Shown here: positions 1-64,000 of the stretch, one piece after another
Numbering within the stretch: the stretch's first letter is position 1
Layout of the letters: each line of letters starts with the position of its first letter
Assembly (NCBI GenBank): GCA_022071945.1
Contig: JAJVIN010000005.1
Location: 1-64,000, forward strand
Direction: 5' to 3'
Source of the DNA: Thermoanaerobaculia bacterium
GTDB lineage: Bacteria; Acidobacteriota; Thermoanaerobaculia; UBA5066
DNA: 64,000 nt
The notes under the pieces: generated by a model
What the model was told of the DNA's origin: nothing
What the model saw: the letters and a program-made list of their open reading frames with translations, nothing else
Database searches by the model: none
Made by a program: the position numbers and the translations under genes

Positions 1-638
1 CGCCCCATTCGCCTTCCTTCGCCTCTCGATGCCCTCACCCATTGGGTGATCCTCCTTCGCTCCGTACCCCGTTCTTCTTCAACACTTTACCGTGTTTTCC
101 CCGTCAGCTCTGCGGTTTCTAGGTTGACCGAAGCCCACGAGACTGACCCACCACAGCGCCTCTCGACGCCGTGGGCGTCGACAGACCGACCGCCGACGAA
201 CTGAGGGACACTCGATCCGCCTGATGATCCGAGACGTTCACTCGTGTCCTCTGCCGCACCCTGGAGTTGACCCGCGGCGATCGCGTTCTCGACGTCGGCT
301 ACGCGACCGGCATCCTGACGGACCGCCTGCGTTCGGCCGGGTTCGGATTCGTTCAGGTGTTCGGCGTCGACATCGGCGTCGTCATCGACATCGGGAGAAT
401 CGCTCGCACCTCCGGTGCCATCAGCGGCTCCGGATCTTCCATCCAGGCCGTTCCCCTTCTCGTCGTGTCGAGCGAGGTTCCCGCCGCCCCCCATTGAAGT
501 CACGCAACTCACTGGGAAAGACGAGACCTACCCGTGGACTGTTCTCCGCGCTGGCGGGATCTCCTGAGACTACTCGCGCTCTTGGCGGGGCCTGAGGTCC
601 CCCGATAGGGGTCCCGATGCCCGCCGGAGAATGGAACC
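1..638. other. Region without an intact gene
   Basis: No open frame here looks like a complete gene. The left edge has a short perfect hairpin, TCACCC (35-40) and GGGTGA (44-49) around a 3-base loop. It has no T-run, so I do not call it a terminator. Positions 228-497 on the plus strand hold a methyltransferase-like remnant, listed separately. The minus-strand open frame over 87-512 reads as low-complexity Asp/Gly/Ser-rich protein with no motif, and is most likely the shadow of that remnant. Confidence 0.5.
228..497 (+). pseudogene. Possible remnant of a SAM-dependent methyltransferase
   Basis: The frame is open for about 89 codons after two consecutive in-frame stops at 222-227, and it ends at a stop at 495-497. 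Its first third reads RGDRVLDVGYATGILTDRL and then VFGVDI. That fits motif I and the following acidic strand of class I SAM-dependent methyltransferases (usually VLDVGCGTG...L...V.GVD). No later methyltransferase motifs follow, and no plausible start and ribosome site precede it. Codon third positions are G/C-rich, as in real genes here. I infer a decayed fragment, but a chance match cannot be excluded. Confidence 0.3.
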
Positions 639-1529
639 GTGCGTCACCACTTCACTGAAAGACCCTCTCGTCCGACCTCGCCGCAGAGGCGATGCTCATG
701 GCTGTCTCTGGTTCTGGTGCTGGCCACCGGCTCGCTCGCGGCCCAGCATTCCGGTTTCTCACCCAGTGAGCCGGTGTACGCACGAGTCCGGCAAGACCGG
801 ACTCTGCAGCGTCCCGTCCTGATACACGCCGTCGTGGCACTCTGCGACAACGAGAACCAAGGTATCGTGCCCGTCCCGAAGACACTGGGGAACGGGCGCG
901 ATCCCGCTTCCAACCTCTACTGGGGGGCCGCTTTCGGCCTTCGGACCTTTTTCCAGCATCGTTCGGGCTGGAAGCGGGCGGGTCCTGGCCCCAGCGCCCC
1001 TCACGTCATCGAGAGCGTCGTTCTCGAGAAGACCTTCGCGCGCGGCAGCCTCGGCGTCTCGGCCACCCTGATAGCCGAGGCATGGGACGGCCAATACCTG
1101 CGCGAAGCCATCGAGCACTTTCTCTTGCTCGCAGCAGGCCAGGATCCAGCTCCAATCAGCTCCGCGAATCCTGCCGCGGCCGCCGGCCCAGCCCACCTCG
1201 TCGTCTTCGTGGGACACAACGGCCTATTGGACTTCTCCGTCGGGCCGGGACCACAGCGGAGGAAGACCGCGCCCCCCATGAGCTCGATCGTCCTCGCGTG
1301 CGCGAGCAAGCCCACCTTCGGTCCGCTCCTCGAAAGAGGCGGATCTCACCCGCTGCTTCTGACGACCAACCTGATGGCTCCGGAGGCCTACACTCTCGAT
1401 GCCGCCATCGCAGCCTTCGTGAAAGGAGAGTCTCCGGCCTCGGTGAGGGACGCCGCGGCCCGGGCCTACAGCACCTACCAGCGGATCTCTGTTTCCGCCG
1501 CCCGCGGCCTCTTCTGGTCCGCTCCCTGA
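639..1529 (+). CDS. Exported conserved hypothetical protein
   Basis: This is a 296-residue protein with a GTG start. Residues about 18-35 form a signal peptide: basic residues, then LSLVLVLATGSLAAQ with an Ala-x-Ala-type cleavage site. The mature part holds a striking block, VVALCDNENQGIVPVP, followed by NLYWGAAFGLRTFF. Later segments include a predicted strand (HLVVFVGHNGLLDF), a Cys-containing VLACASKP and HPLLLTTNLMAPEAYTL. These read like conserved-family signatures rather than random sequence, but I cannot attach a function. The gene stands alone, convergent with hemL. Location is inferred to be periplasmic or surface. Confidence 0.6.
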   Translation: MRHHFTERPSRPTSPQRRCSWLSLVLVLATGSLAAQHSGFSPSEPVYARVRQDRTLQRPVLIHAVVALCDNENQGIVPVPKTLGNGRDPASNLYWGAAFGLRTFFQHRSGWKRAGPGPSAPHVIESVVLEKTFARGSLGVSATLIAEAWDGQYLREAIEHFLLLAAGQDPAPISSANPAAAAGPAHLVVFVGHNGLLDFSVGPGPQRRKTAPPMSSIVLACASKPTFGPLLERGGSHPLLLTTNLMAPEAYTLDAAIAAFVKGESPASVRDAAARAYSTYQRISVSAARGLFWSAP

Positions 1530-1591
1530 TACCCCGGGCAGTTCATCTCCCCGGGTTGTTCCGGCTCCCGACCAGATCGACTGGATTCGCT

Positions 1592-2944
1592 TCAGGGCTG
1601 GAGCTCGAAGGCCTCCCGCAACGCCTCCCGGTGCGCCGCTACTGTGTACCCGATCTCGTCCGCGCTGTGCTCCGTCGAGACGAACATGGCCTCGAACTGC
1701 GCGGGAGCAATGAAGACACTTCTCTTCCTCAGTGCGTGGAACCAGCGCCTGAACGCCTCGAGGTTCGACCTCTTCGCGTCGTCGAAGTTCTCGACCGGTC
1801 CGCCCGTGAAGAACATCGTCAAGATCGAGCCTATCCGGTTGAACGTCAGCCGGTCTGCGACGCCAAGGCTCTCGGCGGCCTTCTTCATTCCGGCTTCCAG
1901 CTGAGCGGCGGACTTCTCGAGCCTCCTGTAGACCTCGGGACGAAGACTGTCGAGCATGGCCTTCCCGGCCGCCATCGCAATCGGGTTTCCCGACAGCGTT
2001 CCCGCCTGGTAGACGGGACCGTCAGGCGCGATCGACTTCATCAAGTCGGCCTTTCCGCCGTACGCACCGACCGGAAGGCCTCCCCCCAGGATCTTCCCGA
2101 GGCAGGTGAGGTCCGGCGTGACGCGGTAGATCTCCTGCGCCCCTCCGGCGGCCAGACGGAAGCCCGAAATCACCTCGTCAAAGAGCAGAACCGCGCCCTC
2201 CCTGGTCGCGATCTCGCGGAGTCCCTCGAGGAATCCGGGCCTGGGCAGGACGACGCCCATGTTCGCCGCGACTGGCTCGACAGCGATCACGCCGATGCGC
2301 CCCGGGTGCGCCGCGAAGAGCTCCCTGACCGAGTCCAGGTCGTTGTAGCGGGCCGTCACGGTCAACCCCGCGAGGCTCCCCGGAACTCCGGGTGAGCCTG
2401 GGATACCGAGCGTCGCGACACCCGACCCCGCCGCCACCAGGAACGAGTCGGCGTGCCCGTGGTAGCACCCCGAGAACTTGAGCACCAAGTCTCGGCCCGT
2501 CACGGCACGAGCCAGACGCACGGCACTCATCGCGGCCTCGGTCCCGGAGGAGACGAAGCGGACGCGCTCCATCGACGGGAAGCACTTCGTGACCCGCTCG
2601 GCAAGCTCGACCTCGCCCTGGCAGGGGGCGCCGTAGCTCGTCCCACGGGAAAGCGCGGCGCGCACAGCCGTCGAGACGGCCTTGGGCGCGTGGCCGAAGA
2701 GAAGAGGCCCGTAGGACATGACATAGTCGACGTATCGATTCCCGTCGGCGTCCACTATGAACGGCCCGCGTGCCTTCTTGACGAAGAAAGGCGTTCCGCC
2801 GACCGAGGCGAACGACCGGACCGGCGAGCTGACGCCGCCCGGCATCCTCTTCTTCGCCCTCTCGTAGAGACGCGTCGACTCCTCCGTTCTCTTGACGATC
2901 CGATTGGCCTTCTTGACGGGTTTCTTCTTTTTCAGCCCAGCCAC
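1592..2944 (-). CDS. hemL: Glutamate-1-semialdehyde 2,1-aminomutase
   Basis: HemL converts glutamate-1-semialdehyde to 5-aminolevulinate, the second step of the C5 heme route. The 450-residue protein is a fold-type I PLP enzyme. It shows [16 protein letters not shown] (about 132-147), the [10 protein letters not shown] loop (161-170), [11 protein letters not shown] (253-263) and the PLP-binding lysine K284 in [17 protein letters not shown]. The N-terminus carries a Lys/Arg-rich extension of about 18 residues (KKKKPVKK) beyond the usual family start. It is the last gene of the leftward hem operon and overlaps hemB by 13 nt, which suggests translational coupling. Confidence 0.96.
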
Positions 2945-3903
2945 TGTGCAGCCTCCTTGGCGTGATACGTGAGGATGAGATCGGCGCCAGCCCTCTTGAT
3001 CGACGTCAGGATCTCCAGGGTCACACGCTTGCCGTCGATCCAGCCATTCTGGGCCGCGGCCTTGACCATGGCGTACTCGCCGGAGACGTTGTAGGCCGCC
3101 AGGGGGACGTTCGTCACTTCCTTGACCGCCCGCACCACATCGAGATAGGTCATCGCCGGCTTGACCATCACCATGTCGGCACCCTCCTCGATGTCGGAAA
3201 GGACCTCCTTCACGGCCTCACGGACGTTCGCCGGGTCCATCTGGTAAGAACGGCGGTCCCCGAACGAGGGGGCCGACTCCGCCGCTTCCCGGAACGGCCC
3301 ATAGAAGCCGGACGAGTATTTCGCCGCGTACGAGAGGATGGGAATGTGGACGTGGCCTTCCCGGTCCAGGGTGTCGCGAAGGGCCGCCACGCGTCCGTCC
3401 ATCATGTCCGAGGGCGCCACGATGTCCGCTCCCGCCTGCACGTGCGTCAGGGCCTCGCGCGCGAGTATCTCGAGCGTCGGGTCATTGTCGACGTACTGTC
3501 CCTTCAAGACGCCACAGTGGCCGTGATCCGTGTACTCACACAGGCAGATGTCAGTGATGACGACCGTCTGGGGGCTGGCGGCCTTGATCGCCCGGATCGC
3601 TTCACAGACTGGCCCTTCCGGGTCGGCCGAAGACGTTCCCGTCGCGTCCTTGTGATCAGGGATCCCGAACAGGATGACCGACTTCACGCCGAGGGAGAAC
3701 AGCTCACTGGCATCGACGCCGGCAAGGTCCGCGGAAGTCCGGTCCACGCCCGGCATGGAGGGCACGGCCTGTCTCACTCCCGCTCCCGGCACAACGAAGA
3801 GCGGGGCGATGAAGTCCGCCGGATCGAGGTGGGTCTCGCGCACCATGTCGCGGAGAGGTTCGGAATAGCGAAGACGACGGTAGCGGTGTCGAGGAAAAGT
3901 CAT
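2932..3903 (-). CDS. hemB: Delta-aminolevulinic acid dehydratase (porphobilinogen synthase)
   Basis: HemB condenses two 5-aminolevulinate molecules into porphobilinogen. The 323-residue protein has both Schiff-base lysines, K195 in [15 protein letters not shown] and K248 in [13 protein letters not shown]. It also has the zinc triad C120, C122 and C130 in [13 protein letters not shown], so it belongs to the Zn-dependent class rather than the Mg-only class. The ATG lies 3 nt beyond the hemD stop, with a GGGAG/AAGG stretch just upstream. It overlaps hemL at its 3' end, in the order ccsA-hemA-hemC-hemD-hemB-hemL. Confidence 0.97.
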
Positions 3904-3906
3904 CCT

Positions 3907-4614
3907 TCAAGTCTCCCTCAAGAGCGTGATGAGGCCGGGGATGGTGGACGGAGATGGGACCTTCGGTTCCGGCAGTCCGCGGGACGCGAAGGCCCGGGCC
4001 GTGGCCGGCCCGATCGCCCCCCAGACGAGCCGGGACGCCGGCAGTTCCATGGCACCCAGAGCCGGGAGGAATACATCGAGGGCCGCGAGCGACGTGACGG
4101 CCACGGCTCCGTAAACGCCCGCCGCAACCCCTTTCAGGACCTCAGAATCGAGCGCCGCCCTGGGCGTCTTTTGATAAACGACAAGGTCCGTCAGACGGGC
4201 GCCGCGATCGGCCAGCGATCGAAACGGGAGCGGATCGGCATCGGATCCGTGGGGCCAGACGACGTGGAGGCCCGCAAGCCGGGACACGAGCGCCTCCACG
4301 ATTCCCGCCGCGCCGGGGCGGGCTGGCACCTCTACAGTCGGGACTCCGGCCGCACGAAGCTCTCGAGCCGTCTCCTCCCCCGCGGAAAGGACTGACTTCC
4401 AGCCGCGGTTCAGACTCCCCGGAGCCACCTGGGAGAGGAGGCGAACCGTTGTCTTCGAGGTGACGGCGAGGGTCACCCCCTCCGGCCCCACCGCCAGAAA
4501 CGCCGCCACGCCTGACGGGACCCGTTCGATGTCGTGTGTGACCAGGACGTCGACTCCCTGCCCGGGCTCGAGGCTCTCCTCCTCCGTGGCCCGCAGGAGG
4601 AGAAGCCGTCTCAT
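3907..4614 (-). CDS. hemD: Uroporphyrinogen-III synthase
   Basis: HemD cyclises hydroxymethylbilane with inversion of ring D to give uroporphyrinogen III. The 235-residue protein is the usual length for a stand-alone HemD. The family is poorly conserved. What supports the call is VAVTSLAALDVFLPAL and LVWGAIGPATARAF in the C-terminal lobe, the two-lobe arrangement, and the position between hemC and hemB. The ATG overlaps the hemC stop (ATGA), so the genes are probably translationally coupled. It is not fused to a SUMT methyltransferase domain. Confidence 0.88.
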   Translation of the reverse strand: MRRLLLLRATEEESLEPGQGVDVLVTHDIERVPSGVAAFLAVGPEGVTLAVTSKTTVRLLSQVAPGSLNRGWKSVLSAGEETARELRAAGVPTVEVPARPGAAGIVEALVSRLAGLHVVWPHGSDADPLPFRSLADRGARLTDLVVYQKTPRAALDSEVLKGVAAGVYGAVAVTSLAALDVFLPALGAMELPASRLVWGAIGPATARAFASRGLPEPKVPSPSTIPGLITLLRET

Positions 4615-5564
4615 GTCCGGGAGGCCCTGGCTGCCGAAACGAGTTTCCCGGCCCCTCTGCCGAGGAGTTCCTCGGCAACGGCGCGTCCGAGATGTTCCGG
4701 ATCGCTGGCGGGCCCCGTTCGCTCGCCATCGAGGCGGCTTGCGCCATCGAGCGACAGGACCGTGGCTCTGAGGAAGAGGATCCCGTCTTCTCGGAGCTCG
4801 GCCCGGGCTCCGACGGGGGCACGGCAGCCCCCCCTGAGGTGATTCAAGAAGGCCCGCTCCGCCTCCGCGGTGGCGCGAGAAGCCGAGTCATCCTGCGAGG
4901 CCAGAACCGCAATCGTATTCTCGTCTGAAGCGAGGCAGACGGCCGCCAGGGCTCCCTGCCCGGGTGCCGAGAGCATCTCTTCGGGGCTCAGCCGCCGCGA
5001 GATCCTCTCCGAGAGCCCGAGACGGTCGAGCCCCGCGCAGGCGAGAAGAAGCGCATCCGCGACGCCCTCCTCCAGGCGCCTCAGGCGCGTGTCGACGTTG
5101 CCCTGGAGCGAGACCGGAACCAGGTCAGGACGCCGGTTCAGGAGCTGGGCGATACGGCGCGGGCTCGAGGTGGCGATCCTGGCCGATTCCGGCAGTCCAT
5201 CGAGGCTGTCGACGCCCGAGTGACGCGAGGCGACGACCAGGGCGTCACGGACGTCGGCCCGCGCCGGAACGGCTCCTGCGAAAAGGTCGGCGTCCATGAC
5301 CGTCGGAAGGTCCTTGAGGGAGTGCACCGCGAAGTCGATCCGGCCCTCCCGGAGGGCGTCGTCGAGGGCCTTGGTGAAGACCCCGACCGTGTCTCCTCCC
5401 GGGGGCACTCGTCCCTCCAGCGAGAGCTGATCCCCTTCCGTACGGACGAGGACGGTCTCCACGGGGAAACCCGTAGACCGGGTCAGCGCCTCGGCGAACT
5501 GGCCCGACTGGGTACGAGCGAGGGCACTCGCCCTGGTGCCCATCCTGAGCGGCTTGATGTTCAA
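4611..5564 (-). CDS. hemC: Hydroxymethylbilane synthase (porphobilinogen deaminase)
   Basis: HemC polymerises four porphobilinogens into hydroxymethylbilane. The 317-residue protein contains RMGTRASALARTQ at the N-terminus, the catalytic aspartate region HSLKDLP (82-88), ATSSPRR (131-137), and the cysteine carrying the dipyrromethane cofactor, C247 in LRGGCRAPVGA. The start is taken as TTG at 5564, because it overlaps the hemA stop (TTGA) and leaves the usual few residues before GTRAS. An internal ATG just before GTRAS would truncate the first strand. Confidence 0.95.
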   Translation of the reverse strand: MNIKPLRMGTRASALARTQSGQFAEALTRSTGFPVETVLVRTEGDQLSLEGRVPPGGDTVGVFTKALDDALREGRIDFAVHSLKDLPTVMDADLFAGAVPARADVRDALVVASRHSGVDSLDGLPESARIATSSPRRIAQLLNRRPDLVPVSLQGNVDTRLRRLEEGVADALLLACAGLDRLGLSERISRRLSPEEMLSAPGQGALAAVCLASDENTIAVLASQDDSASRATAEAERAFLNHLRGGCRAPVGARAELREDGILFLRATVLSLDGASRLDGERTGPASDPEHLGRAVAEELLGRGAGKLVSAARASRT

Positions 5565-6835
5565 TGGGAATCCTCTTCCAGGCGGAACAGCGTCTTGATG
5601 ACGTGCGCTCTTTCGAGCCTCTCGGCCACGCCGCCCGTTTTCAGGCCGATTGTGGGCTCGTGCAAGATCTTGGCGACGAGCGACTCGGTGAGCCGATTCA
5701 CCAGCTCACGTTCGTCATCACCCAGGCGGGCCAGCTTCGGCCCATATCGTTGAAGTTCTTTTTGCCGGGTGTCCTCGAGCTTTGCCCGAAGAGCCTTGAG
5801 AACGTCGAGCTGGCTGAGCGTGCTGACCCAGTCCATGAACTTGTCAACCGACTCCTCGACGATGGCCGAGGCCCTGGGAACCTCCGCCTGGCGTTCCAGG
5901 GTGTTCTTCTTGACGAGCTCGGACAGGGTATCCAGGTCGTATCTGTAGACGTCGGCGATGTCATCGACCGCGGGCTCGATGTCGCGCGGAACGGCGAGGT
6001 CCAGAACCAGAAGCGGACCTCTTCGCCGCTTCGAGAGGACCTTCTTCAGCGAAGCGGCTTCCACGATCGGCTCCTGGGCCCCGGTCGCCGAGAGGACGAC
6101 ATCGACGTCGGCGAAGGCAGCCGTCCGCTGGTCCCAGGGGATGGTCCGCCCCGAGAAAGAGCTCGCCAGGGCCTCCGCCTTTTCCTGAGTCCGGTTGCAG
6201 AACACGATGTCCGTGACCCCGTCATCGATCAGGAGCCGAGCCGTCAGCTCGACCGTCTCTCCCGCTCCGATCAAGAGGACCCGCCGGCCAGAGAGGGTGT
6301 CGAACAATCGGCCCGTCAGAGAAAGGGCAATGCCCGGAACAGACGCGGGCCGGGTTCCGAGGGAAGTTTCCGTGCGGACGCGCTTGCCGCACTCGACTGC
6401 CGCCTGGAACAGACGGTTGGTGATGGAGCGGGCGGTCCCGTGCTCGACCGCCCGTCTCAACGCTTCTCGGATCTGACCCAGGATCTGGGCTTCGCCCAGT
6501 ACGAGAGAATCGAGACCGGACGCGACCCGGAAGAGATGCCTCACGGATTCGTCCCCCCGTGCCGAGGTCGCCGCCCCGAGAAGCACATCCCTCTCGATCC
6601 CGTGGAAGCGCGACAGGAAGTCCGCGATCTCGGGGATGCCGTCTTCCCGCTCGGTCAACCCGTAGAGCTCGGAGCGGTTGCACGTCGAGACAATGCACCC
6701 CTCCGTCAGGATATGGGCGCGGAACAGACCCTCCAGGGCCTCGCGGGCCTCATCGGGCGAGTAGGCAAGCTTTTCTCTGAGATCGAGGGTGGCGACCCTG
6801 TGATTCCACCCGATGTAAAGGAGCTCTCCGTTCAT
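5561..6835 (-). CDS. hemA: Glutamyl-tRNA reductase
   Basis: HemA reduces glutamyl-tRNA(Glu) to glutamate-1-semialdehyde with NADPH, the committed step of the C5 route. The 424-residue protein starts MNGELLYIGWNHRVA. It has the catalytic cysteine C52 in IVSTCNRSELYG, the LGEAQILGQI motif, a Rossmann NADPH site (VLLIGAGETVELTARLL) and the C-terminal dimerisation helices. The frame is open upstream, but the start is fixed at 6835 by homology and by the TGATG junction with ccsA. It is the first heme enzyme of the leftward operon. Confidence 0.97.
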   Translation of the reverse strand: MNGELLYIGWNHRVATLDLREKLAYSPDEAREALEGLFRAHILTEGCIVSTCNRSELYGLTEREDGIPEIADFLSRFHGIERDVLLGAATSARGDESVRHLFRVASGLDSLVLGEAQILGQIREALRRAVEHGTARSITNRLFQAAVECGKRVRTETSLGTRPASVPGIALSLTGRLFDTLSGRRVLLIGAGETVELTARLLIDDGVTDIVFCNRTQEKAEALASSFSGRTIPWDQRTAAFADVDVVLSATGAQEPIVEAASLKKVLSKRRRGPLLVLDLAVPRDIEPAVDDIADVYRYDLDTLSELVKKNTLERQAEVPRASAIVEESVDKFMDWVSTLSQLDVLKALRAKLEDTRQKELQRYGPKLARLGDDERELVNRLTESLVAKILHEPTIGLKTGGVAERLERAHVIKTLFRLEEDSH

Positions 6836-7692
6836 CAGGTGAAGACGTGCAGCTTGCTGAAAAGGAGATTGATCGCCGTGTAGGAGACCAGGACGAGGAG
6901 GAAGCCGGCGACGGAGAGCCGGGCTGTCGTCACCGGCGCGGCCCCGCGGTGCGCGCGGACGAGAACGACCCAGTAGAAGACCAGGATCAAGAGGACCGTC
7001 ACGATCTTGGGATCGAGCACCCAGTTGGGGTGGTCGGCGCGCCAGACTCTCGTTGCCCAGAAGGCTCCGAGACAAAAGGCGGCTGTCGAGGCAACCACCC
7101 CCACCCCGAGCGACGTGCGGTTGGCTCTCTCGAGATACGAGAGCGAGGGGAACCGGGAAAAGGGTCCGTCGAGCGTGAGACCCTTCTTCCGCTTCAGGGA
7201 CCTGCCCACCATCAAGTAGAGGGCGGAGAGCGCACAGGCCACGGCGAAGGCGGCATACCCGAGCATGTTCAGCGTGACGTGGAGCGCAAAGACCGGACCG
7301 CGAAGCTCGGGGGCCGGGGCCGTTTTCGCCATCGGCAGCTCGAGGGCGACGAGAAGCAAGACGAAGACAACCGGCATCAGGAACGGGCCGAGAGAGCGGT
7401 CCCTGTGCCGGAGCTCGAGAAGGATATTCAGGACGGCGAGGAAGAACCCAAGAAGCGCGAGCGACCCGACGATGTCCCGGTAGGGAACGCTCTTGAGGGC
7501 CACGGAGCGCGCATAGAGGGATTCGAGGTTGAGAAGGGCTCCCGTGGCAGCCAGGCCCGTCGCCAGCCACCCGAACAGGGGGCGCGGCTTCTTGAGGAAC
7601 GCGATGTAGAAACCCGCGGAGAACGCGTAACACGCGAGAGCCACGAACCCGAAGATGGTCCCGGCGGATCCGGAATGGAGGATCGTCGGCAT
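6835..7692 (-). CDS. Cytochrome c assembly protein, CcsA/HemX-like
   Basis: This 285-residue integral membrane protein has about eight hydrophobic segments. It belongs to the CcsA/ResC/HemX group (cytochrome c assembly family, PF01578), which in system II delivers heme, or in HemX form influences HemA. Visible features are HVTLNMLGYAAFAVACALSALYL and a conserved Trp-rich stretch (FCLGAFWATRVW). The start at 7692 (MPTILHSG) is chosen because it begins just before the first transmembrane segment and lies 12 nt from a TATAAT element. It leads the hem operon and overlaps hemA by one base (TGATG). I cannot distinguish HemX from CcsA by sequence alone. Confidence 0.85.
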   Translation of the reverse strand: MPTILHSGSAGTIFGFVALACYAFSAGFYIAFLKKPRPLFGWLATGLAATGALLNLESLYARSVALKSVPYRDIVGSLALLGFFLAVLNILLELRHRDRSLGPFLMPVVFVLLLVALELPMAKTAPAPELRGPVFALHVTLNMLGYAAFAVACALSALYLMVGRSLKRKKGLTLDGPFSRFPSLSYLERANRTSLGVGVVASTAAFCLGAFWATRVWRADHPNWVLDPKIVTVLLILVFYWVVLVRAHRGAAPVTTARLSVAGFLLVLVSYTAINLLFSKLHVFT

Positions 7693-7704
7693 CGAACGGG
7701 GGCG

Positions 7705-7732
7705 ATTATAGGGAGGAATCCCCGCGAGCCAA
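7705..7732 (-). promoter_or_regulatory. Candidate promoter of the ccsA-hemACDBL operon
   Basis: On the minus strand a perfect -10 hexamer TATAAT (7710-7705) is preceded after 16 nt by TTGGCT (7732-7727), which matches TTGACA at four positions. The predicted start point, near 7698, is about 6 nt before the ATG at 7692. No Shine-Dalgarno sequence fits in that leader, so the transcript would be nearly leaderless. Confidence 0.55.
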
Positions 7733-7861
7733 GCCCGCGCCAGCTCCCGCGCTAGAATCCGGCAGCTGGCTCTTGCCCCCATCGGGTTCCCGGTCCAGGT
7801 TGCCTCGGGCTGCCCGGTGAAGATGCTGCCCACAAGCGAGGATCCAGCGGAGACACGAAAG

Positions 7862-8224
7862 ATGCCGAAGTTGCTGCTGGTCGAGGACAACGAAATGAAC
7901 CGGGACATGCTGTCCCGGCGCCTCAAGCGCGAGGGCTTCGAGGTCGTCATCGCCGTCGATGGTCAGGAGGGAGTGAACCAGGCGCGCGCAACGCAACCCG
8001 ACCTCATCCTGATGGACATGAGCTTGCCGGAGCTCGACGGGTACGAGGCGACACGGATCCTCAAAGCCGCTGACGAGACGAAGTCCATCCCGGTGATCGC
8101 CCTGACGGCACACGCCATGACGGGCGACCGGGAGAAGAGCCTCCAGGCTGGCTGTGACGACTACGACACCAAGCCGATCGAATTCCAGAGACTGGTATCG
8201 AAGATCAGGTCCTTCTTGAAGTGA
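7862..8224 (+). CDS. Single-domain response regulator (receiver)
   Basis: This 120-residue stand-alone receiver of the CheY/DivK type has no output domain. It has the acidic pair in LLLVEDNEMNRDM, phospho-acceptor D52 in LILMDMSLPELDGYEA, the conserved Thr in VIALTAHAM and Lys in YDTKPIEF. The EDNEMNRDML start and the PELDGYEA loop resemble DivK-like regulators. An upstream ATG in frame would add about 15 residues; the start at 7862 gives the canonical length. Its stop overlaps the GTG of the receiver-kinase gene (GTGA), so the two are coupled. No cognate histidine kinase is adjacent. Confidence 0.9.
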   Translation: MPKLLLVEDNEMNRDMLSRRLKREGFEVVIAVDGQEGVNQARATQPDLILMDMSLPELDGYEATRILKAADETKSIPVIALTAHAMTGDREKSLQAGCDDYDTKPIEFQRLVSKIRSFLK

Positions 8225-10155
8225 GCGCCACACCGTCCCGGGCTCCGGTCATCCTCGTCGTCGACGACAACGAGATGAACCGCGAGGTGCTCGGGCGGCG
8301 CCTGGCGGCGAAGGGGTACGAGATCGTCACCGCCCAGGACGGGTTCGAGGCCCTCGACCGGCTGAAGGCACGCCGGTTCGACCTGATGATCCTGGACGTC
8401 ATGATGCCCGGCATGACGGGGTTCGAGGTCCTCAGCGAGGTGAGGAAGACCCTCCCCGTCTCCGAGTTCCCCGTCATCATGGCGACCGCCCGAGATGAGA
8501 GCTCGGACATCGTCGAGGCCCTCTCTCTCGGGGCCAACGACTACGTCACGAAGCCGCTGGACTTCGGCGTCCTTCTCGCCCGTCTGAAGACTCACCTCTC
8601 CCTCAAGAGAGCCCTGGCGGATCTCCAGGAGGCCCACGACAAGCTGAGGAATGCCCAGCGCAGGATCGCGATGCTCGAGGAGCGCTCTGGAGAGGCGCTC
8701 CGGGACATACCCGGCTGGCTCGAGGCCGCGGTTGCAAGCGTCGTGGACGCGCTCCACACGAACCGTGTCGGGGTCTTCGTCGTCGACGGCGGACACCTCG
8801 TGCCGCTGGTCGAGACCACGGTCGCCGAGCCTTCCCTCTCGATCCTCTGGCGGGCCGCGACGAGCCGCAAGCCCGAACCCGTGGACGAGGCGAACTCGGT
8901 CTTTCCGATCGTGGGGATGACGGGCGAGCTCATGGGCGGAATCGTGGTCGGCCTGTCGCTCGAGATCCTGGACGAAACGGAGAAGCGGCTCTGCGGCTCG
9001 ATCGCCCACCAGCTCGCCGGTGCCATCGAGCTCCGGCGGATGCGGGAAGCGCTCGACGCCGAGCGGACAAAGCGGGAGGCCTCCCGCCGGCAGCTGATCG
9101 AACGCGGCGTCGACCTCCTCGTTCTCTGCGGGAAGTGCGGCCGCTGTTTCGACCATCACCAGGCCTTCTGCCCCGACGACGGCGAGCGGCTCGACTCACG
9201 CTGGATCCTCCCCTACCGCATCCTCGGCCGCTACCGGCTCGTCAGGGTTCTGGGCGAGGGCGGGATGGCAACCGTGTTCGAGGCCAACGACGAAAAGCTC
9301 CTCAGGGACGTGGCAATCAAGATCCTCAAGCCCGAGTACTTCGGCGAGGAGGGGATTCGCCACAGATTCGAACAGGAGGCGCAAGCCCTCGGCCAGATCG
9401 ATCATCCGGGCGTCTTGCGTGTCTATGACACGGGAGCTCTGGAAGACGGCTTCATCTTCCTCGTCACCGAGATGCTGCGGGGGCAGGACCTCGAGATCCT
9501 GATCAGGAGCTACGGTCCGGCTCGTCCCGACCAGGCGGCACGGCTCCTTCGGCAGATCGGGTCGGCTCTCTCCGCCGCCCACCGCGCAAAGGTGCTCCAC
9601 CGAGACATCAAGCCCGGCAACATCTTTCTCGTCGCGGGCCCGGACGGCTTCATCGCCAAGGTGCTCGACTTCGGCCTCGCGAAATCGCTCAGGGCCGACG
9701 ACACGTTCACGAAGACGGGCCTCATCGTCGGAACGCCCGCCTACATGTCGCCGGAGCAGATCCAGGGCCGAAACCTCGACGCCAGAAGCGACGTCTACTC
9801 GCTCGCCGTCGTCATCTGGGAGGTTCTGACCGGCATCAGGCTCGTCAGGTCCGCCGAGCTCTTCGACATCTTCACGGAGATCGTCAGAGGCTCCTCGCCC
9901 CGGATCTCCTCCCAGATCCCCACCCTCGGAGACGCCGTCGACCGCCTCTTCGACTGGGCCCTTGCCCGTGACCCCAGCCTGCGGCCCACGGATCCCGAGG
10001 AGTGGACCGCTCCTCTTGCGGATGCGCTCGAGACCTGTCCCACGAGCGTTTCCGGCTGGCCGTGGGATGTCTCGAAGGACTCTCCGAACCGTGCCCTCGG
10101 GCTCGGCCCCATCACACTGACGGACACTCAGGTCCCGAAGAAGCCGGGGATCTGA
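8221..10155 (+). CDS. Receiver domain fused to a Ser/Thr protein kinase
   Basis: This 644-residue chimaera has four parts. Residues about 9-125 are a response-regulator receiver with phospho-acceptor D59 (LMILDVMMPG). About 125-165 is a helical, coiled-coil-like linker. About 165-275 is a GAF-like region. Near 303-321 is a Cys/His cluster, CGKCGRCFDHHQAFC, that looks like a small zinc ribbon. Residues about 340-600 are a Hanks-type kinase with the glycine loop GEGGMATVFE, K367 in VAIK, HRD at 460-462 (HRDIKPGNIFL), D483 of DFGLA, and GTPAYMSPEQ. All catalytic residues are present. There is no transmembrane segment, so it is cytoplasmic. It probably couples two-component input, perhaps phosphotransfer to D59, to Ser/Thr phosphorylation. 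Confidence 0.92.
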   Translation: MSATPSRAPVILVVDDNEMNREVLGRRLAAKGYEIVTAQDGFEALDRLKARRFDLMILDVMMPGMTGFEVLSEVRKTLPVSEFPVIMATARDESSDIVEALSLGANDYVTKPLDFGVLLARLKTHLSLKRALADLQEAHDKLRNAQRRIAMLEERSGEALRDIPGWLEAAVASVVDALHTNRVGVFVVDGGHLVPLVETTVAEPSLSILWRAATSRKPEPVDEANSVFPIVGMTGELMGGIVVGLSLEILDETEKRLCGSIAHQLAGAIELRRMREALDAERTKREASRRQLIERGVDLLVLCGKCGRCFDHHQAFCPDDGERLDSRWILPYRILGRYRLVRVLGEGGMATVFEANDEKLLRDVAIKILKPEYFGEEGIRHRFEQEAQALGQIDHPGVLRVYDTGALEDGFIFLVTEMLRGQDLEILIRSYGPARPDQAARLLRQIGSALSAAHRAKVLHRDIKPGNIFLVAGPDGFIAKVLDFGLAKSLRADDTFTKTGLIVGTPAYMSPEQIQGRNLDARSDVYSLAVVIWEVLTGIRLVRSAELFDIFTEIVRGSSPRISSQIPTLGDAVDRLFDWALARDPSLRPTDPEEWTAPLADALETCPTSVSGWPWDVSKDSPNRALGLGPITLTDTQVPKKPGI

Positions 10156-10240
10156 CCCTGAGACGCCCTCATCTCCCCCCCCTCTGGTAACCCGCACTCG
10201 CGGGAGAGGGTCGCGCCAGGCGCGGGGTGAGGGCCCGGCC
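10156..10240. repeat. REP-like GC-rich intergenic element
   Basis: Between the kinase gene and hemE lies a palindromic GC-rich stretch containing CCCGC-act-CGCGGG and GGGAGAGGG...GGGTGAGGG blocks. The wording resembles dispersed REP-type intergenic repeats of high-GC bacteria. Related GGGGGAGAGGGC wording occurs at about 24590-24620 in this window. It may also act as a weak transcription barrier. Copy number cannot be judged from one window. Confidence 0.35.
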
Positions 10241-10252
10241 GGTCGGCGATGC

Positions 10253-10258
10253 TAACCT
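10253..10258 (+). promoter_or_regulatory. Candidate -10 element of hemE (TAACCT)
   Basis: TAACCT ends 8 nt before the ATG at 10267, with no Shine-Dalgarno sequence between. The same arrangement recurs before several lone genes in the window. It argues that the hemE start is 10267 on a leaderless transcript, not the upstream ATG at 10249, whose codons overlap the element. Confidence 0.4.
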
Positions 10259-10266
10259 CTCACCGA

Positions 10267-11313
10267 ATGACGGAGGCCACGCCCCAACCCTCCTCCCGCC
10301 AGCGATTCACCGATGCCGCCTTCGGCCGCCCGGTCGACGTTCCTCCCGTCTGGCTGATGCGTCAGGCCGGCCGCTACCTTCCCGAGTACCGAGAAGTCCG
10401 AAAGAACATCAAGTTTCTCGATCTGTGCGCCGACGTCGGCCAGGCAACCGAGGTTTCGATGCAGCCCTTCCGGCGCTTCGGAATGGACGGCGTGATCCTG
10501 TTCTCGGACATCCTGATTCCGCTCCCCCCGATGGGCCTGGCGATCGAGCTCGACGAGCGGGGACCCCGGATCCTGTCCCCGGTGCGCTCGAAGGAAGACA
10601 TCGACCGTCTTTCGCCCTTCGATCCCGAGGAAAAGACCCCTTTCGTCCCCGCCATCCTCAGATCCCTCAAGCGGGAAGTGGACGGCAGGGCGGCCGTGAT
10701 CGGATTCTGCGGAGCCCCCTGGACCCTGGCCACCTACGCCATCGAGGGCGGGACCTCGAAGTCCTTCACCTCCGTCAAGACGATGATGTACAGGAACCCC
10801 GAGATCCTCGACGCGCTCCTTCTCAAGCTTGCCGACGCGTGCGGCCTCTACCTGGCCGCGCAGATCGCCGCCGGGGCGGATGCCGTCCAGGTCTTCGACT
10901 CGTGGGCCGGCGAGCTCTCGCGCGCCGATTACGACCGGTTCGCGCGTCCGGCGACCGAGAGACTGATGTCCCACCTGCCACGGCGCGGCGAAGTACCGGT
11001 CATCCACTTCGCCTCCGGCTCCCCGCACCTCATCGAATCGTTCGCGAAACTGCCTGCCGACGTCCTCTCGATCGACTGGAAGCTCCCCCTGGATGAAGCA
11101 CGGCGCCGCGCGCCCGGCAAGAGCTTGCAGGGAAACGTCGACCCCGGCGTGCTCTTCGGCCCCAGGGATGCGGTCACGGCCGCGGTCCATCGCGTCAGGC
11201 GCGAGGCGGGACCTGGCGGGCACATCGTGAACCTGGGCCACGGAATCCTGCCGCCGACTCCGGCCGAGAACGTCGGGGCCTTCGTCACCGCCGCCCATCA
11301 GCCCCTGGACTGA
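10267..11313 (+). CDS. hemE: Uroporphyrinogen decarboxylase
   Basis: HemE removes four carboxyl groups from uroporphyrinogen III to form coproporphyrinogen III. The protein has 348 residues from the ATG at 10267. It shows the signature PVWLMRQAGRYLPEYR, the second family motif GFCGAPWTLATYAIEGG, the active-site region FDSWAGELS, and LQGNVDPGVLFGP near the C-terminus. A start at 10249 would add six residues, but the TAACCT element favours 10267. It heads the rightward half of the heme locus and is followed 10 nt later by hemN. Confidence 0.96.
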   Translation: MTEATPQPSSRQRFTDAAFGRPVDVPPVWLMRQAGRYLPEYREVRKNIKFLDLCADVGQATEVSMQPFRRFGMDGVILFSDILIPLPPMGLAIELDERGPRILSPVRSKEDIDRLSPFDPEEKTPFVPAILRSLKREVDGRAAVIGFCGAPWTLATYAIEGGTSKSFTSVKTMMYRNPEILDALLLKLADACGLYLAAQIAAGADAVQVFDSWAGELSRADYDRFARPATERLMSHLPRRGEVPVIHFASGSPHLIESFAKLPADVLSIDWKLPLDEARRRAPGKSLQGNVDPGVLFGPRDAVTAAVHRVRREAGPGGHIVNLGHGILPPTPAENVGAFVTAAHQPLD

Positions 11314-11323
11314 AGGAAGGAAC

Positions 11324-12757
11324 ATGCCTCCGATCCCCATCCGGCTCCGGGGAGAGACCCTCCCCGTCACGACCGAGCTCCTGGACCGCTACAACGTCCA
11401 GGGTCCGCGCTACACCTCGTACCCGACCGCGCCGGAGTGGACCGACTCGTTCGGTCCCGGCGACTACCTCGCCGCCTGCGTACGCGCCAACGAGAAGAAG
11501 CGCCCCGTCTCGCTCTATCTCCATCTTCCGTTCTGCGAGGAGCAGTGCTGGTTCTGCGGTTGCTTCATGAAGGTCGTCCCGAAGCCCGACCGGCATGGCG
11601 AGTCGCGTGGTGAGATCGCCGGATACCTCTCCGACCTCCACAAGGAGATCGACCGCCTCGCGAAGGAGGTCGACCGGGACCGGCCGGTGATGCAGATCCA
11701 CTGGGGGGGAGGGACGCCGACCTATCTCACACCCGAGCAGGCGGACGAGCTCGCCGCTCACATTTTCGAGAGCTTCTCGCCGGCCCCGGGCGCCGAGGTC
11801 TCGGTCGAGACCGATCCCCGTGTCACGCGGCCCGAGCATCTCGAGGCCCTGAAGAAGCGCGGGTTCAACCGCGTCTCGATGGGAGTTCAGGATTTCGATC
11901 CCGAAGTCCAGGAGCTCGTCAACCGCGTTCAGCCCTTCGAAATGACCCGCGACCTCGTCCTGGCCGCGCGTTCCCTGGGCTACTCCTCCGTGAATCTGGA
12001 TCTCATCTACGGGCTTCCGGGTCAGAAGCTCGGGGGCTTCGCTTCGAGCGTCGAACAGGTGCTCACGCTGATGCCCGACCGGATCGCCATGTACTCCTAC
12101 GCCCACGTCCCGTGGCTGAAGAGACCACAGCGCGTTCTCGCGGCGCATCTGCCCGAGGGAACCGAGAAGTTCGCGATCTTCGTCTCGGGAATCGAGCGGT
12201 TCTCGGCCGCCGGTTACGTCTACATCGGGATGGACCACTTCGCCCTGCCGCACGACGAGATCGTCATCGCCCAGAACGACCGGACCCTGTACCGGAACTT
12301 CCAGGGATACACGACACACGCCGGCTGTGACCTCTACGGCCTCGGAATCTCCGCCATCTCGCAGGTCGACGACACCTACGCCCAGAACACGAAGGAGTAC
12401 CCGGCCTACAGCGAGACGGCGGCGGCTGGGCGCCCCTCGACCATCCGGGGCCACCGGCTGAGCGAGGAAGACCACCTGAGGCGAGACGTCATCACGCGCC
12501 TTCTGTGCCACTGCGTCATCAAGAAGGACGAGATCGAGAAGGACTACAACCTCGCCTCCTTCGACTCGAAGTTCAAAAGCGAGCTCGCCAGGCTCGAACC
12601 CCTCATCGCCGATGGCCTCGTCGCGGCGGACACGCGAAACGAAATCCGCGTCACCGCCCTTGGGCGGATCTTCATCCGCAACGTGGCCATGGTCTTCGAC
12701 GAGTACCTGGCCAAGCGGCCACCCGAGGCGCCGAAGATCTTCTCGCGGACGCTCTAA
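11324..12757 (+). CDS. hemN: Oxygen-independent coproporphyrinogen-III oxidase
   Basis: HemN is a radical-SAM enzyme that oxidatively decarboxylates coproporphyrinogen III to protoporphyrinogen IX without oxygen. The 477-residue protein is full HemN length. It begins with the family hallmark YNVQGPRYTSYPTAPEW and has the cluster-binding pattern C71-x3-C75-x2-C78-x-C80 in FCEEQCWFCGC. The last cysteine distinguishes true HemN from HemW/HutW-type proteins. It also has HWGGGTPTYL and the substrate-side motif YIGMDHFALP. A good AAGGAAGG ribosome site precedes the ATG. The only HemN/HemF in the window is this anaerobic type. Confidence 0.96.
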   Translation: MPPIPIRLRGETLPVTTELLDRYNVQGPRYTSYPTAPEWTDSFGPGDYLAACVRANEKKRPVSLYLHLPFCEEQCWFCGCFMKVVPKPDRHGESRGEIAGYLSDLHKEIDRLAKEVDRDRPVMQIHWGGGTPTYLTPEQADELAAHIFESFSPAPGAEVSVETDPRVTRPEHLEALKKRGFNRVSMGVQDFDPEVQELVNRVQPFEMTRDLVLAARSLGYSSVNLDLIYGLPGQKLGGFASSVEQVLTLMPDRIAMYSYAHVPWLKRPQRVLAAHLPEGTEKFAIFVSGIERFSAAGYVYIGMDHFALPHDEIVIAQNDRTLYRNFQGYTTHAGCDLYGLGISAISQVDDTYAQNTKEYPAYSETAAAGRPSTIRGHRLSEEDHLRRDVITRLLCHCVIKKDEIEKDYNLASFDSKFKSELARLEPLIADGLVAADTRNEIRVTALGRIFIRNVAMVFDEYLAKRPPEAPKIFSRTL

Positions 12758-12765
12758 GAGAATCG

Positions 12766-13761
12766 ATGAACGAAAAAACCGGCGTCCTGCTCGTCCAGCT
12801 CGGCGGTCCACAGAAGCGCGAGGACCTTCGGCCCTTCCTCTACGAGCTCTTCTCGGACCCCGAAATCATCAGCATCCCCTTCGCCCCGCTCCGCAAGGCG
12901 ATCGCCTGGTTCATCTCGACCACCCGGGAGAGCAAGTCGGCCGAGACGTACGAGAAGATCGGATGGTCGCCCATCCGCTGCTGGAGCGAGAAGCAGGCCC
13001 TCCTCCTCGAGGCGGAGTTGAAGAAGTCGTGGCCGGGCCCGGAACCGATGGTCCGGATCGGAATGACCTGCTCGAAGCCGTTCGTGGAAGAGCCGCTCGA
13101 GGAGTTCAAGAAGGCAGGAGTCACCACCCTTTTCGTCCTGCCCTTGTACCCGCAGTACTCCGTGACGACGACGCGAAGCTCCCACGCCCGCGTCGATCTC
13201 GCCCTGAAGAGACTGAAGTGGTCGCCCTCGAGGATCAACGCCCCGGACGCGTGGTATTCCGAGCCCGATTTCATCGAGGCCCACGCGGATCTGATCCAGA
13301 GGGCGAAAAAGACCCTCCCCGACCCCGACCCGGCCAAGACCGTTCTCCTCTACTCGGCCCATTCCTTGCCTCTTTCGACGATCGAGAAGAAGAAGGACCC
13401 CTACCCCAAACAGATCGAGGCAACGGTTGAGGCCATCAACAACCGTCTCGAAAACCGCCATACCTGGCGCCTCGGCTATCAGTCGAAGGTCGGGCCCATG
13501 CCGTGGCTGGAACCGTCCACCTCGAAGGTCATCCAGGAGCTCGCCGCGGAGGGAGCCCGGCAGGTGATCGCCATCCCCGTCGCCTTCGTCTCGGATCACG
13601 TCGAGACCCTCTACGAGATCCGGATGCTCTTCGGGGACGAGGCGAAGAAGCTGGGCATCACGCACTACGTCGCCGCCGACGGTCTCAACGACCACCCGGC
13701 CTTCATCAGGGCCCTCGCCGCCATCACGAGGTCGTCCCTCGGAGTGGGCACGGCCCGATAG
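12766..13761 (+). CDS. hemH: Ferrochelatase
   Basis: HemH inserts Fe(II) into protoporphyrin IX, or into coproporphyrin III in the alternative route. The 331-residue protein starts MNEKTGVLLVQLGGP. It has the catalytic-histidine segment LLYSAHSLPLSTIEKK and the conserved YQSKVGPMPWLEPST block. The frame is open further upstream inside hemN, but homology sets the start at 12766, 8 nt after the hemN stop. The C-terminus has no obvious [2Fe-2S] cysteine set. Confidence 0.95.
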   Translation: MNEKTGVLLVQLGGPQKREDLRPFLYELFSDPEIISIPFAPLRKAIAWFISTTRESKSAETYEKIGWSPIRCWSEKQALLLEAELKKSWPGPEPMVRIGMTCSKPFVEEPLEEFKKAGVTTLFVLPLYPQYSVTTTRSSHARVDLALKRLKWSPSRINAPDAWYSEPDFIEAHADLIQRAKKTLPDPDPAKTVLLYSAHSLPLSTIEKKKDPYPKQIEATVEAINNRLENRHTWRLGYQSKVGPMPWLEPSTSKVIQELAAEGARQVIAIPVAFVSDHVETLYEIRMLFGDEAKKLGITHYVAADGLNDHPAFIRALAAITRSSLGVGTAR

Positions 13762-13772
13762 GGATCGCCACC

Positions 13773-15134
13773 ATGAAACGCATCGTCATTCTCGGAGCCG
13801 GCATCGCGGGGCTCACGGCCGCGTACAGGAGAAAGAGCTCGGGCCAGACGGTCATTCTCGAGGCCGCGCCGAACATCGGCGGATCCATCCGGACCCTGCG
13901 GGAGGACGGCTACACGATCGAGCTCGGACCGAACACGCTGCGGACGAACGCCGTCGCCGACAGGCTCCTGACTGAGCTCGGACTCGACTCGGAATCCGTT
14001 GTCGCCTACTGGATGGCACCCCGCTACATCGTTCGCGGCGGCCGCGCCCGCTCGATCATTCCGGGTCCCAAGGGCCTTGTCACCAACGCCATCACGTTCC
14101 CGGCAAAACTGAGAGTTCTCTGGGAACCATTCGTGTCGAAGCGTCCCGGCACCCTCGAGGACGAGTCGGTCCACGACTTCTTCCAGCGCCGTTTCGGCCC
14201 CGCCCTGGCGCGCTATGCCGCCGGACCGATCGTCTCGGGCGTCTACGCGGACGATCCGAAGACGCTCTCGACCCGCAGCGCTTTTCCGGCACTGTGGGAC
14301 GCCGAAGCCCGCGGGGGAAGCGTCATCATCGGGTTCTTCAAGGCACCCAAGCAGAACCCCAAGCCGCCCAGGACGCGGACCGTGAACTTCCGCCGGGGTC
14401 TCATCCAGCTCGCAGAGACTCTCAGGGAGAAGATCGAGGAGAGGGGCGTTCGCGTCCTGACGCGCCGAACCGTCAGCGCGATCGAGGGACCCTTCGCGAC
14501 AGGGGCCCGCTGGCGGGTCCGCACCGACGACGGCGGGACCTTCGAGGCCGAGACGATCTTGAGCACGATCGACTCGCCCACGATTTCCCGGCTCCTGGGC
14601 GACCGGCTCCCGAAATCGGGGCCGGCACTGGCTGCGATGCAATCCTCCGCGCTTTCGGTCGTCGTGACGGCCTTCTCGGGAACGCCCCTCGAACACGCCC
14701 CCAACGGCTTCGGAGCCCTCATTCCGAGGGGCGAGGGCTTCAAGTCGCTCGGAATCCTCTATCCGTCGTCGCTCTTTTCCGGCCGCGGCCCCGAGGGCTC
14801 CGTCTTGACGACCGCGTTCCTGGGCGGATCGGTCGAACCCGCGCTTGCCTCCGCTCCCGAGGCCGAGCTGCTGACGATCGCCGAGGAGGAGTCCCGGAGG
14901 CTCCACCCCGGCCTCGGCAAGAAGGAACGGTCGTGGCTCTATCGCTGGCCAACGGCGATCCCCCGGATCCCTCTCCACCACCACGTCACCAAGCAACTTC
15001 TCGAGGAGGATCTGGCGGAGTTGAATCGCCAGACGGGCGATCCGGCGGCCATCGTCCTGACGGGCCCCTATCGCGACGGCGTGGCGCTCGGGGAGCGGAT
15101 CCGGCGCGGGGAGGAGATCGGCGAAGCCCTATGA
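13773..15134 (+). CDS. hemG: Protoporphyrinogen oxidase (HemG/HemY type, FAD)
   Basis: This 453-residue FAD flavoprotein oxidises protoporphyrinogen IX (or coproporphyrinogen III) by six electrons. The N-terminal dinucleotide site is IVILGAGIAGLTAAY followed by the acidic strand end TVILEAAPNIGGSIRT. The middle region contains YAAGPIVSGVYADDPKTLS, the family signature, and the C-terminus has VLTGPYRDGVALGERI. It is the oxygen-using HemY-type enzyme, not the flavodoxin-like HemG of enterobacteria. Together with oxygen-independent HemN this gives a mixed strategy. Its stop overlaps the start of the macro-domain gene (ATGA). Confidence 0.92.
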   Translation: MKRIVILGAGIAGLTAAYRRKSSGQTVILEAAPNIGGSIRTLREDGYTIELGPNTLRTNAVADRLLTELGLDSESVVAYWMAPRYIVRGGRARSIIPGPKGLVTNAITFPAKLRVLWEPFVSKRPGTLEDESVHDFFQRRFGPALARYAAGPIVSGVYADDPKTLSTRSAFPALWDAEARGGSVIIGFFKAPKQNPKPPRTRTVNFRRGLIQLAETLREKIEERGVRVLTRRTVSAIEGPFATGARWRVRTDDGGTFEAETILSTIDSPTISRLLGDRLPKSGPALAAMQSSALSVVVTAFSGTPLEHAPNGFGALIPRGEGFKSLGILYPSSLFSGRGPEGSVLTTAFLGGSVEPALASAPEAELLTIAEEESRRLHPGLGKKERSWLYRWPTAIPRIPLHHHVTKQLLEEDLAELNRQTGDPAAIVLTGPYRDGVALGERIRRGEEIGEAL

Positions 15135-15703
15135 ACATCGAAGGCGACCGCCTCGAGACGTTTCTCGCGGGCCGCGTGACCGTCGTTCACGGAGATCTCA
15201 CGCGGCAATCAGTGGACGCCATCGTCAATGCCGCGAACTCGAGCCTCCTGGGGGGCGGGGGCGTGGACGGCGCCATCCACCACGCTGGCGGCCCCGAGAT
15301 CCTGGCCGCGTGCCGGGAAATCCGGAGGACCCAGTACCCGCAGGGCCTCCCGACGGGCGAGGCCGTGATCACGACGGGCGGCCAGCTTCCCGCGCGCTTC
15401 GTGATCCACACTGTCGGGCCCGTGAAGGGGGCCCACGGAGAGGAAGACCCCGTGTACCTCGCCTCCTGCTACCGAAGGTCGCTCGAGGTCGCCCGGGAGA
15501 ACGGTCTCCGCTCCATCGCCTTCCCCGCCATTTCGACGGGAATCTTCGGCTATCCCCGCGAGGAAGCCGCTGTCGTCGCCTCGCGAACGATCGCGGAGTT
15601 CCTCGCTTCTGACGGCACCATCACCGAAGTCCGGCTCGTCTTCTTCTCACGCAGCGACGCGGAAGCGTTCCTGCAAAACCAGGTCTTTCCGGCCCAGGGC
15701 TGA
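15131..15703 (+). CDS. Macro domain protein (ADP-ribose/O-acetyl-ADP-ribose hydrolase type)
   Basis: This 190-residue protein is a single macro domain of the MacroD/YmdB type. It has GDLTRQSVDAIVNAANSSL with the catalytic Asn-Ala-Ala-Asn, the glycine-rich GGGGVDGAIHHAGG loop, the FVIHTVGP strand and the FPAISTGIFGYP phosphate loop. Family members hydrolyse mono-ADP-ribosyl groups or O-acetyl-ADP-ribose. Its ATG overlaps the hemG stop, so it is co-translated with the heme genes although no link to heme is established. A much longer frame is open upstream inside hemG; the start chosen fits the family. Confidence 0.93.
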   Translation: MNIEGDRLETFLAGRVTVVHGDLTRQSVDAIVNAANSSLLGGGGVDGAIHHAGGPEILAACREIRRTQYPQGLPTGEAVITTGGQLPARFVIHTVGPVKGAHGEEDPVYLASCYRRSLEVARENGLRSIAFPAISTGIFGYPREEAAVVASRTIAEFLASDGTITEVRLVFFSRSDAEAFLQNQVFPAQG

Positions 15704-15752
15704 GGAGTCAGGGGCGCGACGGGGGGACCAGAGTCCGCCGATCCGGAGGGCT

Positions 15753-17381
15753 TTACCTGTGGGCCCGGCCCGGCTGGACCGCCGCGATGAAGGTGAGCTT
15801 CGGGTTCAGTTCCTTTGCCCGGTTGAACATCCACTCGCTCTGGAAGAGCACCAGCGGGCGTCCCTCCACATCGAGCAGGCAGGCCGTGCGGCCCGGGTCG
15901 TCGAACTTCCTCGGATTGAACCCTTCTCCCTCCACCCACCGCGCCAGCTGGTACGGAAGCCTGATGTAGGAGACATCCGCCCCGTACTCCGCCCGGAGGC
16001 GGTACTGGATGACCTCGAACTGCAGGACGCCGACGGCCCCGAGGACCGGGTCTTTCTCGAGCAGGATCGGGTCGTAGAAAACCTGAACCGCCCCCTCGTC
16101 CGAGAGCTCCTCGAGGCCCTTCTTCAGTTGCTTCCTGCGCATCGGGTCCTGCAGGACGACTCTCACGAAGTGCTCGGGAGAGAACCTCGGGATCCCCTCG
16201 TACTCGAAGTTGCCCGCAGCCTCGACCGCGTGGAGGGAGTCTCCGATCCGGAGCGCTCCGGAATCCCACAGTCCAACAATGTCCCCCGCGTAGGCCTCCT
16301 CGATCAACATCCGTTCCTGCGCCATGAACTGGAGCGGCTTGTTGAGCTTCAGGGGCTTTCCCGTCCGCACGTGGCGGACTTCCATTCCTCTCGTGAACTT
16401 CCCCGAGACGACGCGGACGAAGGCCACGCGGTCCCGGTGCGAGGGATCCATGTTCGCCTGGATCTTGAAGACGAAGCCAGAGAAGGCATCACGGTGCGGG
16501 TCGACCGGACCCGTGGCCGTCGCCCTCGGGAGGGGCCGCGGCGAAAGCTCCAGGAACTTCATCAGAAACGGCTCGACGCCGAAGTCGTTCAACGCGCTTC
16601 CGAAGAACACCGGGGTCAGCTCGCCTTCGAGGAAGAGGTCCTGATCGAACGGCAGCCCGGCGGCATCCAGGAGGCCGAGTTCCTCGACGAGCTGCGCGTG
16701 GGCCCTCTCGCCGAGTGAGGCGACGAACGCCGGATCATCGAGGGCGGTGATCTCCTCCGCCTGTTTCCTTTCGCCCGTGTTCTCACCGCGCTCGTACCGG
16801 TAGAGGCGCCGCGTATTGCGGTCGTAGACACCCTGAAAGTCCGAGCCCGAACCGATCGGCCAGTTGAACGGCACGCACGGGATCCCGAGCACCTTCTCGA
16901 TCTCGTCCATCAGGTCGAACGGATCCCGTCCGGCCCGGTCGAGCTTGTTCATGAAGGTGATGATGGGGATCTTCCGCATCCTGCAGACCTGGAAGAGCTT
17001 GATCGTCTGCGGCTCGACTCCCTTCGCGCTGTCGATCAGCATGACCGCCGCGTCGGCGGCCGCCAGCGTCCGGTAGGTGTCCTCCGAGAAGTCGTTGTGT
17101 CCCGGAGTGTCGAGGAGATTGATGTGATGCCCCTCGTAGGCGAACTGCAGGACGCTGGTCGTGATCGAGATCCCGCGCTCGCGCTCGAGCTCCATCCAGT
17201 CGCTCGTCGTGTGGCGGCTCTGAGTCTTTCTGAGCTTCACGGCGCCGGCCACGTGGATCGCACCCCCGTAAAGGAGCAGCTTTTCCGTCAGCGTCGTCTT
17301 GCCCGCGTCTGGATGCGAGATGATGGCGAACGTCCGCCGCCTCGTGATTTCTTCGACATGGGAATGTGCTGGCAACGTCAT
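15753..17381 (-). CDS. prfC: Peptide chain release factor 3
   Basis: RF3 is a translational GTPase that recycles RF1/RF2 from the ribosome. The 542-residue protein has G1 SHPDAGKTTLTEKLL, G2 around RGISITTSVLQF, G3 DTPGHNDFSEDTYR and G4 NKLDRAGRDP. The RF3-specific HTTSDWMELERERGISITTS separates it from EF-G. The C-terminal half contains VVLQDPMRRKQLKKGLEEL and GAVGVLQFEVIQYRL, both typical of RF3. It is convergent with the macro-domain gene and divergent from the HtrA-like gene. Confidence 0.95.
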   Translation of the reverse strand: MTLPAHSHVEEITRRRTFAIISHPDAGKTTLTEKLLLYGGAIHVAGAVKLRKTQSRHTTSDWMELERERGISITTSVLQFAYEGHHINLLDTPGHNDFSEDTYRTLAAADAAVMLIDSAKGVEPQTIKLFQVCRMRKIPIITFMNKLDRAGRDPFDLMDEIEKVLGIPCVPFNWPIGSGSDFQGVYDRNTRRLYRYERGENTGERKQAEEITALDDPAFVASLGERAHAQLVEELGLLDAAGLPFDQDLFLEGELTPVFFGSALNDFGVEPFLMKFLELSPRPLPRATATGPVDPHRDAFSGFVFKIQANMDPSHRDRVAFVRVVSGKFTRGMEVRHVRTGKPLKLNKPLQFMAQERMLIEEAYAGDIVGLWDSGALRIGDSLHAVEAAGNFEYEGIPRFSPEHFVRVVLQDPMRRKQLKKGLEELSDEGAVQVFYDPILLEKDPVLGAVGVLQFEVIQYRLRAEYGADVSYIRLPYQLARWVEGEGFNPRKFDDPGRTACLLDVEGRPLVLFQSEWMFNRAKELNPKLTFIAAVQPGRAHR

Positions 17382-17507
17382 GCGTCAGGCCGCGCCGCCC
17401 CGAGGCGGCAAGGCGGCAGAATGTAGCATGGAGGCTCGCTTGGGCCCCCGGGTCCGGCCTCGATCGCCCGGAGGCAGATCTTCGCGAGCCCATCAGGAGA
17501 GACGACG

Positions 17508-18644
17508 ATGTCGTATCCGTATCAGCCGCCCCCGCCCCCGCGGCACCGTTCTTCGTTCTTCTGGCCCGTCCTTCTCGGCGTCCTTCTCGGGTACATCCTC
17601 TTCCAGATCCTCGGCAGCCGGGTGCCCCGCCTCGGACGTCCTCAGAGCGAGCCCAGGCCGGTCACGGCCCGGGGTGATCTGGCAGCCGACGAGAAGGCCA
17701 CGATTGCGCTCTTCAAGGAATCCGGACCATCCGTCGTCTACATCACGAGCCTCGCGAGGCGGAGCTACGGATGGTTCGACGTGATGGAGGTCCCGCAGGG
17801 CACGGGTTCGGGCTTTATCTGGGACCGCGACGGCCACGTCGTCACCAACTTCCACGTGATTCTCAACGCCGATTCCATCAAGGTGACCCTCTCGAGCCAC
17901 TCCACTCTCCCGGCCGCCTTCGTGGGTGGGGCCCCGGACAAGGACTTGGCGGTCCTGAAGATCGGCGCGCCGGCCGACAAGCTCCGGCCGATCCAGGTCG
18001 GAACCAGCAAGGATCTCCAGGTCGGCCAGAAGGTCTTCGCGATCGGCAATCCGTTCGGGCTCGATCAGACGCTCACCACTGGGATCGTCAGCGCGCTCGG
18101 CCGCACGATCGACTCGGTCACCAATCGCAAGATCGAGGGGGTCATCCAGACGGACGCGGCGATCAACCCCGGCAATTCGGGCGGACCTCTTCTCGACAGC
18201 GCGGGGCGCCTCATCGGCGTCAACACCGCCATTGCGAGCCCCACGGGCTCGAGCGCGGGGATCGGATTCGCCGTACCCGTCGACACGGTCAACCAGGTCG
18301 TCCCTCAGCTCATCCAGCACGGCCGCGTCATCCGGCCCCAGCTCGGCGTCGTCCTGGCGGAAGACAGAGTGGCCCGGAGGCTCGGCGTGGAAGGAGCCCT
18401 GGTCCTTCGCGTCCAGCCGGGCAGCAGCGCGGCCTCGGCCGGACTCCGAGGGACCGACCGCGACGAGAACGGCGACATCCTGCTCGGAGACGTCATTCAG
18501 GCGGTGGATGACGGAAAGATCGACTCCTCGGACGACCTGATCGCCGCTCTGGAGAAGCGAAAGGCCGGCGATACCGTCAGCGTGACGATCCTCCGCGGAG
18601 GGAAGACCCTCACCGTGAACATCACGCTGCAGGAATCACGCTGA
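17508..18644 (+). CDS. HtrA/DegP-like trypsin-type serine protease with PDZ domain
   Basis: This is a 378-residue membrane-anchored protease. A Pro-rich N-terminus is followed by one transmembrane helix (about 17-36). The trypsin-like domain (about 60-260) carries the triad H116 (VVTNFHVI), D146 (PDKDLAVLKI) and S224 (NPGNSGGPLL). A single PDZ domain (about 275-375) ends the protein. This matches the DegS/HhoB layout: periplasmic, anchored and involved in quality control. An AGGAGAG ribosome site lies before the ATG. The last 9 nt overlap the convergent EamA gene on the other strand. Confidence 0.93.
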   Translation: MSYPYQPPPPPRHRSSFFWPVLLGVLLGYILFQILGSRVPRLGRPQSEPRPVTARGDLAADEKATIALFKESGPSVVYITSLARRSYGWFDVMEVPQGTGSGFIWDRDGHVVTNFHVILNADSIKVTLSSHSTLPAAFVGGAPDKDLAVLKIGAPADKLRPIQVGTSKDLQVGQKVFAIGNPFGLDQTLTTGIVSALGRTIDSVTNRKIEGVIQTDAAINPGNSGGPLLDSAGRLIGVNTAIASPTGSSAGIGFAVPVDTVNQVVPQLIQHGRVIRPQLGVVLAEDRVARRLGVEGALVLRVQPGSSAASAGLRGTDRDENGDILLGDVIQAVDDGKIDSSDDLIAALEKRKAGDTVSVTILRGGKTLTVNITLQESR

Positions 18645-19514
18645 GGCAGCCGGGCGCCCGCGTCCGGGCAGGACGATCATGGCGACCCCGGCCAGGAGAA
18701 TCGCGGCCCCCGCCACGAAGGCCAGGCGGAGCCGGGCGCCCTCGAAGAGAAAGGCCCAGAGGTTCGCCAGGGGCGGGTTGAGAAAGACGAAGGCCGCCGT
18801 CTCGCCCGCCGGGAGCCTCTTCAGCGCCCACAGAAACGAGGCGTACGCGAGAAGCGTGCAGGGCACCGCGAGATACAGAGCCGAAAGGAGCGCGGCCGGA
18901 CTCTCGAGGAGGGCCCTGACGGTGGACGGCCGGGCCAGGACCAAGACTGGCAGGCAACCGGCGAGGAGCAGGGCATACGTGCCGTCGAAGGGGTCGCTCT
19001 CCTTGGGAAGGGTCCTTCCGATCACCGTGTAGACGGCCCAGCTCAGCGGCGCCAGCGCGAGGATCAGGGCGCTCGAAAGGTACGGCCAGGTGACTTCCTT
19101 GTCGGTGCCGAAGCGAACCACGATGAAAAGGCCCGCCATCGCCAGGAGGAGACCTCCGACCTTGCGGATACCGAACGGCTCACCGAGGAAGACCCGCGCC
19201 AGGACCGCCGTGAAGACGGGGTTGAGGGCAATGATCAGAGACGCCGTTCCGGAGGGCACCGTCTTGAGCCCGTGGAAAAACGCGAGGTTGTAAGCCGGGA
19301 CCGCGAGCAGCCCCATGAGAACGAGCGTCTTCCACGCCTTGCCCGGGATCCGGAGCGGACGCCGCCACCAGAGAAGAAGGGCGGCCCCGAGGAGGACGGG
19401 AACGAATCGGGCGGCCAGGGAGTCGGTCAGCCCGAGATGCTGACGGAGCTTCGCCGCCGCGAGGAACGAGAAGGACCAGACGAGAAACGTGGCGATGAGA
19501 GCGAGGTAGGCCAC
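18636..19514 (-). CDS. EamA/DMT-family permease
   Basis: This 292-residue, very hydrophobic protein has about ten predicted membrane segments in two repeated halves, as in the drug/metabolite transporter superfamily (EamA, RhaT/YdcZ-like). Recognisable pieces are AYNLAFFHGLKTVPSGTASL in the first half and AYASFLWALKRLPAGETAAF followed by LNPPLANLWAFLF in the second, the usual duplicated signature. The substrate cannot be inferred. It is transcribed away from the S9 peptidase gene and overlaps the 3' end of the HtrA-like gene by 9 nt. Confidence 0.9.
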   Translation of the reverse strand: MAYLALIATFLVWSFSFLAAAKLRQHLGLTDSLAARFVPVLLGAALLLWWRRPLRIPGKAWKTLVLMGLLAVPAYNLAFFHGLKTVPSGTASLIIALNPVFTAVLARVFLGEPFGIRKVGGLLLAMAGLFIVVRFGTDKEVTWPYLSSALILALAPLSWAVYTVIGRTLPKESDPFDGTYALLLAGCLPVLVLARPSTVRALLESPAALLSALYLAVPCTLLAYASFLWALKRLPAGETAAFVFLNPPLANLWAFLFEGARLRLAFVAGAAILLAGVAMIVLPGRGRPAASA

Positions 19515-19691
19515 TCTAGGGAGGCCGAGTATGCCAAAGATCCTGGGGACAACCCCGTCAAGAGCGCCGCCTCGCGACCTGATGAATCCCCGCCGGGCGT
19601 CCTTCGGCGCGGCCCACGATAGGACTTGCTCCAGCAGACGAACGGACAGGGCAGCGGAGGCGGTACCATCCGCCCGACGAGGAGATCCTTC

Positions 19692-21722
19692 ATGTTGACG
19701 TCAAAACGCCTCACCGCCGCCCTTGCCCTCCTGCTGGCGACGGCCGCGCACTCCCAGGAAAAGAAACCGGTCACGGTCGACGACCTCTGGTCGATGAGCC
19801 GGGTGGGCGCCCCGAGCCTCTCGGAGGATGGCTCGAAGATGCTCTACACGATCTCGACCTACGATCCGGAGGAAAACCGCCTCAACGCGGATATCTGGGA
19901 AATGAAGCTCCCGTCCGGGACGCCGCGGCGGATCACGACGAACCCGGCTTCCGACTCCTCGCCCGTCGTGAGCCCCGACGGCGCGTACGTGGCCTTCGTG
20001 TCCAAGCGCGAGAAGGACAAGGCGGCGCAGCTCTACCGGATCTCTCTCTCGGGCGGGGAGGCCGAGCGGTTGACCGACATGCCGCTCGGTGTCTCGAACC
20101 CGAAGTGGTTTCCCGATGGGAAGCGCATGGCCTTCGTCGCACCGACACTCGCGGGAAAGAAGTCGCTCGATGACGTCAGGAAGGCCCTCGAAGAGCGCGA
20201 GAAGAGCAAGGTGAAGGCCCTCTCGACGGAAGACCGGCTCTTCCGCTTCTGGGACCGCTTCCTTCTTCCCGACGAGTTCCCGCACATCTTCGTCGTCGAC
20301 GTCGAGACGAAGACCGTCACCGACCTGATGCCCGAGTCGAGGCGGTACTTCAACCTCCAGGACGGATCCGGCTCGTACGACATCTCGCCGGATGGCTCCT
20401 CGATCGTTTTTGCCGCCAACAGCACCGAGCCGCCGTACAAGGAGCTCAACTCCGATCTCTTCGCCGTTTCGACGAAGGGCGGCACGATCAAGAACCTCAC
20501 GGCGGACAACCCGGCGTCGGACGGCGACCCCGTCTTCTCGCCGGATGGGAAATGGGTCGCCTACGGGCGCGAGACGAAGGCCGATGGATGGCCCGACCGC
20601 GCGCGTCTCGCGCTCCTCGACGTGACCAGCGGCAAGACAAGGGTCCTGACCGAGGAGTGGGACAACGTTCCCGAAGGCTGGGCCTTCACCGCGGATGGCA
20701 AGACTCTCGTGTTTCACTCCGAGGTCCGCGCGCGGACCGGCATCTACTCGATGCCGGTTGCGGGCGGGACGCCGAAGGAGATCCTGAGGGGCGGATGGAC
20801 CTCGAATCTCGCCGTTTCCCCTTCCGGCACCGTGTACTTCCTCATGAGCACGCTCTCGCGGCCGAACGAGGTTCACTCGATCAAGCTCGACGGGAGCGGG
20901 CTTGCCGCCGTCACCCATGAGAACGACGAAAAGGTCGCGAAGATCGCATGGGGGGACGTCCAGGACATCACATTCAAGGGAGCAGGGGACAGGCCGATCC
21001 AGATGTTCGTTGTGACCCCGCCCGGCTTCGACGCCAAGAAGAAGTACCCGCTCGTCCACCTCGTGCATGGCGGGCCGGTCGGGACGTTCGGAGATCAGTT
21101 CCACCTCCGCTGGAACGCCCAGGCTTTTGCCGCTCCCGGCTATGTCGTGGCGGCGGTGAACTTCCACGGCTCCTCGAGCTTCGGACAAGCCTTCGTCGAG
21201 TCGATCTTGGGCGCTCATCCCGACAAGCCCTCGCAGGACATCCTGAAGGCAACGGACTACTTGGTCTCCCAGGGATACGTGGACCCGAAGCGTCTGGCGG
21301 CCGCGGGGGGCTCTTACGGCGGCTTTCTCGTCAACTGGCTGGCGGGAGCCACGAACCGGTTCTCGGCCCTCGTCTCTCACGCGGGTGTCTACAGCCTGCT
21401 GGGCCAGTCGGCCTCGGACTCCTCGTACGGGCGGCAGCACTCTTACGGCGGGTACCCGTTCAGCAATCTCGCCAACATCGAGCGGTGGAGCCCCAATCGT
21501 CAAGCCAAGAACTTCCAGACGCCCATGCTGATCCTGCACGGAGAGAAGGACTACCGGGTGCCCGTGACCCAGGGACTCGAGATCTATGGCGTGCTGAAGG
21601 CCAAGGGAGTTCCCGCCCGGCTGGTCTACTACCCGGACGAGAATCACTGGATCGTGAAGGGGGCCAATGCGAAACACTGGTACGGAGAAGTCCTTGGCTG
21701 GCTTGGCCGGTACCTGAAGTGA
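19692..21722 (+). CDS. Secreted S9-family prolyl oligopeptidase/acylaminoacyl peptidase
   Basis: This 676-residue protein starts at the ATG at 19692, which has a GAGGAGA ribosome site. A signal peptide (RLTAALALLLATAAHSQ) precedes a WD40-like propeller with repeated SPDG/S-DG motifs (about 45-400). A C-terminal alpha/beta-hydrolase follows, with S541 in GGSYGGFLVNW, D620 in HGEKDYRVPV and H652 in DENHWIV. The full Ser-Asp-His set is present. S9C enzymes cleave short peptides or release N-acylated residues. It is probably periplasmic or secreted, for peptide scavenging. Confidence 0.94.
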   Translation: MLTSKRLTAALALLLATAAHSQEKKPVTVDDLWSMSRVGAPSLSEDGSKMLYTISTYDPEENRLNADIWEMKLPSGTPRRITTNPASDSSPVVSPDGAYVAFVSKREKDKAAQLYRISLSGGEAERLTDMPLGVSNPKWFPDGKRMAFVAPTLAGKKSLDDVRKALEEREKSKVKALSTEDRLFRFWDRFLLPDEFPHIFVVDVETKTVTDLMPESRRYFNLQDGSGSYDISPDGSSIVFAANSTEPPYKELNSDLFAVSTKGGTIKNLTADNPASDGDPVFSPDGKWVAYGRETKADGWPDRARLALLDVTSGKTRVLTEEWDNVPEGWAFTADGKTLVFHSEVRARTGIYSMPVAGGTPKEILRGGWTSNLAVSPSGTVYFLMSTLSRPNEVHSIKLDGSGLAAVTHENDEKVAKIAWGDVQDITFKGAGDRPIQMFVVTPPGFDAKKKYPLVHLVHGGPVGTFGDQFHLRWNAQAFAAPGYVVAAVNFHGSSSFGQAFVESILGAHPDKPSQDILKATDYLVSQGYVDPKRLAAAGGSYGGFLVNWLAGATNRFSALVSHAGVYSLLGQSASDSSYGRQHSYGGYPFSNLANIERWSPNRQAKNFQTPMLILHGEKDYRVPVTQGLEIYGVLKAKGVPARLVYYPDENHWIVKGANAKHWYGEVLGWLGRYLK

Positions 21723-21740
21723 CCGGGCGGAAGGCCCGGT
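21722..21740 (+). terminator. Hairpin after the S9 peptidase stop
   Basis: A perfect 7-bp stem, ACCGGGC (21722-21728) with GCCCGGT (21734-21740), encloses a GGAAG loop directly after the TGA. No T-run follows. Instead TAAGCT begins 3 nt later and probably serves the next gene. It could be a weak or factor-dependent terminator that insulates the two genes. Confidence 0.4.
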
Positions 21741-21742
21741 GC

Positions 21743-21748
21743 TAAGCT
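21743..21748 (+). promoter_or_regulatory. Candidate -10 element of the aminotransferase gene (TAAGCT)
   Basis: TAAGCT ends 7 nt before the GTG start at 21756. GTGACC, 18 nt upstream (21719-21724), matches the -35 consensus at four positions and overlaps the stop codon of the S9 peptidase gene. No Shine-Dalgarno sequence is seen, so a leaderless transcript is likely. Confidence 0.4.
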
Positions 21749-21755
21749 GACAGCC

Positions 21756-22991
21756 GTGACCACAGCCAACACAGCCACCGCGCCTCGAGTGTCCGTCCGC
21801 GGGCGGACAATGCCCCCGTCGCCGATCCGGAAGCTCGCCCCCCTCGCCAACGCGGCGAAGAGCCGCGGCGTCAAGGTCTACCACCTCAACATCGGTCAGC
21901 CCGACCTGGAAACCCCGGAACCGATCCGTGCCAGGCTGTCGACGATCACGGAGAAGACATACGCCTACTCACCCTCGGAAGGAACGCCCGAGTACCTCGA
22001 TTCCCTGCGCCAGTACTACCACAAGCGCGGGATCGACCTGAAACCAGGTCAGATCATCGCCACGACGGGCGGGAGCGAGGCGGTCCAGTTCGCCCTCATG
22101 GCGGTCGGGGACCCCGGCGACGAGGTGATGGTCGTCGAACCCTTCTACACGAACTACCGGAGCTTCGCCGCCATGGCCGGGATGAAGCTCAACACCCTGA
22201 CCGCCCACGGTGACGACGGGTTCCACGCGCCTCCCCTCTCCGTGTGGGAAAAGGCCCTGACGGAAAAAACCCGGGCCGTCCTCCTGTGCAATCCGAGTAA
22301 TCCGACGGGCACCGTCTTCTCCCGTGAGGAGGTCGTCATGGTCGCGCAGTTCTGCCGCGATCACGGCCTCTTCCTCATTTCCGACGAGGTCTACCGCGAG
22401 TTCGTTTACGACGGCCGCGAGGCCACGAGCGCCCTCAACCTCGCCGGGTTCGAGGAAATCGTCATCGTGGTCGACAGCCTCTCCAAGCGCTACAGCGCCT
22501 GCGGCATCCGGCTCGGTAGCATCGCCAGCCGCAACAGCGAGGTCATGGACACGATGAACCGTCTCGCCATGGGACGGCTCTCGCCGCCCGGCCTCGCCCA
22601 GCGGATCGCTCCCGGCGCTCTCCTTCTCGGACCCGAGTACACGGAGGGAGTCGTCACGGAGTACCAGAAGCGCCGCGACATCCTGTGCGAGGGGCTCGGC
22701 AAGATCCCCGGGGTCTTCGTCCGCAAGCCCGAGGGCGCCTTCTACATGGTGGTGAGGCTGCCGATCGAGGACAGCGAGGACTTCGCTGCGTGGCTCTTGA
22801 CGAGCTTCAGCTACAACGGGTCCACCGTCATGGTCGCTCCGGCCCCTGGCTTTTACGCGACGGAGGGCCTCGGCAAGGACGAGGTGAGGATTGCGTACGT
22901 GCTGAAGCAGGACGACCTCGAGGCGTCCATCGACATCCTCGCTCACGCCCTGACCGCGTATCGCCAGGCCCGCGGACTCCCCGCTCTCTGA
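21756..22991 (+). CDS. Class I/II aminotransferase (PLP-dependent, AspC-like)
   Basis: This 411-residue aminotransferase of fold type I has a GTG start. It has HLNIGQPDLETP near the N-terminus, TGGSEAVQFALMA, LLCNPSNPTGTVFS, ISDEVYREFVYDG and the PLP-lysine motif SLSKRYSACGIRLGS. This set is typical of the aspartate/aromatic aminotransferase subgroup. The exact amino-group donor is not deducible. The gene follows the S9 peptidase by 33 nt but probably has its own promoter. The start is supported by a -10-like TAAGCT 7 nt upstream. Confidence 0.9.
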   Translation: MTTANTATAPRVSVRGRTMPPSPIRKLAPLANAAKSRGVKVYHLNIGQPDLETPEPIRARLSTITEKTYAYSPSEGTPEYLDSLRQYYHKRGIDLKPGQIIATTGGSEAVQFALMAVGDPGDEVMVVEPFYTNYRSFAAMAGMKLNTLTAHGDDGFHAPPLSVWEKALTEKTRAVLLCNPSNPTGTVFSREEVVMVAQFCRDHGLFLISDEVYREFVYDGREATSALNLAGFEEIVIVVDSLSKRYSACGIRLGSIASRNSEVMDTMNRLAMGRLSPPGLAQRIAPGALLLGPEYTEGVVTEYQKRRDILCEGLGKIPGVFVRKPEGAFYMVVRLPIEDSEDFAAWLLTSFSYNGSTVMVAPAPGFYATEGLGKDEVRIAYVLKQDDLEASIDILAHALTAYRQARGLPAL

Positions 22992-23016
22992 GCTCCCATC
23001 CCATCCTCCCGACCGC

Positions 23017-24456
23017 ATGATCCAGAACATCAAGACGATCAACTTCGATGTCGTGGTGATCGGCGGCGGGCCTGCAGGCGAACGGGCGGCCATCCAGGCC
23101 GCCCGTGCTCGTAAGCAGGTCGCCCTGATCGAGAAGGCAAACGTCGTGGGCGGGGCTCGCGTCAACTGGGGGACCATCCCCTCGAAGACGCTGCGCGAGA
23201 GTGCCCTCTTCGTTCACGGCTTGACCCGGAACAAGCTCCACGGCATCAAGTGCGAGATCGCCGACGAGATCACGGTCGCGGACTTCATGTACCGCGAGAG
23301 GCTCGTCGTCCAGCGCGAGCTCGAAATGATCAACTCGTCGCTCGACAGGTACCGGATCGACGTCTACAAGGGAAGCGGCCGGTTCGTGGATCCCCACACG
23401 GTCACCGTTGTCGACGGCGAGGGAAATGAGCTCCGCCGGCTCAGGGGACAGTTCGTGGTGATCGCGACCGGCTCGAGGCCCAACCGCCCCGCGGACGTTC
23501 CCTTCGACGGCGAGGCGGTCTTCGACAGCGACGTGATCCTCAGCCTGCCCCGCATGCCGAGGTCGATGACGGTTCTCGGAGCCGGCGTCATCGGGATCGA
23601 GTACGCCAGCATCTTCGCCGCCCTCGGTCTCGAGGTAACGCTCGTGGACACGCGGGATCGGCTGCTCCCCTACCTCGACCGGGAAATCGTCTGGATTCTC
23701 GAGAGCGAACTCAGACAGCTCGGCGTCGTCGTCACACACAACGATCGCTACGAATCAATCGAGCGCCGCGGCAATGGCGTCTGGTGCAAGACGAAAAAGG
23801 GGATGGAGCTCTCGGCTGACGTTCTTCTCTACTGCGTGGGCCGCGATGGAAACACCAGGGACCTGGGCCTCGATACAGTGGGAATCACGCCCGACAAGTA
23901 CGGCCTGATCCAGGTCAACGAGTTCTTCCAGACCGCCCACTCGCACATCTACGCGGTCGGGGACGTCATCGGGTACCCGGCGCTCGCGAGCACGTCGATG
24001 GAACAGGGCCGCCGCTCGATGCGCCACGCCTTCAACCTCCCGGGCCCCGTCGCCCGAACGGACGTCCTCCCCTTCGCCATCTACTCGATCCCGGAGGTCA
24101 GTTACATCGGCGACACCGAGGAGAGCCTCCAGGAAAAAGGCATCCCCTACGTCGCCGGGCGCGGCCAGTACGGCATGAACCCGCGCGGCCAGATCATCGG
24201 CGACACCGAGGGAATGCTGAAGCTCCTCTTTGACGCCTCTTCCGCCAAGCTCCTCGGGGCCCACATGGTGGGCATGGGGGCGAGCGAGCTGATCCACATC
24301 GGGCAGGCCTATCTGCAGTCGGGCATGACGGCGTTCCAGATCGCGGAGTCGATCTACAACTACCCCACGCTCGCCGATCTCTACCGCCACGCCGCGCTCT
24401 CGGCCGCCAACGAGATCAAGAAGCGGGCGGGCAAGGAAGGGTCGTTTCCGCCGTGA
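23017..24456 (+). CDS. sthA: Soluble pyridine nucleotide transhydrogenase
   Basis: SthA is a soluble FAD enzyme that exchanges hydride between NADPH and NAD+. The 479-residue protein has the FAD site DVVVIGGGPAGERAAIQAA, the SthA-type NWGTIPSKTLRE segment, the NAD site MTVLGAGVIGIEYASIFAALG, and IYAVGDVIGYPAL. The two redox cysteines of lipoamide dehydrogenase-like relatives are missing (GGARVNWGTIPSK). This is expected for transhydrogenases and argues against Lpd or GorA. Even the single Cys found in the E. coli loop is absent. It lies 25 nt after the aminotransferase gene and may be co-transcribed with it. Confidence 0.93.
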   Translation: MIQNIKTINFDVVVIGGGPAGERAAIQAARARKQVALIEKANVVGGARVNWGTIPSKTLRESALFVHGLTRNKLHGIKCEIADEITVADFMYRERLVVQRELEMINSSLDRYRIDVYKGSGRFVDPHTVTVVDGEGNELRRLRGQFVVIATGSRPNRPADVPFDGEAVFDSDVILSLPRMPRSMTVLGAGVIGIEYASIFAALGLEVTLVDTRDRLLPYLDREIVWILESELRQLGVVVTHNDRYESIERRGNGVWCKTKKGMELSADVLLYCVGRDGNTRDLGLDTVGITPDKYGLIQVNEFFQTAHSHIYAVGDVIGYPALASTSMEQGRRSMRHAFNLPGPVARTDVLPFAIYSIPEVSYIGDTEESLQEKGIPYVAGRGQYGMNPRGQIIGDTEGMLKLLFDASSAKLLGAHMVGMGASELIHIGQAYLQSGMTAFQIAESIYNYPTLADLYRHAALSAANEIKKRAGKEGSFPP

Positions 24457-24504
24457 GCCGCGTCTCCCTTCTCCCTTGGGGAGATGGGCCGGCGATGTGG
24501 GCCT

Positions 24505-24528
24505 CCTGGCGGTCCTGTCATCGCCAGG
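24505..24528. terminator. Hairpin between convergent sthA and proA
   Basis: CCTGGCG (24505-24511) pairs perfectly with CGCCAGG (24522-24528) across a 10-base loop, in the 209-base gap between convergent genes. There is no T-run on either side. The rest of the gap is GC-rich, with REP-like GGGGGAGAGGGC wording near 24597-24620. It may be a bidirectional structural barrier. Confidence 0.3.
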
Positions 24529-24665
24529 TGAGATCTCAGCGGCGGGGCGGGAGGCCCTTACCGATCCTTCGCCTTGCCCTCTCCTGAGGCCCCGGGGGAG
24601 AGGGCCCCCCCGGGGACGAATCCCTGGGGCACGGAGCAACGCCCCCGGCGAGGCTCCGGTGAGCC

Positions 24666-25994
24666 TTACAGCCTGAGGTGCTTGAAGGCCCTGGCCTTCT
24701 CGCCGCTGTAGGTCGCGACGATCTGGCCGTGGCCGTAGAGCTTGTACTTGTAGGTCACGAGCCCATCAAGCCCAACCGGACCGCGCGCGTGGATCTTGCT
24801 CGTCGAGATCCCGACTTCCGCCCCCAGGCCGTAGCGGTAGCCGTCCGCGAAGCGCGTGGAGGCATTGTGGTAGACGCCCGCGGAGTCCACCTCGTCCAGG
24901 AACCGCCGGGCCGAGTCGCGATCCTCGGTGACGATCGTGTCGGTGTGCCCAGACCCGTACGTGTTGATGTGGTCGATCGCCTCGTCGAGGCTCTCGACGA
25001 TCTTCACCGAAACGACGGGACCGCTGTACTCGGTCTTCCAGTCCTCCTCGGACGCCTCCTTCAAGGGAAACCCGGCCGCCATCTCGCGAGCTTCTTCGCA
25101 GGCTCGGACTTCGACGTCCCGTTTCAGCAGCTCTCCGAGAAGGGGCCGCAGGACGTCCGGGGCCGCGGCGTGATGCACGAGGATCGTCTCGGCCGCGTTG
25201 CAGGCGGCCGGGTACTGGAGCTTGGCATCGAGGCAGATCGAGACCGCCATCTCGGGACTGGCGGAGGCGTCGACGTAGACGTGGCAGATCCCCTCTGCAT
25301 GTCCGAGCACCGGGATCCGTGTGTGGTTCTGGATGTACCTCACGAGCTCGTTCGACCCGCGCGGGATGACGAGATCGATGATGCCGTCCATTTCGAGCAG
25401 CGCGTCGACCTCCGCGCGAGCCGTCACCGAGGAGATGACCTCCGCCGGAATCGCGGGGGTGTCCGCGAGCGCGCGATGGAGAGACCGGATGATCTCGGAA
25501 GTGGTCCTGGCGGCTTCCCGGCCGCCCTTGAGGATGACGGCGTTCCCTGACTTCAGGGCCAGGGCGCTGATCTGGGTCACGGCATCGGGCCGGGACTCGA
25601 AGATGATGGCGAGAAGGCCGAGCGGACACGTGACTCGATCCAGCTCCAGACCGTCGTCGAGAAGCGTCTTCTCGACGATGCGGTTCGCCGGATCGGGAAG
25701 AGCGGCGACCGCGCGCACTCCTTCCGCCATCGCCTCGAGCTTGGCCTCGTCGAGCTTCAGCCGGTCGAGAAGAGAACGAGAGAGGCGGCCGGCTTGCATC
25801 TCCACGGTGGCGTCGGAGACGTCCTGGCGGTTGGCCGCGAGGATGACCTCCTGATCGGCGAGTATCCGGTCCGCGATGCGCAGGAGGGCCTCGTTTTTTG
25901 CTGCCGTCCCGAGGGCCGAGAGGCGCCGCTGCGCCTTCTTCGCGGAGAGGGCGATGACACGGATATCCGGGGAATCCGGTGCCTTCGTTGTCAT
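24666..25994 (-). CDS. proA: Gamma-glutamyl phosphate reductase
   Basis: ProA reduces gamma-glutamyl phosphate to glutamate-5-semialdehyde in proline synthesis. The 442-residue protein belongs to the aldehyde dehydrogenase superfamily. It has CPLGLLAIIFESRPDAVTQI, GNAVILKGGREA, the catalytic cysteine in YPAACNAAETILVH, and the C-terminal LGAEVGISTSKIHARGPVGL block that defines ProA. The N-terminus is about 15 residues longer than usual. Its ATG overlaps the proB stop by 4 nt (ATGA), so the pair is translationally coupled. Confidence 0.96.
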   Translation of the reverse strand: MTTKAPDSPDIRVIALSAKKAQRRLSALGTAAKNEALLRIADRILADQEVILAANRQDVSDATVEMQAGRLSRSLLDRLKLDEAKLEAMAEGVRAVAALPDPANRIVEKTLLDDGLELDRVTCPLGLLAIIFESRPDAVTQISALALKSGNAVILKGGREAARTTSEIIRSLHRALADTPAIPAEVISSVTARAEVDALLEMDGIIDLVIPRGSNELVRYIQNHTRIPVLGHAEGICHVYVDASASPEMAVSICLDAKLQYPAACNAAETILVHHAAAPDVLRPLLGELLKRDVEVRACEEAREMAAGFPLKEASEEDWKTEYSGPVVSVKIVESLDEAIDHINTYGSGHTDTIVTEDRDSARRFLDEVDSAGVYHNASTRFADGYRYGLGAEVGISTSKIHARGPVGLDGLVTYKYKLYGHGQIVATYSGEKARAFKHLRL

Positions 25995-27169
25995 GACGTG
26001 GCCTCCTCGGGGTCGAGGACGACGATTTCGTTACGAGTCACGAGGGCGTCGAGGTTCTTCTTCCCGAGCACGGCCTTCACCTCGTCCGACTGCATTCCGA
26101 GGACCTTCCGTGTCTCGCCGCTCCCGTAGTTGACCTGACCTCGGGCGAAAAGCCGTCCCCAGCGATCCCGGATCTCGACGACGTCTCCGCGCCCCCACTC
26201 TCCCGAGATCTCGGTGATGCCCGCGGGCAACAGGGAGGCCTTTCGCTCGATGATCGCCTGCCGGGCCCCATCGTTGACCGTCACGACGCCCGAGACGGTG
26301 GCCGCGTAGGCAATCCAGCGGCGCTTGCCATCCAGGGAACGGAGAGGCAGGAACACCGTCCCGACCTCCTCTCCCGAGAGGACCCGATCGAGCACTCCGG
26401 CCTCGCGCCCGCTGGCGATGACGGTGATCGCTCCGGAGCGGGTCGCGATCCCGGCGGCCTCGAGCTTGGTCTTCATCCCGCCCCGCCCGCGGCTGCTCCC
26501 GCCCTCGGCGTAGGCCAGGACATCGGGGGTCACCTTCTCGACGACGGAGAGGCGCCGGGCGTCGTGCATCTTCGACGGGTTTGCCGTGTAGAGACCGTCG
26601 ACGTCCGTGAGCAGAACGAGGAGGTCCGCCTCCATCTTGCTGGCAACGAGCGCCGAGAGCTTGTCGTTGTCCCCGAAGACCCGGGGGGACCCTTCGGGGT
26701 TCTCGAGCTCCACGGTCGACACGACGTCGTTCTCGTTGAGGATGGGCACCGCCTTCAGTTCCAGGAGCCGGTTGAGCGTGGCGCGCAGGTTGAGGTACCG
26801 GGTCCGGCTGGAAAAGTCCTCTTCGACGAGCAAGACCTGCGCGGCGACGAGACCCATCCGTCCAAAGGCCTCCTGGTAGACGGCCATGAGCCGGCCCTGG
26901 CCGGCGGCGGCGCAGGCCTGCTTGGTCACCAGTTCCTTCGATTTGGCCGGCAGTCCGAGGGCCTGACGGCCGAGGCCGACGGCCCCCGATGAGACGAGGA
27001 GGACCTCGCGGCCTTCCTTGACATTGCCGGCCACGGATTCGATCAGGCCGTACAGACGTCCGAGCGCGAGGGCTCCATCCTCGCGCATGACGACGTTGGT
27101 GCCGACCTTGACGACGACCCGCCGGGCCGAGTGGATCCGGTCCCTGACGGCTTCAGGTAAGAGCTGCAC
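25991..27169 (-). CDS. proB: Glutamate 5-kinase with C-terminal PUA domain
   Basis: ProB phosphorylates glutamate at the gamma-carboxyl in the first step of proline synthesis. The 392-residue protein has VVVKVGTNVVM, LVSSGAVGLGRQ, the kinase core with VPILNENDVVST, FGDNDKLSALVA, LLTDVDGLYTANP and GGMKTKLEAA. A C-terminal PUA domain (about 295-390) follows, as in the long-form enzyme, where it modulates proline feedback. The start is GTG at 27169. A TAAGAT element ends 6 nt upstream with no ribosome site between, so the transcript is probably leaderless. Confidence 0.95.
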   Translation of the reverse strand: MQLLPEAVRDRIHSARRVVVKVGTNVVMREDGALALGRLYGLIESVAGNVKEGREVLLVSSGAVGLGRQALGLPAKSKELVTKQACAAAGQGRLMAVYQEAFGRMGLVAAQVLLVEEDFSSRTRYLNLRATLNRLLELKAVPILNENDVVSTVELENPEGSPRVFGDNDKLSALVASKMEADLLVLLTDVDGLYTANPSKMHDARRLSVVEKVTPDVLAYAEGGSSRGRGGMKTKLEAAGIATRSGAITVIASGREAGVLDRVLSGEEVGTVFLPLRSLDGKRRWIAYAATVSGVVTVNDGARQAIIERKASLLPAGITEISGEWGRGDVVEIRDRWGRLFARGQVNYGSGETRKVLGMQSDEVKAVLGKKNLDALVTRNEIVVLDPEEATS

Positions 27170-27175
27170 CCCGCG

Positions 27176-27181
27176 ATCTTA
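27176..27181 (-). promoter_or_regulatory. Candidate -10 element of proBA (TAAGAT)
   Basis: On the minus strand TAAGAT ends 6 nt before the GTG of proB. No recognisable -35 or Shine-Dalgarno sequence is seen. It matches the recurrent TAnnnT-to-start arrangement of this window. Confidence 0.35.
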
Positions 27182-27232
27182 CCGGTCTCCCCTTCTTTCG
27201 CGCGGGTTCGAGACCGGTCTCGGACCGCGCTT

Positions 27233-28504
27233 TCAGCGAGTGATCTTGGCGATCCTCGTCGCCATGAAGGCAGCGGACCCCCGCTGACCCGTCACCTGGA
27301 CGCGATCTCCGACAGCCGGAGAGCCGACGATTTCCGTCCGGCGGGACACCATCACCCTCACGCTGTCGACCATCCAAACCGACGATTCGATCGACTTGAC
27401 CGTCCCCTCGAACGAGACTTCCACCGTGGGGGGCCCCTGCTCGAGCTTCGTGATCGAGGTGGCGATCAAGGCTCCGGAGGCCACATTCCCCTCGACGTCG
27501 ACCCAGTCCCCGACCCTCGGGTTGCCCGTGATCCTCGTCTCGCGGGTCACCTTCACCTCTTGCTCGAGGGCCTCGAACGGCCGGACCTTCCAGAGCGTGT
27601 CGGTGATCGAAGTGACGACACCCCGGAATCGGAGAGTGACGGGAACGTCCGAGAGCTTGATGATCGTGACGGCAACCAGGTTCCCGGCCGAGTCACGCTG
27701 CGCAATGACGTTGACGCGGTCCCCGGCCCTGGGTTCGCCGGCGATTCGCGTCTGCGCCGTCACCAGGACCGTGACCTCGCGCCCCTCGGCCGTCCTGATG
27801 ACCCATGACGTCGTCCCGATCGACACGACCGAGCCGATGACGGTTTCGGTCGGCTGCGGAGCCTCCATCATCTTCATGACGCGAAGGGCATACAGGGACT
27901 GGTCCTTGGGAGTCGCCGTGACCGTGACTTCGTCCTTGACCTTGATGTCCGAGAGGCCCTTGACACCCGTCCCCTCGCGGGGTCCTCCGAAGGCGGTCTT
28001 GGCGTCCACCGAGATCTTCCAACCCAGAACGGTCAGCGAGTTGCCGGCCACGTCGACGGCCTCGACACCCCCGCGCACAGTGGCAACGGCAGAGTCCTGC
28101 ATGACGAAGACAGTCTCCGCCTTGACCATGCCCCCTGACTGCGTCGCAGGGTCTTTCAAGAGCGCCATGACGCGCTGGCCGACGCGAACCTCGGCGAGGG
28201 CCGCCCCGCCCTCGGCGGCGACGATGCGGGCCCCGTTGATGTCGAACGAGATCAGCCCGTTCAGGAGGGAGACGATCGGCCCGCCCCCGGCAAAGGGGAT
28301 GTTCACGCCCGTGATGGTCCCCTCGACCATCGACACGTTCCTCATGATGTCCGGAATTCCGGGGCTCGTCCCGGATCCACCCCCGGCGCGGCTGACCGGA
28401 GCGCCTTCCTGGACTCCACCCTGCTGCGACAGCGCCGGAAGGGCCAGAGCCGCTGCGATGGCGGCCGCGGCCACGAAGATCTCAACCCACTGTTTCCGAG
28501 TCAT
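27233..28504 (-). CDS. Exported DUF5666-repeat protein
   Basis: This is a 423-residue secreted protein. Residues 1-27 form a signal peptide (IFVAAAAIAAALALPALSQQ). The rest consists of about five to six beta-strand-rich repeats of 60-70 residues, each shaped like G.V.SI....W.V....V.V...T.I.G.P.VGDRV.V.G. This is the OB-fold-like DUF5666 pattern: for example SVVSIGTTSWVIRTAEGREV, GVVTSITDTLWKVRPFEAL and GTVKSIESSVWMVDSVRV. No enzymatic residues are evident. Function is unknown; a periplasmic binding or structural role is a guess. Two near-identical 16-bp repeats lie about 100-140 nt upstream. Confidence 0.82.
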   Translation of the reverse strand: MTRKQWVEIFVAAAAIAAALALPALSQQGGVQEGAPVSRAGGGSGTSPGIPDIMRNVSMVEGTITGVNIPFAGGGPIVSLLNGLISFDINGARIVAAEGGAALAEVRVGQRVMALLKDPATQSGGMVKAETVFVMQDSAVATVRGGVEAVDVAGNSLTVLGWKISVDAKTAFGGPREGTGVKGLSDIKVKDEVTVTATPKDQSLYALRVMKMMEAPQPTETVIGSVVSIGTTSWVIRTAEGREVTVLVTAQTRIAGEPRAGDRVNVIAQRDSAGNLVAVTIIKLSDVPVTLRFRGVVTSITDTLWKVRPFEALEQEVKVTRETRITGNPRVGDWVDVEGNVASGALIATSITKLEQGPPTVEVSFEGTVKSIESSVWMVDSVRVMVSRRTEIVGSPAVGDRVQVTGQRGSAAFMATRIAKITR

Positions 28505-28605
28505 TTTCGACCTCCGACCATCCTGGAAAGTGCCGGTTTTTCGGCCAAGGGCTCCGGGAGCGGGCTCTCACCGAAGGTTTTCTTCCCTGGAAGTGCGTCC
28601 ACACG

Positions 28606-28646
28606 GGAGTTTCTTTCGCGAAGCCGGTCCGGAGTTTCTTCCGCGA
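28606..28646 (-). repeat. Tandem 16-bp direct repeats upstream of the DUF5666 gene
   Basis: GGAGTTTCTTTCGCGA (28606-28621) and GGAGTTTCTTCCGCGA (28631-28646) differ at one base and are spaced 25 bp start to start. They lie between the 3' end of the V4R-like gene and the leftward DUF5666 gene, 102-142 nt before its start. The position suits a tandem operator or activator site. Confidence 0.45.
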
Positions 28647-28664
28647 GGAGAAGGGCGGCGGCCG

Positions 28665-29243
28665 CTACCACGAGATATCGAAGCTACAGGAGTCGTCGCC
28701 GAAGCAGTGGCATGCCGCCTCCTGGATCCGGATGGGTCCGGGGGCGTGCATGAGGCGCAGGGCCTCTTCGTAGTAACCCATCCCGGCCAGACAGAAGACC
28801 CTCGAGTAGGCGGTGTACCCGTCGATTCGGATGCGTCCCGACCGCTCGGACTTCCGCTCGTAGGTCGAGCGGCCAAAATTCTGGAACTGATGGTGCAGGA
28901 CCGTCATCCGTTCGAAGAACCGGTGGGGCTCGACCGAGACGAACGCCTTGTAGACGCCGCCGAGGTTGAGGGCGGCCGAATAGCGGCCGAGGTCCCGGTA
29001 GACATCTTCCTCGGGGCGCCCTGAAGCCGTGGCAATGGCCCGGTCGATCTCCACGACGAGACCGAAAGTCACCCAGTCCGTTGCCAGGACGGTCTGGCCC
29101 AGTAGGTGGGCTGCCGCCGGAGAAAGGTGCTCAACCAGGGAGTTCGTCGATAGCCCGGCATGGTTCGAGGCCCAGTTCAGATGCGCCCGCAGCATCGTTC
29201 CCTTGACCTTGGCCGTATCCTCGAAACGCTCTGTGACCGTCAT
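28665..29243 (-). CDS. V4R-like / DUF2378-type small-molecule-binding protein
   Basis: The protein has 192 residues from the ATG at 29243, preceded by GGGGAACGA; a GTG at 29261 would add six. It is a soluble alpha/beta protein. The C-terminus has ACHCFGDDSCSFDISW, which resembles the Cys-x-Gly-Asp-x-x-Cys-x-Phe ending of V4R (4-vinyl reductase) domains. Such domains sit on the heme-NO-binding-like fold and bind small hydrophobic ligands or metals. The middle part (LGRYSAALNLGGVYKAF, FFERMTVLHHQFQNFG) recalls the DUF2378 proteins of myxobacteria. It is the last gene after murG-mraY-MFS on this strand. Assignment is by pattern only. Confidence 0.55.
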   Translation of the reverse strand: MTVTERFEDTAKVKGTMLRAHLNWASNHAGLSTNSLVEHLSPAAAHLLGQTVLATDWVTFGLVVEIDRAIATASGRPEEDVYRDLGRYSAALNLGGVYKAFVSVEPHRFFERMTVLHHQFQNFGRSTYERKSERSGRIRIDGYTAYSRVFCLAGMGYYEEALRLMHAPGPIRIQEAACHCFGDDSCSFDISW

Positions 29244-29264
29244 TCGTTCCCCGTACCTCACAGT

Positions 29265-30437
29265 TTATTCCGGCCCGCCGCCGCCGGAGGCCCCGGCCGC
29301 GGGGAGAAGGGGTGACGTGAGAAGAAAGATGGGGACGGCCAGAACGGCCAGACCCGCGCCGCAGAGAAACGCCGCCCGAAAACCGTGATGCTCGACGAGG
29401 AACCCCGTCACGAGCGATCCGAGCGCGATTCCCGAGTCGAAGGCCCACAGGAGCGAACCGAAGGTTGCCGCCCGGCGCTCGGGTGGTGTGCGCCCCAGAA
29501 GGAAGGCGGCAAATCCCGGATACGCCCCCCCGAATCCGGCCCCCATGACGAGGGCGCCCAGAACCAGAAGGAATTGCGTCTTTGCAAGCGCGAGACAGAG
29601 GAGGGCGGGCGGGATCAGCAAGAGGCACGGCAAGAGCAGCGCTCTCGGTCCGATCCTGTCCCCCGTCCGCGCCAGCAGAAGCCGGAAGACCAGGACGGCG
29701 CTCGCGAACACCGTGAAGAAGAGCGTCGAGGGCACGATCTTCCGCTCGATCGACATCAGGGCCACGTAGCTCATGATCCCGCCATACCCAAAGGAGACGG
29801 GAAGGAAGGCGAGGGACACCGCCATCACCCTCCACGGGAGAACCTGCCCGAGCCCGGAGACCCGAGGTGCCCTGGCGCCGGGATCCCGTTCGAGCCGAGA
29901 GGCCAGGAGGGCCATGGATGCGGACAGCGCCGCCATCCCGAGACAGACCTCGAACCAGCCGGCACGGTGAAAGATCCATAGGCCCACGGCTGGCGCGACA
30001 GAGGCCGCGATCGTGGACGCCATTCCCCAGTACGCGATGCCCTCCGTCCGGCGACTGGCCGGGATGACGTCCGAGATCAGGGCGCCGCTGGAAGCGAGAA
30101 GGCCGGACCAGAAGACGCCATGCACGGCGGCCACCGCGAGCAGGAGAGGCAACTGCCGGACGACCCCGTACAGCAAGGAGAACACGATGAAAAACACGGA
30201 ACCCGCGACGAGCACCCGGCGGCGGCCCAGGGCATCGGCAAGGGAACCCGTCACCGGCGCCGAGAAGGCGCAGGCCATCGTGTAGAAAGAGAGGAAGAGG
30301 CCCGCCTCGGCCTTCGACCGGCCGAGCTCGAGGATCCGAAACGGAATGACGGGGAAGAGCTGGAAGGCGGAGAAGAAGGTGATGAATCCGAAGACCCACA
30401 GCCTTCCGAACTGGCCGGTGAAGAGCCGCGCCCCCAT
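29265..30437 (-). CDS. Major facilitator superfamily permease
   Basis: This 390-residue protein has about twelve hydrophobic segments. The inter-helix motif A is visible as GSLADALGRRRVLVAG, and a weaker second copy as RTGDRIGPRALLL. The N-terminus (RLWVFGFITFFSAFQLFPVIPFRIL) begins in the first membrane helix, which fixes the start at 30437 even though the frame is open upstream through mraY. The gene starts 2 nt after the mraY stop and 21 nt before the V4R-like gene, so it belongs to the murG-mraY transcription unit. The substrate is unknown. Confidence 0.9.
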   Translation of the reverse strand: MGARLFTGQFGRLWVFGFITFFSAFQLFPVIPFRILELGRSKAEAGLFLSFYTMACAFSAPVTGSLADALGRRRVLVAGSVFFIVFSLLYGVVRQLPLLLAVAAVHGVFWSGLLASSGALISDVIPASRRTEGIAYWGMASTIAASVAPAVGLWIFHRAGWFEVCLGMAALSASMALLASRLERDPGARAPRVSGLGQVLPWRVMAVSLAFLPVSFGYGGIMSYVALMSIERKIVPSTLFFTVFASAVLVFRLLLARTGDRIGPRALLLPCLLLIPPALLCLALAKTQFLLVLGALVMGAGFGGAYPGFAAFLLGRTPPERRAATFGSLLWAFDSGIALGSLVTGFLVEHHGFRAAFLCGAGLAVLAVPIFLLTSPLLPAAGASGGGGPE

Positions 30438-30439
30438 CC

Positions 30440-31546
30440 TCAGCGCAGCTTCAAGGTCGCGAGCGCCCCGAGGGCCAGAAGCCCGGAAATGATCCAGAGC
30501 CGCACCACGACCTTCGTCTCGGCCAGCCCCAGATGCTGCATCCGGTGATGGAGGGGAGCGCGGTGGAAGATTCGCCGGCCCAGCCACTTCACCCCGATCT
30601 TGTCCTGGATTTGCGAGGAGAGGGCTTCCGCCACGAAGAGCCCCCCCAGGATGAGGAACAGCGCCTCCTGCTTCAGGAGCACGCACCCGACGGCCATGCT
30701 TCCGCCAATCGCCAGGGCCCCCGTATCCCCCATGAAGATCTGGGCCGGGTAGGCGTTGAACCAGAGGAATCCGATCCCCGCGCCCGCGAAGGCCGAGCAG
30801 AACACCGCGAGCTCGCCGGCTCCCGAGAGGAACGGGTAGAAGAGGTAGCGTGCCCAGATCGCGTTCCCCAAAAGGTACGCGAACACCCCCAGGACGAGAA
30901 GAACGAAGACCGAGGGGACGATCGCGAGACCATCCATCCCATCGGTGATGTTCACGGAGTTGCTGACGAGGAGCACGAACAGGAGAACGAACGGGATGAA
31001 GAGCCAGGGGCTGTCGACGAGGGCGGTCTTCACGAACGGGACGTAGATCCGAAACCTCTCCGCGAGCGGGAGAGGGGAAAGGGGGCTCGCGAGGATTCCC
31101 ACGAAGAGGACCGCGAAGGCGGTCTGGAGGAAGAGCTTTCCCGCCTCGCTGAGTCCCTTGTCTCCCGACCGGGCGCGCATCTTGGCGCGATCGTCGAGAA
31201 AGCCGATCCAGGCGAACCAGAGCATTCCCGCGAGCATCAGCAGGAGATAGAGGCTCGACAGGTTGCACCAGATGAGGCACGACGCCAGGACGGCCGGGAT
31301 GACGACCGCGCCGCCCATGATGGGGGTTCCCGCCTTGTCGAGGGCCGACGCGATGCCGGTTTGCCGGAGCTGATCGACGAACTGGCGGCGCTGCAGGTAC
31401 CAGATGACGCGCGGCGTGACCCACAGCACGAGGAGCGTGGCCGTGAGGGCCGCCGCGATCGAGCGGGCCGAGAGGTACTCCACGAGCCTCAGGAACGAGA
31501 GCGCCGGGATGTCGGGATGGAGGAGCTTCCCGAGAGCGTAGATCAT
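30440..31546 (-). CDS. mraY: Phospho-N-acetylmuramoyl-pentapeptide transferase, divergent HHH motif
   Basis: MraY transfers phospho-MurNAc-pentapeptide to undecaprenyl phosphate, making lipid I on the cytoplasmic membrane face. The 368-residue protein has about ten membrane helices. It has DKAGTPIMGGAVV, the Asp pair in IGFLDDRAKMRAR, NSVNITDGMDGLAI and the catalytic-Asp segment IFMGDTGALAIGG. It ends ALATLKLR much as E. coli MraY does. The usual P-HHH-(F/Y)-E motif reads PLHHRMQHLG, so the third His is Arg. Its ATG overlaps the murG stop by 4 nt. This order (murG before mraY, with no murD or ftsW) differs from the usual dcw cluster. Confidence 0.93.
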   Translation of the reverse strand: MIYALGKLLHPDIPALSFLRLVEYLSARSIAAALTATLLVLWVTPRVIWYLQRRQFVDQLRQTGIASALDKAGTPIMGGAVVIPAVLASCLIWCNLSSLYLLLMLAGMLWFAWIGFLDDRAKMRARSGDKGLSEAGKLFLQTAFAVLFVGILASPLSPLPLAERFRIYVPFVKTALVDSPWLFIPFVLLFVLLVSNSVNITDGMDGLAIVPSVFVLLVLGVFAYLLGNAIWARYLFYPFLSGAGELAVFCSAFAGAGIGFLWFNAYPAQIFMGDTGALAIGGSMAVGCVLLKQEALFLILGGLFVAEALSSQIQDKIGVKWLGRRIFHRAPLHHRMQHLGLAETKVVVRLWIISGLLALGALATLKLR

Positions 31547-33570
31547 CGCGCGTCTCCCTGCCGTCTCGCGACCGACTCGAGGAGCTTCTTGTAATTCGCC
31601 TTGAGCTCGAACTGGGGAACGAAGTCGGTCGAGATCAAGGGAAAGGCCGCAAGACTCGTCTCCAGGCGGGAGAGGTCGGTCACCTTGCCTCTCTCGACCA
31701 ATGTGATGATGCCCTTCAGCGCCGCCGAGCGGACCTTCCAGTACTCCCGTTCGCGCATGGCCAGGAGCACGGGGAGCGCGTCCTCTTCACCGCCGATCTG
31801 GCCGAGGGCCTCGGCACAGGCACCCGCCGCCTCGATGTCGCGGTCCTCCACACCTTTCGAGAGGGCCGCGATGAACTCGGCCTTCCTCGTCAGGCGGGGT
31901 CCGAACCGGGCCACGACTCGCGCCGCCTCACACCGCACCTCGTAGTAAGGATCGCGGAACGCCGTCAGGAGCGTCTCTTCGACCGCCGGGTCGACCACGC
32001 CCAGACGCCCCAGGGCGGTGAGGGCGTTCCTCCTGATGAACCCGACCTCCGCAAAGTCGCCACCGAAGAGGCGCTCGAGAAGCGGGGCGGGGGTGCGATT
32101 CGACAGGAGAGCGACGATCAGCGGGACCTTGTCCGTCGCGCCGAGAAGTCCCAGGAGCTTCACGCCCAAATTGCGGTCCTCCCAGCCGGGACTCACCAGC
32201 AAGGATGCGGCACGGCTCCTGTAATACTGCAGCTCGGCCGCGTCCGGGATGACGGAATGGGGCTTGTAGTGCTTTCCCGATTTTCTGACGGCGGCTTCAA
32301 GCCGGGACAGGAGAGCGGTATTCGACGGGAGCGTCATCTCGAGCGGTTCCTCCGCGACGGGGTGAGGAACCGGCTCGGGACCTTCGCCGCGAATGGCACG
32401 CGAGATGACACCGAGCGCGTCGGGCCGGTGGAACCGGGCGGCGGCCCGGGCCATCCGGGAGAGGCGGTCCCCATCGAACGCGAGATCGACGAGCCGGCCC
32501 GCCAGAAGACTCCCATCGATGCGCTCGATGACGTGCCCGTCCTCGACCACCGTCTCCTCATAGAGGACCTCGGCTCCCTCCGCCCGCTGCATCGCCCGCG
32601 CATTGGCCACCTGGTGATCTCCCGGGAGATTCGCCTTCGGGATGACGAGCGCGGGCAGCCCCGCGCGGGCCAGCTCGTTGAGGGTCCCGGCCCCCGCCCG
32701 GACGACGCAGAGATCCGCGAGGGCATAGAGGCACTCGATGTTGTGAAAGTAGGGCCGGGCCACATAGAAGGAATTGATGAGCTCCCGTTCCTCCTCTGTG
32801 TAGAGCTGTTGGAGGCGGCCTTGCGTGTCCGCCGAGGCGTCGTAACGGCCAGCGGTGGAGAGACCGGTGCCGTGCACGACGAAGAGGCGATCCCGGTGCG
32901 GAATGAGATCTCTCAAGGCGTCGACGAGACCCCGGTTGAGCGTTCGGGCGCCCTGGGAACCGCCGAAGGCGAAGACCACGGTGCGCCCCTCGGGAATCCT
33001 GAAATCGAGCCGCGCCCGGGCGGTCTCCCGGTCGATGCTCCCGATCCGCTCGCGGAGGGGGTAGCCGGAGAGGAGACCGTTTCCAGGAAAGTACTCGAGC
33101 GTCTCGGGAAACGTGACAAAAACACGCTCGGCCAACCGGCCCGCCACCTGGTTCAGCTTACCGGGGACGGCGTTTTGCTCCTGCAAGAAGACCGGGGCCC
33201 GGCACAGGCGCAGCCGTTTCAGGATCTCGGCGGCGAAGACCACCGGCGCGGCCACGAACCCGCCCGTTCCGACGATCGCCGTCGGCCGGAAGCGCATCAG
33301 GATGACGGCCGCCTGCAGAATCCCGATTCCCAGGTCGACGACGAACTTCAGGAGGGCCGCGGACGGCCGCAGACCTGGAAAGCCCGACGCCCGGACGAAC
33401 TTCAACGGAAGCCCCTCGCGAACGACGACGTGTTCCTCGGCGCGGCCCTTGACGCCCACGTAGAGCACGGCCGCGCCCGGCTTGGCGAGGGCGGCCCCGA
33501 TGGCGAGCGCCGGATTCACGTGACCGGCCGTTCCACCGCCTGTGAGGAGGATCCTGTCGAGCAGAGACAC
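31543..33570 (-). CDS. murG: MurG glycosyltransferase fused to a HEAT-repeat domain
   Basis: MurG adds GlcNAc to lipid I to form lipid II. Residues 1 to about 385 of this 675-residue protein are a GT-B MurG: LLTGGGTAGHVNPALAI, IVGTGGFVAAPVVFAA, FLQEQNAVPGKLNQ, FAFGGSQGARTLN, VVRAGAGTLNELARAGLPAL and DHQVANARAM. Residues about 420-675 are extra. They form five or so paired helices of HEAT type, such as GFIRRNALTALGRLGVVDP, YEVRCEAARVVARFGP and YWKVRSAALKGIITLVERG. Normal MurG is about 360 residues. There is no stop or frame change between the parts. The start is GTG at 33570. The gene leads an operon with mraY, an MFS permease and a V4R-like gene. Confidence 0.93.
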   Translation of the reverse strand: MSLLDRILLTGGGTAGHVNPALAIGAALAKPGAAVLYVGVKGRAEEHVVVREGLPLKFVRASGFPGLRPSAALLKFVVDLGIGILQAAVILMRFRPTAIVGTGGFVAAPVVFAAEILKRLRLCRAPVFLQEQNAVPGKLNQVAGRLAERVFVTFPETLEYFPGNGLLSGYPLRERIGSIDRETARARLDFRIPEGRTVVFAFGGSQGARTLNRGLVDALRDLIPHRDRLFVVHGTGLSTAGRYDASADTQGRLQQLYTEEERELINSFYVARPYFHNIECLYALADLCVVRAGAGTLNELARAGLPALVIPKANLPGDHQVANARAMQRAEGAEVLYEETVVEDGHVIERIDGSLLAGRLVDLAFDGDRLSRMARAAARFHRPDALGVISRAIRGEGPEPVPHPVAEEPLEMTLPSNTALLSRLEAAVRKSGKHYKPHSVIPDAAELQYYRSRAASLLVSPGWEDRNLGVKLLGLLGATDKVPLIVALLSNRTPAPLLERLFGGDFAEVGFIRRNALTALGRLGVVDPAVEETLLTAFRDPYYEVRCEAARVVARFGPRLTRKAEFIAALSKGVEDRDIEAAGACAEALGQIGGEEDALPVLLAMREREYWKVRSAALKGIITLVERGKVTDLSRLETSLAAFPLISTDFVPQFELKANYKKLLESVARRQGDAR

Positions 33571-33655
33571 GGTGAAGGAGTCCTACCGGGCCGGCGTTGT
33601 GGAGATCGCGCGCCCTGGCCCGGCAAGGCCCGAAGGATATCGCACGGCGCTCCCG

Positions 33656-33661
33656 TAAACT
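33656..33661 (+). promoter_or_regulatory. Candidate -10 element of the metallophosphoesterase gene (TAAACT)
   Basis: TAAACT ends 6 nt before the GTG at 33668. No Shine-Dalgarno sequence lies between, and the -35 region is unclear. The spacing is identical to that before proB. Confidence 0.35.
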
Positions 33662-33667
33662 GACGGG

Positions 33668-34807
33668 GTGAGCTACGCCTCACGTTTCGCCCTCTTCATC
33701 CTCACAGTTCTCTCTGTCTGGACTCTCTTTCACATCTACCTGTTCAGCCGGGCCTTTTCCATCCCGGCCGTCGACTCGACGATCCCGCCCCTTTACCGCT
33801 GGCTTCTCTTCTCCCTTCTCTGGCTGAGCTACCCGCTCGGCCGCGTGCTGGCACGCGTCGCTGGCGGGCCCGTGGCCACCGGCGTGGAGTTCTTCGGGGC
33901 CGTGTGGATGGGCGTTCTCTTCCTCGGGTGCTCCCTGTTGCTGATCGCGGATCTCGCGACCGGCTTCGGCAGACTCTTCCCCTCGCTCACCGTCCCGGCG
34001 CGTGCCGGTACACTCTCGCTCGCCGGGCTCCTGTCGGTCGTGGCGGCGCTCTTGGCCCTCCGGGGTCCCCGAATCGTGAACTACGAGGTCCAGCTTCCCG
34101 GTCTTCCCCCCGAGCACGACGGGTTCACGGCCGCCCAGATCTCGGACCTGCACCTGGGTACTCTCCTCGGCGAGAAGTGGCTGGCGAGGCGAGTCGCCGA
34201 GGTGGCCGCCCTCTCGCCCGACGTCGTCTTCGTGACCGGAGACCTCATCGACAGCGAAACGGGCCCGGTCGAACCGCTCGTGCCCGTCTTGCGCCGGCTC
34301 CAGGCGCCGAAGGGTGTCTACGGCGTCACGGGGAACCACGAGTACTACGCCGGCCTTTCGGGGTCCCTCGCGCTCTACGAGGCCGCCGGAATCCGCGCTC
34401 TGAGGGACGAGTCCCTCGAGATCCTCCCGGGTCTCCACCTGGCCGGGGTGGACGACTTGACCGCGAGACGTCAGCTGGGGCTCGACGGCATGCCGGTGAG
34501 AAAGGCGCTCGGCGCGATCCCCAGCGGGGCGGCGTGCATCCTGCTCTCTCACTCGCCCCTCGCCGTCAAGGAGGCCGCGAAGCTCGGAGCCGGCCTCATG
34601 CTCTCCGGCCACACTCACGGCGGGCAACTCTGGCCGTTCAACCACCTGGCCGCCATCGCCTATCCCCACCAGGCGGGACGGTACGAGATCGGCCCGATGA
34701 GCCTGATCGTGACCCGCGGGACCGGCACCTGGGGGCCGCCGATGAGGCTCTTCCTGCCCTCCGAGATCGTCCTTTTGACCCTGCGAGCCCCCGTGAAGAC
34801 CCGCTGA
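33668..34807 (+). CDS. Membrane-anchored calcineurin-like metallophosphoesterase
   Basis: This 379-residue protein of the YaeI/YkuE type has a GTG start. Four hydrophobic helices occupy the first 150 residues. The catalytic domain follows with the metal-ligand motifs AAQISDLHLG, FVTGDLIDSE, VTGNHEYYAG, LLSHSPLAV and LSGHTHGGQLWPF, the full D-x-H / GD / GNHE / H / GHTH set. Related enzymes act on phosphodiesters or lipid pyrophosphates such as UDP-diacylglucosamine; the substrate here is unknown. It is divergent from murG. Confidence 0.93.
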   Translation: MSYASRFALFILTVLSVWTLFHIYLFSRAFSIPAVDSTIPPLYRWLLFSLLWLSYPLGRVLARVAGGPVATGVEFFGAVWMGVLFLGCSLLLIADLATGFGRLFPSLTVPARAGTLSLAGLLSVVAALLALRGPRIVNYEVQLPGLPPEHDGFTAAQISDLHLGTLLGEKWLARRVAEVAALSPDVVFVTGDLIDSETGPVEPLVPVLRRLQAPKGVYGVTGNHEYYAGLSGSLALYEAAGIRALRDESLEILPGLHLAGVDDLTARRQLGLDGMPVRKALGAIPSGAACILLSHSPLAVKEAAKLGAGLMLSGHTHGGQLWPFNHLAAIAYPHQAGRYEIGPMSLIVTRGTGTWGPPMRLFLPSEIVLLTLRAPVKTR

Positions 34808-34908
34808 GGGGGACTTGCGGGGCGGGGGGAGAATGGAGAGCATTCGATCTCCCCGGACCGGCACGGCCTGAAGCCCTGGCCCCGGCCGGGGAGAAGAAAG
34901 GCCTCCTC

Positions 34909-36036
34909 GTGATCGTCATCCTCCGGTCCGACCTCGAAGAAAACTCGCCCGAGTGCCAGCAGACCCTCAGCTATCTCACGCATCTCTCCGGTCTGGAGGT
35001 GCGCCTCCACCAGGTGCGGGGAGCGGAGCAGACCCTGACGGAGATCTACCTGATCGGAAACACCGCCCGGCTCGCGGCCGACGAAATCCGGGAGCTCCCC
35101 GGGGTCGAGCGCGTGATCCGGATCTCGGAGGAGTACCGGATCCTCGGCCGGCACAAGGACGACCGGCGGGTCTCGGGGTTCGAGTACAACGGGGTGACGT
35201 TCTCACCCGACAGCCTCAATGTCTTCGCCGGACTCTGCGCCGTGGACAGCCGGGAGAGTGTCGAGTCGATGATGAAGGCGCTCGCGGCCGAAGGACAGGT
35301 CTGCACCCGGATGGGGGCCTACAAGCCCAGGAGCAGCCCCTACGCTTTCCAGGGCCACGGCAAGAACTGCCTGCCGTACGTCTTCGAGCTGGCGGGAAAG
35401 TACGGGATCCGGGTGATCGCGATGGAGATCACCCACGAGAGCCACCTGGACGAGATCGCCGAGAGCCTGGACGAGACCGGCCACGCGACCGGTGTCCTGG
35501 TTCAGATCGGGACCCGGAACATTCAGAACTTCGAGCTCTTGAAGGCAGTCGGGCGGCAGCAAGAGTTCCCGGTTCTGCTCAAGCGCGGATTCGGAATCAC
35601 GCTCAACGAGTCGCTCAACGCGGCCGAGTACCTTGCCTCGGAGGGGAACTCGAGGGTCATCTTCTGTCTGCGCGGCATGAAGACCCACCTGGGAGACCCG
35701 CACAGGAACTTCGTCGATTTCGCCCACGTGAGTGTCCTCAAGCGCCTGACGCGCATGCCGGTCGGGATCGACCCCTCTCACTCGGTCGGCTCGCGCGAGC
35801 GGTCCCCGGACGGACTTTCGGACATCATGCACGTGACCGCCCAGGGGGTGATCGCCGGCGCCAATCTCGTGCTCGTCGATTTCCACCCGGACCCGGCGAG
35901 AGCCCTCGTCGACGGCCCGCAGGCCCTGCGGCTGGAGGAGCTGCGGTGGTTCCTCGATGACGTCCAGATCGCCCGGAGCGCCTACGAGAATCGGTGCGCC
36001 CTGGCACGCCGCGCCTCGTCTCACGGCGGCGTTTGA
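34909..36036 (+). CDS. aroF: 3-deoxy-7-phosphoheptulonate synthase (AroA beta/KDOPS-like type)
   Basis: DAHP synthase condenses phosphoenolpyruvate and erythrose-4-phosphate, the first step of the shikimate pathway. The protein has 375 residues. The GTG start at 34909 has GGAGAAGAAAGG upstream. Residues about 1-75 form a ferredoxin-like regulatory domain as in Thermotoga-type enzymes (VIVILRSDLEENS, HQVRGAEQTLTEIYLIG). The barrel follows, with GAYKPRSSPYAFQGHG (family: GAFKPRTSPYSFQG), IGTRNIQNFELLK, LKRGFGITLNESL, VIFCLRGMKT and GIDPSHSVGSR. Some positions are unusual (GHG, CLRGM), so it is a divergent member. Confidence 0.87.
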   Translation: MIVILRSDLEENSPECQQTLSYLTHLSGLEVRLHQVRGAEQTLTEIYLIGNTARLAADEIRELPGVERVIRISEEYRILGRHKDDRRVSGFEYNGVTFSPDSLNVFAGLCAVDSRESVESMMKALAAEGQVCTRMGAYKPRSSPYAFQGHGKNCLPYVFELAGKYGIRVIAMEITHESHLDEIAESLDETGHATGVLVQIGTRNIQNFELLKAVGRQQEFPVLLKRGFGITLNESLNAAEYLASEGNSRVIFCLRGMKTHLGDPHRNFVDFAHVSVLKRLTRMPVGIDPSHSVGSRERSPDGLSDIMHVTAQGVIAGANLVLVDFHPDPARALVDGPQALRLEELRWFLDDVQIARSAYENRCALARRASSHGGV

Positions 36037-36061
36037 CTTCGCGAGGGGTGCCGTCTAGATT
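36033..36061 (+). promoter_or_regulatory. Strong candidate promoter of the PDE-like HD gene
   Basis: TTGACT (36033-36038), a spacer of exactly 17 bp and TAGATT (36056-36061) make a good sigma-70-type promoter. The predicted start point near 36068 is only about 4 nt before the ATG at 36072, so the mRNA would be leaderless. The -35 begins within the last codons of the DAHP synthase gene. Confidence 0.6.
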
Positions 36062-36071
36062 CTCTTAAGAA

Positions 36072-37016
36072 ATGGAAGCTGCGGACCTCTCGAAGTCCAT
36101 CGAGGTGATCTGCCGTCTGGCGGAGAGGGCGCACGCACGATTCGACAGCGGGAAGTGGCGGGCCTCACCCGGATCCCACGTCGTCCTGTCGAATGGGCAG
36201 ACAGCCAGTCCCTCGTATCACAACGAGCACCACGTCCGCGCGGTGACCTCCTGCGCCCGGGCCGTCTTCGCGAAGAGGGAATCGAGCGATCCCTTCAACC
36301 TGAACGGACAGCTCGCCTGCTGGAACGCCGGCCAAGCCGACGCTTCGATGTCCGTCGACCCGCTCCTCCTGGAGTTCTCGCTCGTCGCCGCCTTCGCCGG
36401 CCACGACATCGGGAACATCTCCAGCCCCGGTGCCGTGTCGATCAGCGGCAACAGTGATGAGCACCTCCATTTCCCCGAGGCCGCTCACTATGACTCCTCG
36501 ACGCTCTACCTCAGGCCGGAGGTCGAGATCCGCAGTGCCGACATCACCGCCCGCATCCTGGACGAGGTGTTGACCGACCCTTCCACGGCCCGGCGGGTTC
36601 AGCCGCTGATCCAGCACCTCATCTTGCAGACCGTCTTCCACTTCGAGAAGGTCAGCTCCGATGAGCTCTTCTGGCTTTTCATGCAGACGGTCGACATGGT
36701 GGGGTCCTACTTCTTCTCGCCCGTCCCCCGGCGCGTCGCCGTGGCCGGTCTCTTCAACGAGATGCGCGTCCAGAAGCCGGGCACCATCTCGATCTACCCT
36801 TTCCTGACGTCCCTCCACTACCGGTTCCAGAGGCTCGTTCCCGACCCGGCCGCGCAGGAAGCGGTCCTGGCGATCTTCGAGACGAACCCCTACGGCCAGA
36901 CACGCGAGAAGGTCTTCGCGTCCCCGCCCCAGCGTTCCGACCTCCTTGCGCCTCTCCCGTTCGAGGACGCCATCCGGATCCTCCTCGAGGACCACACCCT
37001 GGAGCATTCCGCCTGA
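36072..37016 (+). CDS. HD-domain protein resembling class I cyclic-nucleotide phosphodiesterases
   Basis: This is a 314-residue soluble protein. It contains SYHNEHHVRAV (Y49-H50-N51, H54) and AAFAGHDIGN (H111-D112), followed by a Gly/Asn-rich loop and a further His-rich segment (DEHLHFPEAAHY). The YHNxxH and HD...N pattern is the metal-binding signature of class I cyclic-nucleotide phosphodiesterases, a branch of the HD superfamily that is uncommon in bacteria. The remainder is helical. No sensory or membrane region is present. Activity on cAMP, cGMP or another nucleotide is inferred only from the motif. The translation start seems leaderless. Confidence 0.6.
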   Translation: MEAADLSKSIEVICRLAERAHARFDSGKWRASPGSHVVLSNGQTASPSYHNEHHVRAVTSCARAVFAKRESSDPFNLNGQLACWNAGQADASMSVDPLLLEFSLVAAFAGHDIGNISSPGAVSISGNSDEHLHFPEAAHYDSSTLYLRPEVEIRSADITARILDEVLTDPSTARRVQPLIQHLILQTVFHFEKVSSDELFWLFMQTVDMVGSYFFSPVPRRVAVAGLFNEMRVQKPGTISIYPFLTSLHYRFQRLVPDPAAQEAVLAIFETNPYGQTREKVFASPPQRSDLLAPLPFEDAIRILLEDHTLEHSA

Positions 37017-37056
37017 CATCCTTCCCGGGCTCGCGGTTTGTGCGATCCTTTCGCTC

Positions 37057-38025
37057 ATGAAGGCGATCCGAGTCCACGAAAACGGCGGCCCCGAAGTCCT
37101 GAAGATCGCGGAATCCCCCCTTCCGATTCCTGGCCCGGGCGAGGCTCGTGTCCGGATCTCGGCGGTGGGAGTGAATTTCATAGAGGTCTACTTCAGGACG
37201 GGCGCCTACAAGACGAGCCTGCCCTTCATCCCGGGGGGCGAAGCCGCCGGGGTCGTGGATGCCGTCGGTGAGGGGGTGACGTCCTACTCACCCGGCGATC
37301 GCGTGGCCTCCTTCAACTTCGCCGGGTCGTACGCCGATTACGCCGTTGCCCGGGCCGAGAGGCTCGTGAGACTCCCGGATTCCGTCAGCTTCGAGGCCGG
37401 CGCCGCCGCCATGATCCAGGGAATGACCGCGCACTACCTCGCGCGCTCGACATACCGCCTCTCGCCCAGCGACACGTGCCTCGTCCACGCCGCGGCGGGA
37501 GGGGTCGGTCTCTTCTTGTGCCAGATCGCCCGGATGTCTGGGGCCCGCGTGATCGGGACCGCCTCAACGCCGGAAAAGGCCGCTCTCGCCCGCTCCGCCG
37601 GTGCGGAGGACGTCATCCTCTACACCGAAGTGGACTTCGTCGCGGAAGCCAGGCGGCTGACCTCGGGCAAGGGGTTCACGGTCATCTACGACTCGGTCGG
37701 AAGGTCGACGTTCGAGAAGGGTCTCGACCTCCTGGTCCCCCGCGGGATGATGGTTCTCTACGGGCAGTCGAGCGGAGCCGTGGCACCGATCGACCCGCAA
37801 GTCCTGAACCAGAAAGGATCGATCTTCCTGACCCGGCCGAGCCTCTTTCACTACGCATCGTCAGAGAAAGAGCTGAACGAGCGGGCGGCGGACGTGTTGG
37901 GTTGGATCGCCGAAGGCAAGGTCTGGGTCCGCGCCGGGCACCGCTTCCCCCTCGAGGCCGCGGGCGAGGCTCACCAGGCTCTGGAGGCGCGGTCGACCAC
38001 CGGCAAGATCGTCCTGAACCCCTGA
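37057..38025 (+). CDS. NADPH:quinone reductase (zeta-crystallin/QOR type)
   Basis: This 322-residue protein is a zinc-free medium-chain dehydrogenase/reductase. It starts MKAIRVHENGGPEVL and has FIEVYFRTGAYK, the glycine-rich FIPGGEAAGVVDAVGEGV, and the NADPH-binding CLVHAAAGGVGLFLCQIA typical of QOR. No structural or catalytic zinc cysteines are found. The family reduces quinones by one or two electrons. It is convergent with the receiver-kinase gene, only 10 nt apart. Confidence 0.92.
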   Translation: MKAIRVHENGGPEVLKIAESPLPIPGPGEARVRISAVGVNFIEVYFRTGAYKTSLPFIPGGEAAGVVDAVGEGVTSYSPGDRVASFNFAGSYADYAVARAERLVRLPDSVSFEAGAAAMIQGMTAHYLARSTYRLSPSDTCLVHAAAGGVGLFLCQIARMSGARVIGTASTPEKAALARSAGAEDVILYTEVDFVAEARRLTSGKGFTVIYDSVGRSTFEKGLDLLVPRGMMVLYGQSSGAVAPIDPQVLNQKGSIFLTRPSLFHYASSEKELNERAADVLGWIAEGKVWVRAGHRFPLEAAGEAHQALEARSTTGKIVLNP

Positions 38026-38035
38026 GGAAGACCCC

Positions 38036-39244
38036 TCACGAGACCCGGGAGGCGGGTTCCGCTTCCGCGACCGCGGAAACCTCGAGGGGGGTCAACGTGA
38101 AGGCCACTGTGGTCCCCTCGTCCTTCTTGCTCTCGATCCAGATTCGTCCCCCGTTCTTGACGACCATCTCCTGACAGATCAGCAGGCCGAGGCCGGTGCC
38201 CCGCTCTTGTGCCGTCCCCGGAGTGCTGAAAGGCACCTGGCTCGTCAGGAGCCGGGGGAGGTTCTCACTGGGGATCCCCCTGCCGGTGTCGGCGATCCGG
38301 ACCTCGATCTCGCTTCCGTGATTCGTGGCCGAAACGGCCACCTGTCCGCCACCGGGAGTGAACTTGAGCCCGTTGGAGACGAGATTACGCAGGACGGCGG
38401 TCAGCATGTTCTCGTCTGCCTGCACGAGGAGCGACTCGGGGACCTCGTTGAGGAGGCGCACCCCCTTGGCCTCCGCCGTCTCGAGAAAGATCGACAGCAC
38501 GCCCTCGACCATCGTCCTGAGATCGGCCTCCGACATCACGGGCTCGAATCGGCCCAGCTGCAGCCGTGACCAGTGCAGGAGGTTCTCGAGGAGGTCATGG
38601 ACGAGCTGGGCGGAACGGTGGATGCGCTCCGCGTAGCGCTTGATGTCCGCGACCGGAGCCGTCTCGGCCCGGCGCAGGAGCTGCCCCGAGAACCCCAGGA
38701 CGGGCATGAACGGACCGCGCAGGTCGTGGGCGATGATCGAGAGGAACTTGTCCTTTGTCTGGTTGGCCGCCTCGAGCTCCCGGGTGTGCTGCTCCAGCTG
38801 GCGGTTCACCTCCCGGAGTTTTCGCGTCAGGTCCCTGAGCCTCAGGTGAGTCGCGAGCCGGGCGAGCACTTCTTCCTTCTGGAAGGGCTTGGTGATGTAG
38901 TCGAGCGCGCCCACCGAGAACCCCTCCACCTTCTCGGAGGTCTCCGTGAGGGCTGTCATGAAGATGACGGGGATGTCCCTGGTCTTCGGCGACTCCTTCA
39001 GGAGCCGGCATGTCTCGAAGCCCGACAGGCCCGGCATCATGACGTCGAGCAGGATGATGTCGGGAGCGGCCAGGGCGGCGCGTCTGAGGGCTGATTCCCC
39101 GTCGCGGGCCGTGAGGATGACGAAGCCGAAGCCGTTGAGGTAGTCGGAGAGGACGCTGAGATTCGTCGGGTTGTCGTCCACGACGAGGAGCTTGTGCCGG
39201 GAGGGTTCCAGGTCGCCCAGGAGGCGGCTCTCGCTCGGTTTCAT
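38036..39244 (-). CDS. Receiver-histidine kinase (inverse hybrid)
   Basis: This 402-residue cytoplasmic protein has an N-terminal receiver (about 18-132, phospho-acceptor D67 in [15 protein letters not shown]). A coiled-coil linker (about 135-165) follows, then a HisKA domain with H173 in [14 protein letters not shown], then a HATPase domain with [22 protein letters not shown] and [12 protein letters not shown]. There is no sensor or membrane segment, so input probably arrives by phosphotransfer. The likely donor is the 1093-residue kinase encoded directly upstream, whose stop overlaps this start by 4 nt. Confidence 0.93.
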
Positions 39245-42200
39245 GCGGCGTCTCCGACCAGGGGACTCAGGATCGCGAGGATGCGGGCATCATCGAAGTC
39301 CCGCGCGAGCTCGCGCATCTCCCGGCAAAAAACGGAGGACTCCGCGTGTTCCTTCTCGAGACGAGCCGCTTCTTCCTGAAGCGTCCGCATCTCACCGCGC
39401 ATGGCGAGATCATACAGGCGGCGCAGGTCGCTGGCGGGGGGCGGAACCACGGCCTTTGGTGCTTCAGGAGCCGCCTCGGGTGACGGGCCAGGCTTCTCTT
39501 CGTGGATCCAGACGATTCCCATGTGCCGCCGGGCGAGCTCGAGGAGTCTCGCGGAGTCGATGGGCTTTGGCAGGAAGTCGTCGCAGCCGGCCGCGCGGCT
39601 CCTGGCCTGGTGTTCGTCGAAGACGCTCGCCGACGTCGCCACGATCGGGAGCCTCGCGGCACCGGGAAGCCGCCTCACGGCCTCAGTTGCCTCGAAACCG
39701 GACATCACCGGCATCACGATGTCCATCAACACCATGTCCGGAATGCCGTTCCGGATCTTCTCGACGGCCTCCTGGCCGTTCGCCGCCTCTTCCACCACAA
39801 AGCCGAGCGGCTCCAGGATCCTCTCGAGGAGCAGGCGGTTGCTCGGTTCGTCATCGACGACGAGGACCCTCTTGCGCGGGCCCTCGTACCCCGTGATCTC
39901 GGCCTGAGGGGCGGCGGACTCTGTCTCGACATCCGAGGCTTCCGCCGAGATCTCGAAGAAAAAGAGGCTTCCCGCGCCGATCCGGCTCGTGACGAGAAGG
40001 TCGCCCCCCATTGCCCGGACGAGCCGGCGGCTGATCGCCAGCCCCAGCCCCGTTCCCTCGAAGCGTCGAAGCCGGTCGCCGGCCTGCTCGAAGGGTTCGA
40101 AGACTCTCCCGAGTTCGGCTTCGGCGATCCCTGGCCCTGTGTCCTCGACCTCGAAGCGCAGGACCACGCGGGAAGACTCGGCCTCGGGGCAGGCGCTCAC
40201 GCGGAGCCAGACCGCCCCCTTGTCCGTGAACTTGACGGCATTGCTGAGCAGGTTCATCAAGACCTGTCGCAGCCGGTTCTCGTCCAGGCAGACGGTGCCC
40301 GGCAGCGCGGGTTCGGCAACGAACTCGAATCGGAGTCCCTTCTGCTCGGCCCGCATCCGGATCACGCCGCAGAGGGACCAGAGGAACTCCTCGAGGGGGA
40401 AGGGCGACATCAGGAGCTCGAGCCGCCTCGCCTCGATCTTCGACAGGTCGAGGATGTCATTGATCAGGGTCAAGAGGTGTTCCCCGCAGTCGCGGATGAT
40501 CTGGACTCCCTCGAGCTGGTGGGGACTGAGGCCCGAGTCGCCTCCGAGGATCTGCGCGTAGCCCAGGATGCCATTGAGCGGTGTCCGGAGCTCGTGGCTC
40601 ATGTTCGCCAAGAACTCCGACTTCGCCCGGCTCGCCCCCTCGGCCATGTCCTTGGCTTCCGCCAGCTCCGTGGCTCGCAGGCGAGCCTCTTCCAGGAGCC
40701 GTTCGACTTCCCGCCGGGCCCTCTGCCGCTCTTCGGTCAGGAGGATCCGGTGCAGGGCACTCGACAGAAGACTCCGGAGCTGCGCGTAGACCTCCCATTT
40801 GCTGTGCTCCACCCCGAGCACCATGTACCCCAGGGGCTTGCCGCCGAAGGACAGGGGCTCGACGAGCCTGAGAGGAACGTCGGGGGAGGTCAAGAGATGC
40901 CCGGGCAGGAACTGGAGCGCCGGGAAAGAGGAGCCCTGCTCCTCCGCGCGGATCACCCCGCCCTGGAGGGCGACGACGAGGGTCGAGCGCTCTGGAAAGG
41001 TCTCGAGGTTCTCGAGCTGGCCCGCTCCGTCATACAGGACGAGATGGCAGGAATCGATCCCGAGTCCCGGAAGCTCCTCGGCGACCGCCCGTGGCAGCTC
41101 GTGGAGATCGACGACCGCTCCGATGGCGTAGTCGAAGCTCTGCAAGGCCGCCTCGACCTTGTCCCGTGTCACGCGCCGGCGGGAGAGGATCGCCGGGATG
41201 GACTCCGCCAGGACCACCCGCGCCTCGTGCAGGAGGTCCTCGGCCCTGACGACCTTCTCCTTGTCCTTCAGCATCGCGAGGACCTGGCCCCTCAGCGCCG
41301 AGAGAACGTTGTGCCAGATGCCCGTTTCCGCTGAAGTCGACAGGGACGGCTGGATGATCAGCCGGAACCGGGACAAGAAGCCGTAGCGCACAGAGCCCCA
41401 GAGCTCATCGAGAAAAGAGCGAGCCAGCTCGGTGGCCGTCTCTTCCGTCAGGAGCTGCGCCTGGTCCCGCCGCTCGCTCTCACCCGCGGGCCACGGCGAG
41501 AACTCGGCCACCCTCACAAGCTCCCGGGCGATTCTCTCGACAGTGATCTCCGGAGCGCTCTCTCTCCCGTTTCTCTCCTCGTCCGTAAAACGGTGGGCGG
41601 TCACGCCCTCGACGGCCGGGGAGAGACACCCGCAGGAAGCGCGAAGCACAACCTCCGTCGGGACGCGGACTTTCTCCACTCCGCAATCCTTGCGGATCAA
41701 CCGGAAGAGGAGGGAAGCCGTGGTGCGGCCCGAGTCGAAGAAGGGCTGGCGGACCGTCGTCAGGGGCACGGCCGCGAGCCGCGCCGCCTCGACGTCGTCG
41801 AACCCGGCCAGGGCCACGTCCTTCGGAACCCTCACTCCACGGCTCTCGAGCTCTTCCAGGGCACCCAGGGCCATCGAGTCATTGGCCGCCACGAGCGCGG
41901 TGAAGGGGAGCTTGACCTCGTCAAGAAGCTGGCGGACGGCACGACGTCCCCCGCCCTCCGAGTAATCGCCCGGCACGACGAGCCGGGCGTCCACGTCGAG
42001 CTGATGGGTCTTCAGAGCCATGTGGTAGGCGAGGTAGCGCTCTCTCGACTCGGACTGGTCCGAGGGACCCGAGATGAAGGCAATCGAGGAATGCCCGTGA
42101 GACTCGATGAGGTGCGACACGAGGATGTACATGCCCCGGTTGCTGTCTGGAAGGACGACGGAAACGCTCCCCGTATCGACCCCGCAGACGACCGGTCGCG

Positions 42201-42522
42201 GCGCGAAGCTCTCGCAGAATTTTCTGATGGACTCCGAATCCGATCCCAGCGTGAGGTCTCCGACGATGATGAGACCGTCGAGCGGGGCGCGGCGGGCCAG
42301 GTCGAAGAGCCAGCTCGCGCCCGACTCCGCATCCTCGAGGCGTCCTCCGATGAACCAGAGGACGTCGACTCCCGCCTCTTCCGCTTCCGCGGCCACGCCC
42401 GAGAGGAAGTAGTTCCCGTACCATCCCCGGACTTCGGCCGACAGGACACCGATCAGGGGCCGCCGCCGGCCCCTGGAGCCATCCGTTAGGGAGACCTCTT
42501 CGCTTCTGTCTTCCGCGTTCAC
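39241..42522 (-). CDS. Hybrid histidine kinase with N-terminal LacI-type ligand-binding domain
   Basis: This is a 1093-residue protein. Residues about 21-325 are a periplasmic-binding-protein/LacI-type ligand domain ([76 protein letters not shown]). It has no DNA-binding helix-turn-helix, signal peptide or membrane helix, so it should act in the cytoplasm. A linker and GAF-like region follow (about 330-600). Then comes a HisKA domain with H643 ([16 protein letters not shown]), a HATPase domain ([13 protein letters not shown]) and a receiver with D934 ([15 protein letters not shown]). A C-terminal tail of about 85 residues follows. It starts with GTG, 12 nt after the esterase gene. A sugar or nucleoside ligand is likely by family. 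Confidence 0.92.
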
Positions 42523-42534
42523 GGACGGCCTTTC

Positions 42535-43764
42535 CTATTTCAGAGGGGGCCAGAAAAAGGCCAGGGCCTCGATGAAGCGGGCGCGCCAGCTCCCCCAGCT
42601 GTGCCCCTCGGGAACCTCTCGGTACTGCAACCGGACGTTTCGCGTCTCGAGGGTGGTCCGGATCCGCCGGTTGGTCTCCAGAAGACTCCAGCCCGGACCC
42701 TTCAGGTCGTAAAGGCCAATGTCGACATGGAAGGCGACCCGCTCGGGTCCCAGCCGGGCGAGCCGCTTGAGGAGCTTCTCGAACCGGCCTGGGTTCGCTC
42801 CCGTCGATTGAGCCCCGCAGAGGCCGAAGACCCCGGGGTTTCGGGCCGCGAGATTGAGGGCCGCGTAGCCCGAGAGAGACACCCCCATGACCCCGCGCGA
42901 CCCCGCATCCGGCCGTGTCCGGTACTTCTGGTCGATCATCGAGACGAGCTCCATAAGAACGAACTTCTCGAAGCGAGAGAACTTCTCGTCATACTCCTCG
43001 TCCCGCTTCACGGGAGGCGCCATCACCAGGATGGCGGGCGAAAGGAGGCCCTTGTGGAGCCCCCAGTCCATCAAGTTTGGCGCCGCGCCCAGCGTGAGGT
43101 AATCCTCCCCGTCGAGGAGGAAGAGCACCGGGTATCTCGTTTCGGGGTGCGCCTCGTAACCCGGGGGAAGGTAAACGTGGAGAAGTCTGCGATTCCCGAG
43201 CTGCTTGCTGGGGAAGGGAAACCGCTCGACCTTTCCGTGGGGGATGCCGGGATCGGGATCGATGCCCTCCGGTGGAACGTAGCCGGGAGTCCAGAAGTGT
43301 GAGTTCGGTCCGTAGCCCCCGAGCATCGTTCTCGGGTTGAGGGGATCGAGGATCCACTCCCGGCCGTCTCGGAAGAACTTGTAGTCCAGGCGCGCGGCGG
43401 CGGGCAGGTCGTAGGACCGGTAGGAGAGGTCCGTTCCCTCGATCCGGGTGAGCGAATCGGACGTCCGGTTCCACCCGCTCATGTCGCTCGAAAGGGTCAG
43501 GGTCGAAGCCTCGCCCCGGAAGAGGAAGGTGACCCTGTACGACCCGTCGTCTTTGGGCCGAATGATGGGGTGACCGGCCCTCTTCACGCAGTCGACGTAC
43601 TGGTCAACCGCCTTCCCTCGCTGAGAGTCCGGCAAGGCGGGGAGACTTTCCCGGAAGATCTCGAACGGGACGCACGCCCCCGCGCTGCCCTCCGCGTTCG
43701 CCAGGTGCGGCGCGGTGAGAGTCAGGAGCAAAAGGGCCCCGATCAGGGTCTTTCTCTGTGACAT
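42535..43764 (-). CDS. Secreted esterase of the enterochelin-esterase (Fes/D) type
   Basis: This 409-residue exported protein has a signal peptide (residues 1-24, cleavage after ANA). An N-terminal beta-sandwich like E-set/CBM48 (about 70-150) contains SYRVTFLFRGEA and YKFFRDGREWILDPLNP. The alpha/beta-hydrolase domain (about 185-405) has RLLHVYLPPGYE, YPVLFLLDGEDY, nucleophile S296 in GVMGVSLSGYAAL, and GHSWGSWR holding the catalytic His. Relatives hydrolyse siderophore esters, carbohydrate esters or mycolyl-type esters. It precedes the LacI-type sensor kinase in the same direction, which hints at a carbohydrate-linked substrate. Confidence 0.88.
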   Translation of the reverse strand: MSQRKTLIGALLLLTLTAPHLANAEGSAGACVPFEIFRESLPALPDSQRGKAVDQYVDCVKRAGHPIIRPKDDGSYRVTFLFRGEASTLTLSSDMSGWNRTSDSLTRIEGTDLSYRSYDLPAAARLDYKFFRDGREWILDPLNPRTMLGGYGPNSHFWTPGYVPPEGIDPDPGIPHGKVERFPFPSKQLGNRRLLHVYLPPGYEAHPETRYPVLFLLDGEDYLTLGAAPNLMDWGLHKGLLSPAILVMAPPVKRDEEYDEKFSRFEKFVLMELVSMIDQKYRTRPDAGSRGVMGVSLSGYAALNLAARNPGVFGLCGAQSTGANPGRFEKLLKRLARLGPERVAFHVDIGLYDLKGPGWSLLETNRRIRTTLETRNVRLQYREVPEGHSWGSWRARFIEALAFFWPPLK

Positions 43765-43774
43765 CGGTCACGCA

Positions 43775-43780
43775 AGCTTA
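43775..43780 (-). promoter_or_regulatory. Candidate -10 element of the esterase-kinase operon (TAAGCT)
   Basis: On the minus strand TAAGCT ends 10 nt before the ATG at 43764. TTCGCA lies 16 nt upstream of it and matches the -35 consensus at four positions. No Shine-Dalgarno sequence precedes the ATG. The hexamer is identical to that before the aminotransferase gene at 21756. Confidence 0.4.
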
Positions 43781-43800
43781 AACCCGGCGGGGCCGGTGCG

Positions 43801-43876
43801 AAGCCTGGAGCCGTGGTTCCAGGCTTTTGGGGGTGAATGACCGAAGCAGCCCGGCACGACCCGTCTGTGTGCCGGG
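43801..43876 (-). terminator. Two successive hairpins after the outer-membrane barrel gene
   Basis: AAGCCTGGA (43801-43809) pairs with TCCAGGCTT (43818-43826), a perfect 9-bp stem. CCCGGCAC (43850-43857) pairs with GTGCCGGG (43869-43876), a perfect 8-bp stem. Both lie downstream of the barrel gene's stop on the minus strand and before the esterase promoter. Neither has a T-run in the minus direction, so a Rho-independent role is uncertain. Confidence 0.4.
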
Positions 43877-43894
43877 ACGTGTACGGCTCCGGTT

Positions 43895-45535
43895 TCAGAA
43901 CGACGGCCCAGAGGAAAAGGAGATCAACCAGCCGGTCCTGCCGAGCGGATCGGGACGCAAGGCGCGGGCGACATCGAGCTTGAGGAGGGAGTTCTGGCTG
44001 GCACGGGTGAGGCCAAACCTCAGACCGAAACCGACATCGCAGAGCCGGTTGAACCCGTCGGGATCGCCCCACGAGACGCCCGCATCGACGAAGGCGGCTC
44101 CGGCCAGCGAAATGAGCTCGAGGATGTCAGAAACGAGCAGGACCCGGGCCTCGACATTCCCGACGACGCGCCCGGTCCCGGCCACGGCGTGGAGCCTGTA
44201 CCCGCGGAGCCCGGAGAGGGCATCGAGCTCGATCTGGTTCTCGACGTCGAGGTCGAAACCCGCCGTCAGGGCGGTCCGAAACGCGAGAGTGACGGGGGTC
44301 GTGATCCGGTACCCCCTGGCCTCCACGGAGAGGAGAGTATTCCTCGGACCTCCTTCTTCGATTCGCGTCTCGGCGGAGGCCGAGAACGTCGAGAACGCGG
44401 CCGACTGGATGAGCTCGCCGAAGGACGCCACGGCCCTCAGTCCGAGCGCGCGGCTGGCACCGGCGAGCGGAAGGCCCAGCCCGGCATCGATCCGGAACGA
44501 GAGGCCGAGGTTGAAGTCCTCGTCCCTGTCGATCCTGTCGGCCTGCCTTCGCACGATCCAGTCCCTGACCTCACGCTCGTAGCCGAGCCAGAGGAAGAAG
44601 AAGCGGCGATGATCCGCGGGCTCGAGCGTTCCGTTCTGGTCGAGGCTCAGCAAGGTGTCGTTCCAGTCGACCTGAAAGTGGAGGCGCTGGGCGACAGCGC
44701 CCGCAAGACCGATGAGCTTCCCTCCGCCGGCCCGGAAGATCCTCTCCAGCTTCTTGTAGCGCTCGGACTCCTCTCCCCCGGCATAGTTGATGTCGTCGTA
44801 CTCGGAGTTGCGGTAGAAAAAAGCTCCCGCATTCGGCGTCTCGAAGGCGAAGAACGGACGAGCCAGCCCCGCCTCGAACGTCTGGCCATCCGAGAGGTCC
44901 GAGGCGCGAAACTGGAATCTCACGTGAGGCGCCAGGAACTGAGGGTCCTGATAAGAGAGGGACCGGGTGAGGCGGTCGAAGCCCTTCTCGTACCTCAGCT
45001 CGACCTTCCTCGCCCGTCCGAGCAGATTGGCGTCCTCGAGCCCGAGCGTGTAGGCGAGATCGCCGCCCTTTCGCGCCAGATTCACCCTTGGGATCAGGCT
45101 CCAGGCATCCCGCGTCTCGACCTCGACCGTCTTGCCCCTGGCCTGGACGGAGACGCTCCGAAAGACCTCCGTCGCGCGGAGCGACCGCTCCGCTTCCAGG
45201 AGACGGGCCGGATCGATCGGGTCTCCCAGCTTGATGATCAGCTGTTTTCGAATGAACGATTCGCGAGTCGTGGTGTGCAGGGCGTTGAGGAGGCCGAAGG
45301 GAAAGGGGTAGAGCCTCGCTTCTTCCGCGGAGAAGACATCGACTCGCTTGATCTCGATGGCCTCGATCACGCCGACCTGGGGTTGCGTGGATTCCTGACC
45401 GAGGGCGACCTGGGCCCGAGCGAGCAAGGCGGCCAGGAGACACAGGAGGCGAACGGCCAGCCGGAGGGGAATCCCGCCTAGCTTCGCGAGGGGTCCCAGA
45501 GTGTCTCTGCCTCGCCGGAGGCGTGCGCCGCCCAT
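43895..45535 (-). CDS. Outer-membrane beta-barrel of the BamA/TamA (surface antigen D15) type
   Basis: This is a 546-residue protein. A signal peptide (LAVRLLCLLAALLARAQVALGQ) is followed by one POTRA-like module (about 55-150: FIRKQLIIKLGDPIDPARL, RATEVFRSVSVQARGKTVEVE). The rest is a run of amphipathic strands ending LISFSSGPSF, with the C-terminal Phe typical of Bam-inserted barrels. LSGLRGYRLHAVAGTGRVVGNVEARV fits the conserved VRGY-like barrel-plug motif of the Omp85 superfamily (here LRGY). With a single POTRA it is not BamA itself. The start at 45535 overlaps the adenosyltransferase gene by 58 nt; a later non-ATG start is possible. Confidence 0.8.
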   Translation of the reverse strand: MGGARLRRGRDTLGPLAKLGGIPLRLAVRLLCLLAALLARAQVALGQESTQPQVGVIEAIEIKRVDVFSAEEARLYPFPFGLLNALHTTTRESFIRKQLIIKLGDPIDPARLLEAERSLRATEVFRSVSVQARGKTVEVETRDAWSLIPRVNLARKGGDLAYTLGLEDANLLGRARKVELRYEKGFDRLTRSLSYQDPQFLAPHVRFQFRASDLSDGQTFEAGLARPFFAFETPNAGAFFYRNSEYDDINYAGGEESERYKKLERIFRAGGGKLIGLAGAVAQRLHFQVDWNDTLLSLDQNGTLEPADHRRFFFLWLGYEREVRDWIVRRQADRIDRDEDFNLGLSFRIDAGLGLPLAGASRALGLRAVASFGELIQSAAFSTFSASAETRIEEGGPRNTLLSVEARGYRITTPVTLAFRTALTAGFDLDVENQIELDALSGLRGYRLHAVAGTGRVVGNVEARVLLVSDILELISLAGAAFVDAGVSWGDPDGFNRLCDVGFGLRFGLTRASQNSLLKLDVARALRPDPLGRTGWLISFSSGPSF

Positions 45536-46077
45536 CGTCCGAGGACGAAGAGTAAGTCAGAAAGACGGTTCAGGTACACACGGGCGTCGTTCTCGACGGG
45601 CTCCTCGCGAGAAAGGGCCGTAACGATTCGCTCCGCGCGGCGGCAGACGGTGCGGGCCTGGTGAAGGAAGGCGCTCAGGGGGCCGCCTCCGGGCAGGATG
45701 AAGGACGTCAGCTCCGGAAGGCCCTCGTTGAGTTTGTCGATGAGGTCCTCGAGCCAGCCGATGTGGCGCGGCTCGATGCGGGGCTGGTTCGGGTGCCGGT
45801 CCGCCGGCAGGGTGGCAAGGTCCGACCCGAGATTGAAGAGCTCGTTTTGAATCCTCTGCAGGATGGAGTCCAGGTAACTCCGGTCGTCGGGGCTCATGCA
45901 GACGCGGACCGGGTCCCGGAGCGTGGCCCTCACGATCCCGAAGATCGAGTTCAGTTCGTCGACCGTGCCATAGCTCTCGATGCGGAGAGCATCCTTCCCG
46001 ATCCGCTGGCCGCCCACGAGGCTCGTCTCACCCTGATCCCCTCCCCGGGTGTATACGCGGTTGATCCTGATCGGCAT
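45478..46077 (-). CDS. Cob(I)alamin adenosyltransferase, PduO type
   Basis: This 199-residue enzyme adenosylates cob(I)alamin or cob(I)yrinic acid a,c-diamide using ATP. It has the ATP-binding N-terminus RVYTRGGDQGETSLVGGQRI, the VDELNSIFGIVRA motif, FILPGGGPLSAFLHQARTVCRRAER and YLNRLSDLLFVLGRWA, all hallmarks of the PduO/MMAB family. A GGAGAG ribosome site precedes the ATG. It is divergent from the PHP phosphatase gene. It implies use or salvage of B12 coenzyme; no other cobalamin gene is in the window. Confidence 0.95.
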   Translation of the reverse strand: MPIRINRVYTRGGDQGETSLVGGQRIGKDALRIESYGTVDELNSIFGIVRATLRDPVRVCMSPDDRSYLDSILQRIQNELFNLGSDLATLPADRHPNQPRIEPRHIGWLEDLIDKLNEGLPELTSFILPGGGPLSAFLHQARTVCRRAERIVTALSREEPVENDARVYLNRLSDLLFVLGRWAAHASGEAETLWDPSRS

Positions 46078-46103
46078 GGTCTCTCCTTTTGCACCGCCGG
46101 ACT

Positions 46104-46109
46104 TAGACT
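46104..46109 (+). promoter_or_regulatory. Candidate -10 element of the PHP phosphatase gene (TAGACT)
   Basis: TAGACT ends 8 nt before the ATG at 46118. No Shine-Dalgarno sequence is present. It supports the 46118 start over the upstream in-frame codons at 46049 and 46076. Confidence 0.35.
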
Positions 46110-46117
46110 GGCTCGAG

Positions 46118-46927
46118 ATGTATCGAACCGACTACCACACGCATACCCTCCGATGCGGACACGCGGGCGGGATGGCCCGCGACTACGTAGAGGCGGCTCT
46201 GGGGCTCGGACTGGACGAAATCGCCGTGACGGACCACATCCCGCTCTACTTCCTGCCCGGAGACGACCCGCTGCCAGAGTTCGCGATGGCGGCCTCGGAG
46301 CTCCCCCAGTATGTGGCAGAAGTCCGGGATCTGAAACGCCAATATCGCGGCCGCATCGACGTTCTCATCGGGATCGAGGCGGACTATGTGGAAAGGCACG
46401 AGGAGGAACTCCGTTCCATTCTGGAGGCTTACGAGTGGGACGTCGTTCTCGGATCGGTCCACTGGGTCGCGGGCGACTGGATCGACTCTCCCGGAGCCGA
46501 GCGGCGGCACCAGACGGAGGGGAGCGAGTTTTTGTGGGGGGAGTACTTCCGGCTTCTGTCCAAGGCCTGTGCCTCGGGGCTCTTCGACGTGATGACGCAC
46601 TTCGATCTGGCGAAGAAGTTCGGGAACCGCTGCCCGGCCGCCTGTGAGCTCGCCGAAGACCGGGCTGTCTCGTCCGCCGCCGAGAGCGGGGTCGCCATCG
46701 AGGTGTCGAGCGCGGGTCTCAGGAAGAAGGTGGGTGAGATCTACCCCGGTCCCGCGCTCCTCGCGAAGCTGGTGAAGAGGGGAGTGGACGTGGTTTTTTC
46801 TTCCGACGCCCATGCTCCCGCGGAGGTGGGCTGGGGGGAGGATCAGATCAGGTCAGCGGCCCAGAAGGCCGGGGCGCGGCGGCACCTGTCCTTCCGGAGC
46901 CGCCGCTCTTTGAGTCACGGCCTGTAG
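46118..46927 (+). CDS. PHP-domain histidinol-phosphatase-like protein
   Basis: This 269-residue PHP-superfamily phosphoesterase is closest to HisJ/HisK-type histidinol phosphatase. Metal-binding motifs in order are RTDYHTHTLRCGHA, VTDHIPLYF, GIEADYVERHE, VLGSVHWVAGDW, VMTHFDLAKKF and VFSSDAHAPAEVG. These match the expected His/Asp/Glu trinuclear set. Histidine synthesis is the likely role, although no his genes are nearby. The frame is open upstream; the ATG at 46118 is chosen by homology and the nearby TAGACT. Confidence 0.88.
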   Translation: MYRTDYHTHTLRCGHAGGMARDYVEAALGLGLDEIAVTDHIPLYFLPGDDPLPEFAMAASELPQYVAEVRDLKRQYRGRIDVLIGIEADYVERHEEELRSILEAYEWDVVLGSVHWVAGDWIDSPGAERRHQTEGSEFLWGEYFRLLSKACASGLFDVMTHFDLAKKFGNRCPAACELAEDRAVSSAAESGVAIEVSSAGLRKKVGEIYPGPALLAKLVKRGVDVVFSSDAHAPAEVGWGEDQIRSAAQKAGARRHLSFRSRRSLSHGL

Positions 46928-46943
46928 GCAGGCCGCCCCGGGA

Positions 46944-47327
46944 TCAGAGCATCCCGCGGTCCTGCAACTCCTGGCAGTCGAGGCAGAAGCGGGCCCACGG
47001 AACGGCCTCCAGACGCTTTTCCTCGACCGGCTGGCTGCAGTTCAGGCAGCTTCCGTAGGATCCGTTTCCGAGGCGGTCGAGGGCCTCGTCGATGAGCATC
47101 AGAACCTTGATGTCGGCCTCGGAGAGTGTGTAGGCGAACTCGCGGGTGTAGGCAGAGGTTGCCCGGTCCACCATGTCCTGCGCGGACTCGTCGACCGTTT
47201 CCTCGGTGACCTCCCGGTTCTTCGCCAAGTCGATCACCAGCTCCTCTCGTTTCGACAGAAGACGCTGTCTGATGGTTTCGTCGCCGTTTGTGCTCGTGCT
47301 TTCAGTCGAAGACGGTTTGGCCGGCAT
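46944..47327 (-). CDS. DksA/TraR-family zinc-finger protein
   Basis: This 127-residue protein combines a long coiled coil (about 20-90) with a C-terminal zinc finger CLNCSQPV...FCLDCQE (C-x2-C...C-x2-C). The coil tip has DMVDRA, fitting the DxxDxA motif needed by DksA to act in the RNA polymerase secondary channel. It has NGSYGSCLNC like other DksA proteins. Family members modulate transcription with ppGpp. A weak AGGAGTG ribosome site precedes the ATG. Confidence 0.88.
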   Translation of the reverse strand: MPAKPSSTESTSTNGDETIRQRLLSKREELVIDLAKNREVTEETVDESAQDMVDRATSAYTREFAYTLSEADIKVLMLIDEALDRLGNGSYGSCLNCSQPVEEKRLEAVPWARFCLDCQELQDRGML

Positions 47328-47384
47328 CGCGACACTCCTGACGGGTTTTCCCTCGATCCGCCTGCGGTCCTGGTGCGGTGAAAA

Positions 47385-47401
47385 CCCCCCGCAAGCGGGG
47401 G
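47385..47401 (-). terminator. Rho-independent terminator after the sigma-54 activator gene
   Basis: On the minus strand CCCCCG-CTTG-CGGGGG forms a 6-7 bp GC stem with a tiny loop, followed at once by GGTTTTCACC, a short T-run. It lies between the stop of the sigma-54 activator gene (47425) and the dksA-like start (47327). Confidence 0.65.
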
Positions 47402-47424
47402 CGGACTATATCACCTCGGCCCTT

Positions 47425-48360
47425 TCATCTTGCGGCGAGCCGCTCGTAGAGGGTCTTTCTCGCGATTCCGAGTCTCCGGGCCGCTTCCGAGAGGTTTCCG
47501 CCGCAGTCCGCGACGACGAGATCGATGTAGTCCTTCTGGAGGCGGGCGAGGGTGACCCCTCGGCGGGCCGAGGAACGAAGGAAGGCCTCCGGTTCGTCCA
47601 AGGAGAAGAGCGAAAGGTCCGCCGCCTCGATTCGGGTCCGGGAGGTGGGCAGGACCGTGTGCGCGGCCCTTTGGAGGGCGTTCTCGAGCTCTCTCCAGTT
47701 GCCCTTCCAGTCGTGCCTCCTGAGGGCTTCGAGGGCCGAATCCCCGAGAGCGAGGCGCCGGGAGGTCTCGCGAATGATGGCCCGGGCCGCCGGGGCCAGA
47801 TCCTCGAGACGTTCCGACAGGGGCGGCAGCCGGACCGTCACCACGGCCACCCGGTAGAAGAGGTCCTCGCGGAAGTCGCCCTGGCGAACCCTGGCCGGAA
47901 GGTCGGGGGAGGCCGAGGCCACGAAGCGGGCTTCGAGCCTGATCGTGCGCGTCCCGCCCACGCGCAGGAACTCCTTTTCCTCCAGGATCCGGAGGAGCTT
48001 GCCCTGACTCCGAAGGGGAAGGGCGTCCAGCCGGTCGAGGTAGATCGTCCCGGCGCCCGCCCCTTCCAGAAGGCCGTGCTTTCTCTCGACGGCTCCCGTG
48101 AACGCTCCCTTCTCGTGGCCAAAAAGCTCGCTCTCGAACAGGTCGTCGGGCACCGCGGCGAGATCCACCCTCAGGAACGGCTCGGCGGCACGGTTCGACC
48201 GGGAGTGGATGAGGCGGGCCAGCCGGTCCTTGCCCGTTCCGGGGGCTCCGAGGACGAGAATCGTCGCCTCGGAGTCGAGAGCCCGGCCGAGCCGGGCGAG
48301 CTCGGCCTTCAGCCCCCGGTGCCGGGTGGCAAACAGGGGGCTTCCTGACCGGGTCTCCAT
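47425..48360 (-). CDS. Sigma-54-dependent transcription activator without sensor domain
   Basis: This 311-residue protein begins directly with the AAA+ domain, as PspF does. It has Walker A GAPGTGKD (38-45, K44), an intact sigma-54 contact loop GAFTGA (85-90), the arginine-finger region FREDLFYRV and sensor II WRELENAL. The C-terminal Fis-type helix-turn-helix is GNLSEAARRLGIARKTLYERL. Walker B reads TIYLDRLDAL: the catalytic Glu after Asp is Arg (R110), where NtrC relatives have LDE. It follows rsfS by 17 nt. A TAGGGT (48367-48372) lies 6 nt before its ATG. Confidence 0.88.
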   Translation of the reverse strand: METRSGSPLFATRHRGLKAELARLGRALDSEATILVLGAPGTGKDRLARLIHSRSNRAAEPFLRVDLAAVPDDLFESELFGHEKGAFTGAVERKHGLLEGAGAGTIYLDRLDALPLRSQGKLLRILEEKEFLRVGGTRTIRLEARFVASASPDLPARVRQGDFREDLFYRVAVVTVRLPPLSERLEDLAPAARAIIRETSRRLALGDSALEALRRHDWKGNWRELENALQRAAHTVLPTSRTRIEAADLSLFSLDEPEAFLRSSARRGVTLARLQKDYIDLVVADCGGNLSEAARRLGIARKTLYERLAAR

Positions 48361-48366
48361 CGCACG

Positions 48367-48372
48367 ACCCTA
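48367..48372 (-). promoter_or_regulatory. Candidate -10 element of the sigma-54 activator gene (TAGGGT)
   Basis: On the minus strand TAGGGT ends 6 nt before the ATG at 48360, in the 17-nt gap after rsfS. It could give the activator its own leaderless transcript besides read-through from the rplU operon. Confidence 0.3.
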
Positions 48373-48913
48373 TCGCGTCAGGCGAAGTTCCCGGTGAGGT
48401 CGGGCGCGTCTCCCCAGAGACGCTCGAGCCCGTAGAAGCGGCGGGCTTCATCCTCGAAGATGTGAAAGACGACGTCGCCGAAGTCGAGCAAGATCCACGT
48501 CGCGGTCTGGTAGCCCTCGATGGAAATGGGCCTCACCTTCTCGTCCTTCATCGCGGTCTCGACGGCGTCGGCGAGGGCTTGGGCCTGGCGGGTGTTCGTC
48601 GCACTCGCCAGGACGAAGTAGTCCGTCATCGAGGTCAGGCCCGAGAGATTCAGGACCGCGATCTTCTCGGCCTTGCGATCGAGAAGCGCCGAGATGGCCT
48701 TCTTGAGGGCCCGTCCGAGCTTCTCGTCAGGAGTCGAGGCGGCCGGCGCCTTGGGCTTGGTTTTTTCGGGAGAGGTCTCGGTCTTGGTCCGCGAGCGCGC
48801 CGCCCTTTTCGGACCAGCGGCCACGGCTTCCCGGGTGACCCCTTCGAAGAGATCATCCACGGTGCCCGTCTGGGGGACGAGCAGGGGCGATTTCCTCGGT
48901 GACGGGGCCTTCT

Positions 48914-50703
<1,790 letters not shown>

Positions 50704-50982
50704 TCAGTCCCGCTGTTCCGCCGGACGCGGAGCCGGAGCGATGCTGACGAAGCGGCCCATCCGGCCCTTGTCGTGAAACGCGACGACCCCGTCGACCTTC
50801 GCGAAGAGACTGTCGTCCTTGGCTCGCCCGACGTTGACGCCGGGTTTCAGCGGGGTGCCCCGCTGCCGAACCAGGATCGAACCGCCCGTGACGAATTCGC
50901 CAGCGAAGCGCTTGACGCCGAGGCGCTGAGAATTCGAGTCACGGCCGTTCCTCGAGGAACCTTGCCCTTTTTTATGTGCCAT
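50704..50982 (-). CDS. rpmA: 50S ribosomal protein L27
   Basis: This is 92-residue L27, starting [21 protein letters not shown] with the characteristic flexible N-terminal tail that reaches the peptidyl-transferase centre. It then has [21 protein letters not shown] and [16 protein letters not shown]. It lacks the cleavable N-terminal extension seen in Firmicutes. The C-terminus runs a few residues longer than usual ([11 protein letters not shown]). It lies 34 nt after rplU. Confidence 0.97.
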
Positions 50983-51016
50983 GAAAGACCTCTATCTGAA
51001 ACAGAAAGCTAGGCGC

Positions 51017-51337
51017 TCACGCCTGGATGGCCTGGATCCGGATTTCGAGAAGGTTCTGCCGGTGACCGTGCAGGCGCCGGAAGGTCTTGCGACGCTTCTT
51101 CTTGAACGCCAGCACCTTGGGGCTCCGAACCTCGCGGACGACGGTGGCTTTCACCGACGCGCCCTCAACGAACGGCTTCCCGAGACTCAACGTCTCGTTC
51201 TCGCCAACGGCGAGCACTTCCGTCACCGTCAGTTCGTCCCCCTTCTTGAGGGACTCCCCGGAAACCCGCTCGATCCGAACCACGTCACCCGTGGCGACCC
51301 GGACCTGCTTTCCTCCCGTCTGAATGACTGCGTACAT
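51017..51337 (-). CDS. rplU: 50S ribosomal protein L21
   Basis: This is 106-residue L21, starting MYAVIQTGGKQVRVATGDVVRIE and ending with the rRNA-binding KVLAFKKKRRKTFRRLHGHRQ segment. A GGAGG ribosome site precedes the ATG. It is the first gene of the rplU-rpmA-obg-nadD-rsfS operon, with a convincing promoter about 30-60 nt upstream. Confidence 0.97.
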   Translation of the reverse strand: MYAVIQTGGKQVRVATGDVVRIERVSGESLKKGDELTVTEVLAVGENETLSLGKPFVEGASVKATVVREVRSPKVLAFKKKRRKTFRRLHGHRQNLLEIRIQAIQA

Positions 51338-51368
51338 ATCCCTGGAGACCTCCGGTCAAAGGGGGCTG

Positions 51369-51397
51369 AGGGTAGCACCTCGACTTTTGAAAGTCAA
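51369..51397 (-). promoter_or_regulatory. Promoter of the rplU-rpmA-obg operon
   Basis: On the minus strand TTGACT (51397-51392), a 17-bp spacer and TACCCT (51374-51369) form a clear sigma-70-type promoter. The predicted start point near 51362 gives a leader of about 25 nt that includes the GGAGG of rplU. The -35 hexamer is identical to that of the promoter at 36033. Confidence 0.65.
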
Positions 51398-51546
51398 AAC
51401 GGCCCGCCCCATCTCGTTCTCCGGACCGCGCGAGCGGTCCGCCGATGGACGGCCGGGAAGCTCCCGGCCCGTGGATGATGCCTCAGGTTGTCAGAAACCG
51501 GAACCTCTTTGTGAGAGAGCCGTCCCTCGAGGGTGGCCTGCCGGGC

Positions 51547-52098
51547 TCACGGAAGGCCGAGGACCTCCCGGACGCGAGGGTTTCTGGCCTGCTCCTCGGC
51601 GATCAGGGCTCCGGGGTTCTCCAGCGCGGTCTTCAGCCGCGCCCTCTCCCTCGAGTCGAGCGCCTGGTTGTGGTCCTCGTCGAGTCCCCGGATCACCGCG
51701 TACAGAAGCCTCAGCTCCCTCTCCGACAGGCTCGAGTTGTTGGAGTCGATCCGGGAGAATTTCTCGAGGATCTGAACGCAGACGTCGGCCTCCTCGTCGG
51801 AAAGGCGCGCGTCGGCGTTGAAGTCGAGGTAGTCCAGAACGCGGTTGAGCAGGGCGAGGCTCGATGCGGACGGCTTTCGGAGCTTTCCGAGGATCCGGCG
51901 CGCCTGCAGGCGCTGCACGGGATCCAGATGTCCGTCGCCGCGCCTGTCGAACCGGCCCAGGACCCCGGCGAGGCTTCTGCGGCCTTCCTCGTCGAGCTGC
52001 GCCAGATCCCTGGCGAGACGTTCGCTTTCGTCCACGCAGTTGGAAAGGAAGCGGTCCACCACACCCTCCAGATCGAGCGTCAGACGGGATTGAGACAT
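51547..52098 (-). CDS. EF-hand-type calcium-binding protein
   Basis: This is a 183-residue soluble, helical, acidic/basic mixed protein. Loops at 92-103 (DFNADARLSDEE) and 140-151 (DEDHNQALDSRE) match the canonical 12-residue EF-hand pattern at positions 1, 3, 5, 9 and 12. A loop at 51-62 (DRRGDGHLDPVQ) is partial, and one near 118-129 (DSNNSSLSEREL) is degenerate. Helices flank each loop. There is no signal peptide or dockerin signature, so it appears cytoplasmic. Function is unknown. It is divergent from pfk and sits upstream of the rplU promoter. Confidence 0.7.
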   Translation of the reverse strand: MSQSRLTLDLEGVVDRFLSNCVDESERLARDLAQLDEEGRRSLAGVLGRFDRRGDGHLDPVQRLQARRILGKLRKPSASSLALLNRVLDYLDFNADARLSDEEADVCVQILEKFSRIDSNNSSLSERELRLLYAVIRGLDEDHNQALDSRERARLKTALENPGALIAEEQARNPRVREVLGLP

Positions 52099-52253
52099 CG
52101 GCTATTCCTTTCTCGATTCAGTCTACGCCGCCCCCCAGAGGGCCGGTTTTGAGACGCAGTGCATAATGAAAGGACGCATCCAGCACGGGTCCGTGACCGC
52201 CCAGGACATCGGGCCTCGCCCCAGCGCGGAATCCCTTCGAGGAGGAACCCTCC

Positions 52254-53462
52254 ATGACGAAGTACATCGGAGTTCTCACGGCGGGCGGCGACAGCCCCGG
52301 GCTGAACGCGGCCCTCAGAGGGATCGGCAAGGCCGCCATCGGGCGGTACGGCATGCAGGTGCTCGGCTTTCGGGACGGGTTCCGCGGACTCATGCAGAAC
52401 CGGACTCTGTGGCTCGACGAGCGAACACTCTCCGGAATCCTCACGATCGGAGGAACCATCCTCGGCACGAGCCGCGACAAGCCCCACGCCATGCCGGTGG
52501 CCGGAAAGACGATGGACATGACATCCCTGATCGTCGACCACTACCACCAGCACCATCTGGACGCCATCGTCTGCCTTGGTGGCGGAGGCACGGCGAAGAA
52601 CGCCTTTCACCTGATGAAGCAGGGCCTGAACGTCATCACGCTCCCGAAGACGATCGACAACGACGTCGCCATGACCGATTCGACGATCGGGTTCGACACA
52701 GCCCTGGGAATCGCGACGGAGGCCATCGACAGGCTCCACAGCACCGCTCACAGCCACCACCGCATCATCGTCGTGGAGGTCATGGGCCACCGGGCCGGAT
52801 GGCTGGCGCTGGGCGCCGGCGTCGCCGGAGGCGCGGACGTCATCCTGATCCCCGAGATCCCCTACGACATCGAGAGCGTCGCCGAGGCGATCCTGAAGAG
52901 GAGCCGGGGCGAGAAGAGGTTCTCCATCGTCTGCGTGGCCGAGGGAGCCATGTCGGTCAAGGAAGCCGCCGAAGCGCGCCGCAAGACCGAGGAGAAGCTC
53001 CGCACCAAAACCGAGGACGAGACGGCCGTCCCTGACGGCGAGAAGAAAAAGGCCGGCAAGAAGAAGGCCAAGGACAGGGAGAAGGACAAGGAGAGGGATG
53101 GCCGGTCCAGAGAAGTCGAAAGCGCAAGCTCGGAGGGAGACGGCGAGTCGAACATCGGCGGGGCCCTCTTTCTCGCTCGCAAGCTCGAGAAGCTGACGGG
53201 CCTGGAATCGCGCGTCACGATCCTCGGCCACCTTCAGAGAGGCGGAACACCTTCGGCCGCCGACCGGTTCCTCGCGACCCGCCTGGGCATCGAGTGCGCA
53301 AACCTCATCCACAGGGACCATTACGGCGTCATGGTTGCCGCGCGAGGCGATGGCACGGAGCCGGTGCCCCTCGATCAGGTCGCGGGCAAGCGCAAGGTCG
53401 TCCCCCTCGATCACCCGTGGATAGAGGCCGCCCGCGCCGTCGGGACGTCACTCGGCGGCTAG
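52254..53462 (+). CDS. pfkA: 6-phosphofructokinase (GGxGT/PKTIDND subgroup) with Lys-rich insert
   Basis: Phosphofructokinase phosphorylates fructose-6-phosphate. The protein has 402 residues. It has [16 protein letters not shown], the donor-site motif [11 protein letters not shown] (109-113 GGGGT), [14 protein letters not shown] (131-144), [14 protein letters not shown] and [13 protein letters not shown]. coli-type ATP-PFK has GGDGS and PGTIDND; PPi-PFK has GGDDT and PKTIDND. The mixed GGGGT/PKTIDND set fits a separate subgroup, so the phosphoryl donor is uncertain. An insert of about 60 residues (about 236-298), very rich in Lys/Glu/Asp, interrupts the C-terminal half. A GAGGAGG ribosome site precedes the ATG. 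Confidence 0.9.
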
Positions 53463-53513
53463 AACCGCCCAGACGCCAGGACCGTGGCTCAACCAGAAGG
53501 AGGCGCCGACTCG

Positions 53514-53720
53514 ATGAGTTCCCCGCAGGAATCGCCCGACCCCTCTCTCATCCTCAGAGCCGGACTCTGCGCCGCCTGCCGGCATGCCAAGCTGATCCCG
53601 TCCCCCAGACGAACGTACGTGCTGTGCCGGCGAGCCACGGGGGAACCCGGCCTCGAGAAATATCCGGTCCTCCCGGTCTCGTCTTGCTGGGCCTTCGAGG
53701 AAGACCTGCGGGAGGCCTAG
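53514..53720 (+). CDS. Small four-cysteine protein
   Basis: This 68-residue protein starts at the ATG at 53514 with a strong AGAAGGAGG ribosome site. It has C19-x2-C22, C38 and C58 in a layout that suggests a small metal-binding fold (GLCAACRHAKLI, YVLCRRATGE, YPVLPVSSCWAFE). I recognise this layout as a recurring small conserved protein of unknown function. It lies 51 nt after pfk and may be co-transcribed with it. Confidence 0.65.
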   Translation: MSSPQESPDPSLILRAGLCAACRHAKLIPSPRRTYVLCRRATGEPGLEKYPVLPVSSCWAFEEDLREA

Positions 53721-53760
53721 GCCGGCCCGCGATTCAGGGCCCTCTAGTTCGTCTGATTCA

Positions 53761-53791
53761 TTGACTCGGGCCCTCTCGAGAGGCGGATAAT
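53761..53791 (+). promoter_or_regulatory. Candidate promoter of the small secreted protein
   Basis: TTGACT (53761-53766) and GATAAT (53786-53791) are separated by 19 bp, slightly longer than optimal. The start point would fall near 53798, directly at the GGAGGG ribosome site. Confidence 0.35.
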
Positions 53792-53809
53792 TTCTTGGAG
53801 GGATTCCGA

Positions 53810-54238
53810 ATGTACTCCGAGAACTCAGGCAGGATGGCCCCGAAGGTCTGGGCCCTCCTCTCGCTTTTGTTCCTCTCGTCCCTGGCATTCGCCGAGACTG
53901 GCACGTCCATTCAGTCAGCGTTCGCCACGGATTCGAAGGAGCGGCAGACCGAGAAGACGGTCTTTGACCTGGAAACACCCAAGATCTACATCATCTACAT
54001 GCTCGTGGACGCCCACAAGGGCGACAAGGTGAAGATCAACTGGATCGTCGAGAAGGCCGAGGGCTACAAGGACAACACCGTGTTCGACACCGCCGAGTCC
54101 TCCTCCCAGGCCGGAGCGTTCTATGGCGCCTTCGGCTACAGCAAGCCGAAGGGGGGCTGGCCGCCCGGAGCCTACCGCGCCGATCTCTACGTGGAAGGCA
54201 AGCTCGAGAAAAGCGTCAAGTTCCGCATCGGCAAGTAG
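53810..54238 (+). CDS. Small exported protein, beta-sandwich-like
   Basis: This 142-residue protein starts at the ATG at 53810 with GGAGGG 7 nt upstream. A signal peptide spans about residues 10-28 (VWALLSLLFLSSLAFAE). The mature part has alternating strands (KIYIIYMLVDAHKGDKVKINWIVEKAEG, GGWPPGAYRADLYVEGKLEKSVKFRI). Its ending, G.Y.a.ly..g......F.I, recalls Ig-like or immunoglobulin-fold extracellular domains. No catalytic residues or cysteines are present in the mature part. Function is unknown. It is convergent with the ferredoxin gene across a strong bidirectional terminator. Confidence 0.7.
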   Translation: MYSENSGRMAPKVWALLSLLFLSSLAFAETGTSIQSAFATDSKERQTEKTVFDLETPKIYIIYMLVDAHKGDKVKINWIVEKAEGYKDNTVFDTAESSSQAGAFYGAFGYSKPKGGWPPGAYRADLYVEGKLEKSVKFRIGK

Positions 54239-54317
54239 CCGGCTGACGGATTCGACCGGTTTCTGCCCGCCCGCGGCGGACCCCCTGGCACGCATGCTCA
54301 ATCCGGCGAAAAACAGT

Positions 54318-54345
54318 TCGCCCCCGCCTTCACGTGCGGGGGCGA
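54318..54345. terminator. Bidirectional Rho-independent terminator
   Basis: A perfect 10-bp GC stem, TCGCCCCCGC (54318-54327) with GCGGGGGCGA (54336-54345), has an 8-base loop between convergent genes. TTGTT follows on the plus strand. On the minus strand the stem is followed by ACTGTTTTTC, a good T-run, so it terminates the ferredoxin transcript best and the plus transcript probably as well. Confidence 0.8.
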
Positions 54346-54393
54346 TTGTTCATCCCCGGGCTGTCCCGAGAGACGACCCGTTCCGGGAAGGGC

Positions 54394-54639
54394 TCAGTGC
54401 AGGCTCTCGTACTTGGCCTGGAGGTCTTCCGGGCTCTCGACGTGGTTGGGGTCGTTGATGATGCAGCCGTCGACCGGGCAGACCTCGACGCACTTGGGGG
54501 CATCGAAGGCGCCGACGCACTCCGTGCACTTCGCAGGGTCGATTTCGTGAAAGCTGGCACCCTGAGTGATGGCCTCGTTCGGGCACTCGGGCAAACACGC
54601 GCCGCAGTTGATGCATTCCTCGGTGATCAGCATTGCCAT
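54394..54639 (-). CDS. 2[4Fe-4S] ferredoxin (Alvin/YfhL type)
   Basis: This 81-residue low-potential electron carrier has two cluster motifs: C9-x2-C12-x2-C15-x3-C19-P, and C38-x2-C41-x8-C50-x3-C54-P with the eight-residue insertion. The insertion and the roughly 20-residue C-terminal tail mark the Allochromatium/YfhL subgroup of clostridial-type ferredoxins. AAGGAGGG stands before the ATG. The 5' leader contains interleaved inverted repeats (54722-54758). The partner is unknown; radical-SAM HemN and other Fe-S enzymes are possible clients. Confidence 0.94.
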   Translation of the reverse strand: MAMLITEECINCGACLPECPNEAITQGASFHEIDPAKCTECVGAFDAPKCVEVCPVDGCIINDPNHVESPEDLQAKYESLH

Positions 54640-54901
54640 GGGGGGGGTCCCTCCTTATTTCTTGTGGGAAGCCTTGCCTGTTCCCAGAGACATCCTGCCA
54701 AACCGCGAGGCGTGTCTCAATGATTCAGAGGGTTCAATTCGCCTGAATCGTTTGAACCTAGTGCGGAAATCGAGACGCTGTCTCTTTCTTGTGGGATGAG
54801 CCGTCCGGCTCGGCAGGCACCGTCCTTCGGGCGTCTTTTCTTCGTCCCGCCCCGCTCACGGGACAGGAACCCGCGGCCGGGCGGGATAGCATTGACTTGA
54901 C
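54640..54901. other. AT-richer divergent intergenic region
   Basis: This 262-base gap between the leftward ferredoxin and the rightward helicase is visibly richer in A/T than the surroundings. It contains the interleaved repeats at 54722-54758. TAGCAT (54887-54892) lies 9 nt before the helicase GTG and is a candidate leaderless -10 element. I see no small gene or tRNA. Confidence 0.5.
54722..54758. repeat. Interleaved inverted repeats upstream of the ferredoxin gene
   Basis: GATTCAG (54722-54728) pairs with CTGAATC (54743-54749), and GGTTCAA (54731-54737) pairs with TTGAACC (54752-54758). The arms alternate A-B-A'-B', so both cannot form as simple nested hairpins but could form an H-type pseudoknot. 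Alternatively it is a composite operator. It lies 83-119 nt before the ferredoxin ATG. Confidence 0.5.
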
Positions 54902-56599
54902 GTGTCTGACCAGCTTCCCGGTGAACCGGGCTTCTCTTCCCTCGGCCTCGACTCTCGCCTCCTTTCCGCTCTCGTCACTCTCGGCTACGAGGAACCCACG
55001 CCGATCCAGATGCAGGCCATCCCGCCCCTGCTGGAAAAGCGGGACCTTCTCGCGCAGGCCGCCACGGGAACCGGCAAGACGGCGGCATTCGCACTTCCGA
55101 TGCTGCACCGGCTCTCCCTCGAGAGAGAGGGGAGCAATGCGGTCTTCGGCCTCATCCTCGTGCCAACCCGCGAGCTCGCCATGCAGGTCTCAGAGGCCGT
55201 CCACCGCTACGGCAAGGAGCTCGGCGTGCGCGTGCTGGCCGTCTACGGCGGAGCCTCGATGGGCCTGCAGCTGCGCGCGCTCACCCGCGGCGTCGACGTC
55301 GTCGTCGCCACGCCGGGCCGCGCCGTCGACCACATCCGCCGCGGGAGCCTTTCCCTGACGGCCGTGGAGCTCGTCGTCCTCGACGAGGCCGACGAGATGC
55401 TCGACATGGGGTTCCAGGAAGACCTCGAGGCCATCCTCGACGCGACGCCCGCCGGACGGCCGATGGCCCTCTTCTCGGCCACCCTTCCCTCGAGAATCAC
55501 GGGCCTCGCCGGCCGCCACCTCACCGATCCGGTCTCGATCAGGATCCAGGCGAAGCCGTCCGCCGGCACGGCTGGCGAGGCACGGGGGAGAATCCGCCAA
55601 ACGGCCTACGTCGTACCGCGCGCGCACAAGCTCGCCGCGCTTTCCCGGATACTCGACATCGAGGGGCCTTCCTCGACCATCGTCTTCTGCCGGACCCGGA
55701 CCGAGGTCGACCAGCTCACGGAAACCCTCAACGCCCGGGGTCACCGGGCGGAGGCTCTCCACGGCGGGTTCTCGCAGGAGCAGAGGGACCGGGTGATGAA
55801 GAGGTTCCGCGCGGGCACGGCCGACCTCCTCATCGCCACCGACGTCGCGGCCCGGGGTCTCGACATCGAACAGATCTCCCACGTCGTCAACTTCGACGTG
55901 CCGAGCGAACCAGACGCCTACGTGCACCGGATCGGCCGGACCGGCCGCGCCGGCCGGGAGGGGACGGCCATCACGCTCTTCGAGCCGCGGGAACAGTGGC
56001 TCCTTCGCAACATCGAGAAGGTGACGAAGCAGAGGATAGAGATCGCCCAGGTTCCGACCGTCGCCGACCTGAGGGCCCGGCGCCTCGAGTTGACGCGCGC
56101 CTCCCTCCGAGAGGCCCTCCTCGAGGGCGGCCTGGACGCCTTCCGTGTGGCCGTGGAATCCCTCGCGGAGGAGTTCGACGTCCTCGACATCGCCGCCGCG
56201 GGCGTCAAGCTCGCCCACCAGACGAGCGGGGCGACGGACGAGGAAGCGGAGATCCCCCAGATCCGGCTCTCCGTCGAGCGCCCTCTCTTCAGGGATGGCG
56301 GACCGGCCCCGGCCGGCAAGCCGGTACGTCGCGGAAAGAGATCCGCCGGTTCCGTCACGCTCTTCATCGGGGCGGGCCGCCAGGCCGGAATCCGTCCCGC
56401 GGACCTCTTCGGCGCGATCTCCAACGAGGCGAAGCTCCCCCCGGGCGCGATCGGAGCGATCGAGATCGCCGACCGCTTCTCACTTGTCGAGGTTCCCGAG
56501 GAGTTCGCAGACCGCGTCATCGCCGCCCTCAAACGGACGTCACTGCGGGGAAAGAAGGTGCCGGTCAGGCGAGAACGAGAAGACTTCGGCGGCCGGTAG
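54902..56599 (+). CDS. DEAD-box RNA helicase with DbpA-type RNA-binding domain
   Basis: This 565-residue protein has a GTG start. It has the Q motif with PTPIQMQAIPPLL, Walker A AATGTGKT (K59), VPTRELAMQV, LDEADEMLDMGF, FSATLP, the helicase-C motifs ATDVAARGLDIEQI and HRIGRTGRAGREG. A C-terminal domain (about 480-560: VTLFIGAGRQAGIRPADLFGAI, IGAIEIADRFSLVEVPEEF) matches the RRM-like DbpA/CsdA RNA-binding fold. DeaD/CsdA or DbpA roles in ribosome assembly or cold adaptation are likely. I cannot name the exact ortholog. Confidence 0.93.
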   Translation: MSDQLPGEPGFSSLGLDSRLLSALVTLGYEEPTPIQMQAIPPLLEKRDLLAQAATGTGKTAAFALPMLHRLSLEREGSNAVFGLILVPTRELAMQVSEAVHRYGKELGVRVLAVYGGASMGLQLRALTRGVDVVVATPGRAVDHIRRGSLSLTAVELVVLDEADEMLDMGFQEDLEAILDATPAGRPMALFSATLPSRITGLAGRHLTDPVSIRIQAKPSAGTAGEARGRIRQTAYVVPRAHKLAALSRILDIEGPSSTIVFCRTRTEVDQLTETLNARGHRAEALHGGFSQEQRDRVMKRFRAGTADLLIATDVAARGLDIEQISHVVNFDVPSEPDAYVHRIGRTGRAGREGTAITLFEPREQWLLRNIEKVTKQRIEIAQVPTVADLRARRLELTRASLREALLEGGLDAFRVAVESLAEEFDVLDIAAAGVKLAHQTSGATDEEAEIPQIRLSVERPLFRDGGPAPAGKPVRRGKRSAGSVTLFIGAGRQAGIRPADLFGAISNEAKLPPGAIGAIEIADRFSLVEVPEEFADRVIAALKRTSLRGKKVPVRREREDFGGR

Positions 56600-56832
56600 C
56601 CGTCGAGTCCGACCGCTGCCACCCCGCTTTGCAGCGCATGGGTGACTGTCCTCCGCGGCGATGTCGTAGAACTCTGCGGACGGCATCCTCCTGCATGACG
56701 GCCAGTCGCCACGGCCGCAACACTCAGCGGATCCCGAGGTTTATTCGCCGCGGTTGTTTAAGCGGGCCGACTAACCGTGCACTCCCGCCATGACTCAGCT
56801 CGACGTCGGCGCCTCTTCGCGCCGCTCGTCCG
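56600..56832. other. Intergenic region between the helicase and the exported esterase
   Basis: This is a 233-base gap between convergent genes. I see no convincing reading frame, RNA gene or strong hairpin with a T-run. A short AT-rich patch, TTTATTCGCCGCGGTTGTTTAA, lies near 56740-56762 (the sequence is given here only to name the patch by position; its core is GGTTGTTTAA). Confidence 0.35.
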
Positions 56833-59547
56833 TCACTTCACGAGAGACATCCCGAGATAGCTGCCGTCGTTCGTTCCGTTGTCGTTCACGACTCCGTAGG
56901 CGAGGAACGGCCCTTCACCTTCGGCCCTCGACACCCGGGCGTATCCACTGCTCAGTCCGAACTGCCCGAGGATGCGGTTCAGCTGCGTCCACCCGCCGGC
57001 TTCGAGCCGCTGTCGCGGCAGCTCCCCGGCGAGCTTCCCCGTTCTCCCATCGAAGACCTCGATCTTCAATGTGAGGGAAGTGGAACCGGCGTTCACGACG
57101 GCGAGGTTCGAGCGGACCGCGTCGCTCTCCGCGAGCGCTTCCACCCACGCCTCGCTCTTCGCACACCTTTCCACGGGGACCGTCTCGTAGAAAAGCCCGA
57201 AGCCGCCTCCGTTCTCGCCGGGGGCGGCTGTCCGGGCCCCGGCGAACCCTTCTGTCAGTTCGCCCGCGACCCCGGTGAAGGTGACCCGGACCGCCCCGCC
57301 GTAAGACCCGCCCTTAGCCCCGATCGAGGCACCGGCCCCTCGCAAAGCCTCGTGCACGGAAGCGATGAGCTTCTGTTCCCCGGCACCCAGGGGAATCGTC
57401 AGCGACGCCTCCACGCCGGTGGTCGCCGCGTCCAGGGACTCCACGTAGACCAGCTTCACCGAGACAGCCGTGGCGGCCGGGTTCGCAAGGACGAGTTCGC
57501 TCCCGTAGACAGGCGTCTCCACCACCACCGGCAGGACCTGCACGGACGGGTTGCGGCCCGCGGGCACCATGGAAACGAAGGAGCCATCGCCCGTCACGTT
57601 GTCGTTGAACACTCCGTAGGCCACGAACGGGCCGGTACCGCTCACACGGTCCACGACGGCGTATCCCTTGGTGAGTCCCGCCCCCTTCAGCACCCTCGAG
57701 ATCTGCTTCCACTCGCCCGGGCCGAGAGTCACATCCGGAGCAAGCACTACGGGAGTTGCTCCTGGTTCTCCTGGATGGAGTGTGATCCGGAGCGTCAGGG
57801 ACTCGCTTCTTCCCGTGTTGACGACCGCCAGGTTGCTCCGGTCCGCCTCGTTCTCGCGCAACCCGAACACGCTGACCCGGGAATTCGCCAGCTCGGCCCC
57901 CGTCAGGGCGCCGTAAGACAGGCCCGCCCGGCCCGCTCCCGAGGGTGTCGTCGTTCTCGCGATCACGGATCCGGCGTCCCCCGAGGAAAGTCCCGACCAG
58001 GTGACGCGAAGCCAGCCGGCCTCGCTCCCGGAAACGACCGGGACCCCGTCCGCCGCCAGGGCGGCGACCGTGTCGGGAAGGACGATCTGCTCGCCGGGAT
58101 TCAGCACCCGGGATGTCGACCCGCCCACCGTCCCGGGAGGCTGCGCCGACGAGGAGAGGTAGGAGAGTGTGGCGGTTCCAGCCGACGTCCCCTTGTTCGT
58201 GAGCGTCAGCTCCGTCGAGAAGCGGGTCCCCCCTTCTCCGCCGACGTCGACGATGACGGGAACGACCTGTCCTGGATAGACGGCGTTCAAAACGTAATCG
58301 GCCACGATCCGCGTCGAGACGCTGTTCCAGTTCCGGGTGTTGATCGCGTAGATCTCGTGGTAGTGGCCGTCGTACGGGAAGTCCGGGATGTCGATCGCCA
58401 GGACCTCGGGCGGAATCTCCTCCTTCTTCAGCCAGTGAACCTTCACACCTGGTGAAGGCTGGATCGCCGCGATGTGGTCGAAGAAGTTCCTCGACTCCCT
58501 GGAAAATCCCGGCATGTCGACGAATCCCTCGCTCTCCTCGACCCCGATCACGAAGAAGGGCGGTTGAGTCCTCGAAGCGAACTGCTGCGGCGACGCAGCA
58601 TCGAGCACGCCCTTGCTGTTGCCGCCAAAGACCAGGTTGAAGAGCACCTTGTAGGCAGCGAGGTCCTGCGCGGAGAGCGAGAGCGGGTTCCTCACGGCAT
58701 CCGCCATGTCGAACAGTTCGTAAGCCCCGCTCATGGTCACGACGCCCTTGATCTGGGGGAACGCCAGCCCGTACTGGGAGACATAAGCCGGGTCGGTCGC
58801 GAGAAGAGACACGAGGTGTCCCCCGGCGGACTGGCCGAAGATGACGATCTTCTGCGGATCGCCCCCGTGACGGGAGATGTTCTTGACGGTCCAGGCAAAC
58901 GCCGCCGCGACGTCGTTGATGTGGTCCGGGTGCCGCGCGGTGCCTCCCGGGGGAGACAGCCGGTAGTTGATGACGACGGTCGTCATCTTGTAAGTGCCAG
59001 CGAACGTGTTTCCCAGCTCGAAATAGGTTTCCTTGGCACCCTGGGTCCAGCCGCCCCCGTGAACGAAGAAGAGAACCGGCGTCCCCGTCATCCCCCGGGG
59101 CTGATAGACATCCAGGAGGTGAGGAGTGGCCCCGTCCTCGAGGTAGGGGATGTTGAAGGCCGTGTCCACGAGATCGATGAGGTAGCTGGCCGATGTCACG
59201 GCGCTGTCCGCCATCCCGTCCTTCACCGCGATGGCCTTCACGACGGCCGACTCCGTCGTCATAGGGGTCTGGGTCGCCCCGGGGGGAACGTTTCCTGCCG
59301 AGGCGTGGTTTGCCACCCAGATGGGGGTTCCACCGAAGACGGGCGAGCTTCTCGTCGGAACGGTCCCGTCCGTCGTGAAGTGGATCGTGGCCCCGGGAGT
59401 CCCCGACGACAGCTTCACGGAGATGCCTTCGGAGTAGGTTCCGGCGGGCGGATCGACAGCCGGCGGATCCACACTCTGAGCGAGGCTCGCCGGTGAACAC
59501 CAGAATCCAGATGCGACGAGAAGGAATGCCAGCCGGACAAGCCTCAT
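56833..59547 (-). CDS. Large exported alpha/beta-hydrolase with duplicated C-terminal modules
   Basis: This is a 904-residue protein with a signal peptide (1-24, ending SLAQ). Residues about 35-125 are a chitobiase/HEX C-terminal-like sandwich (GTYSEGISVKLSS, ATIHFTTDGTVPT). Residues about 130-420 are an HSL/BD-FAE-type carboxylesterase with the oxyanion HGGG (163-166) and S240 in IFGQSAGGHLV. The last 480 residues hold two copies of a bipartite unit: a strand-rich F/YGSELxLxN block, then RSNLAVVN...GPFxAYGVxNDN...DGS. The likely substrate is an ester on a plant or microbial polymer. GGGAGG before the ATG is a good ribosome site. Confidence 0.88.
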   Translation of the reverse strand: MRLVRLAFLLVASGFWCSPASLAQSVDPPAVDPPAGTYSEGISVKLSSGTPGATIHFTTDGTVPTRSSPVFGGTPIWVANHASAGNVPPGATQTPMTTESAVVKAIAVKDGMADSAVTSASYLIDLVDTAFNIPYLEDGATPHLLDVYQPRGMTGTPVLFFVHGGGWTQGAKETYFELGNTFAGTYKMTTVVINYRLSPPGGTARHPDHINDVAAAFAWTVKNISRHGGDPQKIVIFGQSAGGHLVSLLATDPAYVSQYGLAFPQIKGVVTMSGAYELFDMADAVRNPLSLSAQDLAAYKVLFNLVFGGNSKGVLDAASPQQFASRTQPPFFVIGVEESEGFVDMPGFSRESRNFFDHIAAIQPSPGVKVHWLKKEEIPPEVLAIDIPDFPYDGHYHEIYAINTRNWNSVSTRIVADYVLNAVYPGQVVPVIVDVGGEGGTRFSTELTLTNKGTSAGTATLSYLSSSAQPPGTVGGSTSRVLNPGEQIVLPDTVAALAADGVPVVSGSEAGWLRVTWSGLSSGDAGSVIARTTTPSGAGRAGLSYGALTGAELANSRVSVFGLRENEADRSNLAVVNTGRSESLTLRITLHPGEPGATPVVLAPDVTLGPGEWKQISRVLKGAGLTKGYAVVDRVSGTGPFVAYGVFNDNVTGDGSFVSMVPAGRNPSVQVLPVVVETPVYGSELVLANPAATAVSVKLVYVESLDAATTGVEASLTIPLGAGEQKLIASVHEALRGAGASIGAKGGSYGGAVRVTFTGVAGELTEGFAGARTAAPGENGGGFGLFYETVPVERCAKSEAWVEALAESDAVRSNLAVVNAGSTSLTLKIEVFDGRTGKLAGELPRQRLEAGGWTQLNRILGQFGLSSGYARVSRAEGEGPFLAYGVVNDNGTNDGSYLGMSLVK

Positions 59548-59658
59548 GAATCCTCCCGAGCCCCACTGGGCTCCTCACGCTTTCAGGGAAGACGGACCGG
59601 AGCGAAGGCAGGTTACACGCTCCGGGTGCCGCCGCGGCGACTGGGTACGGACAGGCTA

Positions 59659-59664
59659 TAGACT
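59659..59664 (+). promoter_or_regulatory. Candidate -10 element of the M29 aminopeptidase gene (TAGACT)
   Basis: TAGACT lies within GGCTATAGACT, 58 nt before the GTG at 59723. The gene also has a proper ribosome site, so this would be a leadered transcript of about 50 nt. No clear -35 is seen. Confidence 0.35.
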
Positions 59665-59722
59665 CATCACCGGGACCTCGATCTCGAGTCCCCATCTCGC
59701 GCGAGGACGGAGGATCGCAGCC

Positions 59723-60916
59723 GTGATCGAACCGGTGATCTCCCCCGAAAGCCTGGACCGCTGGGCTCGTCTCCTGGTCGAACACTCGCTCGGCGGGGTG
59801 GCCTCCGACGACAGGGTGATGATCAAGGGCGAGCGGATCGCGTGGCCCCTCATGGAACGCATCGAGCGCGAGGTGATCGCCCGTGGCGGGACGCCGGACG
59901 TCTATCTCGTCGCGCCCAACAACGAGCGGGGACGAGTTTGGTCCGCGTCGATGGGCCGATCCGGGACCCCGGAGCAGCTGGAGCGGGTTCCGGCGTGGCA
60001 CCGGGAGCGCTACAGCTCCATGACGAAGTACGTCGAGGTCCTCGGAGCCGAGTCTCCGGAGAGCTACTCCGGCCTTTCGGCCCAGGCGTCGGCGGCCTTG
60101 GCCCGCGCGGACCGGCCGTTCGCCGACCTGAGGCTCTCGCGCCGCTGGGTCATCACGCTGTTCCCGACCCCGGCCTACGCGGCAATCGAGGGAATGTCGC
60201 TCGACGAGTACACCCAGTTCATCGTTCAGGCCGCGACGGTCGATCCGATGCCGCTCCTCTGGGCCGAGGAGAAGCTCGCGCCGTTCTTCGAAACGGGACA
60301 CAGGGTGGAGATCGACACCTTTCACCCCGGGCAAGGGCGCGAACTCCGGCTGACGATGGATCTTTCCGAATCGGTTCCGGTCATGAGCTACGGGCTGCGA
60401 AACGTCCCGGACGGCGAGATCTTCACGAGCCCTGACGCGCGCTCCGTGGAGGGTGAAATCTACCTGGACCTGCCCGTCCTGAACTCCGGCACGGACATCG
60501 CCGGGATGCACCTCGTTTTCGAGAAGGGCTGCATCACGTCGTTCTCGGCTCGCGAGGGCCAGACGCAGCTGGCGACCATCATCGGCACCGACGAGGGATC
60601 GCGCCGACTCGGAGAGTTCGCCCTCGGCATGAATCCAGGGCTGACCCGGGCGCTCAAGCACCCGCTGTTCGTGGAGAAGCTGGGCGGGACCCTCCACATC
60701 GCCATCGGCGCGAGCTACGAGAAGGGCTTCGTGAAGGATCCGTCTTCGCCCGAGGCGAGAGCCCGGATCGAGGACCTGACGGCACGCGGAGTCTTCAACC
60801 GGTCGGCCCAGCACGTCGACATCGTGGCGGACTTCCGGCCCGGCGGCTGCGGGAGACGGGTCGCGATCGACGGGCAGCCGCTCGTCGTCCGCGACGGCGT
60901 CTGGGTCCCCGGCTAG
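59723..60916 (+). CDS. M29-family aminopeptidase (AmpS/thermophilic metalloprotease)
   Basis: The protein has 397 residues from the GTG at 59723, which has GGAGGA upstream. The open frame extends left, but those residues are not family-like. M29 enzymes are double-metal aminopeptidases. Visible family blocks are VISPESLDRWARLLVEHSL, YTQFIVQAATVD, MSYGLRNVPDGEIFTSPD, the metal-ligand region GEFALGMNPG, LGGTLHIAIGASYEKGF and the C-terminal QHVDIVADF. These supply the expected Glu, His and Asp ligands. It is cytoplasmic with no signal peptide. It lies 10 nt before topB-recQ. Confidence 0.88.
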   Translation: MIEPVISPESLDRWARLLVEHSLGGVASDDRVMIKGERIAWPLMERIEREVIARGGTPDVYLVAPNNERGRVWSASMGRSGTPEQLERVPAWHRERYSSMTKYVEVLGAESPESYSGLSAQASAALARADRPFADLRLSRRWVITLFPTPAYAAIEGMSLDEYTQFIVQAATVDPMPLLWAEEKLAPFFETGHRVEIDTFHPGQGRELRLTMDLSESVPVMSYGLRNVPDGEIFTSPDARSVEGEIYLDLPVLNSGTDIAGMHLVFEKGCITSFSAREGQTQLATIIGTDEGSRRLGEFALGMNPGLTRALKHPLFVEKLGGTLHIAIGASYEKGFVKDPSSPEARARIEDLTARGVFNRSAQHVDIVADFRPGGCGRRVAIDGQPLVVRDGVWVPG

Positions 60917-60926
60917 GCGCCAGGCC

Positions 60927-63900
60927 TTGACCCAACAGCGCTCCGGAAAGAAGCGGCCGGACGTCAGCTCCGCGCCCCTCGAAGAGCCCTCGACCGGCTC
61001 CTCTTCGGTCGTCGTCGTCGCCGAAAAGCCGTCCGTGGCGCGAGATCTGGCTCGCGTTCTCGGCGCCGTCCGGCGCGGCGAGGGCTGCTTTCAGGGAAAG
61101 GGCTACACCGTGACCTGGGCGATCGGCCATCTCGTGGCCCTCGCGATGCCGCACCAGATCCGGCCCGAGTGGCAGCGCTGGTCGAAGGAGAGTCTCCCCA
61201 TCATCCCGGAGACGTGGCCCCTCGTGATCCAGGAAGAGACGAGGCCCCAGTTCGAGGTCATCAAGAGGCTCCTGACCGCCAAAGACACGAGCGAGGTGAT
61301 CTGCGCCACCGACGCGGGACGCGAGGGCGAGTTGATCTTCCGCTACATCTACGAGGCGGCGCAGAGCCACAAGCCGGTGAAGCGCCTCTGGATCTCGTCT
61401 CTCACCGACGACGCCATCCGGAAGGGATTCTCGGAGCTCAAGGCGGGAAAGGAGTTCGACCCTCTCGCGGACGCGGCCCGCGGCCGGAGCCGAGCGGACT
61501 GGCTCGTCGGGATGAACCTCTCGCGGGCCTGCACCCTCGCGTTCGGCGAGGACTTCTCCGTCGGACGCGTCCAGACGCCGACGCTCGCCCTTCTCGTCGA
61601 CCGCGAGCTCGCCATCAAGGCCTTCGTCCCCGAGGACTACCTGGAGATCGAGGCCACCTTCTCGAGCCGGGCGGGCGAACTCGCGGAGGGCTACCGCGGA
61701 ACCTACTTTCAGGGACCGGAACCGACAGCCGAGTCGAAGCGGCTCCAGGCCAAGGGTCCCCAGGCCGCCGAGGCGCGACAGATAGCGGAACGAGCCAAGA
61801 CGGGACAGGCCCGGATCGAGTCGGTCTCGTCGGAAACGCAGAAACAGGCTCCCCCGCTCTTCCACGACCTCACGGAGCTCCAGCGGCACGCGAACCGGCT
61901 CTACGGCTACACGGCGAAAAGGACGCTCGAGATCGCCCAGGCGCTCTACGAGCAGAAAAAGCTGATCAGCTATCCGAGAACGGACAGCCGACACATCTCC
62001 GAGGACGTGGCCGCGACGCTCGGCGCGATCGTCTCGGTCATAAGGACCCCTTTCGAGAAACACCTCGCCCCGGGGACCGGCGAGCGCCCGCTCGGCAAGC
62101 GCTTCGTCGACGATGCCAAGGTCTCGGACCATCACGCCATTCTGCCGACGACGGTCCCGGCTCACTCCGTCACTCTCGACCGTGACGAGGAGGCCATCTA
62201 CGGCCTCGTCTGCCGGCGCCTGCTGGCCGCCTGGCAGCCCGACCACATCACCTCCACGACCTCGGTGATCACCGCCGTCTCGGCGCCAGATGGCGGCCCC
62301 GTCGACCGCTACCACAGCACCGGGACAATGGTCGTCGCGGCCGGCTGGAAGGCGCTCGACCCGGTGGAGAAGACGAAAAAGGACGACGACAAGGGGGAAG
62401 AGCAAGTCCTCCCGCCGGGCCTGTCTCCCGGGTCCTTGCGATTCGTCCACGAGGCCGGGATTCGAGAGAAGAAAACTCGCCCGCCTCGCAGGTTCACCGA
62501 GGCCTCGCTCCTGACGGCGATGGAGACCGCGGGCAAAACCCTCGACGACAAGGCCCTCTCGGACGCCATGAGGGATTCGGGGCTCGGGACACCCGCGACA
62601 CGAGCCGAGATCATCGAGAACCTCATCAAGCGGCTCTATGTCGAGAGGAAAGGGAAGTCCCTGTCGGCCACGCCGAAGGGGATCTCCCTCATCGAGAAGG
62701 TCCACCCCGAGGTGAAGAGCCCCGCTCTCACGGGTGACTGGGAGCTTCGCCTCAAGAGGATCCAGGAGAAGAAGGCGAGCCTCGGGGACTTCATGAACGG
62801 AATCGAGGCGTTCGTGAAAAAGGTCCTCGGCGAGATGTTCGGCTCACCTTCGACATCCGGACAGCGGCGGCCGCTGCCCCCACCTTCCAACGGGCCGCTG
62901 CCTCCTCCACCCATGGTCGCGACGGCGCGAAACGAGACTCCGGAAGGGCCCCGGAGCGCTCGTACAGTGGTCTCGGGACAGGACCTCGGGACCCTGCTCA
63001 GGGACCGGTTCCGCTTGCCATCGTTCCGCCCTCACCAGGAAGCGGTGTGCCGCGCCGTGACCGCGGGCAAGGACGTCCTTCTCGTCATGCCGACGGGAGC
63101 CGGGAAGTCCCTCTGCTACCAGCTGCCGGGAATCGCCCGGGGCGGAACCACCCTCGTCATCTCGCCCCTCATCGCGCTCATGGAAGACCAGGTCGCCAAG
63201 CTTCAGGAGCAGGGCTTTGTGGCCGAGCGGATTCACTCCGGCCGCGACCGGCTCTCGTCACGAAAAGTCTGCTTCGACTACCTCGAGGGAACCCTCGACT
63301 TCCTCTACATCGCTCCCGAGAGACTGAGCGTTCCCGGCTTTCCCGAGATGCTGGCCAAGCGTCCCCCGGTTCTCGTCGCGGTCGACGAGGCCCACTGCAT
63401 CTCGCAGTGGGGGCACGATTTCAGACCCGACTACCGGATGCTCAACCGCTGGCTCCCCTCGCTCCGGCCCGCCCCGGTGATCGCCCTGACGGCGACGGCC
63501 ACGCCCCGCGTGCAGGACGACATCGCCGAACAGCTCGGACTCGTCCGGCCGATCCGGTCGATCAGGGGCTTCCGCCGGGACAACATCGGGATCGAGATCA
63601 CGCGGATGGCACGCTCGGCGCGCCCGGAAGCGGTCGCGACCCTTCTCCGGGATCCCGCCAGGCGGCCTGCCATCATCTACGCGCCGTCTCGAAAGGAGGC
63701 CGACGCGCTCGCCGTCGAGCTTCGCCCGTCCTTCTCGGCCGCCGCCTACCACGCGGGGATGACGGCCCCCGAGCGCGACCGGGTACAGAACGCCTTCCTT
63801 TCGGGGCAGCTCGAGGTGATCGTCGCGACCATCGCCTTCGGCATGGGAGTCGACAAACCGGACGTCAGGACCGTGATCCACACGGGCCTCTCGGGCTCGG

Positions 63901-64000
63901 TCGAGGGCTACTACCAGGAGATCGGACGCGCCGGCCGCGACGGGAAGCCCTCGAGGGCCGTCCTCCTCTACTCGTGGGCCGACCGCAAGCTCCACGAGTT
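60927..64000 (+). CDS. DNA topoisomerase III fused to RecQ helicase (3' end cut by window)
   Basis: One frame, open without a stop for 1024 codons, runs off the window. The start is taken as TTG at 60927. Residues about 28-635 are a full type IA topoisomerase III: Toprim VVVVAEKPSVARDL (E33), CATDAGREGELIF (D129), FSVGRVQTPTLALLVDREL, catalytic Y349 in LISYPRTDSRH and DHHAILPTT. A Pro-rich linker spans about 638-675. From about 680 comes RecQ: MPTGAGKSLCYQLPG (K727), VDEAHCISQWGHDFRPDYR (D820), LTATATP, TIAFGMGVDKPDVR and QEIGRAGRDG. The RQC/HRDC part would lie beyond the edge. RecQ and Topo III normally cooperate as separate proteins to unlink DNA. Confidence 0.93.
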   Translation, partial: MTQQRSGKKRPDVSSAPLEEPSTGSSSVVVVAEKPSVARDLARVLGAVRRGEGCFQGKGYTVTWAIGHLVALAMPHQIRPEWQRWSKESLPIIPETWPLVIQEETRPQFEVIKRLLTAKDTSEVICATDAGREGELIFRYIYEAAQSHKPVKRLWISSLTDDAIRKGFSELKAGKEFDPLADAARGRSRADWLVGMNLSRACTLAFGEDFSVGRVQTPTLALLVDRELAIKAFVPEDYLEIEATFSSRAGELAEGYRGTYFQGPEPTAESKRLQAKGPQAAEARQIAERAKTGQARIESVSSETQKQAPPLFHDLTELQRHANRLYGYTAKRTLEIAQALYEQKKLISYPRTDSRHISEDVAATLGAIVSVIRTPFEKHLAPGTGERPLGKRFVDDAKVSDHHAILPTTVPAHSVTLDRDEEAIYGLVCRRLLAAWQPDHITSTTSVITAVSAPDGGPVDRYHSTGTMVVAAGWKALDPVEKTKKDDDKGEEQVLPPGLSPGSLRFVHEAGIREKKTRPPRRFTEASLLTAMETAGKTLDDKALSDAMRDSGLGTPATRAEIIENLIKRLYVERKGKSLSATPKGISLIEKVHPEVKSPALTGDWELRLKRIQEKKASLGDFMNGIEAFVKKVLGEMFGSPSTSGQRRPLPPPSNGPLPPPPMVATARNETPEGPRSARTVVSGQDLGTLLRDRFRLPSFRPHQEAVCRAVTAGKDVLLVMPTGAGKSLCYQLPGIARGGTTLVISPLIALMEDQVAKLQEQGFVAERIHSGRDRLSSRKVCFDYLEGTLDFLYIAPERLSVPGFPEMLAKRPPVLVAVDEAHCISQWGHDFRPDYRMLNRWLPSLRPAPVIALTATATPRVQDDIAEQLGLVRPIRSIRGFRRDNIGIEITRMARSARPEAVATLLRDPARRPAIIYAPSRKEADALAVELRPSFSAAAYHAGMTAPERDRVQNAFLSGQLEVIVATIAFGMGVDKPDVRTVIHTGLSGSVEGYYQEIGRAGRDGKPSRAVLLYSWADRKLHE

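Follow-up and report, generated by a model that had tools for sequence, protein, structure and literature searches.

The window, i.e. the whole stretch of 64,000 nucleotides analyzed here, carries on its reverse strand a single uninterrupted reading frame of 675 codons (positions 31543..33570, (-)), which starts with GTG, contains no internal stop and is preceded, about 10 nt 5' of the GTG, by an AGGA Shine-Dalgarno-like motif (read from the sequence). It encodes the only MurG of the genome, a protein of 675 aa composed of a MurG GT-B domain (residues 5-396; 32383..33558, (-)), a flexible linker (residues 397-416; 32323..32382, (-)) and a HEAT solenoid (residues 417-672; 31555..32322, (-)). 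The Pfam search identified, all above the cut-off, Glyco_transf_28 (PF03033, residues 7-151, E 1.3e-28), Glyco_tran_28_C (PF04101, residues 198-351, E 3.7e-20), HEAT_2 (residues 532-619, E 3.7e-15) and HEAT (E 2.4e-7). The full-length AlphaFold2 model based on 39 natural homologues (pLDDT 89.5, pTM 0.83) superposes with its residues 5-396 on the MurG structure from P. aeruginosa (3s2u; Z 37.2, rmsd 2.4, 325 aligned) and exhibits a low-confidence linker (pLDDT <50 at residues 401-411), followed by the helical region 417-672. Because the MurG part filled the full-length fold search, which covered residues 2-399 only, a separate model of the HEAT part was built and compared with known structures. 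The resulting model (pLDDT 95.0, pTM 0.90) is a right-handed stack of antiparallel helix pairs with about 15 helices, and its best structural matches are the HEAT-like alphaRep proteins (Z 20.1, rmsd 2.6 over 192), with further matches to other HEAT/ARM solenoids. Thus, the proposal of the first-pass annotation that this MurG possesses a C-terminal HEAT extension is confirmed by the reading frame, Pfam, the model and the fold matches, and the extension is indeed predicted to be a solenoid. Its count of "five or so" helix pairs has to be corrected to six or seven, while the statement that the two parts follow each other with no interruption holds for the reading frame and is not quite right for the structure, in which a short disordered linker splits MurG from HEAT. 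A frameshift or misassembly joining two genes is ruled out, since about 50 independent assemblies carry the same fusion as an open frame.

The next gene, mraY (30440..31546, (-); 368 aa, ATG start), overlaps with its ATG the stop of murG-HEAT by 4 nt. It is the only PF00953 gene of the genome, and its product qualifies as an MraY equivalog (303 bits on TIGR00445 against the cut-off of 192) and matches the MraY structure 8g01 in the PDB with E 3.2e-75. It is followed after 2 nt by a gene of an MFS transporter (29265..30437, (-); Pfam MFS_1), which takes the slot that in the sister genera of the window's family belongs to murJ. No homologue of this transporter gene was found at the other loci examined that carry the cassette of murG-HEAT and mraY, and its membership in the cassette is doubtful. 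Further downstream lie a gene for a DUF2378 protein (28665-29261, (-)), which begins 3 nt after the MFS stop, and a gene for a protein with four DUF5666 matches (27233-28504, (-)).

The fused protein as the MurG of the cell

Is the fused protein the MurG of the cell? Both the N-terminal and the C-terminal GT28 domains are present in a GT-B fold (PF03033, PF04101 and the match to 3s2u), and the comparison with the solved structures 3s2u and 1f0k reveals the active-site motifs of MurG, i.e. the GGT.GH, HEQN-type and GGS.GA loops, the donor-site E and Q..N. The residues aligned with the active site (H17, E131, Q132, N133, R173, S205, E299, Q320 and N323) are invariant in 39 fusions. The histidine of the HEQN loop is replaced by Gln at residue 130 of the window fusion (33181-33183, (-)) and by Asn in the fusions of family f8; the E, Q and N of the loop are invariant. 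On the NCBI model TIGR01133 the window protein scores 212-214 bits and all fused members tested score 152-247 bits, below the curated murG equivalog cut-off of 250.25 bits, which is an annotation threshold; no better family competes for the fused MurG. Consequently, an annotation pipeline may not name these proteins equivalog MurG.

Such scores could speak for a GT28 enzyme engaged in the synthesis of another lipid-linked glycan rather than for the MurG of the cell, an explanation that we regard as highly improbable in view of the invariant residues listed above, the pairing of the protein with the genome's only MraY and the outcome of the search for other MurGs. The first-pass annotation had suggested looking for a second, normal murG; neither close homologues nor the NCBI murG model revealed one in the window genome, which does possess the other Mur genes. 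Two other GT28-like matches in this genome (L002 and L003) were rejected as candidates, as they look like MGDG/UGT-type enzymes and show no match to P0001. The single-copy pattern is repeated in 35 genomes with the fusion, in which the NCBI murG model detected no second MurG: the few extra matches score 50-62 bits and are, by their look, other GT28-type enzymes, and the one in G128 is a second piece of the same gene. As judged from the sequences, the fusion is predicted to be the only lipid II synthase of the genome and may be filed as MurG, although it scores below one annotation threshold.

Distribution of the fusion and its pairing with mraY and murJ

The MurG-HEAT fusion was identified in about 50 genomes assigned to 14 family codes of the phylum, as well as in one contig labeled as Myxococcota. 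Its distribution is patchy: it is present also in other members of the window's family (G003, G004, G011 and, on split contigs, G009) and of the window's class (G032, G045, G074), in 10 of the 38 genomes from the class of G179, all of one genus, and in 9 of the 93 genomes from the class of G214. The scan of a collection of genomes of named species, which detects close relatives only, yielded 36 loci, with the fusion solely in L035 (Myxococcota according to the NCBI taxonomy). Among the plasmid records there is none that covers 80% of the protein, and in the matches listed only the MurG part is covered.

The mraY gene lies directly downstream of murG-HEAT, on the same strand, in all 44 loci in which the contig continues far enough for a test. 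The distance between the two genes ranges from -8 to +58 nt, and they overlap in 35 of these loci. This invariable arrangement lends indirect support to the tethering of MurG to MraY envisaged in the first-pass annotation; the support does not extend to the cytoskeletal or division proteins that it also named as possible partners. The relocation of the pair out of the dcw cluster, its behavior as a cassette and the frequent inclusion of MurJ had escaped that annotation.

In relatives of the window genome the fusion includes also the flippase MurJ, in two domain orders and four family codes (L139:6419-9928, L142, L143, L144 and L161; L145, L146, L147, L165 and L168). The order MurJ-MurG-HEAT (1158-1170 codons) is found in families f29 (genus g66) and f61, where 5 loci were read, and the order MurG-MurJ-HEAT (1073-1267 codons) in families f40 and f20, where 5 complete loci were read and 2 more are cut by contig ends. 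The MurJ parts are matched by Pfam PF03023 (E down to 1e-80) and, in the three tested, score above the cut-off of TIGR01695 from NCBIfam. The HEAT parts of the three architectures are homologous to each other, and HEAT stays C-terminal even with a whole MurJ between it and MurG. In f40, MurG and MurJ are separated by about 120 residues (L145:6406-6768, (-), and L165:4557-4919) that look like a small beta-rich domain; examined by eye this segment suggested an FHA domain, an assignment that was dropped, as Pfam returned neither an FHA match nor any other significant match.

Elsewhere murJ is a separate neighbor, situated directly after mraY in the window's family (G003, G009, G011, G013) and in f41 (G179, G212, G263, G277, G331, G345, G373), or directly upstream (G214, G291, G425). 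Altogether, MurJ is fused or adjacent in 24 of the loci read, 10 times as a fusion and 14 times as a neighboring gene. In several other families murJ is not adjacent, and the MurJ of the window genome (L207), which belongs to the native type of the family, is encoded on a different contig; therefore MurJ is not an obligatory partner.

Origin of the cassette

In the window genome the dcw cluster is located on another contig, in the order PBP-murE-murF-murD-ftsW-murC-ftsQ, and contains neither mraY nor murG. The same two genes are missing from dcw in all five fused genomes checked (the window's, G179, G214, G392 and G113). In nine unfused relatives (G001, G002, G005, G007, G010, G014, G015, G018 and G029) murG and mraY occupy their usual places in dcw, where they are separated from each other by murD and ftsW.

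The evolutionary history of the three proteins was inspected using trees of MurG, MraY and MurJ obtained by quick searches, with SH-aLRT support only. The fused MurGs form one clade (49 rows, SH-aLRT 100), and so do the MraYs of the fused loci (SH-aLRT 100); the sole row in the latter clade that is labeled as unfused, L200, is the MraY of the fused genome G152, situated beside a HEAT end. In the MurC tree, on the other hand, the window's family is one group (support 100/99), in which fused and unfused members are mixed, and a MurG tree constrained to keep this family in one group is rejected (delta lnL 197, p-AU 1.7e-46). The identities agree with this picture: MurC of the window genome is 72-77% identical to that of unfused family members and 54-55% identical to that of the fused family f41, while for MurG the order is reversed, with 34-41% and 52-62%, respectively. 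Likewise, the MurJs encoded in the cassettes of the window's family cluster with their f41 counterparts, and not with the native MurJs of the family. One clade of MurG-HEAT and one of MraY, both incongruent with MurC, indicate that the cassette replaced the native genes, and this displacement by murG-HEAT and mraY (with murJ where it belongs to the cassette) probably occurred by horizontal transfer, as far as can be judged from sequence comparisons.

The two types of MurG and MraY could also be old ancestral paralogues that were differentially lost rather than exchanged horizontally. Their coexistence is possible, as G032 has both a native-type and a cassette mraY. However, ancient paralogy does not easily account for a MurG that is so much closer between the window's family and f41 than is suggested by their MurCs, nor for the grouping of the cassette MurJs from these two families, and among the genomes searched there is none with two complete sets. 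We therefore consider old paralogy with loss unlikely, and less likely than the spread of the cassette, which is the simplest reading.

Two genomes deserve a separate comment. The cassette-bearing G032 has kept its native-type mraY on a dcw-like contig (L199:6575-7642 and L227), and on its dcw-like contigs no murG was found between ftsW and murC; this genome is a possible intermediate of gene displacement. G003 has two murC genes (C50:7336-8706 and C53:3080-4450), whose products are both 73% identical to MurC of the window genome and which represent either a duplicate assembly or a real second copy.

Possible role of the HEAT solenoid and comparison with known systems

Lipid I is produced in the membrane by MraY and converted to lipid II by MurG, which acts from the cytoplasmic face; lipid II is then flipped by MurJ. 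HEAT solenoids are general protein binders, and the HEAT-like alphaRep proteins found among the PDB matches are binders as well. The HEAT solenoid could be a scaffold that would hold MurG, a peripheral enzyme, against MraY, an integral membrane enzyme, and, where MurJ is part of the cassette, also against MurJ; diffusion would then play little part when MurG receives lipid I from MraY and when the flippase receives lipid II from MurG. We favor, as somewhat probable, this role of HEAT in keeping MurG at MraY (and at MurJ where present) for local hand-over, with a physical contact that we infer. The adjacency or fusion of MurJ in the relatives suggests a physically linked lipid II assembly line, and the C-terminal position of HEAT, which is maintained in spite of an inserted MurJ, points to a function in the assembly and not for the GT-B domain alone.

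Gene adjacency can reflect also co-transfer or co-regulation, and linked essential genes can spread jointly without any binding between their products. HEAT may accordingly serve MurG itself, e.g. in oligomerization, stability or regulation, with the linkage to mraY being only an effect of the operon or of the transfer. Nine HEAT positions are invariant in 44 homologues spanning the three architectures, and since they fall mostly in motifs resembling the HEAT consensus, they point to the fold rather than to an interface, which agrees with such a mainly structural part. A module devoted to GT-B would, however, be oddly placed beyond an inserted MurJ, and the pairing with mraY is without exception in the 44 loci; service to MurG alone thus appears improbable. 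Could the solenoid instead dock soluble partners, such as Mur ligases, MreB or other elongasome and division proteins, and not MraY or MurJ? As a general protein binder it might do so, and MurG in other bacteria has been reported to bind MreB, MurD, MurE and MurF (PMC6420597, PMC4929429). Yet the Mur ligase and division genes remain in dcw while mraY moves with murG-HEAT every time, and neither fusions with a Mur ligase or division gene nor such genes as neighbors were found, in contrast to MurJ; we consider the docking of soluble partners rather unlikely. If the scaffold reading is combined with the history of the genes, one may tentatively envisage a horizontally spreading lipid II "factory", in which HEAT-scaffolded MurG and its co-encoded MraY (and MurJ where present) would form a standing complex that synthesizes and flips lipid II by channelling and which would have displaced the dispersed, dcw-encoded enzymes in several lineages. 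This wider proposal is plausible, but we hold it with some reserve.

These arrangements bear on the question whether MraY, MurG and MurJ work as one physical machine, at steps that are targeted by antibiotics. The natural fusions of MurG and MurJ, which share a scaffold, and the MurG-HEAT whose gene overlaps mraY can be taken as they are into experiments on structure and channelling. By taking the place of two essential dcw genes, the linked cassette also provides a clear example of the joint movement of core cell-wall genes as one functional unit. To the first-pass annotation the fusion was not known as a described form of MurG, in agreement with our search of the open-access PMC literature (subscription papers lay outside it), in which no description was found of MurG-HEAT, of MurG-MurJ fusions or of the fixed pairing with a relocated mraY; the paper on MurG2 (PMC8092295) does not mention HEAT.

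Compared with the typical MurG (GT28; 1f0k, 1nlm, 3s2u and 7d1i in the PDB), the window protein has the same whole GT-B domain, active-site-aligned residues and single copy, but it differs by the 255-residue HEAT solenoid, the score below the NCBI equivalog cut-off and the location of its gene outside dcw, in overlap with mraY. Known fusions in the Mur pathway include MurE-MurF, MurB-MurC, MurG-MurC, FtsW-MurG, MraY-MurG and MurC-Ddl (PMC6420597, PMC4929429); they too combine peptidoglycan-pathway proteins in one chain and are read as possible channelling or complex formation, but the list contains no fusion with a HEAT scaffold and none of MurG to MurJ. An interaction of MurG with MraY has been reported for E. 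coli, and a role of MurG as a scaffold has been proposed (PMC6420597, PMC4929429). The idea that MurG organizes a membrane assembly is shared with Bordetella pertussis, where MurG is regarded as an oligomeric scaffold of the cytoplasmic Mur enzymes (PMC6420597); there, the GT-B enzyme itself oligomerizes, whereas murG-HEAT encodes a dedicated solenoid and its linked genes encode membrane enzymes. A further parallel concerns the same three consecutive steps: native MS of the E. coli proteins indicated that lipids I and II follow affinity gradients on their way from MraY through MurG to MurJ (PMC9046198). The genes of this MraY-MurG-MurJ module are linked or fused, mraY at all 44 loci testable and MurJ at the 24 loci mentioned above, with MurJ of the window genome outside the cassette. 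While the passage is explained there by lipid affinities, the coupled and partly fused genes of the cassette suggest, at the level of the genes, a standing complex.

Follow-up and report, generated by a model that had tools for sequence, protein, structure and literature searches.

A single-frame fusion of topoisomerase III and RecQ helicase genes in Acidobacteriota and two further phyla

In eukaryotes, the BLM/Sgs1-Topo III alpha(-RMI1) dissolvasome brings together a RecQ-family helicase and a type IA topoisomerase III, and whether the two catalytic domains touch was still an open question in 2014 (PMC4109787, in the passages drawn on here). In bacteria the RecQ-Topo III partnership is disputed: a 2026 paper on E. 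coli states, in the part cited here, that RecG and not RecQ acts with Topo III, and that no physical interaction between RecQ and Topo III has been observed there (PMC13244152). A covalent union of a type IA topoisomerase with an SF2 helicase-like module is described for reverse gyrase (PMC8185306, in the excerpt used), and the gene analysed here likewise encodes such a union. It belongs to a family of fused genes, which makes the question of the bacterial partnership testable.

The fusion gene and its domains

The window is the whole stretch of DNA that was analysed, 64,000 nucleotides (G000:C4:1-64000); the contig beyond position 64000 was used to complete the gene. The topB-recQ fusion gene is a single uninterrupted frame on the forward strand, running from a TTG at 60927 to a TGA that ends at contig position 64724, and encodes 1265 amino acids. 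Its part in the window (60927..64000) comprises codons 1-1024 plus 2 bases, and the claim of an earlier note that this part is free of stops and frame changes is borne out. The TTG is the first ATG, GTG or TTG past the upstream stop, and a start-codon scan of the frame found no other between it and the Toprim core. The frame stays open for 49 codons upstream of the TTG (1314 codons in all), so the exact start is one that we infer. The upstream neighbour, a Peptidase_M29-type gene (59546..60916, forward strand), stops 10 bases ahead of the TTG and is context only, lying outside the fusion. Scans of the window for tRNA genes and Rfam families found nothing. Every full block of 300 bases counted from 60927 has a GC3 of 0.79-0.92, and the junction shows no break. 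Because GC3 is unbroken and many independent genomes carry the same fusion as a single frame, an assembly artefact or a missed stop at the junction is ruled out.

All domains lie on the forward strand. The Toprim domain (61011..61400, residues 29-158) keeps the acidic residues Glu33, Asp129 and Glu133 and has Gly131 where a DxD motif normally has its second Asp, a substitution shared by every row compared (57 fused, 22 stand-alone). It is followed by the Topoisomerase III catalytic core (Topoisom_bac, 61455..62795, residues 177-623), for which the model of a relative has the fold of E. coli Topo III. Alignment and residue comparison place the catalytic tyrosine, Tyr349, in the motif SYPRTDSR (codon 61971..61973), the same residue that the earlier note had named along with the type IA motifs, and the core is complete. 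The curated TopB family cut-offs are passed (NF005829, 665.3 bits against 597; TIGR01056, 576.5 against 515.75). A stretch of similar length aligns with the decatenation-loop region of E. coli TopB, with low confidence in the relative's model (244-250). The linker, described earlier as Pro-rich, is Pro/Ala-rich and occupies 62847..62978 (about residues 641-684), the matching stretch again being of low confidence in the relative's model.

The RecQ half begins with helicase domain 1 (DEAD, 63027..63515, residues 701-863), which has the Walker A Lys727, a DEAH at 820-823 and the aromatic-rich loop at 826-836. Helicase domain 2 (Helicase_C, 63627..63944, residues 901-1006) contains motif VI (997-1006), and the RecQ_Zn_bind domain covers residues 1099-1145. 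The RecQ motifs expected after the linker are indeed found: motifs 0, I and II, the aromatic-rich loop, motif VI and the four zinc cysteines are all present. The family score is over its cut-off (TIGR00614, 382.1 bits against 219.8) and the equivalog score is under it (TIGR01389, 433.6 against 640.2); judged by these profiles, the RecQ half is a RecQ family member and not an E. coli-type equivalog. Following the contig past 64000, as had been proposed, leads through roughly 60 inserted residues after helicase domain 2 (by alignment with E. coli RecQ), the zinc module, and a C-terminal region for which a winged-helix-like domain is predicted in a relative's model, to the stop at 64724. No HRDC was found by a domain search over the full protein. 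This domain is common in RecQ helicases, though not universal, and it is present in 42 of the 51 fused genes that are uncut at their 3' end.

The structure model of a relative matches the E. coli Topo III and RecQ structures; its pTM is 0.51, and it has no predicted contact between the two halves. The active-site residues are invariant in all 57 rows of fused TopB and, for RecQ, in the 56 fused rows with more than 300 aligned residues, a count that leaves aside the remnants in G275 and G312 (fewer than 300 residues). In five pairs, dN/dS is 0.17-0.32 for TopB, 0.11-0.27 for RecQ and 0.23-0.69 for the linker. By these ratios both halves are strongly constrained, unlike the linker.

Distribution and history of the fusion

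The earlier note had read the two enzymes as one polypeptide, and this natural fusion does recur in one frame in many genomes. Genome searches place both halves in a single frame in three phyla: at least 9 of 396 genomes searched in Acidobacteriota (the phylum of the source), at least 32 of 282 in Myxococcota, and at least 3 of 191 in Bdellovibrionota, the first two counts being lower bounds from the matches listed. The collected set comprises 59 distinct fused genes. Samples of three other phyla yielded no fusion; two of these empty searches had no positive control of their own, and fusions were recovered elsewhere at the same threshold with the same query. Long frames or partial matches in eight further genomes (G410, G212, G557, G454, G564, G469, G686 and G563) were considered, and none has both halves. 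RecQ halves at contig ends in G009 and G010 may be cut fusions, and for neither was a TopB half of this kind listed. Among 50,697 phage records none covers 80% of the query, nor does any of the 5000 plasmid records examined. The 10 flanking proteins at 6 loci share no pattern, except for glycosyltransferases at two loci.

A search of the source genome (96% complete) found no second Topo III or RecQ, and thus neither of the stand-alone genes whose absence had been put forward as a check. Its other type IA topoisomerase is TopA, and recG is present. Beside TopA and RecG, the fusion is probably the sole Topo III and sole RecQ of this genome. Some other fusion genomes have extra copies: G003 has a second RecQ; G422 has a RecQ and two more TopB-like frames; further RecQs occur in G425 and G426; G420 and G423 have a weaker RecQ-like frame; and G568, G523 and G593 each have a second TopB.

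The gene trees of TopB and RecQ have many groups in common. Both were made by a quick method, with midpoint rooting and no bootstrap, and several rows are long; the sets leave out 10 short or duplicated loci and keep only 12 of loci L050-L112, and a further 6 near-identical rows are missing from the RecQ tree. All fused TopB halves fall into one clade. In the fusion lineage, the RecQ half also occurs as a stand-alone protein, nested many times (47 of 105 clade rows are alone), and therefore does not need the fused topoisomerase. Since the fused TopB is one clade and the lone RecQ is nested many times, the trees suggest one old fusion, followed by spread and repeated loss of TopB.

Among the listed matches of at least 50% identity, candidates for a free TopB of the fused clade in G280, G400 and G518 are contig-end cuts. 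A fourth candidate (G424:C15) has a TopB N-terminal part that runs into an unrelated frame and is probably a misassembly; the joined frame we take, by eye, to be dapA-like. Short fragments in G422 and G426 lie outside this assessment.

In G275 and G312, two genomes of one family, the helicase part is reduced to domain 1, and a full-length RecQ is encoded elsewhere. A fuller account, to which we would give somewhat less than even weight, is that a single ancient fusion gave rise to a bacterial dissolvasome on one chain, which then spread among Acidobacteriota, Myxococcota and Bdellovibrionota; that RecQ was repeatedly freed from it, while TopB of this lineage always retained at least part of RecQ; and that the domain 1 remnant, presumably dead as an ATPase, remains under selection, as though the topoisomerase required the RecQ fold for docking or DNA binding. 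Such half-helicase remnants may reveal which part of RecQ the topoisomerase needs.

Proposed function and alternative readings

We consider it rather likely that the fusion is one bifunctional enzyme, a tethered Topo III and RecQ or one-chain "dissolvasome", both enzymes being encoded, to judge from the one reading frame, as one physical unit. The N-terminal topoisomerase III would cut strands via Tyr349, and a flexible Pro/Ala-rich tether would join it to the C-terminal RecQ helicase. RecQ would unwind or migrate joined DNA (double Holliday junctions, D-loops or converging forks), and the tethered topoisomerase would pass single strands in the DNA opened by RecQ. Joined molecules would be unlinked without crossing over, as is done by the separate BLM/Sgs1-Topo III complex, with the tether standing in for the protein-protein contact used by eukaryotes. 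We infer that this would be a fixed 1:1 strand-passage machine. In support of this proposal, evolution has joined the two enzymes in three phyla with both active sites intact, which argues for a partnership in those lineages. The earlier note had regarded RecQ and Topo III as a conserved functional pair, E. coli included; for E. coli the pairing is disputed (PMC13244152, in the passages cited).

It is worth adding what was counted against a one-chain dissolvasome, namely that RecQ is often alone, that the halves have no predicted contact, and that several fusion genomes have extra copies of TopB or RecQ. Also counted here is the report, in the same portion of PMC13244152, of RecG rather than RecQ with Topo III in E. 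coli, recG being present in the source genome too.

The same two-enzyme chemistry could instead serve fork convergence or chromosome decatenation, and not the dissolution of recombination intermediates; RecQ would unwind the final segment where forks converge, and the daughters would be unlinked by Topo III. E. coli RecQ and Topo III are said to resolve converging forks in vitro, in work by Suski and Marians from 2008, and the intact active sites of the fusion would suit this role. The substrate cannot be told from sequence; against this reading, topB cooperates with recG and not with recQ in the completion of replication in E. coli, in the part of PMC13244152 cited, and we regard it as unlikely.

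Less probable again is that two uncoupled enzymes share a chain, the fusion setting only their expression ratio or location while the halves work independently. Linker length ranges between 2 and 297 residues in 57 fusions (7 partial or duplicate loci being left out), RecQ is repeatedly alone, and the pTM is low, all of which would fit. If the fusion were no more than a convenience, however, breaks might be expected to free TopB as well as RecQ, and in the fused TopB clade no free complete gene was found, barring the contig-end cuts and the one probable misassembly.

An enzyme like reverse gyrase, in which an SF2 helicase-like ATPase drives ATP-dependent positive supercoiling by a type IA topoisomerase, has the same general fusion idea in its favour (PMC8185306, in the excerpt used), but it is very improbable here, the order being reversed, with the topoisomerase first and of Topo III type. 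The model for reverse gyrase, TIGR01054, scores 84.7 bits against a cut-off of 471.7. Least credible of all is a component of anti-phage defence, DpdF, as labelled by the PADLOC profile PDLC02865. Both halves match this profile, TopB with 807.3 bits and RecQ with 734, for an overall 1543.8 bits. Against this reading, the curated DpdF family NF041063 scores 196 bits against a cut-off of 550, and the 10 neighbouring proteins scanned against PADLOC-DB include no other Dpd component, the only matches being a subtilase and a DEAD-box RNA helicase, the latter to helicase models. Obg, phosphofructokinase and a dimethylargininase-like protein are among the neighbours with a name, and the flanking proteins at five other fusion loci, by Pfam only, have no Dpd-type pattern.

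Comparison with known systems

PDLC02865 has the same architecture as the fusion, with the TopB half at 23-664 and the RecQ half at 747-1304 of its 1499 positions, so the builders of the database had already clustered such proteins; the differences are its DpdF label and the curated DpdF family, whose cut-off the fusion does not reach. The architecture is therefore already in PADLOC-DB under a DpdF label, though no paper describing the fusion was found. This refers to the portion of the open-licence PubMed Central literature searched, including a search for DpdF; InterPro and UniProt lay outside the search, and earlier notice elsewhere is possible.

Reverse gyrase has the opposite domain order. 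The fusion differs from it further in having a true RecQ with a zinc module and a topoisomerase of Topo III type; its score with the model for reverse gyrase is far under the cut-off. Each half aligns over the core with E. coli TopB or RecQ, in sequence and in the relative's model. The E. coli proteins have separate genes and no reported contact (PMC13244152, in the passages cited), whereas here they are fused, and in comparison with E. coli RecQ the fusion has about 60 extra residues before the zinc module and lacks HRDC. The BLM/Sgs1 dissolvasome consists of separate proteins with RMI1, while the fusion, known from sequence, is one chain with the topoisomerase first, and offers a single-polypeptide system for studying dissolution.

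The fused gene and its domains

The reading from 60927 to 64000 as one open frame holds: there is no stop, and the frame continues across the end of the window. It runs on the forward strand from TTG 60927, the earliest possible start downstream of the preceding stop, to a TGA whose last base is contig position 64724, encoding 1265 residues. A frame scan found no further ATG, GTG or TTG between TTG 60927 and the Toprim core. Pfam identifies Toprim (residues 29-158), Topoisom_bac (177-623), DEAD (701-863), Helicase_C (901-1006) and RecQ_Zn_bind (1099-1145). With NCBIfam models, the fusion scores 665.3 bits for NF005829 (topoisomerase 3; cut-off 597), 576.5 bits for TIGR01056 (topB; cut-off 515.75) and 382.1 bits for TIGR00614 (RecQ family; cut-off 219.8), and is below the cut-off of the stricter RecQ equivalog TIGR01389 (433.6 vs 640.2 bits).

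The core of the TopB half aligns with E. coli TopB and that of the RecQ half with E. coli RecQ. Compared with E. coli RecQ, the fusion has about 60 extra residues between helicase domain 2 and the zinc module, predicted in the model of a relative, L047, to form three helices and two short strands. The earlier note expected an RQC/HRDC end beyond the window; RecQ_Zn_bind is there, but an HRDC domain was not found in the window's fusion (L011:1927-5724). HRDC is present in 42 of the 51 fused genes with an uncut 3' end; where most fused genes have it, the window's fusion has a short basic tail.

The structure modelled was that of L047 (1195 residues, 32-row alignment), with a mean pLDDT of 85.1, a pTM of 0.51 and a low-confidence stretch at 624-639, inside the linker. 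For its N-terminal half the match is E. coli Topo III (1i7d; Z 35.7, 583 residues, 2.5 A), and for its C-terminal half the RecQ structures 1oyw (Z 35.2, 424 residues, 4.5 A) and 4q48 (Z 40.3, 446 residues, 7.7 A). Because pTM is low, the relative placement of the halves is not predicted, and the model neither shows nor excludes contact between them.

The assembly (6.17 Mb, 69 contigs, 96% complete) contains two type IA topoisomerases in a PF01131 search, namely the fusion and an 893-residue frame on contig C14, which is TopA (TIGR01051, 745 bits, cut-off 456.4). The fusion is the best match to the RecQ model (404.6 bits), and the second-best place (84.5 bits) is a DEAD-box RNA helicase at 54902-56596. 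Since neither search shows another, the genome, within the limits of a draft, probably has no Topo III and no RecQ besides the fusion; the earlier note had proposed a check for stand-alone copies. RecG is also encoded (664.9 bits with the recG model). A second recG-model match (377.1 bits; G000:C18:47987-49138, on another contig) lies inside a 1176-residue frame that we take to be probably Mfd.

Occurrence and conservation of the fusion

The searches together yielded 59 distinct fused genes, two being remnants (in genomes G275 and G312). Both halves lie in one frame in 10 of 60 relatives (frames checked); the remaining TopB-half matches listed have 28-37% identity, with E 2.6e-35 or weaker, values similar to those of TopA in the window's genome. 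In the window's own phylum, Acidobacteriota, at least 9 of 396 genomes have fused frames; the counts are at least 32 of 282 in the Myxococcota sample (phylum of a Myxococcales MAG) and 3 of 191 in the Bdellovibrionota sample (phylum of a Bdellovibrionales MAG), all 44 being single stop-free frames. L124, from genome G412 of the window's phylum, has the same RecQ frame, without a difference, as L044, whose record is titled Acidobacteria. Three more fusions (G280, G400, G518) are apparently split by contig ends alone. At E <= 1e-125, the phylum of a betaproteobacterial MAG (299 genomes) gave no fusion and one TopB-only match, and those of a Nitrospira MAG (148 genomes) and a Gemmatimonadetes MAG (200 genomes) no match. 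A scan of named genomes found fusions in at least nine records, each of them titled as a MAG (Acidobacteria, Bryobacterales, Acidobacteriales, Myxococcales/Myxococcaceae, Bdellovibrionales). The sequences thus collected argue that the fusion is more than an accident.

At L233 (G424:C15:1-4000), a TopB half gives way, after its N-terminal two thirds, to an unrelated frame, and the remainder of the fusion begins at the edge of another contig; this junction is probably a misassembly. In Listeria monocytogenes NZ_CP030101.1 and NZ_LR134400.1, recQ-like and topoisomerase III-like pieces are neighbours no more than 3.5 kb apart, without being fused; in the latter record they are annotated as separate genes.

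The presence of complete topoisomerase and RecQ motifs in one protein, with residue 349 as catalytic Tyr, is borne out by the alignments. Tyr349, Pro350, Arg351, Asp129 and Glu133 show no variation across 57 fused TopB rows, nor do the Walker A Gly-Lys-Ser, DEAH and motif VI arginines across 56 fused RecQ rows (those with more than 300 aligned residues); 53 of these 56 have the four zinc cysteines, the other three being gapped there. In the DxD motif usual in type IA enzymes, Gly takes the place of the second Asp (Gly131; window 61317-61319) in 79/79 TopB rows (57 fused, 22 stand-alone), whereas E. coli TopB has Asp. Compared over five pairs of intact fusions, the TopB half has a dN/dS of 0.17-0.32 and the RecQ half one of 0.11-0.27; the linker, in which dS comes partly close to saturation, has 0.23-0.69. 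Over 57 fusions the linker has 2-297 residues (median 50) and is 46% Pro+Ala+Ser, a composition resembling that of a flexible tether.

Evolutionary history and the half-helicase remnants

In the TopB tree (79 rows), a split with support 99 separates 20 stand-alone TopBs from the 57 fused rows, with which two contig-cut halves are grouped. The RecQ tree (120 rows) has a clade of 105 rows (support 100) in which 56 are fused, 47 stand alone and 2 are cut; its starred branches force at least eight changes of state between fused and stand-alone, a count in which gain and loss are not distinguishable. Many groups are common to both trees: nine rows from the Myxococcota search (L149-L154, L158, L159, L198), eight of the window's family, its own row excluded, and L113+L114+L199, L194+L195, L140+L141 and L145+L147. 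As for the window's own row, its neighbours differ between the trees and are weakly supported in that of TopB. The trees are most simply read as a single fusion event, after which the gene spread and repeatedly lost its TopB half; the direction is taken as loss because the fused TopBs form one clade, of which no free complete member was found. Since phyla mix in the trees, the fusion would appear to have moved between them. Genomes with only a stand-alone RecQ, such as G027 and G428-G430, gave no Topo III match, and several of the Myxococcota sample combine a stand-alone RecQ of the 105-row clade with a TopB from the stand-alone side of the TopB tree.

G275 and G312, from one family of Acidobacteriota, encode TopB with a degenerate RecQ domain 1 (L215:1128-3752 and L217:928-3621, respectively): about 186 aligned residues of that domain, then a stop. 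Domain 2 with the arginine fingers is missing, EEAE replaces DEAH, and Walker A keeps Gly-Lys-Thr in an otherwise altered stretch, so that by sequence the remnant has presumably lost its ATPase activity. Compared with each other, the two remnants have a dN/dS of 0.14, and both genomes also encode, separately, a full-length RecQ that belongs to the same clade (L216, L218). Speculating from this one genome pair, the remnant may serve in docking or in binding DNA.

The DpdF label and the proposed joint activity

An unlikely alternative is that the gene is DpdF, of the Dpd anti-phage defence system. The PADLOC-DB 2.0.0 (2023) profile PDLC02865 (1499 positions), labelled DpdF, matches the TopB half of the window's fusion at positions 23-664 and the RecQ half at 747-1304. 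The fusion does not reach the cut-off of the curated DpdF family, and no other Dpd component is found among 10 neighbouring proteins. What PDLC02865 actually describes is the TopB-RecQ architecture, and annotation with it would therefore label ordinary fusion genes DpdF. Since it covers both halves, the architecture had already been clustered in a database; the literature searched on the TopB-RecQ fusion or DpdF gave no description of the fusion. These are known enzymes in a covalent arrangement for which that literature yielded no report.

RecQ is a 3'-5' helicase, and Topo III makes a transient, tyrosine-linked break through which it passes single strands. The fused enzyme would perform the helicase step and the strand-passage step in one place. 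The part of this mechanism demonstrated, at the level of the gene, is one frame, two intact active sites, their conservation and a tether-like linker. As described in PMC4109787, double Holliday junctions are dissolved by BLM together with Topo III alpha. In gene architecture, the fusions of these other phyla run counter to the situation in E. coli, for which no contact between RecQ and Topo III was observed and RecG is said to act with Topo III (PMC13244152).
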